From NCBI GenBank assembly GCA_903843125.1, contig CAIMOR010000254.1:1-64000 (forward strand): DNA of 64,000 nucleotides. The letters are read 5' to 3'. The DNA comes from an uncultured Rhodospirillales bacterium (lineage in GTDB: Bacteria > Pseudomonadota > Alphaproteobacteria > Acetobacterales > Acetobacteraceae). Position numbers and translations under genes: made by a program. The notes under the pieces are model-generated. The model worked only from the letters and a program-made list of their open reading frames with translations. It did not search any database and was not told the DNA's origin. This document shows positions 1-64,000 of the stretch, in pieces (within the stretch, counting starts at the first letter, position 1; the number at the start of each line of letters is the position of its first letter).

Positions 1-14
1 CCAGCATCGGCGCC

Positions 15-1361
15 ATGAAGACCATTGCCGATGCCGCCGCCGCCCTCGCCCAGGGGCGGATCTCCGCCCGCTCCCTCGTGGATGCGGCACTCGACCGAAT
101 TGCCGACCCGGCGGGGGAAGGCAGCCGCGCCTTCGTTGCGGTCCATGCGGGCGCTGCCAGGGTCGCCGCCGACGCCATCGACACGTTGCGCCATCACGGT
201 TTGGCGCCCAGCCCGTTGGCCGGCATCCCCGTCACCGTCAAGGACCTGTTCGACGAGAAGGGCCACGTCACGCGCGCCGGCTCCCTGGCGCTGGCCGACG
301 CCACACCGGCCGCGACCAATGCGCTGGTGGTGACCCGGTTGCAGCGGCTCGGCTTCATCGTTGTTGGCCGCACCAACATGGTGGAATTCGCCTTCTCCGG
401 CCTGGGCGTGAACCCGCACTACGGCACGCCGAAAAGCCCGTGGGACCGCGCCACCGGCCGGCTGCCGGGCGGCTCCTCCTCCGGAGCGGCCGTCGCCGCC
501 GCCGACCACATGGGCTTCGGCGGGCTGGGCACCGATACCGGCGGCTCCTGCCGCGTGCCCGCGGCGCTGTGTGGCATTGTCGGCTTCAAGCCCACCGCGA
601 AGCGGGTGCCGCAGGACGGGGTGCTGCCCCTGTCGTTCTCGTTGGACAGCGTCGGGCCGCTGGCCCGCAGCGTGGAATGCTGCCACCTGCTGGACGCCGC
701 CATCTCGGGCAACCCCAACCCGCAGGCGTTGGCGCACCGCAGCGTGGCGGGGCTGCGCTTCGCCGTGCCGCGCGGCACCTTCCTGCTCGACGGCATGGAC
801 GACCATGTCGCCGCCAGCTTCGACCGCGCCCTGGCCAGGCTGAGCGCCGCCGGCGCCCGGATCGAGCTGCTGGACCTGCCGGAGGTCGGCGCCATCCCGG
901 CGTTGAACGCCAGCGGTGGCTTCACCGCGGCCGAATCCTACGCCTGGCACCAGTCGCTGATCGCCCGCAAGCGCGACGAATACGACCCCAACATCCTGGC
1001 CCGCATCATGCGCGGCGAGAAGATGACGGCCGCCGACTACGTCAAGGTGCTGCAGGGCCGCCAGCGGATCTGCGCCGCCGTGGCCCGCCGCACCAGCGCG
1101 TTCGACGCGCTGCTGATGCCGACCTGCCCGATCATCCCCCCTGCCATCGCCGAGGTGAGCGAGCCCGGCGAGTACAACCGCATCAACATGCTGCTGCTGC
1201 GCAACACCGCCGTGGGCAACTTCCTCGACCGCTGTTCCATCAGCTTGCCCTGCCAGGAAGCCGGCACCGCGCCGGTCGGGCTGATGCTGACCGGCGAACA
1301 CGGCGCCGACGAGGCGCTGTTCCAAAGCGCCGCTGCTGTCGAGGCTGCGCTGGCGGCTTGA
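15..1361 (+). CDS. Amidase signature family protein
   Basis: 448 aa ORF with amidase-signature motif GGSSSGAAVAAADHMGFGGLGTDTGGSCRVPAALCGIVGFKPT. Confidence 0.93.
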   Translation: MKTIADAAAALAQGRISARSLVDAALDRIADPAGEGSRAFVAVHAGAARVAADAIDTLRHHGLAPSPLAGIPVTVKDLFDEKGHVTRAGSLALADATPAATNALVVTRLQRLGFIVVGRTNMVEFAFSGLGVNPHYGTPKSPWDRATGRLPGGSSSGAAVAAADHMGFGGLGTDTGGSCRVPAALCGIVGFKPTAKRVPQDGVLPLSFSLDSVGPLARSVECCHLLDAAISGNPNPQALAHRSVAGLRFAVPRGTFLLDGMDDHVAASFDRALARLSAAGARIELLDLPEVGAIPALNASGGFTAAESYAWHQSLIARKRDEYDPNILARIMRGEKMTAADYVKVLQGRQRICAAVARRTSAFDALLMPTCPIIPPAIAEVSEPGEYNRINMLLLRNTAVGNFLDRCSISLPCQEAGTAPVGLMLTGEHGADEALFQSAAAVEAALAA

Positions 1362-1478
1362 CCGTGCTGCCTCGACTGCGTGCGTCTTGAGGAAGGCATT
1401 TCCCTCCGCCTGCCAAAGGCCGCAAGGCCTCTGGACAGCAGCACGCTGAGATGGGCGTCGCCCCGCTCGCGTAGGGCC

Positions 1479-2351
1479 CTACGCCCCCGGCACCAGCTCC
1501 GCGCGCTTGCCCAGCAGCCATTCCGCCGCCTGCATCCGCGTGCCGTGCCAGATGTAGGGTGTGGCGACAACCTGACGCATGATGTCATCGAACACCCAGG
1601 CACCGGCCGGGCGGCCATAGACATGGGTATGGATCGTCACGTCCATCAGCACGGGCTGGGTCTCGCGGTGCAGCAGCGCGCTGAAGGCGTCCTCGAATTG
1701 CTGCAGCATGGCGCGGGCGTTGTTGCCGTAGCGGATGCTGCTCGGCAGGTCGTTGACGTCCATGGTCAACGAGATTCGCACGATCTCGCGCCCCCCTGCC
1801 GTCTCCAGGTACGGCATGTCGTCGTCGTTGCAGTCGCCATCGTGCAGGTAGCCGGCCTCGGCCAGCAGCGCGGTATGGCCGGGGCTGCCGGTGCCACGCG
1901 GACTGATCCAGCCGCGCGGCGCCGCCCCGGTCACGTCCGCGATCAGGCCGGTGGTGCGCTTGATGTTCTCGCGCTGCCCGGCCTCGTCCAGGTACACCGG
2001 GATCACGTCCATGCCGTAGGAATGCGCCACCACCTCATGCCCGCCGGCATGGATCGCGCGCACGGTGTCCGGCCACAGCTTGGCCAGCACGCCATTGGTC
2101 ATCACGCTGGTCTTCACGCCGTTGCGCGCCGCCACCTCCAGCGCCCGCCAGATGCCGCGCACCGCGCCGTACTTGCCCCAGCTGGCGGCATTGGCGTCGA
2201 AGAAGCCTGGCTTCAGCGGGTTGCCCATGGGGCCGATGCCGGGCACCTGGCCTTCGGACCAGCCCTCATAGGCGATGTTGAAGATGACGCCGACGCGCGC
2301 GCCGCCGGGCCAGCGAAAACCCGTTCCCGTCCGCAGGATGCTCAAGCCCAT
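1479..2351 (-). CDS. Polysaccharide deacetylase family protein
   Basis: Translation from MGLSILRTGTGFRWPGGARVGVIFNI; GHEVVAHSYGMD, RGWISPRGTGSPGHT motifs; ATG at 2351 overlaps the upstream MFS stop. Confidence 0.85.
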   Translation of the reverse strand: MGLSILRTGTGFRWPGGARVGVIFNIAYEGWSEGQVPGIGPMGNPLKPGFFDANAASWGKYGAVRGIWRALEVAARNGVKTSVMTNGVLAKLWPDTVRAIHAGGHEVVAHSYGMDVIPVYLDEAGQRENIKRTTGLIADVTGAAPRGWISPRGTGSPGHTALLAEAGYLHDGDCNDDDMPYLETAGGREIVRISLTMDVNDLPSSIRYGNNARAMLQQFEDAFSALLHRETQPVLMDVTIHTHVYGRPAGAWVFDDIMRQVVATPYIWHGTRMQAAEWLLGKRAELVPGA

Positions 2352-3490
2352 CTCCTCCTGATCGCCAGCGCCAATACCAGGGCCGTCGCCACCAGCGCCA
2401 GCCATAGCCCCAGCAGGGCCGCGCCGCGGCCGAAGTGGTCCATGGCCAGGCCGACCAGCGCCGGCACCCCGCCGAAGCCCAGATGGGCCACGACGAAATA
2501 CCCGGCCGTGGCGCGCGCCCTTTCCGGCCCGGCCGCTTCCGCCGCCGCCGCCAGGCCGCCCAGGTAGACCAGGCCATAGGTTGCCGCCCCGGTCAGCACC
2601 GCGCCCAGCGGCAGCGGCCAGAGCAAACCGAAGGCGGTGCCCCAGAACACCAGGCCGGCCCCGACGCAGAGGCAACCCAACCCGGCCAGAACCGACCGGC
2701 GCGGGGTGACCCGCCGCAGCAGGAGTTGCAGGCCGGCACCGGTCAGCATCATGGCACAGGCGGTCCAGGGGCCGGCGCCAGGGTAGCCCTGTGCGGCCAG
2801 CGCCGCCGGCACCGCCGTCAGCAGCGTGCCGGTGACGCCCCAGGCCGGGACGATCGCCAGCGTCGTCGCCAGCGTGCCACGCGGAAAGGCCGGCAAACGC
2901 AGCCGGGCACCACGCGGGGCGGCCAGCGTCTCGGGCAGCAACGCCACCGGCCAGGCCAGCAGCGCCAGCACCGCCAGATGCAGCGGAAAGGTGAACGGCA
3001 GCATGTCGCCGGGGTACCAAAGCAGGGCCAGCATGGTCGCCAGGCCGCCCAGCCCGAAACCGCCGGCGGTGCCTACCGCCACCACGGCGGCACCGCGGCG
3101 CGCCGCTTCCGGCGAACCGCCGGCCAGTTCCGCCGCCCAGGTGGCGCCGGCGGCGGTGATGCAGCCCATCGCCAGGCCCTGGAACATCCGCGCCAGTGCC
3201 AGGCCGGGCACGCTGGGCTCCAGCGCCAGCACCAGCGTGGAGCAGCCGGCCAGCACCATGCCCACGAGGACCACGGGGCGGCGGCCAATGCGGTCCGGCA
3301 GCGGCCCCAGGAAAGGGGAGCTCAACATATGGGTCAGCGCGTAGCAGCCGAAGGCCAGCGCCAGCGCGCCGGCACCGTAGCCGCCACGGGCGGCATAGGC
3401 CACGTAGAGCGGCAGCGGCACTGTCGTGGAGAGCCCGGCGCTGCCCACGGCAGCGCCGACCAGCCAGGCCCGGCGTCGGGGCAAGCTCAA
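2342..3490 (-). CDS. MFS transporter
   Basis: 382 aa hydrophobic protein with MFS motif (GPLPDRIGRRPVVL). Confidence 0.9.
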   Translation of the reverse strand: MSLPRRRAWLVGAAVGSAGLSTTVPLPLYVAYAARGGYGAGALALAFGCYALTHMLSSPFLGPLPDRIGRRPVVLVGMVLAGCSTLVLALEPSVPGLALARMFQGLAMGCITAAGATWAAELAGGSPEAARRGAAVVAVGTAGGFGLGGLATMLALLWYPGDMLPFTFPLHLAVLALLAWPVALLPETLAAPRGARLRLPAFPRGTLATTLAIVPAWGVTGTLLTAVPAALAAQGYPGAGPWTACAMMLTGAGLQLLLRRVTPRRSVLAGLGCLCVGAGLVFWGTAFGLLWPLPLGAVLTGAATYGLVYLGGLAAAAEAAGPERARATAGYFVVAHLGFGGVPALVGLAMDHFGRGAALLGLWLALVATALVLALAIRRRWA

Positions 3491-3690
3491 TCCGCCATGG
3501 CAGGCTGCTGGGCATGGCCATCAAGGTGGAACTGGCCCCGCCGCGCCATGGCAAAGGGCGCGCTGCCCGCCCGGGCGCAACGGAAAGCACGGCCGGCTGG
3601 CATCCTGACCCTCCCAAGAAGCCCGGCAGTCAAGCAGCGTGGCGGCGGCAGGACAACCGGCCCCGGCACGCCGCCGCGTGCGCCGCGGCG

Positions 3691-4113
3691 TCAGGCCCGG
3701 GCGAGCCCGACTGCTGCCGGTAGCCGAGCGGCCAGCGCGCCGGCACCCAGCCCGGCTTGCGCCACCAGTGCTGCGGCCCAGAAGGCCGGAAACTCCCAGC
3801 CACCGCCCGGAGCGTTGAATACCCAGCCATTCGGCGCATGCTGCGCGACGGCGCCGAGCAGGATCAGCAGCGCACCCAGGCTGACCCAGCGCACGCCGAC
3901 GCCGGCCAGCAGCGCAAGCCCGGCCAGAACCTCGGCGAAGGCCACCACGGCGCCGAGCACCGGCGGATAACCAATGGAGGCGAAGTAGCCCATCGTGCCG
4001 GCCAGGCCGAAGGTGCCCAGCTTCAGCACGGCGCCATGGGCCAGCAGCGCCAGGCCGTTGGTCAGCCGCAGCACGGCGACGGCATAGGGGGTGGTGACGG
4101 TCTCGTTCAGCAT
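3691..4113 (-). CDS. DoxX family membrane protein
   Basis: 140 aa, LRLTNGLALLAHGAVLKLGTFGLAGTMGYFASIG typical of DoxX. Confidence 0.85.
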   Translation of the reverse strand: MLNETVTTPYAVAVLRLTNGLALLAHGAVLKLGTFGLAGTMGYFASIGYPPVLGAVVAFAEVLAGLALLAGVGVRWVSLGALLILLGAVAQHAPNGWVFNAPGGGWEFPAFWAAALVAQAGLGAGALAARLPAAVGLARA

Positions 4114-4196
4114 CGGTGTTGCTCCGGTTGGCGGTTATGCGTCGCCGCGGAAGCTGCGCCCGGCCGCGCCGGCCTTCCAACGCAGGGTGGTAACGG

Positions 4197-4221
4197 CCAT
4201 CATCACCGACGTGAATGATGG
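4197..4221. promoter_or_regulatory. Putative LysR-type (T-N11-A) operator in DoxX/LysR divergent region
   Basis: Dyad CCATCAT-N11-ATGATGG read directly; next to the LysR-family ATG at 4231. Confidence 0.6.
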
Positions 4222-4230
4222 GCCTTCGGC

Positions 4231-5157
4231 ATGACCGATCTTTCGAGCCTCGACCTCAACCTGCTGCGGGTGTTCGACGCGGTGGCGCGGGAACGCCATG
4301 TCACCCGGGCGGCGCAGCGGCTGAACCTGTCGCAGCCGGCTGTCTCCAACGCCCTGGGCCGGCTGCGCGCGGCGCTCGGGGATGAGCTGTTCCTGCGTCG
4401 CCCGGGCGGCGTCGAGCCGACCGAGCTGGCGCTTTCCCTGGCAACGCCGATCGCCGAGATGCTCGACCGGCTGCGCGAGACCCTGGCGGCCCAAGCGCCT
4501 TGGGTCCCGGCCCAGGCCGAGCGCACCTTTACCCTCGGGCTGTCGGAATATGCCGAGGCGGTGCTCGCCCCGCCGCTGGTGCAGCATGTGGTGCGGGCTG
4601 CGCCTGGCGTGCTGCTCGCCCTTCGCCACGCCGACCGCACCAACTGGGAAGCCCTGCTCAGCAGCGGGGAGGCGCAGCTCGCGGTGGGCATGCTGCCGGA
4701 GCCGCCCGCGCTCTACACCCGGTTGCGGCTGCTGCCGGAAGCCTTCTGCACCCTGATGCGCCCGGGCCACCCGCTGGCCGAGGGCGAGCTGACGCCCGAG
4801 CGCTTCATCGGCGGCCTGCACATCCTGCATTCGCCGAACGGGTCGCGCAGCGGCGCGATGGATGTGGCGCTGGCCGAGCAGGGCCTGAGCCGCCGGCTGG
4901 GCGTGGTGGTGGCGCATCTGTCGGCGGTGCCGGCCATTCTCGCCGGGACCGACATGATCATCACGCTCTCCGCCCGCCTGGCGCACCAGTTGGCCACCGC
5001 GCATGGGCTGGTGGTGCGCTGCCCGCCGGTGCCGGTGCGCCACACGCGACTTTCCCTGGTGTTCCACCGCCGGTTCGAGGCCGATGCCGGCCACGCCTGG
5101 CTGCGCCAGCTGTTCCTGGCGCTGGCGCGGCAGGTGCCGGCCGCGGTGCCGGGCTGA
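4231..5157 (+). CDS. LysR family transcriptional regulator
   Basis: N-terminal LTTR HTH: LDLNLLRVFDAVARERHVTRAAQRLNLSQPAVSNALGRLR. Confidence 0.95.
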   Translation: MTDLSSLDLNLLRVFDAVARERHVTRAAQRLNLSQPAVSNALGRLRAALGDELFLRRPGGVEPTELALSLATPIAEMLDRLRETLAAQAPWVPAQAERTFTLGLSEYAEAVLAPPLVQHVVRAAPGVLLALRHADRTNWEALLSSGEAQLAVGMLPEPPALYTRLRLLPEAFCTLMRPGHPLAEGELTPERFIGGLHILHSPNGSRSGAMDVALAEQGLSRRLGVVVAHLSAVPAILAGTDMIITLSARLAHQLATAHGLVVRCPPVPVRHTRLSLVFHRRFEADAGHAWLRQLFLALARQVPAAVPG

Positions 5158-5160
5158 CCC

Positions 5161-5913
5161 TCAGTTGGCCCCGGGGTCGTCCAGCACGTCCGGGTTGTTG
5201 CTCTCGGCCCGGGTCCGGCCCAGCTGGCCGTCGCGGTACTGGCCGTAGACGCTGCGCAGGCGGGCGTAGAAGTCCAGGCTGCCCTTCCGCAGCTCGTCCA
5301 GCGCCTCGATGTTCTGCTCGCGCTCGTCCAGGCCGCTGACCGCACCGCGGCCGATATTGGCGTAGATCGGCAGGAACCAGCTGATCGGGTTGAGGAAGCC
5401 ATTGGCCACCGTGCCGACGAAGTCGCGCGGGTTGGACGGCCCGAGGATGGGGACCATCAGGTAGGGACCGTCCGGAATGCCCCAGCTGTACAGCGTCTGG
5501 CCGAAGTCGCGCTGCTGCCGCGGCGTGCCGGCCAGGTCCGTTGCCACGTCCCAGAAGCCGGCACCGCCCAGCGTGCTGTTCAGCGTGAACCGCACCGCGA
5601 TGTCGCCGGCATCCTCCAGCCTGCCCTGCAGCAGGTTGTTCGCCAGCACGGTCGGTTCCTCGATATTGTTGAGGAAGTTGCGGATGCGGGTACGCGGCCA
5701 GGGGCCAAGCACGTCCCGGTAGGCCACCGCCGCGGGGCGCAGCACCGCGTCGTCGATCCGCAGGTTGACGTCCAGAACCTGCCGGTTCAGACGCTCATAG
5801 GGGTCGTTCGGGTCGGTAGCGGTGCCCGCCACGGCAGGCTGTCCGGTGCCGTCGGCACAGCCAGCAAGCAGGCCGAGCAGCAGGGCGGCGAAGGCGAGGG
5901 GGTATCGGGGCAT
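5161..5913 (-). CDS. mlaA: MlaA/VacJ family lipoprotein
   Basis: Lipobox LLAGCADG; NDPYERLNRQVLDVNLRIDDAVLRPAAVAYR, RFTLNSTLGGAGFWDVA typical of MlaA; ATG at 5913 preferred over GTG at 5931. Confidence 0.9.
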   Translation of the reverse strand: MPRYPLAFAALLLGLLAGCADGTGQPAVAGTATDPNDPYERLNRQVLDVNLRIDDAVLRPAAVAYRDVLGPWPRTRIRNFLNNIEEPTVLANNLLQGRLEDAGDIAVRFTLNSTLGGAGFWDVATDLAGTPRQQRDFGQTLYSWGIPDGPYLMVPILGPSNPRDFVGTVANGFLNPISWFLPIYANIGRGAVSGLDEREQNIEALDELRKGSLDFYARLRSVYGQYRDGQLGRTRAESNNPDVLDDPGAN

Positions 5914-6017
5914 GCGGGGCGGGGGATCCACTGTGAACTTGCCGAAGCCTACCCGACAGTGATGAACGAGGCGATGCGGAAACGCCGGCGACGTTACGCC
6001 AACCTGTCGGTCTTGCC

Positions 6018-7151
6018 GTGCTGACCCTCGTGCTCGCGACCGTTTGTGCCGGCCTGGCCCTGGCCGGCCTCGCCTCCGCCCTGCTCGCCGCCGGCGCGGT
6101 GCGGCGGTTCGCCCGGCAGCCGCGCCCTGCAGGCCCGGCGCTGGCCGCCAGCGTCCTGAAGCCGCTGCATGGCGGCGCCCCGGGGCTGCAGGGGTGGCTG
6201 GAGGCGACGCTGCGCCAGGTCCATGCCGCGCCGATGCAGGTGCTGTTCGGAGTCGGCCGGGCGGATGACGGGGCCATTCCTGCGGCCCGCGCCGCCATGG
6301 CCGCCTGCCCCGGCGTGGACGCCACCCTGGTGCAGGATGCCACGCTGCATGGCGCCAACCGCAAGGTGGGCAACCTGATGAACCTGGCGCCCCACATGGC
6401 CCACGAGGTGGTGGTGATCGCCGATGCGGACATGCGGGTGCCGCCGGACTGGCTGACCATTGTCACCGCCACCCTGGCCCAGCCGGATATCGGATTGGTA
6501 ACCTGCCTCTATCGCGGCGTGCCCGCGGTGCCCGGGCTGTGGGCGCGGCTGGCCGGGCTCGGCATCGACTGGCATTTCCTGCCCAACGCCATCCTGGGCG
6601 AGAGCCTGGGCAAGGCCCGCGGCTGCTACGGCGCCACCATGGCGCTGCGGCGGGAAACCCTGGCGGCGCTCGGCGGGTTGGCGGCGCTGAAGGACCTGCT
6701 GGCCGACGACCATGCCCTCGGCGAAGCGGTGCGCCGCCTGGGCCTCAGGGTTGCCGTGGCCCCGGTGCTGCCGGACCACATGATGGACGAAGCCAGCCTT
6801 GGCGCCCTGTGGGGGCATGAGCTGCGCTGGGCGCGCACGGTGCGGTCGTTGAACCCGGCCGGCTACCTTGGGCTGGCGTTGACCCACCCGCTGCCCTGGG
6901 CGCTGGCCTGCTGGGCACTGGCCGATTGGGGGTGGGTGGTGGCGCTGGCGGTGCTGGCGGCGCGCGGCTGGCTGGCCTGGTCAGTCGACCAAATGCTTTG
7001 CATATCGGCAACACTGCCAAGATTAGTGCTTCTGCCCCTGCGCGACGCGCTGTCTTTCGCTATATGGGCGGTTGGACTGGCTCGCGGCACGGTGACGTGG
7101 CAGGGCCGACGCTACCGCATGCGGCCCGATGGCAGCATGTCCGAAGCCTGA
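6018..7151 (+). CDS. hpnI: Hopanoid biosynthesis glycosyltransferase HpnI
   Basis: GT2-like ceramide-glucosyltransferase-type protein (SVLKPLHGGAPGLQ, IADADMRVPPDW) directly upstream of hpnJ; GTG start. Confidence 0.88.
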   Translation: MLTLVLATVCAGLALAGLASALLAAGAVRRFARQPRPAGPALAASVLKPLHGGAPGLQGWLEATLRQVHAAPMQVLFGVGRADDGAIPAARAAMAACPGVDATLVQDATLHGANRKVGNLMNLAPHMAHEVVVIADADMRVPPDWLTIVTATLAQPDIGLVTCLYRGVPAVPGLWARLAGLGIDWHFLPNAILGESLGKARGCYGATMALRRETLAALGGLAALKDLLADDHALGEAVRRLGLRVAVAPVLPDHMMDEASLGALWGHELRWARTVRSLNPAGYLGLALTHPLPWALACWALADWGWVVALAVLAARGWLAWSVDQMLCISATLPRLVLLPLRDALSFAIWAVGLARGTVTWQGRRYRMRPDGSMSEA

Positions 7152-7172
7152 TCTGACAAGGGGTTCCTTGAC

Positions 7173-8600
7173 GTGACAATGCGCACCATGTTCCTGCAAG
7201 CCCCTTCCTTCGATGGCTTCGACGGCGGCGCCGGCTCCCGCTATCAGGCAAAGCGCGAGATCCGCAGCTACTGGTTCCCGACCTGGCTGGCCCAGCCGGC
7301 CGCCTTGATCGAGAACAGCAAGCTGATCGACGCGCCGCCGCACAAGACCACGCTGGCCGACGTGACCGGGCAGGCCAAGGACTTCGACCTGGCGGTGCTG
7401 CACACCTCCACCCCCAGCTTCGCGTCGGACGTGAAGGTGGCCGAGGCGATGAAGGCGGCGAACCCGAACCTCAAGATCGGCATGATCGGCGCCAAGGTGG
7501 CGGTGCAGGCGCAGGAAAGCCTGCGCGACGCCCCGGTGATCGACTTCGTTGCCCGCAACGAGTTCGACTTCACCATCAAGGACGTGGCGGACGACGTCTC
7601 CTGGGCCAGCATCAAGGGCCTCAGCTACCGCAACTCGGAGGGCGTGATCGTCCACAATGCCGAGCGCCCGGTGCTGGAGAACATGGACCTGCTGCCGCCG
7701 GTTAGCCCGGTCTACAAGCGCGACCTGGATTGGCAGAAGTACTTCATCGGCTACCTGAAGCACCCCTACGTCAGCATCTACACCGGCCGCGGCTGCAAAA
7801 GCCGCTGCACCTTCTGCCTGTGGCCGCAGACGGTGGGCGGGCACAATTACCGCACCCGCTCGGTGGGGCATGTGATCGAGGAAGTGAAATACATCCTCAA
7901 GGCCTTCCCCGAGATGAAGGAGTTGTTTTTCGACGACGACACCTTCACCGACAACCTGCCGCGCGCCGAGGCGATTGCGGTTGAACTCGGCAAGCTCGGC
8001 GTTACCTGGTCCTGCAATGCCAAGGCGAACGTGCCCTACGAATCGCTGAAGAAGATGCGCGACGGCGGCCTGCGCCTGCTGCTGGTGGGCTATGAGAGCG
8101 GCAACCAGCAGATCCTGCACAACATCAAGAAGGGCATGCGGATCGAGGTCGCCCGCAAGTTCACCAAGGACTGCCACGACCTGGGCATCGCCATCCACGG
8201 CACCTTCATCCTGGGCTTGCCCGGCGAAACCACCGAGACCATCCAAGAGACAATAAAATTCGCGATCGAGACCAACCCGCACACCATCCAGGTCTCGCTC
8301 GCGGCGCCCTACCCCGGCACCTTCCTGTGGGACCAGGCCAGCCGCGAGGGCTGGCTGGACACCGAGCACACGGAATACGTGGACGCGCACGGCGTGCAGA
8401 TCGCCCCGCTGCACTACCCGCACCTGAGCCACACCGAGATTTTCACCAGCGTCGAAGAGTTCTACAAGAAGTTCTATTTCCGCGTGCCGAAGATCGCCTC
8501 GATCTGTGGCGAGATGGTGCGCGACCGCCAGATGCTGGTGCGCCGCCTGCGCGAAGGCGTCGAGTTCTTCCACTTCCTGCGTGAGCGCAAGGCGGCCTGA
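7173..8600 (+). CDS. hpnJ: Hopanoid biosynthesis radical SAM protein HpnJ
   Basis: Radical SAM motif GRGCKSRCTFCLWPQTVGGHNYRTRS; MRTMFLQAPSFDGFDGGAGSRYQAKREIRSYWFPTWLAQPAALI is HpnJ-like. Confidence 0.93.
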   Translation: MTMRTMFLQAPSFDGFDGGAGSRYQAKREIRSYWFPTWLAQPAALIENSKLIDAPPHKTTLADVTGQAKDFDLAVLHTSTPSFASDVKVAEAMKAANPNLKIGMIGAKVAVQAQESLRDAPVIDFVARNEFDFTIKDVADDVSWASIKGLSYRNSEGVIVHNAERPVLENMDLLPPVSPVYKRDLDWQKYFIGYLKHPYVSIYTGRGCKSRCTFCLWPQTVGGHNYRTRSVGHVIEEVKYILKAFPEMKELFFDDDTFTDNLPRAEAIAVELGKLGVTWSCNAKANVPYESLKKMRDGGLRLLLVGYESGNQQILHNIKKGMRIEVARKFTKDCHDLGIAIHGTFILGLPGETTETIQETIKFAIETNPHTIQVSLAAPYPGTFLWDQASREGWLDTEHTEYVDAHGVQIAPLHYPHLSHTEIFTSVEEFYKKFYFRVPKIASICGEMVRDRQMLVRRLREGVEFFHFLRERKAA

Positions 8601-8609
8601 AGGCCGGCC

Positions 8610-9170
8610 ATGGCGAAGCGATACCCCTGCCTGGATGAGGCCCTGACCGGCTTCATCGCCCGGCAGGGCATCTTCTTCACCGCCACCGCCACGGCGGCAA
8701 GCCGGGTCAACCTCTCGCCGCGGGAAGGCTCGGCGCTGCGCGTGCTGGGGCCGAACGCCGCCTGCTACCTGGACCAGACCGGCAGCGGCGCGGAAACCGC
8801 GGCGCACCTGCACGCGGATGGCCGCATGACCATCATGTTCTGCGCCTTCCAGGGGCCGCCGATGATCCTGCGGCTCTATGGCCGTGGCACCTGCCTGCCG
8901 CGCGGCGGGGCCGACTACGCCGCCCTGCTGGCCAGCCACTACGCCGGCGACGAACCGCCCGGCGCCCGGCAGATCGTCCGGCTGGACTTCGACCTGGTGC
9001 AGACCTCCTGCGGTTATGGCGTGCCGCTGTTCGAGCCGCAGGGCGAGCGCGACAACCTGCGGCGCTGGGCCGTCGCCAAGGGCGAGGACGGCCTGGGGGC
9101 TTACCGCGCCGAGAAGAACGCCCGCAGCATCGACGGCCTGCCGACCCTGCTGCCCGGGACCGAAGCCTGA
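8610..9170 (+). CDS. Pyridoxamine 5'-phosphate oxidase-related (split-barrel) protein
   Basis: 186 aa; FIARQGIFFTATATAASRVNLSPREG, DGRMTIMFCAFQGPPMILRLYGRG. Confidence 0.8.
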   Translation: MAKRYPCLDEALTGFIARQGIFFTATATAASRVNLSPREGSALRVLGPNAACYLDQTGSGAETAAHLHADGRMTIMFCAFQGPPMILRLYGRGTCLPRGGADYAALLASHYAGDEPPGARQIVRLDFDLVQTSCGYGVPLFEPQGERDNLRRWAVAKGEDGLGAYRAEKNARSIDGLPTLLPGTEA

Positions 9171-9174
9171 GGCC

Positions 9175-10008
9175 ATGCGCCGCCTGATCTTCAACGCCGA
9201 CGACCTCGGCCTCTCGCCGCAGGTCAACGCGGCGGTGGAGCAGGCGCACCGCGAGGGCGTGCTGACCGCCGCCAGCCTGATGGTCGGCGAACCCGCCCTG
9301 GCCGAGGGCGTCGCCATCGCCCGGCGCAACCCGGCGCTCGCCATCGGCCTGCACCTGACCCTGACCGATGGCACGCCCACCCTGCCGCCCGAGCGCATCC
9401 CCGCCCTCACCCAGCCCAACGGCCGCTTCCGCGACGACATGGCCGGGCTTGGCCTGACGCTCGCCCTCAGCCCCGCCGCCCGGGCGCAGCTCCGGGCCGA
9501 AATCGCCGCCCAATTCGCCGCCTTCGCCGGCACCGGCCTGCCCTGCGACCACCTGAACGCCCACAAGCACTATCACCTGCACCCCATCATCGCTGCCATC
9601 GCCTTCCGGGAAGCCGCCCGCCACGGGGTCAAGGCGGTGCGCATCCCGTGGGAGCCACCGGCGCTGATCCACGCCGTGGAGCCCGCCGCCGCCACCCAGC
9701 CGCGCGCGCTCTACCCCTTCACCGCGCTGCTCCGCCGGCTGGCGGCCCGCCATGGGCTGCGCGCGCCGGACCGCGTGGTCGGCCTGGCCTGGTCCGGCGC
9801 CTTCACCGCGCAGCGCCTGGCCGCCGTGCTGCCGCACATTCCGCCCGGCGTCACCGAGGTCTACCTGCACCCGGCGACCGCGGACGGCTTCCCGGGAGAG
9901 GCGCCAGGCTACCGCTATGCCGAGGAGCTGGCAGCGCTGCTGGACCCCGCCGTGCGCACCGCCCTGGGCAACACGGCAACGGCCGGCTACACCGCCGCCC
10001 TGAGATGA
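9175..10008 (+). CDS. hpnK: Hopanoid biosynthesis deacetylase HpnK (YdjC-like)
   Basis: MRRLIFNADDLGLSPQVNAAVEQAHREGVLTAASLMVG; DHLNAHKHYHLHP; in-frame ATG at 9175 within longer ORF. Confidence 0.9.
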   Translation: MRRLIFNADDLGLSPQVNAAVEQAHREGVLTAASLMVGEPALAEGVAIARRNPALAIGLHLTLTDGTPTLPPERIPALTQPNGRFRDDMAGLGLTLALSPAARAQLRAEIAAQFAAFAGTGLPCDHLNAHKHYHLHPIIAAIAFREAARHGVKAVRIPWEPPALIHAVEPAAATQPRALYPFTALLRRLAARHGLRAPDRVVGLAWSGAFTAQRLAAVLPHIPPGVTEVYLHPATADGFPGEAPGYRYAEELAALLDPAVRTALGNTATAGYTAALR

Positions 10009-10027
10009 GCCGCGCGCCCCGCCAGCC

Positions 10028-10984
10028 ATGAACCGCATCGGCTTTCTGCTCGCGCTCGCTGGCCTGGGCGGCGCGGTGCTGCTTCTGGCCCAGCAGGACC
10101 TGTCGGAGGTCGGCGCCCTGCTGCGCTCCGCCGGCCTCGGCCTGGTGCTGGCCGGTGCCGCGCATGCCCTGCCCATGGCGCTGAATGCCGAGGCCTGGCG
10201 CGTGCTGCTGCCCGGCAGCAAGCGGCCCTCCCTGGCGGCGATGACCGCCAATGTCTGGATCAGGGAAAGCATCAACGGCCTGCTGCCGGTTGCGCGCATC
10301 GGCGGCGAGGTGGCCAGCTATCGGCTGCTGCGCAGCGAGGGGGTCGGCCCCGCCCCGGCCGCGGCCAGTCTGATGGTGGACATGGCCATCGGCATCCTCA
10401 GCCAGCTCGCCTTCGCTCTGCTGGGCCTGGCGCTGCTGGCCGGGCATGGCGGCGCGGTGGGCTGGCAGGGCATCGTGCTGGGCATGCTCGGCGGGCTGGC
10501 GCTGGCCGGCGGCTTCATCCTGGCGCAGCGGGCCAACCTGCTCTCCCGCCTTGCCGGCGCGTTGAATGCGGTGGCGGCCGGGCGGTTCCATGCCTTCACC
10601 GCGCACTCCCAGAAGATCGACCGGATGGCCCGGCGGTTGTGGCGCTCGCGCGGTGCCATCGGGCTGTGCTTCGGCTGGCAATTCGCCGGCTGGGTCGCCG
10701 GCGCAGCGGAGATCTGGCTGGCGCTGACCTTCCTCGGGCACCCGGTGGCGCCCGCCACGGCCTTGGCGATCGAGGCGATGATCCAGGCGCTGAGCAGCGC
10801 CGCCTTCATCGTGCCCGGCGCGCTGGGCCTGCAGGAGGCGGGGTTCCTCGGCCTCGGCGTGCTGGTCGGGTTGCCGGCGGAGGCTGGGGCAGCTCTGGCC
10901 ATCGCCCGGCGCATCCGCGACCTCGTCGTCTTCCTGCCGGGGCTGGCGGCCTGGGTCTGGGCGGAAAGGCGCATCGCGGCCTAG
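10028..10984 (+). CDS. hpnL: HpnL-family membrane protein (lysylphosphatidylglycerol synthase TM-like)
   Basis: Multi-TM 318 aa protein in hpnIJK context; EGVGPAPAAASLMVDMAIGI, PGALGLQEAGFL. Confidence 0.85.
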   Translation: MNRIGFLLALAGLGGAVLLLAQQDLSEVGALLRSAGLGLVLAGAAHALPMALNAEAWRVLLPGSKRPSLAAMTANVWIRESINGLLPVARIGGEVASYRLLRSEGVGPAPAAASLMVDMAIGILSQLAFALLGLALLAGHGGAVGWQGIVLGMLGGLALAGGFILAQRANLLSRLAGALNAVAAGRFHAFTAHSQKIDRMARRLWRSRGAIGLCFGWQFAGWVAGAAEIWLALTFLGHPVAPATALAIEAMIQALSSAAFIVPGALGLQEAGFLGLGVLVGLPAEAGAALAIARRIRDLVVFLPGLAAWVWAERRIAA

Positions 10985-11115
10985 GGCCGGGTGCCCAGGC
11001 TACGGCGCGCGGCCATGCCGGGTTTGCTCTGGCGTCCTGATCGTCGCCGCGCCGGCAAAAGCCTGGAGACGGTCAGACGCTTCCGTGAGCGTCCGGCACA
11101 CCCTAGGCTGCGCCG

Positions 11116-12081
11116 ATGACCCTTCGCCGCCACCTGCTGACCGCCCCGCTTGCCCTGCTGGCGACGCCGGCGCTGGCCCAACCGCTGTTCTCGCGGCCGA
11201 TCCGCATCGTCATCCCGGTGGTGGCCGGCGGCGCGGTGGATGTCTCGGTCCGCACCATCTCGCCGCGCCTTTCGGCTGAACTCGGCCAGCCGGTGGTGCT
11301 GGACAACCGGCCGGGCGGCGCCGGCAGCCTGGCGGCCGATATCGTCGCCCACGCGCCGCCGGACGGCCATACCCTGCTGCTCGGCACCGTCGGCGTGGTG
11401 GCGGTGAACCCGACGCTGTTCCGCAACCTGGCGACGCTGCCGGGGCGGGACATGGCGCCGGTCTCCAAGCTGGTGGACGTGGCCAACCTGCTCGCGGTGC
11501 CGAGCGACCGGCCGTGGCGCAGCGTGCCGACGCTGCTGGCGGCGCTGAAGGCGGCGCCGGGACGCCTGAGCTATGGCTCGGCCGGCATCGGCTCGGCCGG
11601 GCACCTGGCCGGTGCGCTGCTGGATCACCTGGCGGGCACCGAGGCGGTGCACATTCCCTATCGCGGCGGTGGCCAACTGATCACCGACCTGATCTCCGGC
11701 AAGGTCGACTACGCCTTCGCCACCGCCGGCACGGTGCTGCCGCATGTCGAGGGCGGAAGGTTGCGGGCGCTGGCGGTGCCGACGGCACAGCGGTCCCGGC
11801 TGATGCCCGACGTGCCGACCATGGCGGAAGGCGGCGTGCCCGGCTACGCCATCAACAACTGGTACGGCGTGCTGGCGCCGAAAGGCACGCCGGCGCCGGT
11901 GATCGCCGCCCTGAACGCAGCCATCCGCGCCGCGTTGGCCGACCCCGAGAACCAGGCCAGGCTGGCGACGCATGGGCTGGAGCCGGCGGCATCCACCCCG
12001 GAGGAGTTCGCCGCGTTCATCCCGGCGGAGATCGACCGCTACGCCACGATCATCCGCGCCGCCGGGATCACCGGGGAATGA
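11116..12081 (+). CDS. Bug-family tripartite tricarboxylate transporter substrate-binding protein
   Basis: Signal peptide; RPIRIVIPVVAGGAVDVSVRTISPRLSAELGQPVVLDNRPGGAGSLAADIVAHAPPDGHTLL. Confidence 0.93.
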   Translation: MTLRRHLLTAPLALLATPALAQPLFSRPIRIVIPVVAGGAVDVSVRTISPRLSAELGQPVVLDNRPGGAGSLAADIVAHAPPDGHTLLLGTVGVVAVNPTLFRNLATLPGRDMAPVSKLVDVANLLAVPSDRPWRSVPTLLAALKAAPGRLSYGSAGIGSAGHLAGALLDHLAGTEAVHIPYRGGGQLITDLISGKVDYAFATAGTVLPHVEGGRLRALAVPTAQRSRLMPDVPTMAEGGVPGYAINNWYGVLAPKGTPAPVIAALNAAIRAALADPENQARLATHGLEPAASTPEEFAAFIPAEIDRYATIIRAAGITGE

Positions 12082-13040
12082 TCGCCAGGCGGGGCCTGCT
12101 GGCCGGGCTGGCGACACCGGCCGTGGCGCGGGCGCAGGGCGAATGGCCCCAGCGCGCCATTCGCATCGTGATCCCCTTCGCCCCGGGCGGGTCCTCCGAT
12201 ATCGCCGCGCGCCTGATCGTGCCGCGGCTCTCGGCGCTGCTCGGGCAGAACCTGCTGATCGAGAATCGCGGCGGCGCCGGCGGCAACATCGCGGCCGAGA
12301 CGGTGGCCCGCGCGCCCGCGGATGGCTACACGCTGTTCCAGGGCAACATCGGCATCCTGGCGGTGAATCCCACCCTGTATCGCACCCTGCCGGTGGACAT
12401 GGAGCGCGATTTCGCGCCGATTTCCCACCTGATGTCGGTGTTCTACGTGCTGGTGACGCCGATGGATCGGCCCTGGCACAGCGTTGCGCAACTGATCTCG
12501 GCGGCGAAGGCGCAGCCGGAAACGCTCTCGGCCGGAAACAGCGGCGTCGGCAGCATGGGGCACCTCGCCTCGGTCTTGTTCGACCATCTTGCCGGGGTGA
12601 AAACCATCCCGGTGCCCTATCGGGGCGGCGGCCCGCTGGCCAATGACGTGCTGGCGGGGAAGCTGGACTTTTCCTTCTCCACCGCACCGACCGTGCTCTC
12701 GCTGATCGAAGCCGCGCAGTTGCGCGCCCTGGCGGTAGGTACCGCCACCCGCAGCGCGTTGCTGCCGGGCGTGCCGACGGTGGCCGAAGCTGGCTTGGCA
12801 GACTTCGAGGTGCCGAATTGGGATGGCTGGCTGGCGCCGCGCGGCACCCCGTCCGGCGTCATCGCACGGCTCAATGCGGCGATGCGGCAGGTGTTGGCGG
12901 AGCCGGAGATCATCGCCGAGTACAACAAGCGTGGCATGGAACCGCTGCCCAGCGACCCCGCGACGCTGGGCGCCGAAATCCATCGGCGCATCGCACAATT
13001 CGCGCCGATCGTGCGCGCCACCGGGGCGACACCGGATTAG
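12078..13040 (+). CDS. Bug-family substrate-binding protein (tandem paralogue)
   Basis: ATGA overlap with upstream stop; RAIRIVIPFAPGGSSDIAARLIVPRLSALLGQNLLIENRGGAGGNIAAETVARAPADGYTL. Confidence 0.93.
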   Translation: MIARRGLLAGLATPAVARAQGEWPQRAIRIVIPFAPGGSSDIAARLIVPRLSALLGQNLLIENRGGAGGNIAAETVARAPADGYTLFQGNIGILAVNPTLYRTLPVDMERDFAPISHLMSVFYVLVTPMDRPWHSVAQLISAAKAQPETLSAGNSGVGSMGHLASVLFDHLAGVKTIPVPYRGGGPLANDVLAGKLDFSFSTAPTVLSLIEAAQLRALAVGTATRSALLPGVPTVAEAGLADFEVPNWDGWLAPRGTPSGVIARLNAAMRQVLAEPEIIAEYNKRGMEPLPSDPATLGAEIHRRIAQFAPIVRATGATPD

Positions 13041-13044
13041 TCCA

Positions 13045-13146
13045 GCGCCTGCCGGCCGTGCCCAGGTCGCAGCTGGCGGCAGACGCTAAGTCGCGCGGCT
13101 GCCGGCCCGGCCTAGGTCGCGCGCGGCTGCCGGCCGCGACGTATGG
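13045..13146. repeat. Degenerate tandem repeat (~26-28 bp units) over convergent 3' ends
   Basis: Units resembling GCTGCCGGCCNNGCCTAGGTCGCGCG read at about 13045, 13072, 13098, 13126. Confidence 0.6.
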
Positions 13147-13822
13147 CACCCGCCACCTGCCACCGCGGGGCATCGGCGACGCGTTGCCGGCGCCTCGCGG
13201 CGGCTTCCGTGCCCTGTGCCGAATCGTCGACCGGCAGGCTCAGCGTATGTTCGGTGGCGACGTGGCCGGGCTCGGGTTCCGGCGGCGGGGAAAACAACTC
13301 CTCGGCGCGCTCCACCATGGTGCGTCGGCGAGCCGGCTTGCGCGTCTCGCCCTCGGCTTCCGGCTTCGCAGCAAGGCGGCGACGCGGGACGCGGCGAGGC
13401 GCGACGTCTTCGGCAGCGGCTTCCTCGACAGCCGGTTCCGCCGCCGGCCGCTCGGGGACGACGGCCAGTGGCAGTTGCGGCTCAGGCGCGACCTCCGACG
13501 AGGCCGATGGCTCGGGCTCGGGCTCGGGCTTGGCAGCGGCAGACGGAGCCGGCGCTGGCCGGGGAGCGACGGCGACAGCAACGGCCGTCGGCGGCTCCGG
13601 CGCAGCGGCGGCAACGGCGAATGCTTCGGCATCCGCAATCACCGGCGCCAGGGTCGCGTGGGTTTCGAAGTAAAGCCCATCGCGGGAAACAACATGGGGC
13701 CGGCCATCCACATCGAATACCCGGCGCTGCATGGTCATCCGGTCGATCTGGCCTTGCGTCGCCGGAAACAGGACGAAACCGCGGGCCTTCGCAGCCGCGA
13801 CCTGCTGAGGGGTAAGCTTCAA
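13112..13822 (-). CDS. Hypothetical protein, conserved-looking N-terminus and Pro/Ala/Glu-rich tail; probable TTG start
   Basis: MKLTPQQVAAAKARGFVLFPATQGQIDRMTMQRRVFDVDGRPHVV...; GGAG 7 nt upstream of TTG at 13822; no suitable ATG. Confidence 0.55.
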   Translation of the reverse strand: MKLTPQQVAAAKARGFVLFPATQGQIDRMTMQRRVFDVDGRPHVVSRDGLYFETHATLAPVIADAEAFAVAAAAPEPPTAVAVAVAPRPAPAPSAAAKPEPEPEPSASSEVAPEPQLPLAVVPERPAAEPAVEEAAAEDVAPRRVPRRRLAAKPEAEGETRKPARRRTMVERAEELFSPPPEPEPGHVATEHTLSLPVDDSAQGTEAAARRRQRVADAPRWQVAGAIRRGRQPRAT

Positions 13823-14106
13823 ACGAATACTCCAAGAACAAGGCCGCGCCTCTGCGGCTGCAACGCGGCGGGAGATGACGCCCGGATATGCGGAACTCGC
13901 GGCATAACCGGCCGCGACTCGGGCGCACTGAACTGGCTGACGCAATGGCGTGTACCACGCCGCGGGTTCACGGTTCAAATGCCGAGTGTCGACAAGGGTT
14001 CCCGGGGCCGCCGAGGTCCTGCGCGATGATGAACGAATGGACATCTCGTAATGGCGGCGCCCAGCGCCTATGTTCGTCGGGAATGGTGCCAAAGGAAGCC
14101 CGTCAG

Positions 14107-15051
14107 ATGTCTCGCCCGTCGCTTCTCGTTGCCGCCCTGGCCGCTGGCCTGATGGCGCTTGCGCCCGTGCTGGCCGACGCCCGCCCCGGTGGAGGCAGCT
14201 CCATGGGCAGCCGCGGCAGCCGGACCTTCTCCCCGCCGCCGTCGACCAATACCGCGCCCTACTCCGCCGCCCCGATGCAGCGCAGCATGACCGAGCCGTC
14301 GCGCCCGCCCCTGGGCATGCAGCAGACGGCGCCCGGCATGGCGCCCCGCCCTGGCCTGTTCGGTGGCGGCTTCATGTCCGGCCTGATGGGCGGCATCATC
14401 GGTGTCGGCCTCGGCGGCCTGTTGTTCGGCCATGGCCTGTTCGGCGGTGGCGGCTTCGGTGGCGCCGGCTTCCTCGGCCTGCTGCTGCAGCTGGCGCTGA
14501 TCGGTGGCCTGGTCTGGCTGCTGATGGGCTTCCTGCGGCGCCGCGCCCAGCCGGCGCTGGCCGGCATGCCCGGTGGCATGGCGCGGCAAATGGAAAATGG
14601 CCCGGCCTATGGCGGCGGCGGCGGTGGTGCCCCGGCGAGCCAGCCGGTGAACCTGACCGAGGCCGACTTCCAGGGCTTCGAGCGCACCCTGCAGGGCGTC
14701 AATGCGGCGTGGTCGAAGCAGGACCTGCGCGGCATCCAGGCGCTGTGCACGCCGGAAATGGTGCAGTACTTCGCCGATGACCTGGCGGAGCTGGCCAGCC
14801 GCGGCCTGCGCAACGAGACCCGCGACGTGAAGCTGGAGCAAGGCGACCTGGCCGAGGCGTGGAGCGAGAATGGCCGCGACTACGCCACCGTGGCGATGCG
14901 CTTCAGCCTGCTGGATGCCACCTTCCGCACGACCGACAACGCGGTGGTGGAAGGCAGCACGACCCAGCGCACCCAGGCGACGGAAACCTGGACCTTCGTC
15001 CGCGCCCGCGGCGGCCAGTGGCTGCTGAGCGCCGTGCAGCAGAACAGCTGA
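14107..15051 (+). CDS. Tim44-like domain protein with Gly-rich membrane segment
   Basis: MSRPSLLVAALAAGLMALAPVLADARPGGGSSMGSRGSRTF...; C-terminal NVAWSKQDLRGIQALCTPEMVQYF-type Tim44-like region. Confidence 0.82.
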   Translation: MSRPSLLVAALAAGLMALAPVLADARPGGGSSMGSRGSRTFSPPPSTNTAPYSAAPMQRSMTEPSRPPLGMQQTAPGMAPRPGLFGGGFMSGLMGGIIGVGLGGLLFGHGLFGGGGFGGAGFLGLLLQLALIGGLVWLLMGFLRRRAQPALAGMPGGMARQMENGPAYGGGGGGAPASQPVNLTEADFQGFERTLQGVNAAWSKQDLRGIQALCTPEMVQYFADDLAELASRGLRNETRDVKLEQGDLAEAWSENGRDYATVAMRFSLLDATFRTTDNAVVEGSTTQRTQATETWTFVRARGGQWLLSAVQQNS

Positions 15052-15105
15052 ACGGAAAACGCCCGGTCCCCTTGGGGCCCGGGCGCTCCTGGTTGCAGGC
15101 AACAT

Positions 15106-15138
15106 GGGCGGCGCCGGCATGCCGGCGCCGCCCTTTTC
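15106..15138 (+). terminator. Rho-independent terminator downstream of Tim44-like gene
   Basis: 28-bp perfect palindrome GGGCGGCGCCGGCATGCCGGCGCCGCCC followed by TTTT. Confidence 0.75.
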
Positions 15139-15141
15139 GTA

Positions 15142-16920
15142 TCAGGTGGTCACCGCCGTCATCTGGCGGCTGCCCGGGGCCACGGTGAAGCTCTTCGTCG
15201 TGGTGGTGTAGGTGGTGGAGAACACCGTGCTGACGAAGACGAAGGTCGTCGTCAGCTGGGTCGGGCTGGCCGAGACCTTCATGAAGCCGCGGCTGGCCAG
15301 TTCGCACCATTGCAGCTTGTCGGTGTGCGACTTGGTCTGCGAGGAGTAGGTGATCAGGCCGCCCAGCAGGGCCGGGTCGAAGCCCGGGAAGGTCTGCTCG
15401 TAGCCCGGCGAGGTCACCGAGGTACCGCCGAACTCGACGCCGACCTTGGTGCTGCCGACGGCCAGGTTGGCGGCCCAGGCGTTGTGGCTGTCACCACTCA
15501 GCACCACCGGGTTGGCGGCCTTCAGCAGCGAGGCATAGAAGCGGTTGCGGGCGGTGGGGTAGCCGTTCCAGCTGTCCTGCGTCGCGGGATTGGGCAGGCC
15601 GAGCGCGCCGACCTGGCCGAACTGCGCCCCGGCGCCGGCGCCGAAGATGCCGTCGATGGTGGCGGAGATGGTGGCACGCTGGGTGTCGGTCAGGCCCGGG
15701 GCGTTCAGGAAGTCAGGCGCGATCTGGTAGTGCAGCAGGATCTGGTTGCCGATCAGCTGCCAGGTCTGCTTGGACTTGGACAGGACGGTGTCGACCCAGG
15801 CTTCCTGGCCGGCACCCATCAGGGTGCGCGGGCGGCCGCCGACGGTGTCCAGTGCCCAGCTGCCGGTCTGCGCGTAGTAACCATAGGCATTGCCCATGGC
15901 GGTCGGGGTCAGCTGCTGGTCGCGGCCAGCCAGGCGGGTGTCGAGCAGCACCAGGCGAGCGACCTTGCCGAAGTCGACATGGCGGTACAGCGTTTCCGGG
16001 TTGCCATTGGCGTCGAAGCGCGGGTTGACGCTGCGCACCGGCAGCCATTCGTACCAGGCCTGCAGCGCGGCCTGCTTGCGGGCCTGCCAGTCGCCCTGGG
16101 TGGCGGGGTGATGGTTCTCGGCGCCACCGGTCCAACTGTCATTGGCCGTCTCGTGGTCGTCATAGATCGCGAACCATGGGAAGTTCTGGTGCGCGGCCTG
16201 CAACTGCGGGTCGCTGTGATACAGTGCCTGGCGGGTGCGGTAGGCGGCCAGGCTCACCGTCTCGGCCATCGGCGCCAGCTGGTCGGCGCGCGGCTCGGTC
16301 ACCAGGCCCAGCGCCAGAGCGGTGGTCTGGTAGGCGGCGGGGCCGTATTCGTAGGTGTAGTCGCCCAGGTGGCACATGCCGAACAGGCTGTCGTCCTTCG
16401 CCGCCTCACCGTAAGCGTTGAAGTAGCCCTTCACGAAGTTGGTGCAGGAGAAGACCGCCAGGTTCACGGCGGCGGTGCTGTTGGCGTCCGGCAGGGTGCG
16501 GGTACGACCGACCGGCGAGGCGACGCCGTTGCAGGTGAACTGGTACCAGTAGGTGGCGCCGGCGGTCAGGCCGTTCGGGATGACCTTGACGGTCCAGTCG
16601 CTGGCGGCAACGGCGCGGGCGGTGCCCTGGGCCACCGGCGTCGCCATGTCGGCGGTGGCGGAGAGCTTCCAGTCCACCACCAGCGGGCTGGTGCCGCTCT
16701 GGGTCACGCGGGTCCACAGCACGACGCTGGTGGTGTGCGGCTCGCCGCTGGCCACGCCATGCAGGAACTGCGGCACGACGGTCGGCAACGCCATGGCGTC
16801 CAACCCGACCAGGCTGGCGGCGGCGGCACCGAAGACGACGCGGAAGGCATCGCGGCGACGCATCTCAAGCGCGATGCCGGCTTCAGCCGGCAGCGGCGCG
16901 TTGTGGGCAGGACGGATCAT
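15142..16920 (-). CDS. phoD: PhoD-type alkaline phosphatase D family protein
   Basis: 592 aa; FLHGVASGEPHTTSVVLWTRVT, YDDHETANDSWTGGAENH, LSGDSHNAWAANL. Confidence 0.92.
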   Translation of the reverse strand: MIRPAHNAPLPAEAGIALEMRRRDAFRVVFGAAAASLVGLDAMALPTVVPQFLHGVASGEPHTTSVVLWTRVTQSGTSPLVVDWKLSATADMATPVAQGTARAVAASDWTVKVIPNGLTAGATYWYQFTCNGVASPVGRTRTLPDANSTAAVNLAVFSCTNFVKGYFNAYGEAAKDDSLFGMCHLGDYTYEYGPAAYQTTALALGLVTEPRADQLAPMAETVSLAAYRTRQALYHSDPQLQAAHQNFPWFAIYDDHETANDSWTGGAENHHPATQGDWQARKQAALQAWYEWLPVRSVNPRFDANGNPETLYRHVDFGKVARLVLLDTRLAGRDQQLTPTAMGNAYGYYAQTGSWALDTVGGRPRTLMGAGQEAWVDTVLSKSKQTWQLIGNQILLHYQIAPDFLNAPGLTDTQRATISATIDGIFGAGAGAQFGQVGALGLPNPATQDSWNGYPTARNRFYASLLKAANPVVLSGDSHNAWAANLAVGSTKVGVEFGGTSVTSPGYEQTFPGFDPALLGGLITYSSQTKSHTDKLQWCELASRGFMKVSASPTQLTTTFVFVSTVFSTTYTTTTKSFTVAPGSRQMTAVTT

Positions 16921-16928
16921 GTGGCGTT

Positions 16929-16966
16929 AACCCCAGGGTAAGGAGGTTGCCCTCCTGCCAGGGGTT
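16929..16966. promoter_or_regulatory. Nested hairpin in phoD leader / enolase-phoD intergenic region
   Basis: AACCCC...AGGAGG-TTGC-CCTCCT...GGGGTT. Confidence 0.45.
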
Positions 16967-17041
16967 TGTTGCGGCGCCGCGTCAACTCCGTCGCAGCCGG
17001 ATAACAATTGCCATCCGGCCGCCGAAAGCGCCGGGCTGTGG

Positions 17042-18220
17042 CTACAGGTCGCGCAATACGGCCCAGAGGTTGGCCTTCTGCTCGAAGCCGATGCCCGGTG
17101 CGTCCGGCATGCGGATGCGGCTCTCCTGCACCGGGGTGGCGTCGGCGAAGCCACCGAAGGGGGCGAACACCTCGGGGTAGCTCTCATTGCCGCCGAGGCC
17201 CAGGCCAACCGCGATGTTCAGCGCGAACTGATGGCCGCCATGCGGCACGCAGCGGCGCGGAGACCAGCCGTGTTCGGCCAGCATGGTCAGGGTGCGCAGG
17301 TACTCTACGAGCCCGTAGGAGAGCGCGGGGTCGAATTGCAGGATGTCGCGGTCCGGGCGCAGGCCGCCGTGGCGGATCAGGTTGCGGGCGTCCTGCATGC
17401 TGAACAGGTTTTCGCCCGTGGCGATCGGCCCCTTGTAGTGCTCGGCCAATGTCGCGTGGGTGCTGTAGTCCAGCGGGTCCAGCGGTTCCTCGTACCAGCG
17501 CAGGCCGTAGCGCTCCAACGCCGCGGCATAGGCCAGCGCGGCGTGCAGGCCGAAGCGGCCGTTGACGTCCACGCAGAGGCGGGAGCCGTCGCCACCGAGC
17601 AGCGCCAGCACCGCCTCGATGCGGGCGATGTCCTCCTTCAGCGCGTCGCGGACCGAGGTGCCGGGGGCGCCGCCGATCTTCATCTTCACCACGGAATAGC
17701 CCATGCCGAGGTAGCGCTTCATCTCCTCGACCAGCGCGTCCACGCCCTTGCCGGGGTAGTAGTAGCCGCCGGCGGCGTAGATCCACGCGTTGTCGTCGGC
17801 CTGGCCCTGGCGGTAGCGCATGGCCAGCAGCTTCCACAGCGGCACGCCCTCCAGCTTGGCGGCCGCGTCCCACAGCGCCATGTCGAGCACGCCGACGGCG
17901 ACGCTGCGCTCGCCATGGCCGCCGGGCTTCTCGTTCTTCATCATCGCGGCCCAGCCGCCCGCCGGCTCCAGCCCGCCATCGCCATGTTCCAGCGCCGGGC
18001 CGGCAGCTTCCAGCAGGCGGGGGATGAAGCGTTCGCGCAGCAGGCCGGGCTGGGCGTAGCGGCCATTGCTGTTGAAGCCGTAGCCGGTGGCGGTGCGACC
18101 ATTGCCGTCCTCCACCGTCACGGCGACGACGCTGGCGGTCATCTTCGAGAAGTCGATGAAAGCGTTGGCGATCTCGGAGGCGATGGGAACGACCCCGTCG
18201 CGGATGGAGGCGATGCGCAT
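17042..18220 (-). CDS. Mandelate racemase/muconate lactonizing (enolase superfamily) enzyme
   Basis: 392 aa; VKMKIGGAP, LCVDVNGRFGLHAALAYAAALERYGLRWYEEPLDPLDY, ATGENLFS. Confidence 0.9.
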   Translation of the reverse strand: MRIASIRDGVVPIASEIANAFIDFSKMTASVVAVTVEDGNGRTATGYGFNSNGRYAQPGLLRERFIPRLLEAAGPALEHGDGGLEPAGGWAAMMKNEKPGGHGERSVAVGVLDMALWDAAAKLEGVPLWKLLAMRYRQGQADDNAWIYAAGGYYYPGKGVDALVEEMKRYLGMGYSVVKMKIGGAPGTSVRDALKEDIARIEAVLALLGGDGSRLCVDVNGRFGLHAALAYAAALERYGLRWYEEPLDPLDYSTHATLAEHYKGPIATGENLFSMQDARNLIRHGGLRPDRDILQFDPALSYGLVEYLRTLTMLAEHGWSPRRCVPHGGHQFALNIAVGLGLGGNESYPEVFAPFGGFADATPVQESRIRMPDAPGIGFEQKANLWAVLRDL

Positions 18221-18307
18221 GGGGCGCTTCCTGCTGCTGCTATGGCAGTTCAGTGGCGCGATGGCGGCGCGGGGTCAAGCCGGCACATGGCTTGCTAAAG
18301 TCCACCC

Positions 18308-18865
18308 ATGCCCACACCTCTCCGCATCGCGATCACCGCCGGCGCGGCCGGCCCCTGGCGGATCACCGCCACCCACACCTTGGCGGGCGCCAGTCTGCCG
18401 CCGGCGGCACGGCTGGCCATGCATGAGGGCGCCGACCCGCCGCCGCCCGGCAGCGGCGCCTGGCAGCTGCTTGGCGTGACCAACAGCAACCTGCGCTATA
18501 CTGGCGAGACAGAGCGTACCCGGCTGGCCGGGGTGCAGCAGGGGCTGGGGCGCCCGCCCGCCACCCGCGCCGCCCTGATCCCGCTGAGCAAGAGCGAGGC
18601 CTGGTGGGAGCTGGCGCAGGATGCGCGCCGCGCGCTGCTGGAGGAGCAGAGCCGGCACATCGCGATCGGGCTGGAATACCTGCCGGCGGTGGCGCGCCGG
18701 CTGATCCATTGCCGCGACCTGGGCGGCGAGTTCGACTTTCTGACCTGGTTCGAATTCGCGCCCGAGGACGAGCCGGCCTTCGATGACCTGCTGCGCCGGC
18801 TGCGTGCCACCGAGGAATGGCAGTATGTCAGCCGCGAGGTGGAGCTGCGGCTGGCGCGGGACTAA
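18308..18865 (+). CDS. Conserved-looking hypothetical protein
   Basis: 185 aa ORF, coherent composition (EQSRHIAIGLEYLPAVARRLIHCRDLGGEFDFLTWFEFAPEDEPAFDDLLRRLRATEEW). Confidence 0.75.
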   Translation: MPTPLRIAITAGAAGPWRITATHTLAGASLPPAARLAMHEGADPPPPGSGAWQLLGVTNSNLRYTGETERTRLAGVQQGLGRPPATRAALIPLSKSEAWWELAQDARRALLEEQSRHIAIGLEYLPAVARRLIHCRDLGGEFDFLTWFEFAPEDEPAFDDLLRRLRATEEWQYVSREVELRLARD

Positions 18866-19137
18866 CCGCGGGCCTGGCGCAGCGCCGCCTCCGCCTGGGC
18901 GGCCTGGGCGTCCTCGACCATGGCGGTCACGCGGATGCGGCCATGGCTGGCGCTGGCCTCGGGCTCACCGGTAGGGGCTCGGTCGGCGCCGGAGGGGTGG
19001 GTGCCGGCGGTGTTCTCGTCGGACGCGGCGGCCACCTCGATGGCGCTGCGGTCCAGGCGGTATTCCTGCACCAGATGCTCCACCGCCAGTTCGGCCTGGC
19101 GGCGGGTTTCGAATTCGGCGCTGATCCGGCGGGCCAT
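18862..19137 (-). CDS. Small hypothetical protein
   Basis: 91 aa, MARRISAEFETRRQAELAVEHLVQEYRLDRSAIEVAAASDEN. Confidence 0.65.
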   Translation of the reverse strand: MARRISAEFETRRQAELAVEHLVQEYRLDRSAIEVAAASDENTAGTHPSGADRAPTGEPEASASHGRIRVTAMVEDAQAAQAEAALRQARG

Positions 19138-19194
19138 GGCGCCCTCCCCTGCTGTGCCCAGGGAAGACGCCGACGGGGCCGGGGCGTTCCGCAG

Positions 19195-20367
19195 CTAGAT
19201 CGCGCCCTTGGCCTTCAGCGCGGCGATCTCGGCGGCGTCCAGCCCGAACTCCGCCAAAATCTCGTCGGTCTGCTCGCCGCGTTCCGGCGTCGGGCGGCGC
19301 GGGTTCTCGACGCCCTCGATGTTGGTGGGGTGGCGCACCAGGTTGACGGTGCCGAGCTTGGGATGCTCCACCGGCCATTCCAGGCCCAGGTGCTGCACCT
19401 GCGGGTCGGCGAAGACCTGGTCCATGGCGTAGACCGGGCCGCTGGGCACGCCGGCCTTATTCAGCTTCTCGATCCAGTAGGCGCTGGTGTTGGTTTCCAG
19501 CACCGCCTGCAGCACGGCGTTGGTCTTGGCGCGGTTCTGGGCGCGCAGCTTGTCCGTCGCCAGCTCCGGGTCCTTGGCTTGCTCGAAGATGCCCAGCGTC
19601 TCGACGATCCGGTTCCACATCTCCTGGCCGCCACCAGCCAGGTTCATCAGCCCGTCCTTGGTCTTGAACAGGCCGGTCGGCACCGTGGTCGGGTGGTCGT
19701 TGCCGGCCTGGCCGGGAACATCGCCCTTCATGGTCCAGCGGGTTGCCTGGAAGTCCATCATCGCCACCATGGCTTCCAGCAGGGAGGTATGCACCCAGCG
19801 GCCCTTGCCGGTCTGCTCACGCTCCAGCAGGGCAACCAGGATGCCGATGGCGCAATAGAGGCCGGCGGTGAGGTCGGCCACCGGAATGCCGACGCGCACC
19901 GGCCCCTGGCCGGGCAGGCCGGTCACGCTCATCAGGCCGCCCATGCCCTGGGCGATCTGGTCGAAGCCGGGGCGGCGGGCATAGGGGCCGGTCTGGCCGA
20001 AGCCGCCGATGCTGCCGAGCACGATGCGCGGGTTGACCGCGGACAATGCCTCGAAGTTGATGCCCAGGCGGTCCTTCACGTCCGGGCGGTAGTTCTCCAC
20101 CACCACGTCGGCCTTGGCGACCATGCGCTTGAACAGCGCCAGGCCGTCGGGGTCCTTCAGGTTCAGCGTCATGCTGCGCTTGTTGCGGTGCACGTGCTGG
20201 AAGTCCGGCCCATGACGCTCGCCGCCCAGGCCGCCGCCGGTGTCCACCGCTTCGGTCGCTTCCACCTTGATGACGTTGGCGCCCCAGTCGGCCAACTGGC
20301 GCACGCAGGTGGGGCCGGAACGGACGCGGGTGAGGTCGAGCACGGTGAAGCGGGACAAGGGCAGCAT
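19195..20367 (-). CDS. CaiB/BaiF family III CoA-transferase
   Basis: MLPLSRFTVLDLTRVRSGPTCVRQLADWGANVIKVE; DVVVENYRPDVKDRLGINFE; NPRIVLGSIGGFGQTGPYARRPGFD. Confidence 0.95.
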   Translation of the reverse strand: MLPLSRFTVLDLTRVRSGPTCVRQLADWGANVIKVEATEAVDTGGGLGGERHGPDFQHVHRNKRSMTLNLKDPDGLALFKRMVAKADVVVENYRPDVKDRLGINFEALSAVNPRIVLGSIGGFGQTGPYARRPGFDQIAQGMGGLMSVTGLPGQGPVRVGIPVADLTAGLYCAIGILVALLEREQTGKGRWVHTSLLEAMVAMMDFQATRWTMKGDVPGQAGNDHPTTVPTGLFKTKDGLMNLAGGGQEMWNRIVETLGIFEQAKDPELATDKLRAQNRAKTNAVLQAVLETNTSAYWIEKLNKAGVPSGPVYAMDQVFADPQVQHLGLEWPVEHPKLGTVNLVRHPTNIEGVENPRRPTPERGEQTDEILAEFGLDAAEIAALKAKGAI

Positions 20368-20490
20368 CGGCAGGATTCCCTGGGCTCTGATGGTGGCAGA
20401 CTTGCCCCGATGCGGCGTGGCGGGCAAGGGTTGGGGATGGGTGAGGCGGGATCGATCGAAGCCTCATCCGATCCGACGGAGGAGCGACCC

Positions 20491-21267
20491 ATGGAAGAAC
20501 TGCTGTACGAGATCCGCGACGGCGTCGGCTTCATCACGCTGAACCGGCCGCAGGCGCGCAATGCGATGACCTTCCCGATGTATGCGCGGCTGAAGGAGAT
20601 CGCCGCGACCGTGGGCGACGACCCGGCGGTCAAGGTGCTGGTGATCACCGGCGCCGGCGAGAAGGCGTTTGCCGCGGGCACCGACATCTCGCAGTTCCGC
20701 GAATTCCGCACGCCCGAGGATGCACTGCATTACGAGGAACGGATCGACGGCGTGCTGGTGGCGCTGGAGATGTGCCCGAAGCCGACCATCGCAGCGATCG
20801 CCGGGGCGTGTACCGGCGGCGGCGGCGCCATTGCGGGCGTCTGCGACATGCGGATAGCGGCGGCCAACATGCGCTTCGGCTTCCCGATCGCGAAGACGCT
20901 GGGGAACTGCCTGAGCATGGCGAATTACGGGCGGCTGGTGGCGCTGCTGGGGCCGGCGAAGGTGCTGGACCTGGTCTATACCGCGCGGCTGGTGGAGGCT
21001 GATGAGGCGAAGGCCATCGGCCTGGTCAGCGAGGTGCTGCCGGACCACGCCGCGTTGCAGGCGCGGGTCGAGGCGCTGGCGCGGCAGGTGGCGGCGAATG
21101 CGCCGCTGACCATGCGCGCCACCAAGGAAGCGCTGCGCCGGCTGCGCGTGGCGGCGCGGCAGGTGGATGGCGACGACCTGGTGACGATGTGCTTCACCAG
21201 CAACGACTTCCGGAATGGCGTGGCGAACTTCCTGGCCAAGAAGCCGGCCGAGTGGACCGGCACCTGA
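20491..21267 (+). CDS. Enoyl-CoA hydratase/isomerase family protein
   Basis: MEELLYEIRDGVGFITLNRPQARNAMT; GAGEKAFAAGTDISQF; AGACTGGGGAIAGVCDMRIAA; upstream GGAGGA Shine-Dalgarno. Confidence 0.93.
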   Translation: MEELLYEIRDGVGFITLNRPQARNAMTFPMYARLKEIAATVGDDPAVKVLVITGAGEKAFAAGTDISQFREFRTPEDALHYEERIDGVLVALEMCPKPTIAAIAGACTGGGGAIAGVCDMRIAAANMRFGFPIAKTLGNCLSMANYGRLVALLGPAKVLDLVYTARLVEADEAKAIGLVSEVLPDHAALQARVEALARQVAANAPLTMRATKEALRRLRVAARQVDGDDLVTMCFTSNDFRNGVANFLAKKPAEWTGT

Positions 21268-21295
21268 GGCCTGGCGAGGGGCGCGGACGTCCCGC

Positions 21296-22186
21296 TCAGC
21301 CGCGCAGCGCCCGTGCCGCCCGCAGTCGCTTCCAGCCGGCCATCAGCGCGAAGGCCAGGCCGATGACCAGCACGGAGACGCCGGTGGTCAGCGTGCCCAG
21401 CGCGTAGATCTCCGGCGTCGTCACCGTGGTGGTCAGGCCCTGCAATTCCAGCGGCAGGGTGTTGACGTCGCCGATGGCCTGGGAGGAGCGGGCGATCTCG
21501 TCCCAGCTCAGCGTGAAGCCGAACAGGGCGACGCCGACCAGGCTGGGCGCGATCAGCGGCAGCACCACGTGGCGGAAGACCTGCCATGGTGACGCACCAA
21601 GGTCGCGCGCTGCTTCCTCAAGCTCGCCGGGAAAACGGTTGAACACGGCGAACATGATCAGCAGGCCGAAGGGCAGCGTCCAGGTCAGGTGGGCGCCGAG
21701 GCCGGAGGTGAACAGCCCCATCGCGGTGGTGTAGCCCTCGGTGATCGCTTCGATGCCCCAGGCCTCGCCGATGGCCTTGATGCTGTCGTCGATCAGGCGG
21801 AATTGCAGGGCGATGCCCAGCGAGACGACGATGCTGGGCACGATGAGGCTGGCGATAGTCAGGTGAAACAGGCCGGATTGCCCGGTGAAGCGGCGGCGGA
21901 AGGCGTAGCCGGCCGAGAGCGCGATGATGGTGGTCAGCGCCATGACGACGAGCGACATCCGCACGCTGCGGCGGAAGGCGGCCCAGATATCCACCACGCC
22001 GACGCCCTGCCACAGCGTGCCGTACCAGTGGAAGGACAAGCCCTGCATCGGGAAGGTCAGCCCACCCTCCGGACCCTGGAAGGACAGCACCAGGATGGTC
22101 AGCGTGGGGCCGTAGAGGAACAGCAGGAAGGCGGCGAAGAAGATCGCCAGCGCCCAGAAGGCACGGCCGCGGGGTTCGCCGCTCAC
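21296..22186 (-). CDS. ABC transporter permease (PotC-like)
   Basis: GTG at 22186 overlaps upstream stop (GTGA); EAARDLGASPWQVFRHVVLPLIAPSL permease loop. Confidence 0.88.
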   Translation of the reverse strand: MSGEPRGRAFWALAIFFAAFLLFLYGPTLTILVLSFQGPEGGLTFPMQGLSFHWYGTLWQGVGVVDIWAAFRRSVRMSLVVMALTTIIALSAGYAFRRRFTGQSGLFHLTIASLIVPSIVVSLGIALQFRLIDDSIKAIGEAWGIEAITEGYTTAMGLFTSGLGAHLTWTLPFGLLIMFAVFNRFPGELEEAARDLGASPWQVFRHVVLPLIAPSLVGVALFGFTLSWDEIARSSQAIGDVNTLPLELQGLTTTVTTPEIYALGTLTTGVSVLVIGLAFALMAGWKRLRAARALRG

Positions 22187-23100
22187 AGCTCTCGCCTGAT
22201 ATCGACGAGCTTGGTCAGCGCCACGATCATGCCCAGCACCAGCGCCAGCAGCACCATGGCCTGGGCGGCGGCGGCGGGGAACTGCAGGTAGCTCATCTGC
22301 ACCTGGATCACCTTGCCGACGCTGGCGATCTGCTGGCCGCCCATGACGCCGATGGTGACGAAATCCCCCATCACCAGCACGATGACGAAGATGCTGCCGA
22401 TGACGATGCCTGGCTTGGCCAGTGGCACCACCACATGCCACAGCGTCTGCCAGCCGGTGGCGCCGGCATCACGCGCGGCTTCCAGCAGGCGGCGGTCAAT
22501 GCGCATCAGGCTGTTGAAGACGGGCACGGTGACGAACAGCGTGTAGAGATGGACGAAGGCCAGCACGACGCTGAACTCGGAGAACAGCAGCCATTCGACC
22601 GGCTGGCTGACGATGCCCAGCGATTTCAGCGCGCGGTTGGCGACGCCCTCCCGCCCCAGCAGCGGTATCCAGCTGATCATGCGGATGACGTTGGAGGTGA
22701 GGAAGGGCGCGGTGCAGAGCAGGAACAGCACGGTGCGCATGGTTTCCGTCCGCACCATGAAGGCGAGGAAATAGGCCACGGTGAAGCCGATGGTCAGCGT
22801 GAACATCCAGACCAGCAGGCACAGTTTCAAGGTCGAGAGATAGGTACGAAACGTGGTGCAGAGCGTGAAGCTGGCGCAGCCCTCGAACATCTCGCGGTAA
22901 TTGCGGGCCGTCACATCCGGCACCAGCGAGTATTCGGTGTAGTCCCACAGGCTGACCACGGCGGTGGCCAGCAGCGGCAGCACGAAGAACAGCGCCAGCA
23001 CCAGGGCCAGCGGCATTGCCTGAAGCAACGCCGCGTGGCCCTGGCACCAATGCCGTACGCGGTCCAAAGCGATCCCTCGCTCAGGCGGCGATGAACTCAT
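22183..23100 (-). CDS. ABC transporter permease (PotB-like)
   Basis: 305 aa multi-TM; EAARDAGATGWQTLWHVVVPLAKPGIV. Confidence 0.9.
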   Translation of the reverse strand: MSSSPPERGIALDRVRHWCQGHAALLQAMPLALVLALFFVLPLLATAVVSLWDYTEYSLVPDVTARNYREMFEGCASFTLCTTFRTYLSTLKLCLLVWMFTLTIGFTVAYFLAFMVRTETMRTVLFLLCTAPFLTSNVIRMISWIPLLGREGVANRALKSLGIVSQPVEWLLFSEFSVVLAFVHLYTLFVTVPVFNSLMRIDRRLLEAARDAGATGWQTLWHVVVPLAKPGIVIGSIFVIVLVMGDFVTIGVMGGQQIASVGKVIQVQMSYLQFPAAAAQAMVLLALVLGMIVALTKLVDIRREL

Positions 23101-24331
23101 TCCATTTCCTGACCATGTAGTCGTTCTCGTCCATCACGGCGTTCCAGCAGGCCACCGCCCCCATGCGGGCCTCGTAGCTGCCGCCGTCGCGCACCGCGCC
23201 GGCCTTCTCCAGCACCGTGCCATCCGGCGCCTTGATGTCCTGCGCGGCCGGCATGCCCCGCATCCAGAAGTCCCACTCATAGGCTTCCATGTGGGCCTGG
23301 GCGGTGGACAGCACGGCCGAGTAGTAGCCCTGGCGATTCAGGAAGGCGCCGGCCCAGCCGGAGAGGAACCAGTTTATGAAGTCGTAGGTGGCTTCCAGCT
23401 TGCGGCCGGTCAGGGTCTTCGGCAGGCCGAAGCCACCGGCCCAGGCGCGGTAGCCTTCCTTCAGCGGCTGGTAGATGCAGGGCACGCCCATGCTGCGCAC
23501 CTTGGTCACCGCCGGCGACCACATGGACTGGATGACAGTCTCGCCGGACGCCATCAGGTTGACGCTCTCGTTGAAGTCCTTCCAGAAGGCGCGGAACTGG
23601 CCGGCGCGCTTGGCTTCCGTCATCACCCGCATGGTAATGTCGATCTCGGCGCGGGTCATGTTGCCCTTGTCGGCGTACTTGTGCCGGCCGCTGGCCTCGA
23701 TCGCCATGGCGGCGTCCATGATGCCGATGCTCGGGATGTTCAGGATGCTGGCCTTGCCCTTGAACTCGGGGTTCAGCAGCTCGGCCCAGCTGTCGATCGG
23801 GCGGTTGATCTTGTCCGGGCGGATGCCCAGCGTATCCGCGTTGTAGACGGTGGGGATCAGCGTCAGCCACTGCGTCGGCGTGGCGGAGAAGGTGCGGGCC
23901 TCGCGCCCCGGCAGGTAGCTGACCTTGCGCGGCGCGGTACCCTGGTCGCCAATCTTGCGGCCGGCGATCTCGCCCTTGGTAAAGACCGGCGTGATGTCGC
24001 CGAACATGGTGATGCGGTTGGCATCCATGCCCACCAGGTTGCCGGAGGGGATGATCTTCTTCAGCATCCAGTACTCGGCATCCAGGATATCGAAGCTGTT
24101 GGGCTGGGTGACGGCGCGGCGCACCACGTCGTCCGACGTGACGGGCATGTATTCCAGCGTGATGCCCAGGTCTTCCTTGACCTTGTCCTTGATGCCGCTG
24201 TGCTGGTTGACCGCGGTGCCGCAGTAGCGCAGCACCACCGCGCCCTGGGCGTGGACGGCCGGGGCGGCGAGCGTGGCGGCGGCAGCGGCGGTGCCGAGCA
24301 GCAGGCCACGGCGAGAGAAATCGGTGCTCAT
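23081..24331 (-). CDS. ABC transporter extracellular solute-binding protein (spermidine/putrescine type)
   Basis: MSTDFSRRGLLLGTAAAAATLAAPAVHAQ Tat-like signal; adjacent potABC-like genes. Confidence 0.9.
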   Translation of the reverse strand: MSTDFSRRGLLLGTAAAAATLAAPAVHAQGAVVLRYCGTAVNQHSGIKDKVKEDLGITLEYMPVTSDDVVRRAVTQPNSFDILDAEYWMLKKIIPSGNLVGMDANRITMFGDITPVFTKGEIAGRKIGDQGTAPRKVSYLPGREARTFSATPTQWLTLIPTVYNADTLGIRPDKINRPIDSWAELLNPEFKGKASILNIPSIGIMDAAMAIEASGRHKYADKGNMTRAEIDITMRVMTEAKRAGQFRAFWKDFNESVNLMASGETVIQSMWSPAVTKVRSMGVPCIYQPLKEGYRAWAGGFGLPKTLTGRKLEATYDFINWFLSGWAGAFLNRQGYYSAVLSTAQAHMEAYEWDFWMRGMPAAQDIKAPDGTVLEKAGAVRDGGSYEARMGAVACWNAVMDENDYMVRKWNEFIAA

Positions 24332-24341
24332 TCTGGGCTCC

Positions 24342-25448
24342 TCATGCGGGGTCGAGTGGGCGTTCATCGGCAGCGTCCCAGGTCAGCGCGACCTGGTCGC
24401 CGGGGGTGAGCGGGTGGGCGGCCAGCGCGGCTTCATCCAGCAGCACGCCGAGTTCCTCGCCGGTGGCGTCAGCCAGCGAGAGCGAGAAGCCGGTGCCGGT
24501 GTATTCCAGGGCGCGCAGCGTGGCCGGGTAGCCGCCGCCCTCGGCCAGCCTGGTCCGGTCCGCGCGCACCGCGACTTGGCCCTGCGGCAACGCCAGCACG
24601 TTGTGGCCGCCGAGGAAGCGGGCGACGAAGGCGGTGCGCGGGCGGTCGAACAGCGCCATCGCGGTGCCCTGCTGCTCGATCCGGCCATCCTTCATCAGCA
24701 CCACCCAGTCGGCCAGGGCCAGCGCCTCGTCCTGGCTGTGGGTGACGTGGACGAAGCTGATGCCGAGCCGCTGCTGGAAGCGCTTCAGCTCCGCCCGGAC
24801 GCGGCCGCGCAGGAAGGGGTCCAGCGCCGAGAGCGGCTCATCCAGCAGCAGCGCCGCGGGGTTGGTGACCAGCGCCCGGGCCAACGCCACGCGCTGCTGC
24901 TGGCCGCCCGAAAGCTGCGCCGGCAGGCGGGCAGCGTAGCTGTCCATCTCCACCAGGGCCAGCATATCGGCGGCGCGGGCGTGGCGCTCCGGCTTCGGCA
25001 CGCCCTGCATGCGCAAGCTGAAGGCGACATTGTCCAGGCAGCTCAGGTGCGGGAACAGCGCGTAGCTCTGGAACATCATCGCGGTGCCGCGCCTGGCGGG
25101 TGGCAGGCCGGTGACGTTGGTGTTGTCCAGCAATATGTCGCCGTCGCTGGCCTGTTCATGCCCGGCCAGCATGCGCAGCGTGGTGGTCTTGCCGCAGCCG
25201 CTCGGTCCCAGCAGGCAGCAATAGGTGCCCGCGGGAATGCGCAGGTCCAGCGCGCTGACGGCCGTGGTGGCGCCGAAGCGCTTGCTGACGCCGACGAACT
25301 CGATGGCGCCGCGCAGCTTGAGGGGAGCCAGCGTTTCCAGGCGAAGGGTCTCCGGTTGCGGGAAGCCTGGACAGCAGGAAGCGTGCCGCGCCCGCCCCGG
25401 CGCGGTAATGCGCGGCAGCGGCGCCCGGCCTGCCGCGTGAATGGGCAA
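24342..25448 (-). CDS. ABC transporter ATP-binding protein (PotA-like)
   Basis: Walker A GPSGCGKTT, signature LSGGQQQRVALARAL, Walker B LLLDEP; true start probably downstream of 25448. Confidence 0.9.
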   Translation of the reverse strand: MPIHAAGRAPLPRITAPGRARHASCCPGFPQPETLRLETLAPLKLRGAIEFVGVSKRFGATTAVSALDLRIPAGTYCCLLGPSGCGKTTTLRMLAGHEQASDGDILLDNTNVTGLPPARRGTAMMFQSYALFPHLSCLDNVAFSLRMQGVPKPERHARAADMLALVEMDSYAARLPAQLSGGQQQRVALARALVTNPAALLLDEPLSALDPFLRGRVRAELKRFQQRLGISFVHVTHSQDEALALADWVVLMKDGRIEQQGTAMALFDRPRTAFVARFLGGHNVLALPQGQVAVRADRTRLAEGGGYPATLRALEYTGTGFSLSLADATGEELGVLLDEAALAAHPLTPGDQVALTWDAADERPLDPA

Positions 25449-25487
25449 TGGCTGCGCCGAGGATGGGCAGGCAGCGGCGGCAGCGCT

Positions 25488-26291
25488 TCAGCTGCACCAG
25501 TGCGGATAGCCGCTGCGGGGCTGTTCCGCTTCCAGCCGGCGCAGCATGGCGTGCCATTCCAGCACGCCGTAGGGGCGGCGGGTGCCGGGCTGGTACAGGT
25601 CGGCGGTCTTCTCCAGGATTGCGGTGGAAGGCAGCGTCAGCTCGGTGCGTGCGGCCATGGCGTCCACCTGCGCGCGGCAGCTGAGTTCCAGCTGGTACAT
25701 GGTGTTGAAGGCTTGCTGGATGGTGGCGCCGCAGGTCAGCAGGCCGTGGTTGGCCATGATGAGCGCGTCGTGGCTGCCGAGGTCGGCGATGATGCGCTCG
25801 CGCTCCGCCAGGTCCACCGCCGGGCCCTCATAGCCGTGATAGCCGATATGCCCGACGAAACGCATGGAGGTCTGCGACATGGGCAGCAGGCCGCACGTCA
25901 TGGCGGAGACCGCCATGCCGGCACGGGTATGGGTGTGGATCACCGCCGCTACGTCCGGCCGCGCCTTGTGGATGGCGCCATGGATGACGTAGCCGGACTT
26001 GTTGATGCCGTATTCGGTTTCCGGCTTGCTCAGGATATTGCCTTCGACGTCTATCTTGGCCAGCGAGGTCGCGGTGATCTCGCCGTACAGCAGGCCGTAT
26101 AGGTTGATCAGCAGGTGGTCGGTGCCCGGGATGCGCAGCGTGACGTGGTTGTAGATCAGGTCGGTCATGCCGTAGCTGTCCAGCAGCCGGTAGCAGGCGG
26201 CCAGGTCACAGCGCGCCTGCCATTCCTCGGCGCTGACATGGGACTGGATGCTGGGCCAGCCGGTGGCGAAGGCGGCGGGGATGTTGCCCAT
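25488..26291 (-). CDS. Class II aldolase/adducin family protein
   Basis: 267 aa; YGMTDLIYNHVTLRIPG, VAAVIHTHTRAGMAVSAM, ALIMANHGLLTCG. Confidence 0.92.
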   Translation of the reverse strand: MGNIPAAFATGWPSIQSHVSAEEWQARCDLAACYRLLDSYGMTDLIYNHVTLRIPGTDHLLINLYGLLYGEITATSLAKIDVEGNILSKPETEYGINKSGYVIHGAIHKARPDVAAVIHTHTRAGMAVSAMTCGLLPMSQTSMRFVGHIGYHGYEGPAVDLAERERIIADLGSHDALIMANHGLLTCGATIQQAFNTMYQLELSCRAQVDAMAARTELTLPSTAILEKTADLYQPGTRRPYGVLEWHAMLRRLEAEQPRSGYPHWCS

Positions 26292-26326
26292 GGTGGTTTC
26301 CTCGGTGGGTGTTTACTGATGCCGGT

Positions 26327-26377
26327 CCAGGGGGCGCCTGCCCCCTGGTGGGGAGCGCGAGGGGCGAAGCCTCTCGC
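26327..26377. repeat. Compound intergenic hairpins (terminator/REP-like)
   Basis: CCAGGGGGC-GCCT-GCCCCCTGG plus GCGAGGGGC-GAA-GCCTCTCGC. Confidence 0.55.
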
Positions 26378-26434
26378 TGAAGTTCGAGCGGCTGATTCAC
26401 GCCCTTCGGCGCACGCGCCTCGGGCGACCAGACG

Positions 26435-27403
26435 CTACCTGATCCTCGGCATGATCTCGGCGGCGAAGCTGCGCATTTCCGCCATGGCCTGCGCGGCGTC
26501 GCGGCCCTCGAAGTCGAAGTCGATGCCGGTGACGCCGAGCGCGCGCAGTGCGTGGACATCGGCGATGACGTTGTCCAGGCCGTTGCTGAACAGGCGGCGG
26601 TTGCCGTCGGTGGCCGGCGGCGCTGCATGGCCGTGGCGCTTGACGCGATAGACCACGCCAATGGCGTTGGGGTCTCGCCCCGCGCCGGCGGTGAGCTTGC
26701 GCAGCCGGGCGATACCGGCTTCCAGCCGCGGCAGCGTATCCAGCAGATGCGCATTGTTGCTGCCGATCGGGTACCAGGCGTCGCCGAGCCGCGCGGCGCG
26801 CCGCATCGAGGGGCCGCTTTCGCCGCCGACCCAGATGGGCGGATGCGGGCGCTGCACCGGCTTGGGGTCGAAGACCAGGCCTTCGAACTGCACGTACTTG
26901 CCGTGGATGACCGGTTTCTCTTCGGTCCACAGGGTGCGGATGGCGTCGAGGTATTCGTCGGTCACGGCACCACGCTCGGCGAAGGGGGTGGTGACCACGG
27001 CGTCGAATTCCGCCTTCAGCCAGCCGGCGCCGACGCCAAGGGTGAGGCGGCCGGCGGACATCACGTCGAGCGTGGTCAGCATCTTCGCGGCCAGCACGGC
27101 AGGGCGGTGCGGCACCACCATGACGGCCAGGACCAGGCGGATTTTCCGGGTGCGCGCGGCGACGAAGCTGGCGGCGATGAGCTGTTCGTGCCGGTGACCG
27201 GGTTCCGGCGAATAGAAGCTGCCGCTCTCGGAGTAGGGGTAGCCGTGCACGCTGGCATCCGGCAAGGCGATGTGGTCGGTCAGGGTCAGGTAGTCGAAGC
27301 CCAGCTCTTCGCCGAGCTGGGCGACCTCGGCCATGGTTTCCGGCGCGGCCATGGGGCCGCTGACCGGCAGGTTGAAGCCTATCTGCATCTGCGTCTCCGT
27401 CAT
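26435..27403 (-). CDS. LLM class F420/flavin-dependent oxidoreductase
   Basis: MTETQMQIGFNLPVSGPMAAPETMAEVAQLGEELGFDYLTLTDHIALP; TLDVMSAGRLTLGVGAGWLKAEFDA. Confidence 0.92.
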   Translation of the reverse strand: MTETQMQIGFNLPVSGPMAAPETMAEVAQLGEELGFDYLTLTDHIALPDASVHGYPYSESGSFYSPEPGHRHEQLIAASFVAARTRKIRLVLAVMVVPHRPAVLAAKMLTTLDVMSAGRLTLGVGAGWLKAEFDAVVTTPFAERGAVTDEYLDAIRTLWTEEKPVIHGKYVQFEGLVFDPKPVQRPHPPIWVGGESGPSMRRAARLGDAWYPIGSNNAHLLDTLPRLEAGIARLRKLTAGAGRDPNAIGVVYRVKRHGHAAPPATDGNRRLFSNGLDNVIADVHALRALGVTGIDFDFEGRDAAQAMAEMRSFAAEIMPRIR

Positions 27404-28974
27404 TGCCCGGCCATGTCCTGGGCGGCCAGCCAGCCGAAGGTCAGGCCGGAGGCGAGGGAAAAGCCGGTCTGGTAGCCGGCGCCGGTTTCGGTGCGGGCAG
27501 CGGCGTTGCCGACGGCGTAGAGCCCGGGGATGGCATGGCCGCGCACGTGCCGCACGCGGGCGGCGGCATCCGCCAGCAGCCCGGCGGAGGCGAGCGCGGT
27601 GGGGTGCAGTTCCACCCCGAAGAAGGGTGCACGGGCGATGGCGCCGAGCGTGGCGGCGGGGCCGAGACGGGACAGGCCCCAGGGGGTGTCGCCGCGCTGG
27701 AATTCGCTGTCGTGCAGGGCCAGCGCATCGGCGTTGAAGCGTTTGGCTGTGGCGGCAAGGCCGTTGGGGTCGATGCCGAGTTGCGTGGCCAGGGCTTCCA
27801 GCGTTTCGGCACGCGGCACCCAATCCGGTATGGGCGCGCCAGGCGGGCGGCCGGCGAAGGATTGGCCGGCGGCGTAGTCGGCATCGAAGATCAGGAAGGC
27901 CGGCAGGTTGGGGAACTCGCCACGGGCGGGGTCGAAGACGCGGAGCGCGGGCGCAACAGCCTGGAAGAAGCTTTCATCGGCAAAGCGGCGGCCGGCGCCA
28001 TTCACCACCATGGTATGCGGCGCCACCAGCTCGGCGGTGCCGGAGAGGCGGCAGAGCTCGGGCGATTCCTCCGGGTTGCGGAAGCCGAGAAACACGGAAA
28101 GGTTGTTGCCGATATGGTGGATGGCGGCGCCGATCTCCTGCGCCATCACCAGCGCCCCGCCGGTCAGGCTGGGCGGGAACATGGATTGCCAGCCGGGCAG
28201 GCTCTCGAAGCGGGCGACGAGGTCGGCGCTGCTTTCATAGCCGCCGCTGGCCAGTACCACGCCGCGCTTGGCGTGCAGGCGCTCGCCGCTGGTGGTGACC
28301 ACGCCGGTGACACGGCCCGCCTCCTGCAGCAGCCGCACGGCGGGGGTGTTGACGCGGAGCGTGACGCCCTGCGCCAGCGCGGTGCCGACCAACCAGGTCA
28401 CCAGGCCGGCGCCGGCACCGCGGCGGCCCGGGCTTTCCCGCGCCAGCACCAGCGCGGCGTCCCAGGCGGCCTGGCTGTTGCCGCCACCGAGTTGCACCGC
28501 CTCGGTGCCGCCGAGCCGGAAGAGCGGCCCGCTGGGCGTGGCGACGCGCTCGGCCCAGGCATCCAGCACGGACGCATCGATGGGAGGTGTATCCAGGATC
28601 CGGCCGCCGGCCATGGCGCCGGGGGCCATGCCGTAGTGGTCGATGCGCGGGGATAGGCGGAACGGAATGCCGGCGGCGATGAAGAGGCGCAGCGCCTCGG
28701 GTGCCTGGGTGGCGAAGGCCTCCAGCCGGGCCGGGTCAGCGGCGCCGCCGGCGACATGGGTGAGATAGGCGCGGACGGCATCCGGCGTATCGTTGCCGCC
28801 GACCGCGGCATGCAGGTGGTTGGCGCCCACCCACAGGAAGCCGCTTGAGTTGGCGGTGCCGCCGCCGAGCTGCGGCGCGGCTTCGAGCAGCGTCACCTCC
28901 AGCCCCAGCACGGCGGCGGCGATGGCAGTGGCCAGGCCGGCGCAGCCGCCGCCGAGGACGATCACATCGCTCAT
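27400..28974 (-). CDS. FAD-binding (fumarate reductase/ketosteroid dehydrogenase-like) oxidoreductase
   Basis: MSDVIVLGGGCAGLATAIAAAVLGLEVTLLEAAPQLGGGTANSSGF dinucleotide-binding motif. Confidence 0.9.
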   Translation of the reverse strand: MSDVIVLGGGCAGLATAIAAAVLGLEVTLLEAAPQLGGGTANSSGFLWVGANHLHAAVGGNDTPDAVRAYLTHVAGGAADPARLEAFATQAPEALRLFIAAGIPFRLSPRIDHYGMAPGAMAGGRILDTPPIDASVLDAWAERVATPSGPLFRLGGTEAVQLGGGNSQAAWDAALVLARESPGRRGAGAGLVTWLVGTALAQGVTLRVNTPAVRLLQEAGRVTGVVTTSGERLHAKRGVVLASGGYESSADLVARFESLPGWQSMFPPSLTGGALVMAQEIGAAIHHIGNNLSVFLGFRNPEESPELCRLSGTAELVAPHTMVVNGAGRRFADESFFQAVAPALRVFDPARGEFPNLPAFLIFDADYAAGQSFAGRPPGAPIPDWVPRAETLEALATQLGIDPNGLAATAKRFNADALALHDSEFQRGDTPWGLSRLGPAATLGAIARAPFFGVELHPTALASAGLLADAAARVRHVRGHAIPGLYAVGNAAARTETGAGYQTGFSLASGLTFGWLAAQDMAGQ

Positions 28975-29942
28975 TGCGGGCGAATCCCGGCAGCGGCAAC
29001 CACTTGGCGCCAACGGACCGTATCCTCGGCCAACTGGCGCTCCGCGGCCTCGGGCGGCATGCCGCCGGGGATGCTGGCGATCTGTGCCAGGAAGGCGCGG
29101 ATGTCCGGCGCGGCCAGGGCCTGGGCCGCGGCGGTGTAGAGGCGCTGTACCACTGCATCGGGCGTGGCCCGGGGCACCGCCAGGCCGGACCAGTGCAGAA
29201 TGTCGTAGCCGGGCAACCCAGCCTCGGCGAAGGTCGGTACGTCCGGCAGCAACGCCAGCCGGCCGGGGCCGGTGATGGCCAGCGGACGCAGCACCGCATC
29301 CGCGCCGCCCATGGCCGCGCTGGGTGAAGCGAAGACCACGTCCACCTGGCGGGCCATGGTCGCGGTCACCGCCTCGCCGCCGCCGCGATAGGGCACGTGG
29401 AACAACCGCACATCGGCGGCGAGTTCATAGGCGACGGTGGCGAATTGCACGCTGCTGCCGACGCCGCCGCTGCCATAGGTAATGGCCTGCGGGCGACGCT
29501 TCGCGTCCTCGGTCAGCTCGCGCAGCGTGTGCCACGGGCTGTCGCGGTGGACGGCGGCAACCACGGGGGTGAAGGCGCTGATGGTGATCAGGCGGAAGGC
29601 GCGGGCGTGGTCGAAGGGCAGGCTGTTCACCAGGAACGGCATCATGCCGTAGGTGCTGTCCAGCGCCAGCAGGGTGTGGCCATCCGGCGCGGCCCGGGCG
29701 ACCTCGGCGGCGCCGATGCTGCCCGAGGCGCCGGACCGATTCTCCACCACCACGGACTGGCCGAGCGATTCGGTCAGCTTCACCGCCAGGCGGCGGGCGA
29801 TGGTGTCGATGGCGCCGGACGGCGCCCAGGCGACGACCAGGCGCAGCGGGTGGCTCGGGAAGCGCGGCTGCGCCACCGCCGGCGTTGCCAAAGAGGTGGG
29901 GGCCAGCGCGGAAGCCAGCAGCGTGCGGCGGGGCAGGCTCAC
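28971..29942 (-). CDS. Bug-family substrate-binding protein
   Basis: GTG start overlapping upstream TGA; HPLRLVVAWAPSGAIDTIARRLAVKLTESLGQSVVVENRSGASGSIGAAEVARAAPDGHTL. Confidence 0.92.
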   Translation of the reverse strand: MSLPRRTLLASALAPTSLATPAVAQPRFPSHPLRLVVAWAPSGAIDTIARRLAVKLTESLGQSVVVENRSGASGSIGAAEVARAAPDGHTLLALDSTYGMMPFLVNSLPFDHARAFRLITISAFTPVVAAVHRDSPWHTLRELTEDAKRRPQAITYGSGGVGSSVQFATVAYELAADVRLFHVPYRGGGEAVTATMARQVDVVFASPSAAMGGADAVLRPLAITGPGRLALLPDVPTFAEAGLPGYDILHWSGLAVPRATPDAVVQRLYTAAAQALAAPDIRAFLAQIASIPGGMPPEAAERQLAEDTVRWRQVVAAAGIRPQ

Positions 29943-30982
29943 GCGCCAAGTTCCCGGCGGACCTGGGCGGCGCCTTCCGCCAGCGCGCGCAGCTTGGCGA
30001 AGGCGCGGTCGCGCGGCAGGTACTTCATGCCGCAATCCGGCGCCGGCACCAGGCGCTCGGCCGGCAACACGGCCAGGCCGGCGCGGATGCGGGCGGCGAC
30101 GGTCTCGGCGCTCTCCACCTCCGGGCTGCCCAGGTCGAGCACGCCCAGCATGATGGTCTTGCCCGGCAGCTCCTTCAGGATCGCCAGGTCCAGCCGGGGC
30201 TGCGCCGCCTCGATGCTGATCTGCCGGGCGATGCAGGCGTCCAACTCCGGCAGGAAGGAGTAGCCGGCCGGCTTGTCGTTGCCGACCATTGCCGCATAGC
30301 CGAAGCACATGTGCACCACGGTGGTGCCCGCGATGCCCTCAAGCGCGCGGTTGATGCCGGGCACCGCCATGGCGCGGGCCTTCTCCGGGAAGGCCTGCAT
30401 CCAGGGCTCGTCCAGTTGGATCACGTCGGCGCCGGCGGCCTTGAGTTCCCGGATTTCAGCGTTCAGCGCATCGGCATAGGCCATCACCAGCTCGGCCTCG
30501 TCGGCGTAGTAGTCGTTGTGGCATTGCCGGGCCATGGTGAAGGGGCCGGGCAGCGTCACCTTCAGCACGCGGTCCGTGTTGGCGCGGGCGAAGGCGACGT
30601 CGCGCCCTTCCACCGAAGCGGCGCGGCGGACCGGGCCGACCACGCGCGGCACCACGGTCTTCGCCCCGGTGCGGCCCACCACCTCGGCCGGGTTGGCGAT
30701 ATCGATGCCCTCCAGCGCGTTGGAGAAGTGGTTGGAGTAGCTCTCGCGCCTGATCTCGCCATCGGTGATGATGTCGATGCCCGCGCGTTCCATGTCGCGC
30801 ATCGCCAGCAGGGTGGCGTCGTCCTGCGCCAGTTCCAGCAGGGGGGCCGCGATGCGCCAGAGTTCCGGCGCGCGGACGCGGGGCACCAGGCGGTTGCGCA
30901 GCGCGCCGTGGTCCACCAGCCAGAGCGGCTGCGGGTAGCTGCCGACGACGGTGGTGGGCAGAAGCGGCAGCGGCTTGGCCAT
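29939..30982 (-). CDS. Cobalamin-independent methionine synthase (MetE) C-terminal-domain family protein
   Basis: TTVVGSYPQP; DGEIRRESYSNHF; LDEPWMQ; VVHMCFGYAAM; PDCGMKYLPRDRAFAKL. Confidence 0.9.
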   Translation of the reverse strand: MAKPLPLLPTTVVGSYPQPLWLVDHGALRNRLVPRVRAPELWRIAAPLLELAQDDATLLAMRDMERAGIDIITDGEIRRESYSNHFSNALEGIDIANPAEVVGRTGAKTVVPRVVGPVRRAASVEGRDVAFARANTDRVLKVTLPGPFTMARQCHNDYYADEAELVMAYADALNAEIRELKAAGADVIQLDEPWMQAFPEKARAMAVPGINRALEGIAGTTVVHMCFGYAAMVGNDKPAGYSFLPELDACIARQISIEAAQPRLDLAILKELPGKTIMLGVLDLGSPEVESAETVAARIRAGLAVLPAERLVPAPDCGMKYLPRDRAFAKLRALAEGAAQVRRELGA

Positions 30983-31041
30983 GCGGGCATTTCCTCGGCT
31001 GGTTTGGCCGAAGCCTAGCCCCGGGCGGGGCCGGCGCGAAG
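30982..31041 (-). promoter_or_regulatory. Putative promoter CTTCGC-N18-TAGGCT upstream of MetE-like gene
   Basis: -10-like TAGGCT at 31012-31017 and CTTCGC at 31036-31041 on minus strand. Confidence 0.4.
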
Positions 31042-31102
31042 CCCGGCTTGGCGCCAGGCCGGCGGCCGGGCAGCATGGGGAAAAGCCATGGGGGGAAACA
31101 GG

Positions 31103-32713
31103 ATGGACACGTTCGACTATGTGGTGGTGGGCGCCGGCGCGGCCGGCTGCGTCATGGCGTACCGGTTGAGCGAGGGCGGCAGGTACAGCGTGGCCGTGCT
31201 GGAGGCCGGCGGCCCGGACAGCAACATCTTCATCAGGATTCCCGCCGGCTTCAACAAGACGGTCTATGACCCGAAGCTCAACTGGGGTTACGAGACCGCG
31301 CCGGGGCCACACATCGACGGCCGGCGCATCCAGTTTCCGCGCGGCAAGGTCATCGGCGGCTCCGGCTCGATCAACGGGCATCTCTACGTTCGCGGCCAGA
31401 GCGCGGACTACGACATGTGGGCGCAGCTGGGCTGCCGCGGCTGGTCATGGGACGACGTGCTGCCGTATTTCAAGAAGGCGGAAACGCGCGGCAATGGCGG
31501 CGGCGATCCCTCCGTGCGCGGGCAGGACGGGCCGCTGAACATCCAGGACCAGCGCGACCCGCACCCGCTGAGCGACGCCTACATGGCGGCAAACGAGGCG
31601 CTGGGGCTGCGACGCACGCCGGACTACAACAGCGGCAACCAGGAAGGCACCTTCCTGTACCAGCAGATGATGAAGGACGGCCGCCGCTGGTCCCCGGCCG
31701 ATGCCTATCTGCGCCCCGCCCTGCAACGGCCGAACGTGACCCTGGTGCAGCACGCGCTGGCCGAGGCGATTTTGTTCGACGGCAGGCGCGCCACCGGCAT
31801 TCGCTACCGGCGCGGCGAAGCGCCGATGGAGGTGCGGGCACGGCGCGACGTGGTGCTGTGCGGCGGGTCGATCAACACGCCGCAACTGCTGCAGCTCAGC
31901 GGGGTCGGCGACCCGGAATGGCTGCGCGACATCGGCGTGGCGGTGCACCACGCGCTGCCCGGCGTAGGCAAGAACCTGCGCGACCACTACGCGGTGCGCG
32001 TCTCGGCGCTGGTGCGGGGCACCGGGTCGCTGAACGAACGCTCCCGCGGGTTGCGCCTGGTGGGGGAGGTGCTGCGCTACGCCGTCTCCCGCAAGGGGCT
32101 GCTGACCGCCAGCCCAAGCCACGCTGGTGGCTACATGAAGACGCGGGAAGGGCTGGAGACGCCGGACATGCAGCTCTACTTCGCCCCCGCCAGCTATGCC
32201 GCCGGCGCCTATGGCGTGACCGACCTGGACACCAGGCCGGGCATGACGCTGGGTTGCGCGCAGCTGCGGCCTGAGAGCAAGGGCTGGCTGCGCGCGCGGA
32301 GCGCCGATCCGCGCGACAAGCCAGAAATCCAACCGAACTACCTGGCGGACCAGATGGACCGCGATGCGCTGCTGGCGGCGCTGAAGTACATGCGGCAACT
32401 GCTTCACACGCAGCCGCTGGCAGACTACGTGCTGGAGGAGAACTTCCCCGGCGCCCGCGTGCAGACCGACGAGGATTGGATGGCGCATGCCCGCGCCACC
32501 GGCAGCACCACCTACCACCCCATCGGCAGTTGCAAGCTCGGGACCGACCCGATGGCGGTGGTGGACCCGCTGAGCATGCGGGTGCACGGGCTGGCCGGGC
32601 TGCGGGTGGCCGATGCCTCCTGCATGCCCACCATGGTCAGCGGCAACACCTATGCGGCGACCAACATGATCGCCGAGAAGGGCGCCGACCTGATCCTGGC
32701 CGAAGCCGGGTAG
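31103..32713 (+). CDS. GMC family oxidoreductase (choline dehydrogenase-like)
   Basis: MDTFDYVVVGAGAAGCVMAYRLSEGGRYSVAVLEAGG; FPRGKVIGGSGSINGHLYVRGQSADYD; C-terminal TYHPIGSCKLG. Confidence 0.95.
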   Translation: MDTFDYVVVGAGAAGCVMAYRLSEGGRYSVAVLEAGGPDSNIFIRIPAGFNKTVYDPKLNWGYETAPGPHIDGRRIQFPRGKVIGGSGSINGHLYVRGQSADYDMWAQLGCRGWSWDDVLPYFKKAETRGNGGGDPSVRGQDGPLNIQDQRDPHPLSDAYMAANEALGLRRTPDYNSGNQEGTFLYQQMMKDGRRWSPADAYLRPALQRPNVTLVQHALAEAILFDGRRATGIRYRRGEAPMEVRARRDVVLCGGSINTPQLLQLSGVGDPEWLRDIGVAVHHALPGVGKNLRDHYAVRVSALVRGTGSLNERSRGLRLVGEVLRYAVSRKGLLTASPSHAGGYMKTREGLETPDMQLYFAPASYAAGAYGVTDLDTRPGMTLGCAQLRPESKGWLRARSADPRDKPEIQPNYLADQMDRDALLAALKYMRQLLHTQPLADYVLEENFPGARVQTDEDWMAHARATGSTTYHPIGSCKLGTDPMAVVDPLSMRVHGLAGLRVADASCMPTMVSGNTYAATNMIAEKGADLILAEAG

Positions 32714-32720
32714 CGCCGCC

Positions 32721-33590
32721 TCAGCGCGACGGCGCGATCACCGTCTCGCCGAAGCGGGCCAGGCTTTCCTCGATGTTCGGCAGGAAGGCGGTCAGCGGCA
32801 GCACCACACGCCCGACGCCACGCGCGGCGCGCTCCGCCACCGCGGACAGCGGGTCGGCGCCGAGCGCACCCGGGCAGCCGGTGATGCGCTCGATGCTGGT
32901 GGGGTCGCGGCCGGCGGCCTCGGCGGCGCGGGCCACGGTGTCGAACAGCGGGAAGACGTCGTGCTGCGAGCCGATGGAGGGGAAGAAGGCGTCGCCGAGC
33001 CGCCCGGCGCGGCGCGCCGCCGCCTCCGAATGGCCACCGATGACGATGGGCACGCCGCCACGCGCCGGCTTGGGGTTGCTGTTCACGGCCGTGAAGTTGA
33101 CGAACGCGCCATGGTGGCTGGCGCCGTCGCCGGCCCATAGCGCGCGCATGGCGGCGAGATGTTCATCGGCGCGCTTGCCGCGCTTCTCGAAGGGAACGCC
33201 GATGGCGGCGAACTCCTCGCGCAGCCAGCCGACGCCGATGCCGAGCTCGACACGCCCGCCGCTCATGCTGTCCAGCGTGGCGACCTGCTTGGCCAGCACC
33301 AGCGGTTCGCGCTGCGGCAGGATGATTACGCCGGTCATCAGTTTCAGCCGGGTGGTCGCGGCCAGCGCGAAGGCCATCCAGATCAGCGGGTCCGGGTAGG
33401 CGGCGGTATTCGCCGCGGGCATCCGGCCATCCGCCGAGTAGGGGTAAACGCTGTCATAGCTCTGCGGCAGCACCACGTGGTCGATCGCAAGCAGCGTGTC
33501 GAACCCCGCCTGTTCCGCCAGGCGCGCCACGCGGGCGGCGCCGGCGGCGTCGGGAAAGCAGATGTTGCCGAAATGCAGCGCGAACTTCAT
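32721..33590 (-). CDS. LLM class flavin-dependent oxidoreductase
   Basis: MKFALHFGNICFPDAAGAARVARLAEQAGFDTLLAIDHVVLP; TLDSMSGGRVELGIGVGWLREEFAAIGV. Confidence 0.92.
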   Translation of the reverse strand: MKFALHFGNICFPDAAGAARVARLAEQAGFDTLLAIDHVVLPQSYDSVYPYSADGRMPAANTAAYPDPLIWMAFALAATTRLKLMTGVIILPQREPLVLAKQVATLDSMSGGRVELGIGVGWLREEFAAIGVPFEKRGKRADEHLAAMRALWAGDGASHHGAFVNFTAVNSNPKPARGGVPIVIGGHSEAAARRAGRLGDAFFPSIGSQHDVFPLFDTVARAAEAAGRDPTSIERITGCPGALGADPLSAVAERAARGVGRVVLPLTAFLPNIEESLARFGETVIAPSR

Positions 33591-34315
33591 GCCATCGGCG
33601 CCACGGACAGGCCGCGGACCTTGTGCTGCTCGATGAAGCCGGCGACCAGGCCGCTGCGCTTGGCCTCCTCGACGAAGTCGCGCAGGAACGCGAAGGCGGC
33701 TTCGTTCTGCTTGGCGGTGCCGATGGCCTGCTGCACCGCCATGAACTGGCCATCCAAAATGCGGGCGCCGGGCAGCTTCTCCACGTCGCCCAGCAGGCCG
33801 GGGCGCAGGCCGGCGAAGACCTCCATCTTCTCGGCCACGAAGCGATCCCAGGCCGCGCTGCCGCCGCCGGGCACCTGCACCAGCGTGGCGTGGTGGATGT
33901 TGCGCTCCAACCACAGCGCATAGGCGGCACCGGCGGAAACGCCGATGCGGATGCCGGGCTTGTCGACCTGATCCATGCTGGCGATGGGCGAGCCGGCCGG
34001 CACCAGGTAGGTCGCCTCGATCTCGCAGTAGGCGGCGGTGAAGCTGATCTTGGCGGCCCGCTGCGGCTCGGCGCCGATCAGCGCGATGTCCCAGGTATTG
34101 GTATCGGCGGCATCGGCGATCTGGTTCGGCCGGGCGAAGGGCACGTACTTCACCGGCACGCCGAGCCGGTCGGCGATGGCCTTGGCCATGCTGGGGGAGA
34201 CGCCGGCCGGGTCGCCGTTTTCCGCCCGGCTGGTGACCAGCAGGAAATTGCCCATGTTGACTCCGGCGCGCAGCACGCCGGTGGGGGCCAGCTGGCCGAC
34301 GATGGCTGAGGACAT
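33587..34315 (-). CDS. Family 3-type transporter substrate-binding domain protein lacking an obvious signal peptide
   Basis: MSSAIVGQLAPTGVLRAGVNMGNFLLVTSRAENGDPAGVSPSMAKAIADRLGVPVKYVPF. Confidence 0.85.
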   Translation of the reverse strand: MSSAIVGQLAPTGVLRAGVNMGNFLLVTSRAENGDPAGVSPSMAKAIADRLGVPVKYVPFARPNQIADAADTNTWDIALIGAEPQRAAKISFTAAYCEIEATYLVPAGSPIASMDQVDKPGIRIGVSAGAAYALWLERNIHHATLVQVPGGGSAAWDRFVAEKMEVFAGLRPGLLGDVEKLPGARILDGQFMAVQQAIGTAKQNEAAFAFLRDFVEEAKRSGLVAGFIEQHKVRGLSVAPMA

Positions 34316-34332
34316 GGTGCTCTCCGTAAGGC

Positions 34333-35439
34333 TCAGGCCGCTTCGGCCAGGGGTGTCTGCAGGGCGTCGTAGCCATAGACCCAGTCGGGGTCGGTGCGCG
34401 TGCTCATCCACTCGTTGCGATGCGACGTCAGCTGGATTTCCGAGGCACGGGCGTGGCGCGTGGCGGTGTAGCGGGCGAAGGCGCGCTCCGGGTCGTGCTC
34501 CGCCTCAAGGCAGCGGGCCAGGACGGCGGCGTCCTCGATGGCGCTGGTGGCGCCCTGCGCCATGTAGGGCACCATCGGGTGGCAGGCGTCGCCGAGCAAG
34601 GCAACGCGGCCCCGGTGCCAGGCGGGCAGCGGGTCGCGTTCCACCAGTGCCCATTTGTGCACGTCCGGGCAGGCCGCCAGCACCTGCCGCACGGCGGGGT
34701 GGAAGCCGGCGAAGGCGTCGCGCAACTCACCGAGGTCGCCCTTGGAGGACCAGCTTTCCGTGCGCCACTCCGGTTCCGGCACGCTGGTGACGAAGTAGAC
34801 TTCGCTGCGGTCGGGCGTGACGTAATACGTCACGATATGGCGGTCTGGCCCCCACCACTTGGTGCAGTCATCCATCAGCGGCTCGGCCAGCAAGGCCGCC
34901 GGAAAGGTGGTGCGGTAGGCGACGCGACCATTGAAGCGCGCGGCCTGGGTGCCGAACAGCTGTTCGCGCACCCGGGAATGCACGCCATCGGCGGCCACCA
35001 CCGCATCGGCGGTCGCGGTGCTGCCGTCGGCGAAGTGCAGCGTGGTGCCTTCCACCCGCTGCACGGCGTGGGCCAGGCGGATGCGTTCGGCCGGCACCGC
35101 GCTTTCCAGGGCGGCGTGCAGGTCGCCGCGATGCAGCAGCAGGTAGGGCGCGCCATAGCGCTGCTCGAAGCGCTCGCCCAGCGTCAGCGTGTGCTTGACC
35201 GCACCGCTATCCCACTCCCGGTTGTTCCACACGGCGGGGGAGAAGGCACAGGCGCGCAGGCGCGGCTCCAGGCCGAGGCTGCGCAGCACCTTCAGCGCAT
35301 TGCTGCTCTGCTGGATGCCGGCGCCGATGCGGGCGAAGCGCTGGGCCTGTTCGTACACCTGCACGTCGAAGCCGCGCTGGTGCAGCAGGCCGGCAAGGCT
35401 GAGGCCGCCGATGCCGGCGCCGATGATGGCGATGCGCAT
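34333..35439 (-). CDS. FAD-dependent monooxygenase, NicC (6-hydroxynicotinate 3-monooxygenase)/salicylate hydroxylase-like
   Basis: GAGIGGLSLAGLLHQRGFDVQVYEQ; LLGDACHPMVPYMAQGATSAIEDAAVLARCL; C-terminal DPDWVYGYDALQTPL. Confidence 0.88.
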   Translation of the reverse strand: MRIAIIGAGIGGLSLAGLLHQRGFDVQVYEQAQRFARIGAGIQQSSNALKVLRSLGLEPRLRACAFSPAVWNNREWDSGAVKHTLTLGERFEQRYGAPYLLLHRGDLHAALESAVPAERIRLAHAVQRVEGTTLHFADGSTATADAVVAADGVHSRVREQLFGTQAARFNGRVAYRTTFPAALLAEPLMDDCTKWWGPDRHIVTYYVTPDRSEVYFVTSVPEPEWRTESWSSKGDLGELRDAFAGFHPAVRQVLAACPDVHKWALVERDPLPAWHRGRVALLGDACHPMVPYMAQGATSAIEDAAVLARCLEAEHDPERAFARYTATRHARASEIQLTSHRNEWMSTRTDPDWVYGYDALQTPLAEAA

Positions 35440-36416
35440 CAGTCGTTGATCCGGATATCGGCGCGGCGGACCACCTCGGCCCACTTGGCGATCTCGCCAT
35501 GGATCATGGCGCTGAACTCCGCCGGCGTGCCGGGCCGGGGTTCGGCGCCGATCTTCAGCATGCGCTCGCGCACGCCGGGGTCGTGCATCAGCTTCACCAG
35601 CTCGGTGTTCAGGCGCGTGACGATCTCGGGCGGGGTGCCGGCACGGACCGAGACGCCGCCCCAGCTGTAGGCGCTGTAGCCGGGCAGGCCTTGCTCGGCG
35701 ATGGTGGGCAGGCTCGGTATCAGCGCCGAGCGTTCCGGCGTGGAGATGCCAAGCGGGCGCAGCAACCCGGCCTGCACCGGCTGGATCGCGGTCGGCGCGT
35801 CGGAGAACATCATGTCGACATGGCCGCCGAGCAGGTCCGCCATGGCCGGGGCGCTGCCGCGATAGGGAATCTGGCGCAGCTGCACGCCGGCCTGCATGGC
35901 GAACAGCTCGCCGGCCAGATGGGTGCCGCCGCCATAGCCGGAATGGCTGTAGCTGAGCGTGCCGGGCGCCGCCTTGGCGGCGGCGATCAGCTCGGCCACG
36001 GAGTGGATCGGGCTTTCCGGCTTCACCACCAGGATGATGGGGTAGTAGGCCGAGAGCGTGACATGGGTGAAGTCGCGCTCGATGTCGTAGGTCAGGCTCG
36101 GCATCAGGCTGGGCAGCACGCTGAGATGGATGACGCTGAACAGCAGCGTGTAGCCATCGGCCGGGGCGCGGGCGACCAGTTCGGCCGCCACCGCGCCATT
36201 GGCGCCGGTGCGGTTCTCGATCACCACCGGCTGGCCCAGCGCTTCGCTGAGCGGCTGGGCCACGATGCGGGCGTTCTGGTCGATCGGTCCGCCCGGCGCG
36301 AAGGGTACGATGATGCGCAGCGGCCGGCTGGGCCAGGGCGCCTCGGCCAGCGCAGGGGCGGCCAGCAACGCCGCGGGCGCGGTCAGCAACAGGCGGCGGC
36401 CGAAGGGGTTGGGCAT
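35439..36416 (-). CDS. Bug-family substrate-binding protein
   Basis: RPLRIIVPFAPGGPIDQNARIVAQPLSEALGQPVVIENRTGANGAVAAELVARAPADGYTLL. Confidence 0.93.
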   Translation of the reverse strand: MPNPFGRRLLLTAPAALLAAPALAEAPWPSRPLRIIVPFAPGGPIDQNARIVAQPLSEALGQPVVIENRTGANGAVAAELVARAPADGYTLLFSVIHLSVLPSLMPSLTYDIERDFTHVTLSAYYPIILVVKPESPIHSVAELIAAAKAAPGTLSYSHSGYGGGTHLAGELFAMQAGVQLRQIPYRGSAPAMADLLGGHVDMMFSDAPTAIQPVQAGLLRPLGISTPERSALIPSLPTIAEQGLPGYSAYSWGGVSVRAGTPPEIVTRLNTELVKLMHDPGVRERMLKIGAEPRPGTPAEFSAMIHGEIAKWAEVVRRADIRIND

Positions 36417-36507
36417 GGACGTTCCCGTTTGCTTGGCCAGCGGTGCGGCCGGGTTTACCGCAGTGTAGGACGCAGCGCGTGCCGCTGGCCAGTCGGCGCG
36501 CGGCCGA

Positions 36508-36537
36508 TTGTTCGCCCGGCCACGAAGGCGCTAGGCT
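36508..36537 (+). promoter_or_regulatory. Putative promoter TTGTTC-N18-TAGGCT
   Basis: Upstream of Bug gene with Shine-Dalgarno GGAGGA at 36566-36571. Confidence 0.5.
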
Positions 36538-36577
36538 GCCAAGCAATGGCGGCCGAGACCGCCCGGAGGAACCGCCC

Positions 36578-37552
36578 ATGTCCAAGCGTCTCGCCCTTGC
36601 CCTGGCGCTGCTGCCACTGCTCGGGGCCGCACCGCCTGCCGTGGCGCAGCCGGCCTGGCCCAGCCGGCCCATCCGCTTCGTGGTGCCCTTCGCGCCTGGT
36701 GGTTCCAACGACTTCATGGCCCGGCTGATGGCGCCGCGCATGGCGGCCATGCTCGGCCAGCCCGTCGTCATCGAAACCCGCTCCGGCGCTGGCGGCGTCA
36801 CCGGCGTGGACCTCGCCGCCAAGGCGCCGGCCGATGGCTATACAGTCGCGCTCGGCACCACCGGCGGCATCGTGATCGGGCCAAGCCTGATGGTACCGCG
36901 GCCGTTCGAGGCCGGGCGCGACCTGGCGCCGATCACGCTGGCGATGAACGTCCAGGTGCCGGTGGTGGTGCCGGCGGCCTCGCCCTTCCATACCCTGGCC
37001 GACCTGCTGGCGGCGGCGAAGGCGCAGCCGGGCACGGTGACCTATGGTTCTTCCGGCGCCGGCAGCATGCCGCACCTGACCGGAGAGCTCATCGCGCAGC
37101 TGGCCGGGGTGCGGCTGGTGCACGTGCCGTATCGTGGCGGCGGGCCGGTGGGCACGGCACTGCTGGCCGGGGAGGTCGACAGCGGGCTGTCCGACATGCC
37201 GGTCTTCCTGGCGCACCACCGCGCCGGCACGCTGCGCATCATCGCGGTCGGCAGCCCGCAGCGGCTGAGCTTCCTGCCCGAGGTGCCGACGCTGGCGGAG
37301 AGCGGGCTGGGCGAGATCGAGACCAGCAACTGGCATGGGTTGGTCACCGCCGCGGCGGTGCCGGAGGCGGTGCTGGTGAAGCTGCACGCCGCCGCGGCCG
37401 CGGCGCTGCACGAGCCCGAGGTGGTGCGCGCCATCACCGAGCAAGGCATGGAGCCGGTTGGCAGCAGCCGTGCCGCCTTCGCCGAGCTGATCCGCGCCGA
37501 TGCGCTGAAATGGGCCGAGGTGATCCGGCGCGGGCAGATCCGGCCGGAGTAG
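36578..37552 (+). CDS. Bug-family substrate-binding protein
   Basis: MSKRLALALALLPLLGAAPPAVAQ signal; RPIRFVVPFAPGGSNDFMARLMAPRMAAMLGQPVVIETRSGAGG. Confidence 0.93.
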   Translation: MSKRLALALALLPLLGAAPPAVAQPAWPSRPIRFVVPFAPGGSNDFMARLMAPRMAAMLGQPVVIETRSGAGGVTGVDLAAKAPADGYTVALGTTGGIVIGPSLMVPRPFEAGRDLAPITLAMNVQVPVVVPAASPFHTLADLLAAAKAQPGTVTYGSSGAGSMPHLTGELIAQLAGVRLVHVPYRGGGPVGTALLAGEVDSGLSDMPVFLAHHRAGTLRIIAVGSPQRLSFLPEVPTLAESGLGEIETSNWHGLVTAAAVPEAVLVKLHAAAAAALHEPEVVRAITEQGMEPVGSSRAAFAELIRADALKWAEVIRRGQIRPE

Positions 37553-37579
37553 CCGCCGGGGGGGAGCGCCCCCGGCGGC
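37552..37579. terminator. Hairpin between convergent genes
   Basis: GCCGCCGGGGG-GGAGCG-CCCCCGGCGGC, perfect 11-bp arms; no clear T-tract. Confidence 0.6.
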
Positions 37580-37586
37580 AGGCGCC

Positions 37587-38672
37587 TCAGGTGGTGATCT
37601 TCAGCAGCTTCGCCGCGGTTTCGCCCAGCACCGCCCGCTTCTGCGCGTCGTTCAGCGAGTTCGATGCCATGACGTGGTCCACCGGCGTCATGGTCCAGGG
37701 GTAGGGCCAGTCGCTGCCCAGCACGATCTGCGTGGCACCGGACACCGCCTGCAGGTGGCGGATGGCTTCCGGCGTGAAGACCAGGCTGTCGAACCAGATC
37801 TGCTTCAGGTACTCGGTCGGCTGCTTCTTCAGCTGGATGCCGCTGTCGCAGGCGGCGCTGTTCAGCCGGCAGCCGTGGTCGAAGCGGTCGGCATAATGCG
37901 CGATGAAGCCGCCACCATGCGCCGCGATGACCTTGAGCCCCGGCGTGCGGTCGAAATTGCCCTGGAAGATCAGGTGCGCCAGCGCGATGGTGGTGCCGAG
38001 CGGGTTGCCGATGACGTTGGTCAGGTAGCCATTGCCGGCCAGCCGCTTGTTCAGCTCCGGAATGCCCTGCGGGTGGATGAACAGCGGCACGCCGAGCTCC
38101 TCCGCCTTGGCCCAGACCGGGTCCAGCGAGCGGTCCGACAACTCCAGGTCGCCGACGCTGTCGCCGACGGCGATGCCCTTGAGGCCCTGATCGCGCACCG
38201 CCTTGACCAGTTCCTGCACCGCCAGCTGCGGGTCCTGCAGGGTCAGCGCGCAGAAGCCGGCGAAGCGGTCCGGGTGGGCGGCACAGAGAGCGGCCATCTT
38301 CTCGTTGCTGATCTTGACGATCTGCGCCGCGGTGTCGCGCGGCTGGCGGTACCAGAACGGGTTCACCGAGAGCACTTCCATGTCCACCTTCTGGCGGTCC
38401 ATGACGGCGAAGCGTTCCTCGACGTTGTCGATCACGCTGTCGCGCGAGCCGGGAACGCCGGCGTTGATCCGCTCCCGCGTGATGCCGGCCAGCGCCGCGG
38501 CCTCGGGGAAGATGCAGTGGGCGTGGACATCGATGGTCTTGACCCGGCGGCCGCCGACGGCGACAGCCTGGCGCCGCGGCGCGCTGCCCTGGGCATGGGC
38601 GGCGTTGAGCAGGCCGCAGCCACAGAACGCCACGCCGGTTGCGGCGCCGAAGAGTTTCCTGCGAGTGGTCAT
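37587..38672 (-). CDS. Amidohydrolase family 2 (ACMSD-like decarboxylase) with N-terminal Tat-like signal
   Basis: MTTRRKLFGAATGVAFCGCGLLNAAHAQ; TIDVHAHCIFPEAAA; VIAAHGGGFIAHYADRFDHGC; IVLGSDWPYPW. Confidence 0.9.
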   Translation of the reverse strand: MTTRRKLFGAATGVAFCGCGLLNAAHAQGSAPRRQAVAVGGRRVKTIDVHAHCIFPEAAALAGITRERINAGVPGSRDSVIDNVEERFAVMDRQKVDMEVLSVNPFWYRQPRDTAAQIVKISNEKMAALCAAHPDRFAGFCALTLQDPQLAVQELVKAVRDQGLKGIAVGDSVGDLELSDRSLDPVWAKAEELGVPLFIHPQGIPELNKRLAGNGYLTNVIGNPLGTTIALAHLIFQGNFDRTPGLKVIAAHGGGFIAHYADRFDHGCRLNSAACDSGIQLKKQPTEYLKQIWFDSLVFTPEAIRHLQAVSGATQIVLGSDWPYPWTMTPVDHVMASNSLNDAQKRAVLGETAAKLLKITT

Positions 38673-38695
38673 GCCTGGTTTCCCCCGTTGTTCGT

Positions 38696-38713
38696 CTTGG
38701 TCGTATGACCAAG
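38696..38713. promoter_or_regulatory. Operator-like dyad CTTGGTC-GTAT-GACCAAG
   Basis: Perfect 7-bp inverted repeat 23-41 bp upstream of the ACMSD-like ATG. Confidence 0.5.
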
Positions 38714-38769
38714 GCTGGCAAGAATCCGCCGCCGAGGCCAGCGCTATTTGCCGTGGGCGCAGCCGGGCT

Positions 38770-39447
38770 TCAGGGGTTGCCGGCCACGCCGAAGCTGGGG
38801 GCGGCACCGGGGTTCAGCGCCCGGCCGACATAGGCTTCCTGCTGCGGCTGCCACAGCGCCCACAGCGCGGCCAACTCGGCGATGGGATCGCCCTCGGTCC
38901 AGTCGACCCGCAGGTCCGCCAGCGGCCAGGGCTGGTCCCGCACCACCACCAGGCCGGCCGAATGTACCGGGCCGGCCTCTCCGCCTGCCGCCAGGCCGGC
39001 CTGCATCGCGGCCAGCAGGCGCTCGGCCAGCGGCTCCCCGGTCGCGGCCTCGAAGGCGCCGACCATGGCGGCGGGCACCCCGGCGTTGGCCAGCATGTTG
39101 CCGGCGGCGGCGCAGTCCTGGCCCAGGGCATGGCCATGGATGCCGAGCGTGCCGGCGCCGTGGAACACCGCTGCCGGTGCCTCTCGGCCGAGCACGACCA
39201 ATTGCCGATAGGCGCTGTGCGGCGTGCCGGCGACCAGCCGCGCCAGCGCCGCCTCGGCCGCCAGCCCCTCGGCCAGCAGCGCCAGGCCCTGCTGGCCCAG
39301 CCGCGGGTCGGTGATGTTCTGCGCGCCGACCACGCCGACGCCGGCGCGGGCATGGGCGCAGCGCGCGGCGACGGCGGGCGAGGAGGACGAGACGGCGATG
39401 CCGAACTCGCCGCTCAGCGGGCAGCGGCCGCTGATGGAGAAGGTCAT
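38770..39447 (-). CDS. DUF1028 family protein
   Basis: MTFSISGRCPLSGEFGIAVSSSSPAVAARCAHARAGVGVVGAQNITDPRLGQQGLALLAEG. Confidence 0.88.
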   Translation of the reverse strand: MTFSISGRCPLSGEFGIAVSSSSPAVAARCAHARAGVGVVGAQNITDPRLGQQGLALLAEGLAAEAALARLVAGTPHSAYRQLVVLGREAPAAVFHGAGTLGIHGHALGQDCAAAGNMLANAGVPAAMVGAFEAATGEPLAERLLAAMQAGLAAGGEAGPVHSAGLVVVRDQPWPLADLRVDWTEGDPIAELAALWALWQPQQEAYVGRALNPGAAPSFGVAGNP

Positions 39448-39857
39448 TCGGGAATCACCGCCGTGGCGTCGATCTCCACCAGCCATTCCGGCCGGGCCAG
39501 CGCCACGATGACCAGGCCGGTGCAGACCGGATGCACGCCGCGGATGTATTCGCCCATGGTGCGGTAGACGGCTTCGCGGTGGCGGACGTCGGTGATGTAG
39601 ACCACCAGCTTGGTGACGTGCGCCATGGCCGCGCCGCATTCGCCCAGCAGCTGCGCGATGTTCTGCATCACCTTGTGGGTCTGCGCTACCGGGTCGCCGA
39701 TGCCGACGCTTTCGGACGTGTCGAGGTCCTGCGGGCATTGGCCGCGCAGGAACACCATGGCGCCGCGCGCAACGACGGCCTGCGCCAGGTCGTTGTCCAG
39801 TTTCTGCGTCGGGTAGGTATCGCGGGTGTTGAACGGGCGGATGCGCGTGTGGGCCAT
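39444..39857 (-). CDS. RidA family protein
   Basis: 137 aa RidA/YjgF-like (HVTKLVVYITDVRHREAVYRTMGEY). Confidence 0.88.
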   Translation of the reverse strand: MAHTRIRPFNTRDTYPTQKLDNDLAQAVVARGAMVFLRGQCPQDLDTSESVGIGDPVAQTHKVMQNIAQLLGECGAAMAHVTKLVVYITDVRHREAVYRTMGEYIRGVHPVCTGLVIVALARPEWLVEIDATAVIPE

Positions 39858-39866
39858 GTGGCGTTC

Positions 39867-40901
39867 CTAGCTGGCCAGGTCGAGCGGGCTGAGATAGCCG
39901 GCTTCCGCCACCACGCCGCCGCGCAGCGCGCCGGCCGCGGTGGCACCCCAGAGTTCGTCGAAGTCGTCAGGCAGCGCGCGGCTGTTGGGCATGGAAAGCC
40001 ACAGCCGGTAGAGCAGCCGCTTCTGCGCCGGGTCTTCCCAGTCCACCAGCGCGGTACGGGCATGGTAGGTCACATGATTGTTGAGCAGCTGGATGTCTCC
40101 CGGCTCCATCCGGGTATGCAGCGCCAGCTCGTGCGCCAGCGCCGCCAGCATGTCCAACGCCTCGTTCTGGGCGTCCGTCAGCCGCGGCACCTCGGGGAAG
40201 CGCTGGGCGGATTCGACGTAGCTGCGGGAATACTGGCTGGTGAAGCGGCCCTGATGCACGGCGAAGATGCGGTTCCGATACCAGGGCAGCTCGCCCGGGC
40301 GCTGTTCCTGCTGGCGGCTGTGGAACCAGGGTTGGAACAGCAGCGCCAGCAGGTCGGGCCGGCGCTCCAGCATGGCGTTGTGGATGGCGGGGGTGGAGAC
40401 GATCATGCTGTCGCCGCCGGATTGCGACTGGCGGACGCAGAGCAGGGCAACGACGTCGCTGCGGTCGGTGTGGAAGCGCAGCGGGCCGCCGGTGCGGTAG
40501 CCGCGCGAACCGGGTTGGCCGAGCGCCTCGCCGGTATCCCTCACCTCGCCGAGCAGCTCGCCGAACCTGGATTGGGAGACGGGGATGCCGAGGTGCAGGC
40601 CGATGCCCCAGAGCACCATGCGCATCAGCGCCGGCGCCACCGCCGGCAGGCCGCGCAGGTTGACGATACCGCAACCTTCCTCCAGCGACTGCGCCGCCGC
40701 GGCCAGGCGAGGCGCGGTGATGGGCAGCGGGAAGTCCGTCGCGCGCAGCGCCTCCAACCTCATGCCGCCGTCCAGCGCCGCCTGGGCCGCGGCCAGCAGC
40801 TCCGCCACCTCCTCCGGTGCCCAGGGCCAGACCCAGTCGGTACGCGCCGCCAGCTCGGCGCCGGTCCAGACACTGGGACCTGTCAGGGCGGTCTGCGGCA
40901 T
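39867..40901 (-). CDS. TauD/TfdA-type Fe(II)/2-oxoglutarate-dependent dioxygenase-like protein
   Basis: LRFHTDRSDVVALLCVRQSQSGGDSMIVSTPAIHNAML; QLLNNHVTYHARTALVDWEDPAQKRLLYRLWL. Confidence 0.9.
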   Translation of the reverse strand: MPQTALTGPSVWTGAELAARTDWVWPWAPEEVAELLAAAQAALDGGMRLEALRATDFPLPITAPRLAAAAQSLEEGCGIVNLRGLPAVAPALMRMVLWGIGLHLGIPVSQSRFGELLGEVRDTGEALGQPGSRGYRTGGPLRFHTDRSDVVALLCVRQSQSGGDSMIVSTPAIHNAMLERRPDLLALLFQPWFHSRQQEQRPGELPWYRNRIFAVHQGRFTSQYSRSYVESAQRFPEVPRLTDAQNEALDMLAALAHELALHTRMEPGDIQLLNNHVTYHARTALVDWEDPAQKRLLYRLWLSMPNSRALPDDFDELWGATAAGALRGGVVAEAGYLSPLDLAS

Positions 40902-40927
40902 CGGCTGCCTCCTGCTTATGCAGTCCC

Positions 40928-40957
40928 AGCCTAGCGCCGGGATGCGGCGGCGCGAAA
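40928..40957 (-). promoter_or_regulatory. Putative promoter TTTCGC-N18-TAGGCT for TauD-like gene
   Basis: TAGGCT (minus) 27-32 nt upstream of ATG at 40901; Shine-Dalgarno GGAGG present. Confidence 0.45.
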
Positions 40958-41021
40958 GACGGTTTCCTCGGGCGGTCAAGCTGCGCCATGCTGCGTTCGA
41001 ACGGGCATTTGAAGGTGGGCG

Positions 41022-42476
41022 ATGATCCGCACCGGCGCGCAGTACCTGGACGGCATCCGCGACGGGCGGGAGGTCTGGATCGACGGCGAGCGGGTGAAGG
41101 ACGTGCCGAGCCACCAGGCCTTCGCGCCGATCGTGGCGGTGAAGGCGCGGATGTACGACATGCAGCACGAGGCGGCGCACCAGGACGCGCTGACCTATGT
41201 GGAGGGGACCGAGCGACACAGCGTGTACAACCAGCCGCCGCGCACGCAGCAGGACTGGCACCGCAAGTGGGCCAGCGTGGACGCGCTGCTGCAGGAGATC
41301 GGCGGCGTGGTGACGCGCGTCGGCGACGAGACCGTCGGCGAGATGTGGTCCCTGCAGGATGGCCGCGACGTGCTGGCCGAGATCGACCCGCGCTTCGCCG
41401 CCAACATCGACAGCCACATCGCCCGCGTGGTCGAGCGCGACCCGTTCCACGTCTCCGCCAACACCGACCCGAAGGGCGACCGCAGCCGCCACATCACCGA
41501 CCGCGACCCGGACATGATGGTGCATGTGGTCAAGGAGACCAGCGCCGGCATCATCATCCGCGGCGCCAAGTACGAGACGGCGGCGGCCTACGCCGACCAG
41601 GCCTTCCTCAAGCCCACCGTCGGCGCCTGGGCGGACGAGAAGGAGAGCGACTACGCGCTGGGCTGCATCGTCAAGATGGGCGCTGAGGGGGTGAAGCATA
41701 TCTGCCGGGATGGCTTCGCCGGGCGCGGCGCGGCGGCGGACTATCCGCTGAGCAACCGGTTCGACGAGGTCGACACGCTGGTGGTGTTCGACAACGTGCT
41801 GATCCCGTGGGAAGACGTGTTCTTCTACCGGCACACCCGCGCGGCCCAGCACATCCGCGCCACGCTGCACCGCTACAGCGCTTTCCCCTACGTGCTGCGG
41901 CTGCTGTACAACGCTGACATGATGATCGGCGCGGCACTGTTCAACGCGCGGCAGACCGGCCTGGAGAAGCTGCAGGCGGTGCAGGAGAAGCTGGCCGACC
42001 TGGCCTGCTACCGCGAGGGTATCCGGGCGCATCTCGTCGCCTCCATCGCGCTGGCCGAAACTTCCCCCGCCGGGCTGCTGATGCCGAACCAGAGCCTGCT
42101 GTACGCCGGCCGCGTCCTGGCCTGTTCGCAGCTGCCGGCGATGATGCATGCGGCACGCGAGTTGATCGGCGGGCAGATCTGCGTGACGCCGAATGCCGCT
42201 GCGTTCAACGCCGCGGGCAGTAGCGAGTGGCTGAAGAAGTTCTATTCGCTGAACGACAATTGGGAGAGTGAGGACCGCCGCAAGCTGCTGGCCTTCTCGC
42301 GGGACCTGCTGAACAGCGACTATGCCGGGCATCGGCTGGCCTTCGTGCAGTTCGCGCAGGCACCGCACTTCAACCATCTGGCCGCGGTCTACCGTGCCTT
42401 CGATTTCTCCGGTCCGCTCGATTTCGTGCGGCGCGCTGCCGACATGTCCGACAAGGTCATGGGCGCGAAGGGCTAG
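41022..42476 (+). CDS. 4-hydroxyphenylacetate 3-hydroxylase (HpaB) family flavin monooxygenase
   Basis: MIRTGAQYLDGIRDGREVWIDGERVKDV; HEAAHQDALTYVEG; DTLVVFDNVLIPWEDVFFYR. Confidence 0.93.
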   Translation: MIRTGAQYLDGIRDGREVWIDGERVKDVPSHQAFAPIVAVKARMYDMQHEAAHQDALTYVEGTERHSVYNQPPRTQQDWHRKWASVDALLQEIGGVVTRVGDETVGEMWSLQDGRDVLAEIDPRFAANIDSHIARVVERDPFHVSANTDPKGDRSRHITDRDPDMMVHVVKETSAGIIIRGAKYETAAAYADQAFLKPTVGAWADEKESDYALGCIVKMGAEGVKHICRDGFAGRGAAADYPLSNRFDEVDTLVVFDNVLIPWEDVFFYRHTRAAQHIRATLHRYSAFPYVLRLLYNADMMIGAALFNARQTGLEKLQAVQEKLADLACYREGIRAHLVASIALAETSPAGLLMPNQSLLYAGRVLACSQLPAMMHAARELIGGQICVTPNAAAFNAAGSSEWLKKFYSLNDNWESEDRRKLLAFSRDLLNSDYAGHRLAFVQFAQAPHFNHLAAVYRAFDFSGPLDFVRRAADMSDKVMGAKG

Positions 42477-42480
42477 CGGC

Positions 42481-43557
42481 ATGCGGGACAGCGCCGCCTT
42501 GGCCACGCCGCCGGCCACGCCGAAGCTGGCGGTGCGCGGCATCGGCAAGCGCTACGGCAAGCTTGACGCGCTGCTGCCGATGGACCTGGACGTGGCGCCC
42601 GGCGAGTTCCTGACCGTGCTCGGGCCGTCCGGCTCCGGCAAGACCACGCTGTTGCAGATCATCGCCGGACTGACCGAGCCCAGTTGCGGGCGGCTGCTGA
42701 TCGACGGCCGCAACGAGACGCACACGCCGCCGCACAAGCGTGGCATCGGCGTGGTGTTCCAGAACTATGCGCTGTTCCCGCATTTGACGGTGCAGGAAAA
42801 CGTCGCCTTCCCGCTGCAGATGCGGCGCATCGCCAGCGCCGAGCGCAACCGGCGCGTGGCGGCGGCGCTGGAACTCGTCGGCCTCGGCGGGTTGCAGCAT
42901 CGCTTCCCGCGGGAGCTTTCCGGCGGCCAGCAGCAGCGCGTCGCGCTGGCCAGGTGCTTCGTCTACGAGCCGGCGCTGATCATCATGGACGAACCGCTCG
43001 GCGCGCTGGACCGCAAGCTGCGCGAGAGCATGCAGCTTGAGATCAGGCGACTGCATCGCGACACCGGCGCGACCATCATGTTCGTCACGCACGACCAGGA
43101 GGAAGCGCTGGCGCTGTCCGACCGGATCTGCCTGCTGAACCATGGCCGGATCGAGCAGCTTGGCTCGCCGCAGGCGGTGTATGAACATCCCGCCAGCCTG
43201 TTCGTCGCCGACTTCATCGGGCTGTCCAACGTGCTGCGTGGCAAGGTGGAGGGCCAAGAACTGCTGACCGCCGACGGGCCGCTGCCGCTGCCACCTGGCA
43301 GCGCCGGCACGGCCGGGCGCGACGCCGCATTGGTGGTGCGGCCCGAACATGTCGAGCTGGACCCCGTCGATTTCCCGGCACTGGCCGGCACGGTGACCGA
43401 GACGGTCTATGCCGGCGCCGAACATCGGCTGGTGGTGACGCTGGGCTCCGGCGCCACGCTCATCCTGCGGCGCACCGCGGGCCAAGGCAGCCTGCCGCTG
43501 GGGGCGGCGGTGCGGCTTGGCTGGCATGCCGCGCGCGCGCGACTGCTGACCCCGTGA
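42481..43557 (+). CDS. ABC transporter ATP-binding protein (PotA/FbpC-like)
   Basis: Walker A GPSGSGKTT, LSGGQQQRVALARC, IIMDEPLGALD, TOBE-like C-terminus. Confidence 0.95.
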   Translation: MRDSAALATPPATPKLAVRGIGKRYGKLDALLPMDLDVAPGEFLTVLGPSGSGKTTLLQIIAGLTEPSCGRLLIDGRNETHTPPHKRGIGVVFQNYALFPHLTVQENVAFPLQMRRIASAERNRRVAAALELVGLGGLQHRFPRELSGGQQQRVALARCFVYEPALIIMDEPLGALDRKLRESMQLEIRRLHRDTGATIMFVTHDQEEALALSDRICLLNHGRIEQLGSPQAVYEHPASLFVADFIGLSNVLRGKVEGQELLTADGPLPLPPGSAGTAGRDAALVVRPEHVELDPVDFPALAGTVTETVYAGAEHRLVVTLGSGATLILRRTAGQGSLPLGAAVRLGWHAARARLLTP

Positions 43558-43580
43558 ACGACCTTCGGAGGACCCGATCC

Positions 43581-44630
43581 ATGACCCTGTTGAGCCGTCG
43601 CCGCACCCTGCAACTCACCGCGCTGGCCGCGCCCTTCGCCTGGACCGGCCAGCGCGCCTTCGGTGCCGAGCAGATCACCATCGCCGATGTCGGCGGCGCC
43701 CCCGGCGAAGCGATCCGCAAGGCATTCTACGACCCCTTCGAGCAGGCCACCGGCATCAAGGTGGTGGGCGTGGTGCATGAGAGTGACCCGACCGTGCAGT
43801 TCAAGCTGCTGGTGGATGCGCGCACCTTCATCTGGGACGGCTGCATGGTAACGCCGACCCATGTGCTCAACCTGAGCCGGCCGAAGGACTACCTGGAGCC
43901 GCTGAACATTCCGGCCGCCGCCGGCGCCAACCTGGTGCCGGGTATGCTGACGCGGAATTGGCTGGGCTTCTCGGTGTTCAGCACCACCATGGCCTATCGC
44001 ACCGACAAGTACGGCGCGAACGGGCCGCAGAGCTGGGCGGACTACTGGGACGTGGCCAAGTTCCCCGGCCGCCGGGCAATGTACCGCGCCGCGAACGGGC
44101 CGCTGGAAGCCGCGCTGATGGCCGATGGCGTGGCACCCAAGGACCTCTATCCGCTGGACGTGAACCGCGCCTTCCGCAAGCTCGACCAGATCAAGCCGCA
44201 CATCAACGTCTGGTGGACCAGCGGCGCGCAGAACACCCAGTTGCTGCAGAGCGGCGAGGTCGACATGTCCGACACCTGGGGCGCCCGCGCCTATGCCGCG
44301 ATCAGCAGCGGCGCGCCGGTCAAGATCGTCTGGAACCAGGGGGTCTATTCGACCGATGGCTGGTCGATCCCGAAGGGCACGCCGCGTGCCGACCTGGCGC
44401 GCAAGTTCATCGAGTTCTGCATCAAGCCGGAACAGCAGGCGATCTACTGCGGCATGGTGGCAAACGGGCCGAGCAACACGCGCACCTTCGACCATCTCAG
44501 CGCCGAGCGCGCCGCACTGCTGCCGACCTCGGCCACCAATATCCGCGGCCTGGTCGCCGTGGACAACGACTGGTGGGGCGCCAACCGCAACCGCGTGGTT
44601 GAACGCTTCCAGGACTGGCTGATCGGCTGA
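43581..44630 (+). CDS. ABC transporter extracellular solute-binding protein
   Basis: MTLLSRRRTLQLTALAAPFAWTGQRAFGAEQITIADVGGAPGEAIRKAFYDPFEQATGIKVVGV; GGAGGA upstream of ATG. Confidence 0.9.
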   Translation: MTLLSRRRTLQLTALAAPFAWTGQRAFGAEQITIADVGGAPGEAIRKAFYDPFEQATGIKVVGVVHESDPTVQFKLLVDARTFIWDGCMVTPTHVLNLSRPKDYLEPLNIPAAAGANLVPGMLTRNWLGFSVFSTTMAYRTDKYGANGPQSWADYWDVAKFPGRRAMYRAANGPLEAALMADGVAPKDLYPLDVNRAFRKLDQIKPHINVWWTSGAQNTQLLQSGEVDMSDTWGARAYAAISSGAPVKIVWNQGVYSTDGWSIPKGTPRADLARKFIEFCIKPEQQAIYCGMVANGPSNTRTFDHLSAERAALLPTSATNIRGLVAVDNDWWGANRNRVVERFQDWLIG

Positions 44631-44644
44631 GCGGAGCGGCGGCG

Positions 44645-45991
44645 ATGACGAACCAGATGGCGCTGGCGGCGCTGGTGCATCCCACGGGGTCGCATGTGGC
44701 GTCCTGGCTGCATCCGGGCACCCAGGCCAATGCCAGCACCGATATCGACTATTACAGGGCCATGGCGCAGTTGGCCGAGAGCGGCATGATGGACCTGTTC
44801 TTCATCGCCGATACCCCGGCGGCGCGGACCACGAACCTGACCGCCTACAGCCGCTTCCCGATGTTCATGAACGTGTTCGACCCGGTGGTGCTGCTCTCGG
44901 CCGTGGCCGGGGCGACCAAGCACATCGGGCTGGGCGGCACCGCCAGCACCAGCTTCAACGAACCCTATAACGTGGCCCGGCAATTCGCGTCGCTGGACCA
45001 TGTCAGCCATGGCCGCGCCGCCTGGAACGTCGTGACCTCGGCCAATGACTTCGCCGCCCGAAACTACGGCCTGGACAAGCTGCCGCCGCATGCGGAGCGG
45101 TACGCGCGCGCGCAGGAGTTCGTCCAGGTGGTCAAGCAGCTATGGGACAGCTGGGAGGATGACGCCTTCATCCGCGACCGCGCGCAGGGGCTGATGTTCG
45201 ACCCGACGAAGCAGCACGCCGTGGCGCATGAGGGGCCGCACTTCCGCGTCAACGGTGCGCTGAACATCCAGCGCGCGCCGCAGGGGCATCCCGTCATCAT
45301 CCAGGCCGGGGCTTCGGATACCGGGCGCGAATTCGCCGCCGAGACCGCCGAGGTGGTGTTTGCGTCGGACAGCACCGTGGCGGCGGGCAAGACGTTCTAT
45401 GACGACCTCAAGGGCCGCATGGCGAAGTATGGCCGCGCGCCCGGCGAGCTGAAGGTGCTCGCCGGCACACCCTGCATCGTCGCGGACAGTGAGCAGGAAG
45501 CCGAGGACATGTACCAGACGCTGCAGGCGCTGATTCACCCCGATGTCGGGCGGATGCGGCTGGGCATGGACCTGGAGGCCGACCTCTCCGGCCTGCCGCT
45601 GGACGAACCCATTCCGGAGGACCGCATCCCCACATCGGCCAACCTGCACAAGGCCTACTTCGACCACATCGTCGGCATGATCCGCCAGGGCATGACCCTG
45701 CGCCAGATGTACCTGCGCTATGAACGTGGCAACAGGACAGTACGCGGCACCGCGAAGCAGGTGGCCGACCACATGGAGGAATGGTTCACCTCCGGTGCCT
45801 GCGACGGCTTCATGATGATCTTCAGCACCACCCCGGCCGGGCTGGATGGGTTCGTGCACAAGGCGATCCCGGAACTGCAGCGGCGCGGCTTGGTGAAGAC
45901 CGCATGGGCCGGGCCGACGCTGCGCGACAACCTCGGGCTGTCGAGGCCGGAGAACCGGCATGTGGCCAGCCGGATGCAGGCGGCGAAATGA
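44645..45991 (+). CDS. NtaA/SnaA/DszA-type LLM flavin-dependent monooxygenase
   Basis: GSHVASWLHPG; EPYNVARQFASLDHVSHGRAAWNVVTSANDFAARNYG. Confidence 0.95.
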   Translation: MTNQMALAALVHPTGSHVASWLHPGTQANASTDIDYYRAMAQLAESGMMDLFFIADTPAARTTNLTAYSRFPMFMNVFDPVVLLSAVAGATKHIGLGGTASTSFNEPYNVARQFASLDHVSHGRAAWNVVTSANDFAARNYGLDKLPPHAERYARAQEFVQVVKQLWDSWEDDAFIRDRAQGLMFDPTKQHAVAHEGPHFRVNGALNIQRAPQGHPVIIQAGASDTGREFAAETAEVVFASDSTVAAGKTFYDDLKGRMAKYGRAPGELKVLAGTPCIVADSEQEAEDMYQTLQALIHPDVGRMRLGMDLEADLSGLPLDEPIPEDRIPTSANLHKAYFDHIVGMIRQGMTLRQMYLRYERGNRTVRGTAKQVADHMEEWFTSGACDGFMMIFSTTPAGLDGFVHKAIPELQRRGLVKTAWAGPTLRDNLGLSRPENRHVASRMQAAK

Positions 45992-47697
45992 CGCTGGCCG
46001 GGCGGCGGCTGGACCCGCTGTGGTTGGCGGCACCGGGGCTGGTCTTCCTGCTCGGCTTCTTGATCGTGCCCGTGCTGCAGCTGCTGTCGGTCAGCTTTGC
46101 CGACCCCGACGGCGGCGGGTTTTCGCTGGCGGCGTATCAGCGCGCGTTCGGCGTGCGGGTCTATCTTCGCGTCATCGGCAACACCTTCGGCATCGCCGCG
46201 CAGGTGACGGCGTGCTGCCTGGTGCTGGGCTACCCCCTTGCCTACTGGCTTTCCGGGCTGCCACCGCGGCGGCAACGGATGGTCTCCCTGCTGGTGCTGC
46301 TGCCGTTCTGGACCAGTGCGCTGGTCAAGAACTTCGCCTGGCTGGTCCTGCTGGGGCGTAACGGCGCCATCTCAAACCTGCTGGACTGGGCCGGCATCGC
46401 CCCGCCGGGCAGCCTGTTGTTCAATCGCGGCACCGTCATCTTCGCCATGACGCACAGCATGCTGCCCTTGGCGGTGGTGGCCATGCTGTCGGTCATGGGC
46501 GGTATCGACCGGCGGCTGCTGCTGGCCGCGGGAACCCTGGGGGCGACACGAGCGGAAGCCTTCTGGCGCGTGTTCTTCCAGCTTTCCATGCCGGGCGTGG
46601 CCTCGGCGGGGTTGCTGGTGTTCATCGGCTCGCTTGGCTACTTCATCACGCCGGCGCTGCTGGGCAGCCCGCAGGAAACCATGCTGGGCCAGGTCATCAT
46701 CACCCAGATCCAGACCCTGGATAACTGGGTGTTTGCGAGTGCACTGGCAGCGCTTCTGATCGCGGCGGCGCTGGCGAGTTGCCTGGTCTTCGACCGGGTC
46801 TTCGGGCTGTCCGCCATCGCCGGCGGCGGTAGCGTGCAGCGTGGTGCGCGCAGCCTGTCGCGGCGGCTGGGGCTGTGGCTGCTGGCCGCCGTGGCCCGGG
46901 CCAGCGCCCTGCCGAGCTTTGGCGGCCATCGCTTCGGCTGGCTGCTGCCGGCCTATTGCGGGCTGGTCATCGCGGTGCTGGTACTGCCGATAGTGGCGCT
47001 GCTGCCGATGGCCTTCAGCAGCGGCGATTTCCTGTCGTTTCCGCCGCCAGGGCTGTCGCTGCGGTGGTTCCGCGAATATTTCGCCTCGCCGGTCTGGGTG
47101 GCGGCCACCCTGCGCAGCTTCGGCATCGGCGCGGCGACTGCCGTTGTAACGCTCTTCATCGCCACGCTGGCCGGCTTTGGCCTGGCGCGCAGCCCCAGCC
47201 GATTCACCGGCCTGGTGTTCCTGCTGTTCCTGCTGCCGATGATCGTGCCCGCCATCGTCGTTGCGATCGCCCTGTTCTACCTGTTCGCCCAGCTCGGGTT
47301 GGTGGCGACGGACCTCGGCATCATGCTGGGCCACGTGGTGCATGCGCTGCCGATTGCCTTCGTCATCCTGCTGGCAACGCTGAAGGGCTACGACTGGCGG
47401 TTGGACCAGGCGGCGGCCACGCTGGGCGCCGGTCGGCTGCGCAGCTTCTGGCGGGTGGCGATGCCGCTGACCCGGGGCGGCCTGATAGCCGCCCTGATCT
47501 TCGCCTTTCTCAGTTCATTCGAGGAACTGACCGTGGCGCTGTTCATCGGCGGCGGGCTGCGGTCGACCCTGCCGAAGCAACTGTGGGACGACGTCGTGCT
47601 GCAGGTCAGCCCGACGCTGGTGGCGGCCTCGGTCGTGGTGGTGGTGGTGGTGACGACACTGTTCCTGCTGGCGGAGGCGCTGCGGCCGCGGGAGTGA
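45988..47697 (+). CDS. ABC transporter permease, two permease domains fused
   Basis: 569 aa with two permease halves; EAA-type loops GTLGATRAEAFWRVFFQLSMPG and ATLGAGRLRSFWRVAMPLTRG. Confidence 0.92.
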   Translation: MTLAGRRLDPLWLAAPGLVFLLGFLIVPVLQLLSVSFADPDGGGFSLAAYQRAFGVRVYLRVIGNTFGIAAQVTACCLVLGYPLAYWLSGLPPRRQRMVSLLVLLPFWTSALVKNFAWLVLLGRNGAISNLLDWAGIAPPGSLLFNRGTVIFAMTHSMLPLAVVAMLSVMGGIDRRLLLAAGTLGATRAEAFWRVFFQLSMPGVASAGLLVFIGSLGYFITPALLGSPQETMLGQVIITQIQTLDNWVFASALAALLIAAALASCLVFDRVFGLSAIAGGGSVQRGARSLSRRLGLWLLAAVARASALPSFGGHRFGWLLPAYCGLVIAVLVLPIVALLPMAFSSGDFLSFPPPGLSLRWFREYFASPVWVAATLRSFGIGAATAVVTLFIATLAGFGLARSPSRFTGLVFLLFLLPMIVPAIVVAIALFYLFAQLGLVATDLGIMLGHVVHALPIAFVILLATLKGYDWRLDQAAATLGAGRLRSFWRVAMPLTRGGLIAALIFAFLSSFEELTVALFIGGGLRSTLPKQLWDDVVLQVSPTLVAASVVVVVVVTTLFLLAEALRPRE

Positions 47698-47801
47698 GCG
47701 CGGTGCGGCGTCTGGCTAATCTCGGCGCGACCTGACGCCAAAATAGGCGGCGGCCGGGCCGTTTGAGTGGGTGCAGCCGCCGAAATCGGCGCGCCAAGCC
47801 G

Positions 47802-47819
47802 TTGGCACGACTCGTGCTT
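47802..47819 (+). promoter_or_regulatory. Putative sigma-54 promoter TTGGCAC-GACTC-GTGCTT
   Basis: GG at 47804-47805 and GC at 47816-47817 with exact N10 spacing; ATG 47867 about 50 bp downstream. Confidence 0.6.
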
Positions 47820-47866
47820 GTTCCTGCTGTCTGGCCGACACATGCAGCGTGGGGAGCAGATCGCGG

Positions 47867-49036
47867 ATGCCGCAGATGGAGCGTGACGAGGACCCGGGCG
47901 AGTTGCCCTATCGCGCCCACAACATCCCGAAGCTCGGCTTCGCGGAATACTGGTACCCCATCGTCACCAGCCGAGAGTTGAAGCGCAAGCCCAAGGGCGT
48001 GCGCCTGCTGGGCCGTGACATCGTGATCTATCGCGACGCCGGCAAGCTCTACGCGCTGGACGACCGCTGCCCGCACCGCGGCGTCAAGCTCTCGCTGGGC
48101 GAGTGCCTGTACAAGGGCACCGGCACCATCAGCTGCCCCTACCATGGGTGGACCTTCGACGGTGCCAACGGCAAGCTCGTCGCCGCCATCATGGATGGGC
48201 CGGAGGCGCCGATCACCCGCAAGGTGACGATGCGGCACTACCCCATCCGCGAACATGCCGGGATGATCTGGCTCTGGGCCGGCGAGACCGAGCCTTCCCG
48301 CCTGGAGGACGACATCCCCGCGTGGATCGCCGACCAGCAGACGTTCTTCACCATGCCGATGTACACCGACTACGCCTGCAACTGGCGATGGCTGGTGGAC
48401 AACTGGGGCAACGACCAGCACGCCCAATACGTGCACCGCAAGTCGCCGGAACTGTTTTTCCAGCCGCAACTGCCGTTCAACCTGACCATCGAGCCGAAGC
48501 CGCTGCCGAACGGCAAGGGCATGGCGTTCAAGCGCATCGGTGGCGTCACCAGCGCGGAGTTTCCGGGCCTCGGCCGCTTCCCGAACAACGAGTGGTGGCG
48601 CTTCATGAAGCCGCGGGGGCGCGGCAACATCCGCGGCTTCGAGAACTCCAAGGCCCACAAGGTCTACGGCATTCCCAACCAGTCCGAGGTCTGGCTGCCC
48701 GGGATGGTGCTGGTGGGCCGCCTGCACGGTGAATACGCGCTGGTGCAGTTGGCGGTGCCGATCGACGAGAACACCACGCGCTGCTTCAACATCAACAACT
48801 TCCGCCGCACCAGCAAGCTGGTGGAGTGGTTCGACCGGCTGCACTACCATGTCTGGCGCGGCTGGGCGCATGACCGCATCTTCTCCGACCAGGACAAGGT
48901 GCTGCTGGAGGCGGTGATTCCCGGGCCGGAGCGGCTCTCCAAGAGCGACCTGGGCGTGATCGCCTGGCGCAAGTTCATGGGCGCCAATGCGCGCCGGCCG
49001 CCCGGGTTGAAGGAAGCGGCGCGGGATGTCGCGTGA
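47867..49036 (+). CDS. Rieske [2Fe-2S] aromatic ring-hydroxylating oxygenase alpha-type protein
   Basis: CPHRGVKLSLGECLYKGTGTISCPYHGWTFDG Rieske motif; DNWGNDQHAQYVHRKS non-heme iron region. Confidence 0.93.
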   Translation: MPQMERDEDPGELPYRAHNIPKLGFAEYWYPIVTSRELKRKPKGVRLLGRDIVIYRDAGKLYALDDRCPHRGVKLSLGECLYKGTGTISCPYHGWTFDGANGKLVAAIMDGPEAPITRKVTMRHYPIREHAGMIWLWAGETEPSRLEDDIPAWIADQQTFFTMPMYTDYACNWRWLVDNWGNDQHAQYVHRKSPELFFQPQLPFNLTIEPKPLPNGKGMAFKRIGGVTSAEFPGLGRFPNNEWWRFMKPRGRGNIRGFENSKAHKVYGIPNQSEVWLPGMVLVGRLHGEYALVQLAVPIDENTTRCFNINNFRRTSKLVEWFDRLHYHVWRGWAHDRIFSDQDKVLLEAVIPGPERLSKSDLGVIAWRKFMGANARRPPGLKEAARDVA

Positions 49037-49844
49037 CGCAACCCGCCTGAGAGTAAGCCGCGCACTGACGCGCTGGTTCGCCGCGCTGTGGCCGCCGCTG
49101 GGCTTCGGCGCGCTGGTGCTGGGCGGCTGGGAAGCGGGGGCGCGCTGGGGCGGGCTGGACCCGATGATGCTGCCGGCGCCGAGCGAGATCGCCACGCAGC
49201 TCCGCCTGGGCTTCGAGAGCGGCATCTACCCGATGCACCTGGGCGTGACCCTGCTGCAGGCGATGATCGGCTTCGTCATCGCCATCCTGGCCGGTGTCGG
49301 CGTCGGCGCGCTGGTCTCCGCCACGCCGCTGGTGGAGCGCACCCTCAATCCCTTCCTGATCGCGTTCGAGGCGATGCCGAAGATCGCCATGGCGCCGCTT
49401 GTCATCGTCTGGTTCGGCTACGGCATCTGGTCCAAGGTGGTGCTGGCGGCGGCGATTGCATTCTTCCCGGTGCTGGTCAGCACCATCCTCGGCCTGCGGG
49501 CCTGCGAGCCGGGGCGGCTCGATGTGCTGCACAGCCTCGGCGCCAGCCGGGCGCAGGTGTTCCGCCTGGTGCGGCTGCCCAGCGCCCTGCCCTTCATCTT
49601 CTCCGGCGTCAACGTCGCCGTGGTCTTCGTGCTGCTGGGTGCCATCGTCGGCGAGTTCGTCGGCGCCAAGGCGGGCCTCGGCACGCTGATCCTGGCGGCC
49701 AACGAGAACCTGGAGACCGCACGGGTCTTCTCCATCCTCGGCCTGCTCGCGGGCATGGGCATGCTGCTGCATTTCGGCGTCACCGCGGTGCGGCAGCGCC
49801 TGTTGTTCTGGGCCGGGCCACAGGCCGGGCCACCAACTGCGTAA
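49026..49844 (+). CDS. ABC transporter permease (SsuC/TauC-like)
   Basis: 272 aa; LIAFEAMPKIAMAPLVIVWFGYGIWSKVVLAAAIAFFPVLVST. Confidence 0.92.
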   Translation: MSRDATRLRVSRALTRWFAALWPPLGFGALVLGGWEAGARWGGLDPMMLPAPSEIATQLRLGFESGIYPMHLGVTLLQAMIGFVIAILAGVGVGALVSATPLVERTLNPFLIAFEAMPKIAMAPLVIVWFGYGIWSKVVLAAAIAFFPVLVSTILGLRACEPGRLDVLHSLGASRAQVFRLVRLPSALPFIFSGVNVAVVFVLLGAIVGEFVGAKAGLGTLILAANENLETARVFSILGLLAGMGMLLHFGVTAVRQRLLFWAGPQAGPPTA

Positions 49845-49865
49845 CCGCCACGAGGGGAATGTTCG

Positions 49866-51038
49866 ATGAACCACATCATGCGCGACATGGCCGAGCCGGC
49901 CGACCTGTTCGACCCGAGGCACTACACCGGCGTGCGCCGGCCGTTCTATTCGGCCGAGACGCTGCCGCCGTGGTGCTACACCTCCGAGAAATGGTACGCC
50001 CGCGAGAAGGAAACCATCTTCAAGAAATACTGGAACTGCCTGGGCCATGAGAGCCGGGTCCCCGATGTCGGCAGCTACATCACGCTGAGCTTCGCCGACG
50101 TGCCGCTGATCATCGTCCGCGGCAAGGACCAGGTGGTGCGCGCCTTCATCAACAGCTGCTCGCATCGCGGCTCCGCCATCCTGGCAGGCGAGGGCACCTG
50201 CGCGCACACGATGAAGTGCCCCTACCACGCCTGGGCCTTCGACTTCGAAGGGGCGCTGGTCGGCACGCCGCTGATCACCGAGGAGGAGCACTTCCAGAAG
50301 GCCGAGCATGGCCTGGTGCAGATCCGGCTGGAGATCTGGTGCGGCCTGATGTGGATCAACTTCGACGCCAGCGCCCAGGCCTTGACCGACTACCTTGGCG
50401 ACCTGACCCAGCGCGTGGCGCCGTGGAAGACCGAGGAGATGGTCTGCGTCGCCCGCCGCGAATTTCCGGTGAAGGCCAACTGGAAATTCTATGCCGAGAA
50501 TTGGAGCGACGGATACCACGTGCCCTTCGTGCACCAGACCACGCTGAACAAGAAGCGCGTCAGCAAGCGCGACTTCCACGACCCCAGCGTGCATGTCGGC
50601 AACTACCTGATGCACTACACCTATTTCAGCGGCAGCCGCGGTACGCCGGAAGGCCAGAAGAAGCTGCCGGAGCTGGACCTGCCGGACGAGCTGAAGATCG
50701 GCACCTTCTTCCCCTACGTCCACAGCAACGCGATGATCGGCTTCGCCATCGACATGGTGAGCTGCACCGAGATCATCCCCGAAGGCCCCGGCGCCTGCCG
50801 GCTGTTCACCTCCACCATGGTGCCGAAGAGCACCGCCGCGCTGCCGGACTTCCAGGAGACGCTGGACCTGTACCTGAAGTACAGCGACATCGTCCGCGAC
50901 GAGGACGTGATCGCCGCCGAACGCCAGCAGCTGGGCGCGCTTTCCGCCTATAACCGCGCCGGCTGCTTCACCCCGCAGGATAAGCTGGTGCATGACTACG
51001 ACCTGTGGATCCTGGACCGCGTGATCGGCAACGGATGA
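49866..51038 (+). CDS. Rieske [2Fe-2S] ring-hydroxylating oxygenase alpha subunit-like protein
   Basis: CSHRGSAILAGEGTCAHTMKCPYHAWAFDFEGALVG; NWKFYAENWSDGYHVPFVH. Confidence 0.95.
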   Translation: MNHIMRDMAEPADLFDPRHYTGVRRPFYSAETLPPWCYTSEKWYAREKETIFKKYWNCLGHESRVPDVGSYITLSFADVPLIIVRGKDQVVRAFINSCSHRGSAILAGEGTCAHTMKCPYHAWAFDFEGALVGTPLITEEEHFQKAEHGLVQIRLEIWCGLMWINFDASAQALTDYLGDLTQRVAPWKTEEMVCVARREFPVKANWKFYAENWSDGYHVPFVHQTTLNKKRVSKRDFHDPSVHVGNYLMHYTYFSGSRGTPEGQKKLPELDLPDELKIGTFFPYVHSNAMIGFAIDMVSCTEIIPEGPGACRLFTSTMVPKSTAALPDFQETLDLYLKYSDIVRDEDVIAAERQQLGALSAYNRAGCFTPQDKLVHDYDLWILDRVIGNG

Positions 51039-51832
51039 TGGCTACGCCGCTGATCGCCGTCCGCGAGCTCAGCAAGGTCTATCCGACCGCGAAGGGGGAG
51101 CGCGTCCAGGCGCTCTCCCGTATCAACCTGGAAATCGGCCAGGGCGAGTTCGTCTCTCTCGTCGGCCCCTCCGGCTGCGGCAAGACGACGGTGCTGCGCA
51201 TCCTGGCCGGGCTGATCGCCGACTATACCGGCGATGTCAGCGTCAGCGGCAAGGCGCTGCACGGGCCGAGCCGCGAGGTCGGCGTGGTGTTCCAGGATGC
51301 CAACCTGATGCCCTGGCGGACGGCGCTGGCCAACGTGATGCTGCCGGCCGAGGTGCTGGGGCTGAACCGCAGGCTGGCCCGCGCCCGCGCGCAGGAACTG
51401 CTCGGCATGGTCGGGCTGGAAGGCTTCGAGCGGAAGCTGCCGGGCGAGCTTTCCGGCGGCATGCGCCAGCGCGTCGCCATCGCCCGCGCCCTGATCCACG
51501 ACCCCGCCGTGCTGCTGCTCGACGAGCCCTTCGGCGCGCTGGACGCGATGACGCGCGACACGATGAACGTGGAACTCGCGGCCATCGCCGCGCGGTCGAA
51601 GAAGACCGTCTTCCTCATCACCCATTCCATCGCGGAAGCCGTGTTCCTCAGCGACCGCGTGCTGGTCATGTCGTCCCGCCCCGGCCGCATCGTGGAGGTG
51701 ATCCCGGTGGCGTTGCCGCGGCCCCGCGGCCTCGACATCATCGCCGACCCCGCCTTTGCCGCCACCGTGCTGCGCATCCGCCGGCTGCTGGATGGCGACA
51801 CCGCCTCTGCCTTGCCCAGCATCGCCCACTGA
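51035..51832 (+). CDS. ABC transporter ATP-binding protein (SsuB/TauB-like)
   Basis: GPSGCGKTTVLRILAGL; LSGGMRQRVAIARALIHDPAVLLLDEPFGALDAMTRD. Confidence 0.95.
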   Translation: MMATPLIAVRELSKVYPTAKGERVQALSRINLEIGQGEFVSLVGPSGCGKTTVLRILAGLIADYTGDVSVSGKALHGPSREVGVVFQDANLMPWRTALANVMLPAEVLGLNRRLARARAQELLGMVGLEGFERKLPGELSGGMRQRVAIARALIHDPAVLLLDEPFGALDAMTRDTMNVELAAIAARSKKTVFLITHSIAEAVFLSDRVLVMSSRPGRIVEVIPVALPRPRGLDIIADPAFAATVLRIRRLLDGDTASALPSIAH

Positions 51833-51844
51833 CGGAGCCTGGCC

Positions 51845-52684
51845 ATGAGCGAAGCGACCGCGCCTGAGCTGAACCTGCCCGCCACGCCCATGCCGCGGCT
51901 GCCCAGCTGGTTGCGCGCGCGGCCCGAACTGGCGTTGACGCCGCTGGTCTTCGTCGTCGTGCTCGGGCTCTGGCAGGCGGTGGTTAGCCTGGGCCTGGTC
52001 AGCCAGTACGTGCTGCCGGCGCCCTCCAACATCGGCTTGGCCCTGTTCGAGGGGCTGACGAGCGGGCTGTTCGTCCAGCACGGCCTGGTGACGCTGGGAG
52101 AGGCGGCCAGCGGCTTCGCCATCGCGGTGACCGCCGGGCTGGTCATCGCCACGCTGGTCGCGGAAATCCGGCTGCTGGAGCGCGCCGTCTATCCCTACCT
52201 GGTGATGCTGCAGACCATGCCGAAGATCGCCCTGGCGCCGCTGCTGGTGGTGTGGTTCGGCTTCGGCTCCTCCTCCAAGGTCGCGGTGGCCGCGATCATC
52301 TCCTTCTTCCCGATGCTGGTCACCACGCTGGCGGGCATGCGCGCCACGGACAAAGGCCGGCTGGACGTCCTGCGTGCGCTCGGCGCCGGGCCGATCCGCT
52401 GTTTCGCCCTCGCCAAGCTGCCGGATGCGCTGCCGCATATCTTCTCCGGCCTGTCCATTGCGGTGGTGTTCTGCATGACGGGCGCCATCGTCGGCGAGTT
52501 CGTCGGCGCCAGCGCGGGGCTGGGCTATCTCATCGTGCAGGCCAATGCGCGGATGAACATTCCGCAGGTCTTCGCCATATTGCTGGCGCTCGGCGCCATC
52601 GGCGTTGCCGGCTACGCGCTGGTGCAGGGGCTGCGCCGCCGCCTGCTGTTCTGGGAACCGAAACAGGAGATGAGCCGCCCATGA
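51845..52684 (+). CDS. ABC transporter permease (SsuC/TauC-like)
   Basis: YLVMLQTMPKIALAPLLVVWFGFGSSSKVAVAAIISFFPMLVTT. Confidence 0.93.
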   Translation: MSEATAPELNLPATPMPRLPSWLRARPELALTPLVFVVVLGLWQAVVSLGLVSQYVLPAPSNIGLALFEGLTSGLFVQHGLVTLGEAASGFAIAVTAGLVIATLVAEIRLLERAVYPYLVMLQTMPKIALAPLLVVWFGFGSSSKVAVAAIISFFPMLVTTLAGMRATDKGRLDVLRALGAGPIRCFALAKLPDALPHIFSGLSIAVVFCMTGAIVGEFVGASAGLGYLIVQANARMNIPQVFAILLALGAIGVAGYALVQGLRRRLLFWEPKQEMSRP

Positions 52685-53733
52685 TGAACCGCCGCACCTT
52701 GCTGGCCGCCGGCACCGCGCTGCTGGCTGCACCGGCCATTGGCCAGACCCTGATCAAGACCAGCTTCGGCCCCACCACCACCGACATCTCCACCGGCCAC
52801 GCCGCGCATTCCTCGTTGCCCAAGGCGCTGGGCTATTGGGCGCAGGAAGGGCTGGAGGTGGATGTCTTCGGCATTGCCGGCAACACCGCGGGGCTGCAGC
52901 TGATCTCCGCCGGCAACATCGATTTCATCACCATCGCACCGGATGAACTGCTGGTGGCGCGGCATCGCGGCATGCCGCTGAAGGGCGCCTATATCCACGC
53001 GCGCCAGCCGATCGGCCGCGTGGTGGTGCCGAAGGCCGGCGGCATCACCAACCTGGCGCAGCTGAAGGGCAAGACGGTCGGCATTCCCGTCATGGGGCCG
53101 AACCCCTACGCCGCGGCCACGCTGCACGAAGCCGGCGTCAACATGACCACGGACCTGACCATGGTCGCCACCGGCACCGGCGCCCCGGCATTGCTCGCGC
53201 TGCGGCGCGGCGATATCGCGGCCTGGCTGAGCTGGGACACCGCCGTCGCCGGGCTGGAGAACCGCGGCATGGAGTTCACCGAGTTCCGCCCCAGCTTCTT
53301 CAGCGAGCTCGTTGGCAACTGCGTGATCGGGCGGGAGGAGATGTTGCGCACCAAGCCGGAGATGGCGGTGAAGATGTGCCGCGCCATCGCCAAGGCGGCG
53401 CATTTCGGCCTGACCAATCCGGAGGCCGCCATCCAAATCCACTGGAAGGTCTACCCCGCGACCAAGCCGCAGGGCGGCGACCCCGCCAAGGTGATGGAGG
53501 AGGCCAAGCGCGTGTTCCTCTCGCGCTTCAGCAGCTTCGCGGTGCCGGCGGGTACGCCCTATGGCGCCAGCACGCCGGCGCAGTGGACGCGGGTGGTGCA
53601 GCAGCTGCAGGCCTCCAACGACCTGCCGGCGGGGTATGATGGCACCACCGCCTTCACCAGCGAGTTCATCGCCGCGATCAACGACTGGGACCGCGAGGCG
53701 GTGGCCGCGCAGGCCCGCGCCTGGGTGGGGTGA
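52681..53733 (+). CDS. ABC transporter substrate-binding protein (NMT1/SsuA/TauA-like)
   Basis: MMNRRTLLAAGTALLAAPAIGQTLIKTSFGPTT...; KALGYWAQEGLEVDVFGIAGNTAGLQLISAGNIDF. Confidence 0.93.
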   Translation: MMNRRTLLAAGTALLAAPAIGQTLIKTSFGPTTTDISTGHAAHSSLPKALGYWAQEGLEVDVFGIAGNTAGLQLISAGNIDFITIAPDELLVARHRGMPLKGAYIHARQPIGRVVVPKAGGITNLAQLKGKTVGIPVMGPNPYAAATLHEAGVNMTTDLTMVATGTGAPALLALRRGDIAAWLSWDTAVAGLENRGMEFTEFRPSFFSELVGNCVIGREEMLRTKPEMAVKMCRAIAKAAHFGLTNPEAAIQIHWKVYPATKPQGGDPAKVMEEAKRVFLSRFSSFAVPAGTPYGASTPAQWTRVVQQLQASNDLPAGYDGTTAFTSEFIAAINDWDREAVAAQARAWVG

Positions 53734-54992
53734 TGGCGATGATCGACCTGCTGCTGCGCGGGGCGCGCGTGATCGACCCCGCCAATGGCGTGGACCGGGT
53801 GGCCGATGTGGGCGTGGATGCCGGGCGCATCCACAGCATCGGCACCGCGGTGAAGGCGCGGCGCATGGTGGATCTGGCGGGCGCCATCCTCGCGCCCGGC
53901 TTCATCGACATGCACGTGCATTGCTATGAATGGGTGACCAATTTCGGCCTGCCGGCGGATGCGGCCGGCGTGCATTCCGGTGCCACCACCATCGTGGACC
54001 AGGGCAGCACCGGCGCCTGGACGCTGGGCGGCTTCAAGGCCTTCATCGCCGACCCCGCCAAGACCGATGTGCGCGCCTTCACCTCCATCAACCTGGCCGG
54101 TGCGTTGCAGGGCGGCATGCAGGGCACCACGCTGCACAACCCGGGCATGGTGGACGTGCCGGCGCTGCTGGCCATTGCCGCCGAGCATCCGCGCCTGGTG
54201 CGCGGCATCAAGTGCCATTGCGAAAGCGGCAGCCAGTCCCACTGGGGCACGGAAGTGCTGCTGAAGGCGGTGGAGGCTGGGCACGAAGGCGACCTGCCAC
54301 TGTACGTCCATACCGGCGAGCTGTTCCCGGTGGACGAGGCCAACCGGCCGCCCCCCAACGCCGTGATGGCGCAGATCGTACCCTACCTTAAGCCGGGCGA
54401 CACGCTGGCGCATGTGTATTCCTGCATGCCCGATGGCATCATGGCGCGGCATGAGGAGGTGCCGGACTGGATTTTCGCGGCGAAGGGAAAGGGCGCGCTG
54501 TTCGACCTCGGCCATGGCATCAACTTCGCCTTCGACATCGCCCGCAAGATGATGGCGAAGGGCGTCTATCCGGACACGCTGGGCAGCGACGTACATGCGG
54601 ATTTCGGCAGCTACCACGACTTCTCCATCCTGAACTATTCGCTGCTGGGCGGGCTGAACAAGGTGGTTGCCCTCGGCATGCCGCTGGTGGCGGCAATCCG
54701 CGCCCTGACCGCGACGCCGGCGCGCACGCTGCGCGATCCCAGCATCGGGCATCTCGGCGTCGGTGCGCGGGCGAATATCACGGTGCTGCGCGAGGTGCCG
54801 GGCAGCTGGACCTTCACCGATACCTGGAAGCAGGAGCTGACGGTGGCGTCCCGCCTGCTGCCGGAGCTGGTGGTGATGGATGGCGACCCGATCATCCCCG
54901 ACTGCATGCTGCTCTCCGACCTGATGGCCCCGCACGAACGGCCGCGCGGCATCACCCGCCCCCACGACCTGCCTGCTGGAACCCGCGCATGA
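53730..54992 (+). CDS. Cyclic amidohydrolase (dihydroorotase/N-acyl-D-amino-acid deacylase-like)
   Basis: DLLLRGARVIDPANGVDRVADVGVDAGRI; GAILAPGFIDMHVHCYEW; start GTG 53730 or ATG 53733. Confidence 0.9.
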   Translation: MMAMIDLLLRGARVIDPANGVDRVADVGVDAGRIHSIGTAVKARRMVDLAGAILAPGFIDMHVHCYEWVTNFGLPADAAGVHSGATTIVDQGSTGAWTLGGFKAFIADPAKTDVRAFTSINLAGALQGGMQGTTLHNPGMVDVPALLAIAAEHPRLVRGIKCHCESGSQSHWGTEVLLKAVEAGHEGDLPLYVHTGELFPVDEANRPPPNAVMAQIVPYLKPGDTLAHVYSCMPDGIMARHEEVPDWIFAAKGKGALFDLGHGINFAFDIARKMMAKGVYPDTLGSDVHADFGSYHDFSILNYSLLGGLNKVVALGMPLVAAIRALTATPARTLRDPSIGHLGVGARANITVLREVPGSWTFTDTWKQELTVASRLLPELVVMDGDPIIPDCMLLSDLMAPHERPRGITRPHDLPAGTRA

Positions 54993-55474
54993 GCCTTTCC
55001 GACAAACTCGCTGCCCGCACCGCGCGCTTCGAGGAGCGCCGCGCCGACTGGACCGTGTTCGGCTTCGAGACCGCGAAGAACCCAAAATTCGCGCGCATCC
55101 AGCGGCGCTACCTCGGCGCCAGCGGCTCCACCGACCCGAGCGACCTGCGCGGCAGCATTCCCGCCACCGCCTTCACCATGTCGATCCAAACGGTGCCGGT
55201 GGGCAACATGATCCCGATGCACTGTCACGAAACCGAGGAGGTGTTCTTCATCCTCGACGGCCAATGCCTGGTGAAGTGCTACGAGGGCGGCGAGGTCGCC
55301 GAACTGCACCTGGGCAAATGGGACCTGGTCCAGCTGCCGGTGGGCCTGCAGCACGAGTTGTTCAACACCGGCGAGGTCGATTGCCAGGTGCAGACCATGC
55401 TCTCGGCACCGAAGCCGCTGCGGCCGCAGTACAACGACCCCGAGTTGCTGGCGCTGCAGGCCGCGGTACCGTGA
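54989..55474 (+). CDS. Cupin domain protein
   Basis: GNMIPMHCHETEEVFFILDGQCLVKCYEGGEVAELHLGKWDLVQLPVGLQHELFNTG. Confidence 0.9.
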   Translation: MSLSDKLAARTARFEERRADWTVFGFETAKNPKFARIQRRYLGASGSTDPSDLRGSIPATAFTMSIQTVPVGNMIPMHCHETEEVFFILDGQCLVKCYEGGEVAELHLGKWDLVQLPVGLQHELFNTGEVDCQVQTMLSAPKPLRPQYNDPELLALQAAVP

Positions 55475-56283
55475 GCGCGCTGCGCGTCAGTCTGCCCATG
55501 TACAACCTGCCGGAGATGCGCGCGGTCAACGCGGCGTTCTGGCAGGCGATGCGGACGGAGTTGGCGCTGCGCGGCATGGCGGGGCTGCCGGAGGCGCCGG
55601 AGTTCGACCGCGCCCCGGTGCCCGGCAGCATCGAGCCGGAGACGCTGTTCACCCAGGTCTGCGGCTGGCCACTGCAGACCATCTATGCCGGTCAGGCCAG
55701 GTTGCTGGGCGTGCCGGTGTACAATGCCCCGCATTGCGCGGGACCGACGCATGCGGGCGTGTTCGTGGTTCATCGCGACAGTGGCTTCGCCTCGCTGGCA
55801 GACCTGCGCGGCTGCGTCTTTGCCTTCAACAGCGTGCACTCGAACTCCGGCATGAACCTGCCGAGGCGGGCGCTGGCGGGGCTGGGCGCGCGCGCCCCAT
55901 TCTTCAGCGCCATCACCGAGACGCATAGCCAACCCGCGAACATCGAGCGCGTGGCGAAGCGCGACGTGGACGCAACCTGCGTCGACTGCGTGACCTACGC
56001 CTTCTACTGCCGGCATCGGCCGGCGTTGGGCCAGCAGACCCGCGTGCTGGCGCCGACGCCGCCGAGCCCGGCGATTCCCTTCGTCACCAGCATCGCCACG
56101 CCGGATGACACGGCCGCGGTGCTGCAGGCGGCGCTGCGCGCGGTGGCGCAGGAGCCGCGCTGGGCCGAGGCGCGCGCCGGGCTGCTGCTGGCCGATATCG
56201 TGGCGCCCGACGCGGCGGCGTACCGGGTGCAGCTGGCCTACACGGCGGAGGCCGCGGCGCTGGGCTACCCGGTGCTGGCCTAA
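55471..56283 (+). CDS. PhnD-like phosphate/phosphonate-type substrate-binding domain protein without obvious signal peptide
   Basis: VSALRVSLPMYNLPEMRAVNAAFWQAMRTELAL; DLRGCVFAFNSVHSNSGMNLPRRAL; GTGA overlap with cupin stop. Confidence 0.82.
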   Translation: MSALRVSLPMYNLPEMRAVNAAFWQAMRTELALRGMAGLPEAPEFDRAPVPGSIEPETLFTQVCGWPLQTIYAGQARLLGVPVYNAPHCAGPTHAGVFVVHRDSGFASLADLRGCVFAFNSVHSNSGMNLPRRALAGLGARAPFFSAITETHSQPANIERVAKRDVDATCVDCVTYAFYCRHRPALGQQTRVLAPTPPSPAIPFVTSIATPDDTAAVLQAALRAVAQEPRWAEARAGLLLADIVAPDAAAYRVQLAYTAEAAALGYPVLA

Positions 56284-57044
56284 CCGAACTCCCCTGCCGG
56301 CATCGGCGCGCCGTACCAGCGGGCGAAGGCCAGCTCCAGCAGCAGCACCCCGCCGTACAGTGCCACGCCGATACCGCAGAGCAGCGTGATCGCGGCCAGC
56401 ACCAGCGCGGTCTCCCCCAGGGAAGCCGCGAACATCACCACATAGCCCAGCCCCTGCTGCGCGGTCACGAACTCACCGATGACGACGCCGAGCAGCGCCA
56501 TGGTGGCCGCCGTCTTCATGCCCGCCAGCAGTTGCGGCACCGCGTAGGGCAGGCGCACGCGCAGCACCGTCTGCCACCAGCCGGCGCCCAGCACGCGGCA
56601 GAGCCGCAGCGCACCGCTGTCGGTGCCGGCCAGCCCCGCGGTCGTGCCGATCAGCACCGGGAAGAAGGCGATGAACACCGCGAAGGCCAGCCGACACGGC
56701 GCGCCCACGCCGAGCCAGACCACGAACAAGGGCGCCAAGGCCATCTTCGGCACGATCTGCAGCGCCAGCACCCAGGGCATGGCCACGCGCCGCAGCAGCG
56801 CAGCACTGCTCAGCGCCGCGCCCAGCGCGGCACCGAACAGGCAGGCCAGCAGAAAACCCAGCGCCGTTTCGCGCGCGGTGGAAAGCCCCTGGTCGAGCAG
56901 GATGTCGGGGTGGCGCAGCAGCGCTTCCAGCACCGCGCTCGGCGGCGCCAGCAGGTCCGGCGAAACCGCCTTGCCGCGCACCAGCGCTTCCCAGCCCAGC
57001 AGCATCGCCAGCACCGCCAGTGCGGAGGTCAGCGCGGCCTTCAT
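56280..57044 (-). CDS. ABC transporter permease (SsuC/TauC-like)
   Basis: LALQIVPKMALAPLFVVWLGVGAPCRLAFAVFIAFFPVLIGT. Confidence 0.93.
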   Translation of the reverse strand: MKAALTSALAVLAMLLGWEALVRGKAVSPDLLAPPSAVLEALLRHPDILLDQGLSTARETALGFLLACLFGAALGAALSSAALLRRVAMPWVLALQIVPKMALAPLFVVWLGVGAPCRLAFAVFIAFFPVLIGTTAGLAGTDSGALRLCRVLGAGWWQTVLRVRLPYAVPQLLAGMKTAATMALLGVVIGEFVTAQQGLGYVVMFAASLGETALVLAAITLLCGIGVALYGGVLLLELAFARWYGAPMPAGEFG

Positions 57045-57814
57045 CGCCGCGTGCCCCAGCGGCGGCGTGCCGCCGTCTCGGCCAGACCGACCGCGCCATA
57101 CAGCGCCGCACCCAGCAGGCACAGCACGGCAAGCGCGGCGAAGATCAGGGGCGTGTCGGACCGTGCCTGCGCCTGCATCACCATGTAGCCCAGGCCGGCA
57201 TTGGCCGAGATGAACTCGCCGACCGTGGCGCCGGTGAAGGCCATGGTCGCCGCCACCTTGGCGCCGGCGAAGACATAGGGCATCGAGGTCGGCAACCGCA
57301 CATGCCAGAACGCCTGCCAGGCGTTGCCGCCGGCGGCGCGGCACATGCGCAGCTGATTGGGGTCCGCCGCGCGCAGCCCGGCCAGCGTGCCCACCGCCAC
57401 CGGGAACACGCTGACGAACACGGCGAAGGCGAACAACGAAGGCAGCCCAATGCCGAGCCAAACGACGAAGAGCGGGCCGAGCGCGACCTTCGGCAGCAGC
57501 TGGAACAGCAGCAGGTTCGGGTACAGCAGCCGGTTCAGCAGCGGCGACAGCATCATCACCGCGGCCAGCACCATGCCGGCCGCCACCGCCACCAGGAAGG
57601 CACCGCAGGCCGCGCCGCCGGTGGCCAGGGCGTGGCGCGCCAGCACGGGCGCGGCCTGCCACAGGCTGCTGGCAACGCTGCCCGGCGAGGGCAGCAGAAC
57701 CTGCGGCACATGGGCAAAGCGCACCGCCGAATCCCAGGCCAGCAACACCAGCACGCCGATGGCCAGCGGCAGCCAGGGCAGCCGCGCCGGCGCGGCCAGC
57801 GTGGCGCCACTCAT
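57041..57814 (-). CDS. ABC transporter permease (SsuC/TauC-like), tandem paralogue
   Basis: LLLFQLLPKVALGPLFVVWLGIGLPSLFAFAVFVSVFPVAVGT. Confidence 0.93.
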   Translation of the reverse strand: MSGATLAAPARLPWLPLAIGVLVLLAWDSAVRFAHVPQVLLPSPGSVASSLWQAAPVLARHALATGGAACGAFLVAVAAGMVLAAVMMLSPLLNRLLYPNLLLFQLLPKVALGPLFVVWLGIGLPSLFAFAVFVSVFPVAVGTLAGLRAADPNQLRMCRAAGGNAWQAFWHVRLPTSMPYVFAGAKVAATMAFTGATVGEFISANAGLGYMVMQAQARSDTPLIFAALAVLCLLGAALYGAVGLAETAARRRWGTRR

Positions 57815-58596
57815 GCCATGTTCCGCGCGATGACGCCGCGGAGATGCGCGACCACGGCGCCGAACTCGGCACTGTCCGCCAAGGCCGGCGCGCGCGGGCG
57901 GGGGAAGGGCACCACCAGCTCCTCCGCCACCGTCGCCGGCCGGCGGCTCATCACCAGCACGCGGTCGGCCAGCAGCACCGCCTCGCGGATGGAATGGGTC
58001 ACGAAGATCGCGCTCTTCTGGGTGTGCTGCCACAGGTCCAGCAGCACGTCGCCCATCTCGTCCCGCGTGATCGCGTCCAGCGCGCTGAACGGCTCGTCCA
58101 TCAGGATCAGGTCGGGGTCCAGCACCAGCGCGCGGCAGATCGCGGCGCGCTGGCGCATGCCGCCGGAGAGTTCGTGCGGCCGGGCGCCCTCGAACCCCTT
58201 GAGGCCAACCGTCCCGATCAGCCGCATCGCCTGGTCCAGCACCTTGGCGCGCGGAATGCGGCGGATGGTGGCGGGGAACAGCACGTTGTCCAGCACCGAA
58301 AGCCAGGGCAGCAGGGTGGCATCCTGGAACATCACGCCGGTCTGCCGGTGCGGGCCGACCAGCTCCACCCCGCCGCGCTCAAGCCGTCCTTCGCTTGGCA
58401 CTTCGAGCCCGGCCGCCATCATCAGCAGCGTGGACTTGCCGCAACCGGAAGGACCGAGGATGGCGACGAACTCGCCGCGGCGGACGGTGAAGCTGACGCT
58501 TTCCACCGCGCGCAACGGCACCGGGCGGGTGGGGAAGGTCTTCCCCACCGCGTCGAAGCGGATGGCGTCGGCGACCAGCGTCGGCGCTTCGGGCAT
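57811..58596 (-). CDS. ABC transporter ATP-binding protein (SsuB/TauB-like)
   Basis: GPSGCGKSTLLMMAAGLE; LSGGMRQRAAICRALVLDPDLILMDEPFSALDAITRDEM. Confidence 0.95.
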   Translation of the reverse strand: MPEAPTLVADAIRFDAVGKTFPTRPVPLRAVESVSFTVRRGEFVAILGPSGCGKSTLLMMAAGLEVPSEGRLERGGVELVGPHRQTGVMFQDATLLPWLSVLDNVLFPATIRRIPRAKVLDQAMRLIGTVGLKGFEGARPHELSGGMRQRAAICRALVLDPDLILMDEPFSALDAITRDEMGDVLLDLWQHTQKSAIFVTHSIREAVLLADRVLVMSRRPATVAEELVVPFPRPRAPALADSAEFGAVVAHLRGVIARNMA

Positions 58597-59678
58597 CAGC
58601 CGAACAGCGTGCGGAACTCGGCCGCCAGCTGCGCCGCGTGCTGCCACTCGGCCGCGGTCATCGTTATCGGGCCGACGAACTGGTTGCTGAAGGCGGTGGC
58701 CGGGTCGGGCCTGGTATCGCCGGCAACCGTCAGGTAGCGCATCGTGCTCTCGACCATGCTGGCGGCATCGGCCGGGTCGGTCCAGCCGAGCGGATGGCTG
58801 AACGCCTTCTCCGGCGTGGCGCCCATCTGCGCCATGCCCAGGCCGACGCGCGCCTGTTCCTGCGCGGTGCGGGAGAGTGCCGCTTCCGGCACCGCGCGGC
58901 CGAAGATGCGCAGCGCCTCGGCCGGATTGCCCAGCATGAACTTCTGAGCCTTCATCAGCCCGTTCACGATCCCCTGCGTCGTGCGTGGGTCGCTGCTCGC
59001 GCGGTCCTTCTGCGTCATGACCGTGTTGCCGTAGAACACGATGCCGACCGCGCTGTACAGGAAGGTGCGCACGTTCACCCCCTGCGCCACGTAGACCGGC
59101 AGCATGGAAGTGGCGAAGCCGGTGATGCCATCCACCTGCTTCTCGGTCAGCACGCGCTGGCGAACGTTGTTGTCCACCGTGGAATGCTGGACCTTGCTCT
59201 CGTCGATGCCCGCGGCATGGGCATAGGCGCCCCAGAACGGGTAGTCGCCTGAAGCCGCGGTGGACGCCAGCTTGTGGCCCATGATGTCGGCCGGCTTGCG
59301 CACCGGGCTTTCCGCCAGCACCACCATCGCCATCATCACGTCGTAGGACATGGTGGCCACCTGTACCAGCGGCAGCCCCTTGGCGGCCTGCTGCAATCCG
59401 GCCGAGGCGGCAGCGATGCCGTAGTCGAACCGCCCGGCGCCGATCGCCTGCGCCGCGATGGTGGAGCCGGTGCCGCGGGCGATCTCCACGTCCAGCCCTT
59501 CCTCGGCCCAATAGCCATTGGCCTTGGCGACATAGGCGATCAGGTTGGGGCCTTCCGGCACCCACGGCAGCGTGAAGGAGACCTTCTTCATCGCCTGGGC
59601 GCGGCCGAAGGCCGGCACCAGCGCGGGCGCCGCCAGCAGGCCGAGCGCGGCGCGACGGGTGAAGGGGGTGCGGCTCAT
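58596..59678 (-). CDS. ABC transporter substrate-binding protein (NMT1/THI5/SsuA-like)
   Basis: MSRTPFTRRAALGLLAAPALVPAFGRAQ Tat-like signal; YVAKANGYWAEEGLDVEIARGTGSTIAAQAIGAGRFDYGIA. Confidence 0.93.
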   Translation of the reverse strand: MSRTPFTRRAALGLLAAPALVPAFGRAQAMKKVSFTLPWVPEGPNLIAYVAKANGYWAEEGLDVEIARGTGSTIAAQAIGAGRFDYGIAAASAGLQQAAKGLPLVQVATMSYDVMMAMVVLAESPVRKPADIMGHKLASTAASGDYPFWGAYAHAAGIDESKVQHSTVDNNVRQRVLTEKQVDGITGFATSMLPVYVAQGVNVRTFLYSAVGIVFYGNTVMTQKDRASSDPRTTQGIVNGLMKAQKFMLGNPAEALRIFGRAVPEAALSRTAQEQARVGLGMAQMGATPEKAFSHPLGWTDPADAASMVESTMRYLTVAGDTRPDPATAFSNQFVGPITMTAAEWQHAAQLAAEFRTLFG

Positions 59679-59732
59679 GGTGTGGCTCCCGGCGTCAGGC
59701 GCCCGAGACGGGCGGTTCTGCCCGATTGCATC

Positions 59733-59748
59733 GCAAGTGTCGTGCCAG
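59733..59748 (-). promoter_or_regulatory. Putative sigma-54 promoter CTGGCACG-ACAC-TTGC
   Basis: Minus strand, GG-N10-GC exact; in 78-bp gap upstream of SBP ATG 59678. Confidence 0.68.
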
Positions 59749-59756
59749 CACCCGGC

Positions 59757-60182
59757 TCAGCCGGTGGGGGCGATGCCCTCCGGGCGATAGACCAGCAGGT
59801 CGATCTCCACCAGGGCGTCGCGCGCCAGGCCGGTGGTGCCGATGCAGGTGCGTGCGGGCAGCCGGCCGGGGGCGAAGTAGCTGGCGTAGGTGGCGTTCAT
59901 CGCCTCGTAGTCGCGCTGGAACTCGGTCAGGAACACCCGGGCCTGAGCCACCATGGAAAAGTCGCAGCCCAAGCCCGCCAGCACCAGTTTCAGATTGGCC
60001 ATCACCGCATGGGTCTGCGCCACCACGCCCGCGGGCAACGGCAGGGTGTTGTCCACCGGGTCGCACGGCATCTGGCCGGTGATGAAGGCCCAGGGACCGA
60101 CCGAGACGGCATGGCTGAACGGCGCCACGCGGTCGGGGCCATTGTCGAGCGTGTGGAACAGCATCGGCGGGGGCAGGGTCAT
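59757..60182 (-). CDS. RidA family protein
   Basis: SHAVSVGPWAFITGQMPCDPVDNTLP; ARTCIGTTGLARDALVEIDLLVY. Confidence 0.92.
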   Translation of the reverse strand: MTLPPPMLFHTLDNGPDRVAPFSHAVSVGPWAFITGQMPCDPVDNTLPLPAGVVAQTHAVMANLKLVLAGLGCDFSMVAQARVFLTEFQRDYEAMNATYASYFAPGRLPARTCIGTTGLARDALVEIDLLVYRPEGIAPTG

Positions 60183-60240
60183 CGCGGCCTCGTCAGGGGA
60201 AGGGGTGGCTGTGTGGTATTGGACTTGCTTCGCCGCCGGC

Positions 60241-60735
60241 ATGCCTGAAGCCCATGATCACCGGCACCTCTCGGCGGAAGACCTGGCGGCGCTGCTGCTG
60301 GAACGGCCCGGCGTGCTGGTCCGCCGCCTGCACCAGATCCATTCCGCCATGTTCGCCGAGGAATGCGCCGTCTTCGGCGTGACCCCGGTGCAGTACAGCC
60401 TGCTCAGCCTGGTGGCGGCCTCTCCGGGGCTGGACCAGGGCGGCGCCGCGGCAGCGCTGCGGCTGGACCGCTTCACCACGGCGGATGTGATCAAGCGGCT
60501 GGTCGCGGCGCGGCTGCTGCGGGTTGCCGCCGGGGCGGACCGGCGCACCCGCCTGCTGCGGCTGACCGATGACGGCCACGAGGTGCTGGCCGCCATGCAG
60601 CCCAGCGCCGCCCGCGCCCATAACCGCCTGGTGGAACCGCTGCCGCCGCGCGAACGGGCGGCGCTGCTGCGGATGCTGAAGCGCCTGGTGGACCGCCATG
60701 CCGCGCTCGGCGCTGCCGCACCGAAGGTCAGATAG
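60241..60735 (+). CDS. MarR family transcriptional regulator
   Basis: 165 aa; VTPVQYSLLSLVAASPGLDQGGAAAALRLDRFTTADVIKRLVAARLLRVAAGADRRTRLLRLTDDG. Confidence 0.93.
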   Translation: MPEAHDHRHLSAEDLAALLLERPGVLVRRLHQIHSAMFAEECAVFGVTPVQYSLLSLVAASPGLDQGGAAAALRLDRFTTADVIKRLVAARLLRVAAGADRRTRLLRLTDDGHEVLAAMQPSAARAHNRLVEPLPPRERAALLRMLKRLVDRHAALGAAAPKVR

Positions 60736-60763
60736 CGGCACGGCGCCCGCCCGGGTCGTCACA

Positions 60764-60838
60764 CCGCGAACCGCATCACGCTGCCGCTCCGCGGACCACA
60801 TCAAGTTGCCGCCCCGCGAAACGCATCAGGTTGCCGCT
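60764..60838. repeat. Three imperfect 25-bp tandem repeats overlapping coxS-like 3' end
   Basis: CCGCGAACCGCATCACGCTGCCGCT / CCGCGGACCACATCAAGTTGCCGCC / CCGCGAAACGCATCAGGTTGCCGCT. Confidence 0.85.
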
Positions 60839-61299
60839 CCGCGGCGGGCCGCCAGCACGCCGAGAATGGCGCGCACGATGCCCCGATAGCCGGTGCAGCG
60901 GCACAGGTTGCCGGCCAACTCCTCGCGCACCCGGGCCTCGTCGGCATCCGGCAGGCGCAGCACGATATCGCGCGCCACCACCAGCATGCCCGGCGTGCAA
61001 TAGCCGCATTGCAGGGCATGTTCGGCGCTGAATCCTTCCCGCAGCGCCGCCATCACGGCGTCCTCGCCGAAGCCTTCGATGGTGCACACGCTGGCGCCAT
61101 CGCAGGCGCCCGCATGCATCAGGCAGGAGCGTGCCGGCGCGCCATCCACCTCCACCGTGCAGGCGCCGCAGACGCCGTGCTCGCAGCCGAGATGCGTGCC
61201 GGTCAGCAGCAGCTCGCCGCGCAGCAGGTCGGCCAGGTGGGTGCGCGGTTCGACCTGCACGGTGGCGGCGGCGCCGTTGACGGTGAGGGTGATCTTCAT
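60826..61299 (-). CDS. (2Fe-2S)-binding small subunit of xanthine dehydrogenase/CO dehydrogenase family
   Basis: CEHGVCGACTVEVDGAPARSCLMHAGACDG; LQCGYCTPGMLVVARDI; NLCRCTGYRGIVRAI. Confidence 0.95.
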   Translation of the reverse strand: MKITLTVNGAAATVQVEPRTHLADLLRGELLLTGTHLGCEHGVCGACTVEVDGAPARSCLMHAGACDGASVCTIEGFGEDAVMAALREGFSAEHALQCGYCTPGMLVVARDIVLRLPDADEARVREELAGNLCRCTGYRGIVRAILGVLAARRGAAT

Positions 61300-62087
61300 C
61301 GGGCGGCCTCCGCGGCACGGCGCAGCGCGGTGCGCGCCAGGGCGGCGCGCCAGGGGTCGTCCAGCGCCAGCGCGGCAGCGATGCGGGCCGCTTCAGCGGC
61401 AGGCTCGGCCAGCAGGGCGGCAGCATCGGCGATGACCAGCGGCGCGGCATCCAGCGCCGCCAACACGGCAGTGGGCGGAGCGCCGGGGCGGGCCAGCACG
61501 CAGGCGGTGGCCTTGGAGAACTCGCCGGGCTTGCGGCAGAACTTCCAGTGGCCGAAGCGGGTGCCCGCCGGCAGCGCGGTCAGCTCGATGGCACAGAGCA
61601 ACTCGTCGCCGCGGAGCGCGGTTTCGAAGACCCCCAGCACGAACGCAGCCAGCGGAATGCGCCGTTCGCCCGCCGGCCCCAGCGCCACGGCATGGCCCGG
61701 CAACGCGGGCAGCACCGCGACCCAATCGGCCGCCGGGTCGGCATGGGCCAGGCTGCCGCCAATGGTGCCGCGGTTGCGCACCGGCCGATAGGCGATGCGC
61801 CGCGCCACCCCGGCCAGGATGTCTCCGAGTCGCCCCGGCACCGCGCCATCCTCGATCGCGGCATGGGTCGTCCCGGCGCCGATCCGCACCGTCTCGCCCT
61901 GCACGGTCACGCCGGCATAGCCGGGCAGGTGGCGCAGGTCAGCCACCCGCTCCGGCAGCGCCAGGCGCAGGTTCAGCATCGGGCCGAGCGACTGGCCGCC
62001 GGCAACGGGCCGCGCGCCCTCGGCCAGCAGCGCCAGCGCGGCGGGCCAATCGTCCGGGCGGGCATAGGCGAAGGGAGCCGGCTTCAT
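61296..62087 (-). CDS. FAD-binding medium subunit of xanthine dehydrogenase/CO dehydrogenase family
   Basis: FAYARPDDWPAALALLAEGARPVAGGQSLGPMLNLRLA; YRPVRNRGTIGGSLAHADPAADW. Confidence 0.95.
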   Translation of the reverse strand: MKPAPFAYARPDDWPAALALLAEGARPVAGGQSLGPMLNLRLALPERVADLRHLPGYAGVTVQGETVRIGAGTTHAAIEDGAVPGRLGDILAGVARRIAYRPVRNRGTIGGSLAHADPAADWVAVLPALPGHAVALGPAGERRIPLAAFVLGVFETALRGDELLCAIELTALPAGTRFGHWKFCRKPGEFSKATACVLARPGAPPTAVLAALDAAPLVIADAAALLAEPAAEAARIAAALALDDPWRAALARTALRRAAEAAR

Positions 62088-64000
62088 GCCCGGCCTGCCC
62101 TGGCCAGCGCTGCCAGCACCCGCGCCGGTGTGGCCGGCAGGTCCAGCACCTCGGCGCCCAGCGGGGCCAGCGCGTCGTTGATGGCGTTGACGATGGCCCC
62201 CGGTGGGCCAATCGCGCCGCTCTCGCCAATGCCCTTCTGGCCGAAGCGGGTCCAGGGGCTCGGCGTTTCCATGTGCTCTATCCGAATGTCAGGCACCTCG
62301 GTGGCGCCCGGCAGCAGGTAGTCGGCCAGGGTGCCGGCCAGCGGCTGGGCCTCGGTGTCGAAGGGCATTTCCTCGTACAGCGCGGTGCCGATGCCCTGCG
62401 CCGCGCCGCCCAGCACCTGGCCGTCCACGATCATCGGGTTCACCAGCACGCCGCCGTCTTCCACGATGACGTACTGCTCCAGCGTCACGTTGCCGGTCTC
62501 GGTATCCACCCGCGCCACCACGGCATGGGCGGCGTAGCTGTGGGTGCCGGTGTCGGGGTCCGGCCGGTAGCCGGCGGTCACGTCCAGCCCACCGCGGTCC
62601 ACATTGGCCGGCAGGTTCTGCGGGCTGCGGAACCAGGTTCGCGCCACCTGGTCAAGCGTCACCTGCGCCTCGCCATGGTGGATGGCGCCGGCCCGCAGCG
62701 AGCACCCCTCCACCGGGGCCTGCAGCAGCGCGGCGCCAATCGCCAGCGCGCGCTCGCCGAGCAGGCGGCAGGCTTCCGCCACCGCACCGCCGGCCATCAC
62801 CATGGCACGGCTGCCCCAGGTGCCCGTGCTGTAGGGCGTCAGCGCCGTATCGCCATGCACCAGCCGCACCCGGGCGGGGTCCACGCCCAAAATCTCATGC
62901 GCCACCTGGGCCAGCGTGGTTTCCAGCCCCTGGCCGTGGCTGTGCAGGCCAACGCGCAGTTCCAGCACGCCATCGGGCGTGAAGCGGGCCTGCGCCTGCT
63001 CGAAGCCAGGCACGAAGGGGATGCCCCAGCCGTGGTACACGCTGGTGCCGTGCGCGCCCTGTTCGCAGAACACGGAAAGCCCGAAGCCGACCGTCTCCCC
63101 CGCCGCCTGCCGGGCCCGCACCGCCGCGACATCAACCGCCGCCACCGCGCGCCGCAGCGCTTCGGGGTAGTCGCCACTGTCAAAGACCTTGCCGACCAGG
63201 TTGCGGTACGGCATCGCCGTGGGCGGCACCAGGTTGGCGGCGCGGATCGCCTGGGCGCTGATGCCGAGTTGGCGGGCCAGCGCGTCCAGCGTGGTTTCCA
63301 TGGCGTAGCACACGCCGGTGCGCGCCACGCCACGATAGGGCAGGATCGGCGGCTTGTTGGTGCAGGCCGAGACGGTGTGGAAGCGGAAGCGCGGCAGCAC
63401 GTAGGGGCCGGGGAAGATGCTGCCGATCTGCGCCGCTTCCAGGCAGGCGCTGAACGGATAGGCCGAGTAGGCACCGGCATCCACGGTGGCATCCACCGCC
63501 ACCCCCAGCAGCTTGCCCTTCGCGTCAGCCCAGGCCGTCACGTCGTAGAAATGCTCGCGGCAATTGGCGTTGGCGGTCAGCTGCTCCAGCCGGTCCTCCA
63601 GCCAGCGCACCGGGCGGCCGAGCCGCATCGCCAGCGCAGCGCAGACCAGCTCCTCCGGCAGCAGAATGCCCTTGTAGCCGAAGCCGCCGCCGACATCGGG
63701 CGCCACCACGCGCACCTGGCCCTCGTCCAGCCCCAGGCATTCGGCCAGGCCGGTCTTGGTCACGTGCGGCATCTGCGCGGCGGTGGTGACGATGAGCTGT
63801 TCCAGCCGCGGGTCCCACTCGGCCAGCACGCCACGCCCCTCAAGCGGCGCCATGGACTGCCGGGCGGTGCGGAGCCGGCGCCTCACCTTGGCGGCGGCAA
63901 TGGCGTCCAGGTCCGCGAGGTCTTCGTCTCGGCGGGTTTCCAGGAAGGCATTGTCCGGCCAATGCTCGTGGATCAGCGCGCTGCCGGGCGCGCGGGCGGC
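62084..64000 (-). CDS. Molybdopterin-binding large subunit of xanthine dehydrogenase family (5' end beyond window)
   Basis: DVGGGFGYKGILLPEELVCAALAMRLGRPVRWLEDR; GAIGPPGAIVNAINDAL; frame stays open to 64000. Confidence 0.93.
   Translation of the reverse strand, partial: AARAPGSALIHEHWPDNAFLETRRDEDLADLDAIAAAKVRRRLRTARQSMAPLEGRGVLAEWDPRLEQLIVTTAAQMPHVTKTGLAECLGLDEGQVRVVAPDVGGGFGYKGILLPEELVCAALAMRLGRPVRWLEDRLEQLTANANCREHFYDVTAWADAKGKLLGVAVDATVDAGAYSAYPFSACLEAAQIGSIFPGPYVLPRFRFHTVSACTNKPPILPYRGVARTGVCYAMETTLDALARQLGISAQAIRAANLVPPTAMPYRNLVGKVFDSGDYPEALRRAVAAVDVAAVRARQAAGETVGFGLSVFCEQGAHGTSVYHGWGIPFVPGFEQAQARFTPDGVLELRVGLHSHGQGLETTLAQVAHEILGVDPARVRLVHGDTALTPYSTGTWGSRAMVMAGGAVAEACRLLGERALAIGAALLQAPVEGCSLRAGAIHHGEAQVTLDQVARTWFRSPQNLPANVDRGGLDVTAGYRPDPDTGTHSYAAHAVVARVDTETGNVTLEQYVIVEDGGVLVNPMIVDGQVLGGAAQGIGTALYEEMPFDTEAQPLAGTLADYLLPGATEVPDIRIEHMETPSPWTRFGQKGIGESGAIGPPGAIVNAINDALAPLGAEVLDLPATPARVLAALARAGRA

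Follow-up and report, generated by a model that had tools for sequence, protein, structure and literature searches.

We report that the minus-strand element at 59748..59733 in a 64,000-nucleotide stretch of DNA from an uncultured Acetobacteraceae bacterium (the window) is, judging by its sequence and genomic context, very probably (probability approximately 0.9) a genuine -24/-12 sigma-54 (RpoN) promoter of an ABC transporter operon, the first gene of which encodes a substrate-binding protein (SBP). A sigma-54-type promoter for this minus-strand transporter had originally been predicted from the window alone, and the prediction is supported by the presence of rpoN in the genome, by conservation of the site in front of orthologous genes and by the occurrence of sites at expected sigma-54 targets. 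The site is as such a further instance of a well-known promoter type, and the added value lies in a proposed two-operon regulon that links uptake and catabolism.

The probable sigma-54 promoter and the transporter operon

The minus strand at 59748..59733 reads CTGGCACG-ACAC-TTGC (59748-CTGGCACGACACTTGC-59733, with G as the following base). All 11 specified positions of TGGCACG-N4-TTGC, the sigma-54 consensus as quoted in PMC3224663, are matched with the correct spacing, and the near-perfect motif of the original prediction is thus an exact core (59747..59733). Compared to the extended consensus YTGGCACGN4TTGCW there is one mismatch, in the final W, where the site has G instead of A/T. Based on the exact core and its conservation we assign the promoter element to 59732..59748 (minus strand), with the GG at 59746/59745 (-25/-24) and the GC at 59734/59733 (-13/-12). 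The spacing from the -12 element predicts a transcription start (+1, +/- 2 nt) at 59721 on the minus strand, and with this start the 5' UTR would be approximately 43 nt. The overall minus-strand layout is ...CACCGGCTGAGCCGGGTG-CTGGCACGACACTTGCG-ATGCAATCGGG...CGCCGGGAGCCACACC-ATG. Between the end of the RidA stop codon (59757) and the first base of the SBP ATG (59678) lies a gap of 78 nt, and the C of the -12 element is 54 nt from the ATG; both figures agree with those given originally.

The SBP gene (58596..59678, minus strand) encodes an NMT1/THI5-type protein (Pfam PF09084, 120 bits) and is followed on the same strand by the gene for a TauB/SsuB-like ABC transporter ATPase (57811..58620; Pfam ABC_tran, with a taurine-type ATPase as best NCBIfam match, below cut-off) and by two ABC permease genes with an approximate extent of 56280..57960 (open reading frames 57041..58033 and 56280..57872, the latter read in its C-terminal part; both named from sequence). 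Upstream of the site lies the gene for a RidA-family (L-PSP) protein (60242 to 59757, minus strand; Pfam PF01042, 89.5 bits), and divergent from it a MarR-family regulator gene (60244..60735, plus strand; Pfam MarR_2). The predicted 5' untranslated leader (59679..59720, minus strand) has a CGCCCG-tct-CGGGCG hairpin and a GGGAG ribosome-binding site. The hairpin (59699..59713, minus strand) is present in four of five members of the genus and missing from L041; it was rejected as a regulatory element, its folding being no better than that of shuffled sequences (z 0.29). The window also carries a second, thematically similar cluster on the plus strand (49866..56283) with genes for a Rieske oxygenase, an ABC transporter, an NMT1 SBP, an amidohydrolase and a cupin.

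Frequency of the motif and the genes behind it

The contig that holds the window is 77 kb long and belongs to a 5.56 Mb genome assembly (572 contigs, 98% complete); among named records, Acetobacteraceae metagenome assemblies are closest to this genome. In the window, exact TGGCACG-N4-TTGC occurs once, at the site described here, with 0.06 expected. Genome-wide there are 13 exact cores vs one for the reversed pattern, and 48 matches vs nine in the reversed control when one mismatch is allowed; summed over this genome and 14 relatives, exact cores number approximately 140 vs 20 reversed. By a heuristic test for start codons, a position just 5' of a gene was found for 27 of the 46 matches in the genome vs one of nine reversed controls (P 0.01). 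A chance match in GC-rich DNA would agree with the number of window matches at up to two mismatches, which is not above expectation (six vs 8.1), and since this count does not exceed chance the loose match is uninformative and was dropped as a criterion. The rarity of the exact core, its conservation and its recurrence in rearranged clusters (see below) argue against chance, an explanation that conservation in practice refutes and that we regard as very improbable. A weaker sigma-54-like match (TTGGCACGACTCGTGCT, 47802..47818, plus strand) is located 5' of a Rieske oxygenase gene in the window and has GTGC, not TTGC, as its -12 box.

The genes behind the sites in this genome include glnB, SBP genes of several families, genes for luciferase-like monooxygenases (one of which resembles RutA, as judged from the start of its sequence), an amidase, an amidohydrolase, and flagellar rod and hook genes, while those in the relatives include flagellar genes and nifH. 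Across the genomes this target list is a classical sigma-54 profile. The nifH promoter of one family relative (G059, L112) has a 15-base core, TGGCACGGCACTTGC, identical to the SBP-site core in two genomes of the same genus.

Conservation in orthologues

In three genomes of the same genus (L039, L040 and L042) the corresponding sequence is CTGGCACGGCGTTTGC or CTGGCACGGCACTTGC with 54-55 nt between the -12 element and the ATG, in a fourth (L041) it is CTGGCACACGGCTTGC and is located farther from the ATG, and in L048, with an SBP orthologue of 75% identity, it is CTGGCACGGCGATTGC. Over six orthologous gaps TGGCAC and TTGC are invariant (10/10 positions) vs 10/54 of the other ungapped gap positions, with a Fisher P of 1e-6 that is indicative since the rows are related. 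For SBPs at 45-50% identity (Skermanella L043, with 49%, and L049, L051 and L052) a site with at most two mismatches is present no more than 230 nt from the matched region; the sites before the SBP orthologues of L050 and L053 are weaker, and for the remaining orthologues, at 35-41% identity, no site was found in a promoter-like position.

The spacing also bears on whether most transcription of the SBP operon comes from ridA by read-through, under the divergent MarR regulator, with the site as a minor internal promoter. The ridA and SBP genes are on the same strand, the MarR gene adjoins ridA, and neither a terminator nor a sigma-70-like promoter was found in 59600..60400, which includes the ridA-SBP gap; ridA, located upstream and dispensable for the promoter, may hence be read through into the SBP operon. 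Yet the gap is expandable in relatives, and in four members of the genus the distance from the -12 element to the ATG is fixed at 54-55 nt while that from RidA to the -24 element varies. Moreover, Skermanella has the site and the SBP operon without ridA directly upstream. We therefore consider read-through an unlikely main route, and favour the sigma-54 promoter.

The partner catabolic operon

A second sigma-54 site is located on the same contig (C254), approximately 1.8 kb past the end of the window, with its exact core at 65787..65773 (element 65772..65788, minus strand). It precedes, on the minus strand, the genes for an amidohydrolase (64447..65727, outside the window) and for the molybdenum hydroxylase subunits CoxL (CoxL-type; 62084..64447, extending beyond the window), CoxM (61296..62087) and CoxS (60826..61299). 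The SBP and amidohydrolase sites are approximately 6.0 kb apart and the pair is kept in three genomes of the same genus. In a member of another genus (G063) the amidohydrolase gene (83% identity) and the SBP gene are on different contigs, and the former has an exact core of its own.

In Skermanella stibiiresistens (L043, 447..12976) the gene set is rearranged, with MarR and CoxSML divergent from the SBP-ABC genes, a hydrolase, the amidohydrolase and a second NMT1 SBP with a permease; CoxL shows 62% identity and the amidohydrolase, here inside the SBP operon, 47%. Both divergent operons (CoxL and SBP) start with an exact core, i.e. two in 13 kb vs 0.01 expected, and the probable CoxL start (L043:5400) follows one of these cores at 39 nt. 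This recurrence of sites after gene rearrangement is the strongest evidence that the sites are functional. In three genomes (L026, L091 and L095) the amidohydrolase sigma-54 site is preceded, at a distance of 46-57 nt, by a TGT-N10-ACA dyad (TGTGCGTGCAGCCACA); the dyad resembles a NifA-type site but may be due to chance or be inherited sequence.

rpoN, candidate activators and enhancer search

The original prediction named a genome without rpoN as one finding that would speak against it. We identified one full-length rpoN, which scores above the equivalog cut-off (NCBIfam TIGR02395, 409 bits vs 277) and has the RpoN DNA-binding domain (PF04552, E 3e-68) and the RpoN box ARRTVAKYRE. All 14 relatives examined also have rpoN, so none could act as an rpoN-free negative control. 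It had further been suggested to search the flanking genome for a bacterial enhancer-binding protein (bEBP); the 77-kb contig encodes none, and the candidates, NtrC, an FlbD-type protein, a LuxO-like protein and NtrX, are all encoded elsewhere in the genome. Genes under NtrC control do not, as a rule, lie near ntrC, and the absence of an activator gene on the contig is therefore no argument against the promoter. NtrC is an NCBIfam equivalog and carries GAFTGA; the FlbD-type protein has GAFSGA and is assigned by its best NCBIfam match, which is below cut-off; and the LuxO-like response regulator (contig C248) has GAFTGA, with LuxO as best NCBIfam match at 577 bits, below the cut-off of 800. NtrX (G000 C55, L035) has no GAFTGA loop (GVEAGSDPVT), and direct sigma-54 activation by this protein is thus unlikely.

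Scanning 52 upstream regions for TGCACC-N5-GGTGCA gave no enrichment (z 0.7). Within 260 bp upstream of the SBP promoter the best NtrC-type dyad, at -74, matched 8/12 positions (P 0.71 vs shuffles); the canonical dyad may not be that of this lineage. The DNA within 250 bp upstream of the site is mostly ridA coding sequence. The NtrC variants GCAC-N7-GTGC and TGC-N11-GCA, and the NifA-type TGT-N10-ACA, were not enriched as a set over the 52 upstream regions, and the enriched trinucleotide dyads, a list inflated by related sequences, included no palindrome. The nifH site of the family relative mentioned above differs from the SBP site in having a TGT-N10-ACA (NifA-type) dyad 93 nt upstream, while none of that type was found before SBP.

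Proposed regulation

In the proposed mechanism, the sigma-54 element would drive the SBP-ATPase-permease-permease operon, with RNA polymerase and sigma-54 waiting at the site as a closed complex until an ATP-hydrolysing enhancer-binding protein opens it. Sigma-54 promoters need such an enhancer-binding ATPase (PMC12316311; established knowledge), and the transporter would consequently be switched on only under the signal of that activator. The amidohydrolase-CoxLMS operon is preceded by a site of this type too, so that the import of a compound and its degradation are probably under joint control, and our data fit a sigma-54 regulon for the uptake and catabolism of one, probably nitrogenous, compound.

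By genome content NtrC would be the likeliest activator, acting when nitrogen is limiting, and the compound would serve as a nitrogen source. We chose NtrC because of the target list and the report that the nitrate-type ABC components COG0715, COG0600 and COG1116 are enriched as sigma-54 targets in Pseudomonadota (PMC12316311), and we give its role at the SBP promoter an even chance. In Caulobacter, sigma-54 is reported to be without control over the majority of the genes concerned (PMC3224663), so that NtrC control should not be assumed. The activator of the sigma-54 promoter might instead be the LuxO-like regulator (C248), or a regulator without a fixed enhancer site, responding to another signal. 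The GAFTGA of the LuxO-like protein and the failure to find an NtrC dyad near these promoters would agree with this, but the targets, mostly transporters, glnB, amidase and amidohydrolase, have a nitrogen-scavenging profile, the targets expected for FlbD are flagellar and NtrX is without GAFTGA; we consider such an activator possible and less probable than NtrC.

We tentatively suggest, as a somewhat doubtful extension, that a sigma-54 unit common to Acetobacteraceae and Skermanella co-controls an NMT1-type importer and a CoxLMS/amidohydrolase pathway for a nitrogenous compound, through an activator that acts from an enhancer other than the canonical NtrC dyad. The literature searched yielded no description of this unit and no paper combining RpoN, Acetobacteraceae and NtrC. 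Our analysis proposes a regulatory input for an uptake-plus-catabolism cluster in uncultured Acetobacteraceae and hints at a role in providing a nitrogen source. It also illustrates that a by-eye guess of a single promoter site can be checked through conservation and regulon context, while existing knowledge of sigma-54 itself is unchanged.

Comparison with known systems

With known sigma-54 (RpoN) -24/-12 promoters the site has in common the 11/11 core positions, the spacing, the location 5' of a start codon and an rpoN gene in the genome, and it differs from these in that neither a bEBP gene nearby nor a recognisable NtrC enhancer was found. The transporter is like the sigma-54-controlled nitrate/taurine-type ABC transporters (PMC12316311) in its NMT1-type SBP, TauB-like ATPase, permeases and the sigma-54 site in front, but what sets it apart is its linkage with genes for a RidA protein, an amidohydrolase and a CoxLMS molybdenum hydroxylase.
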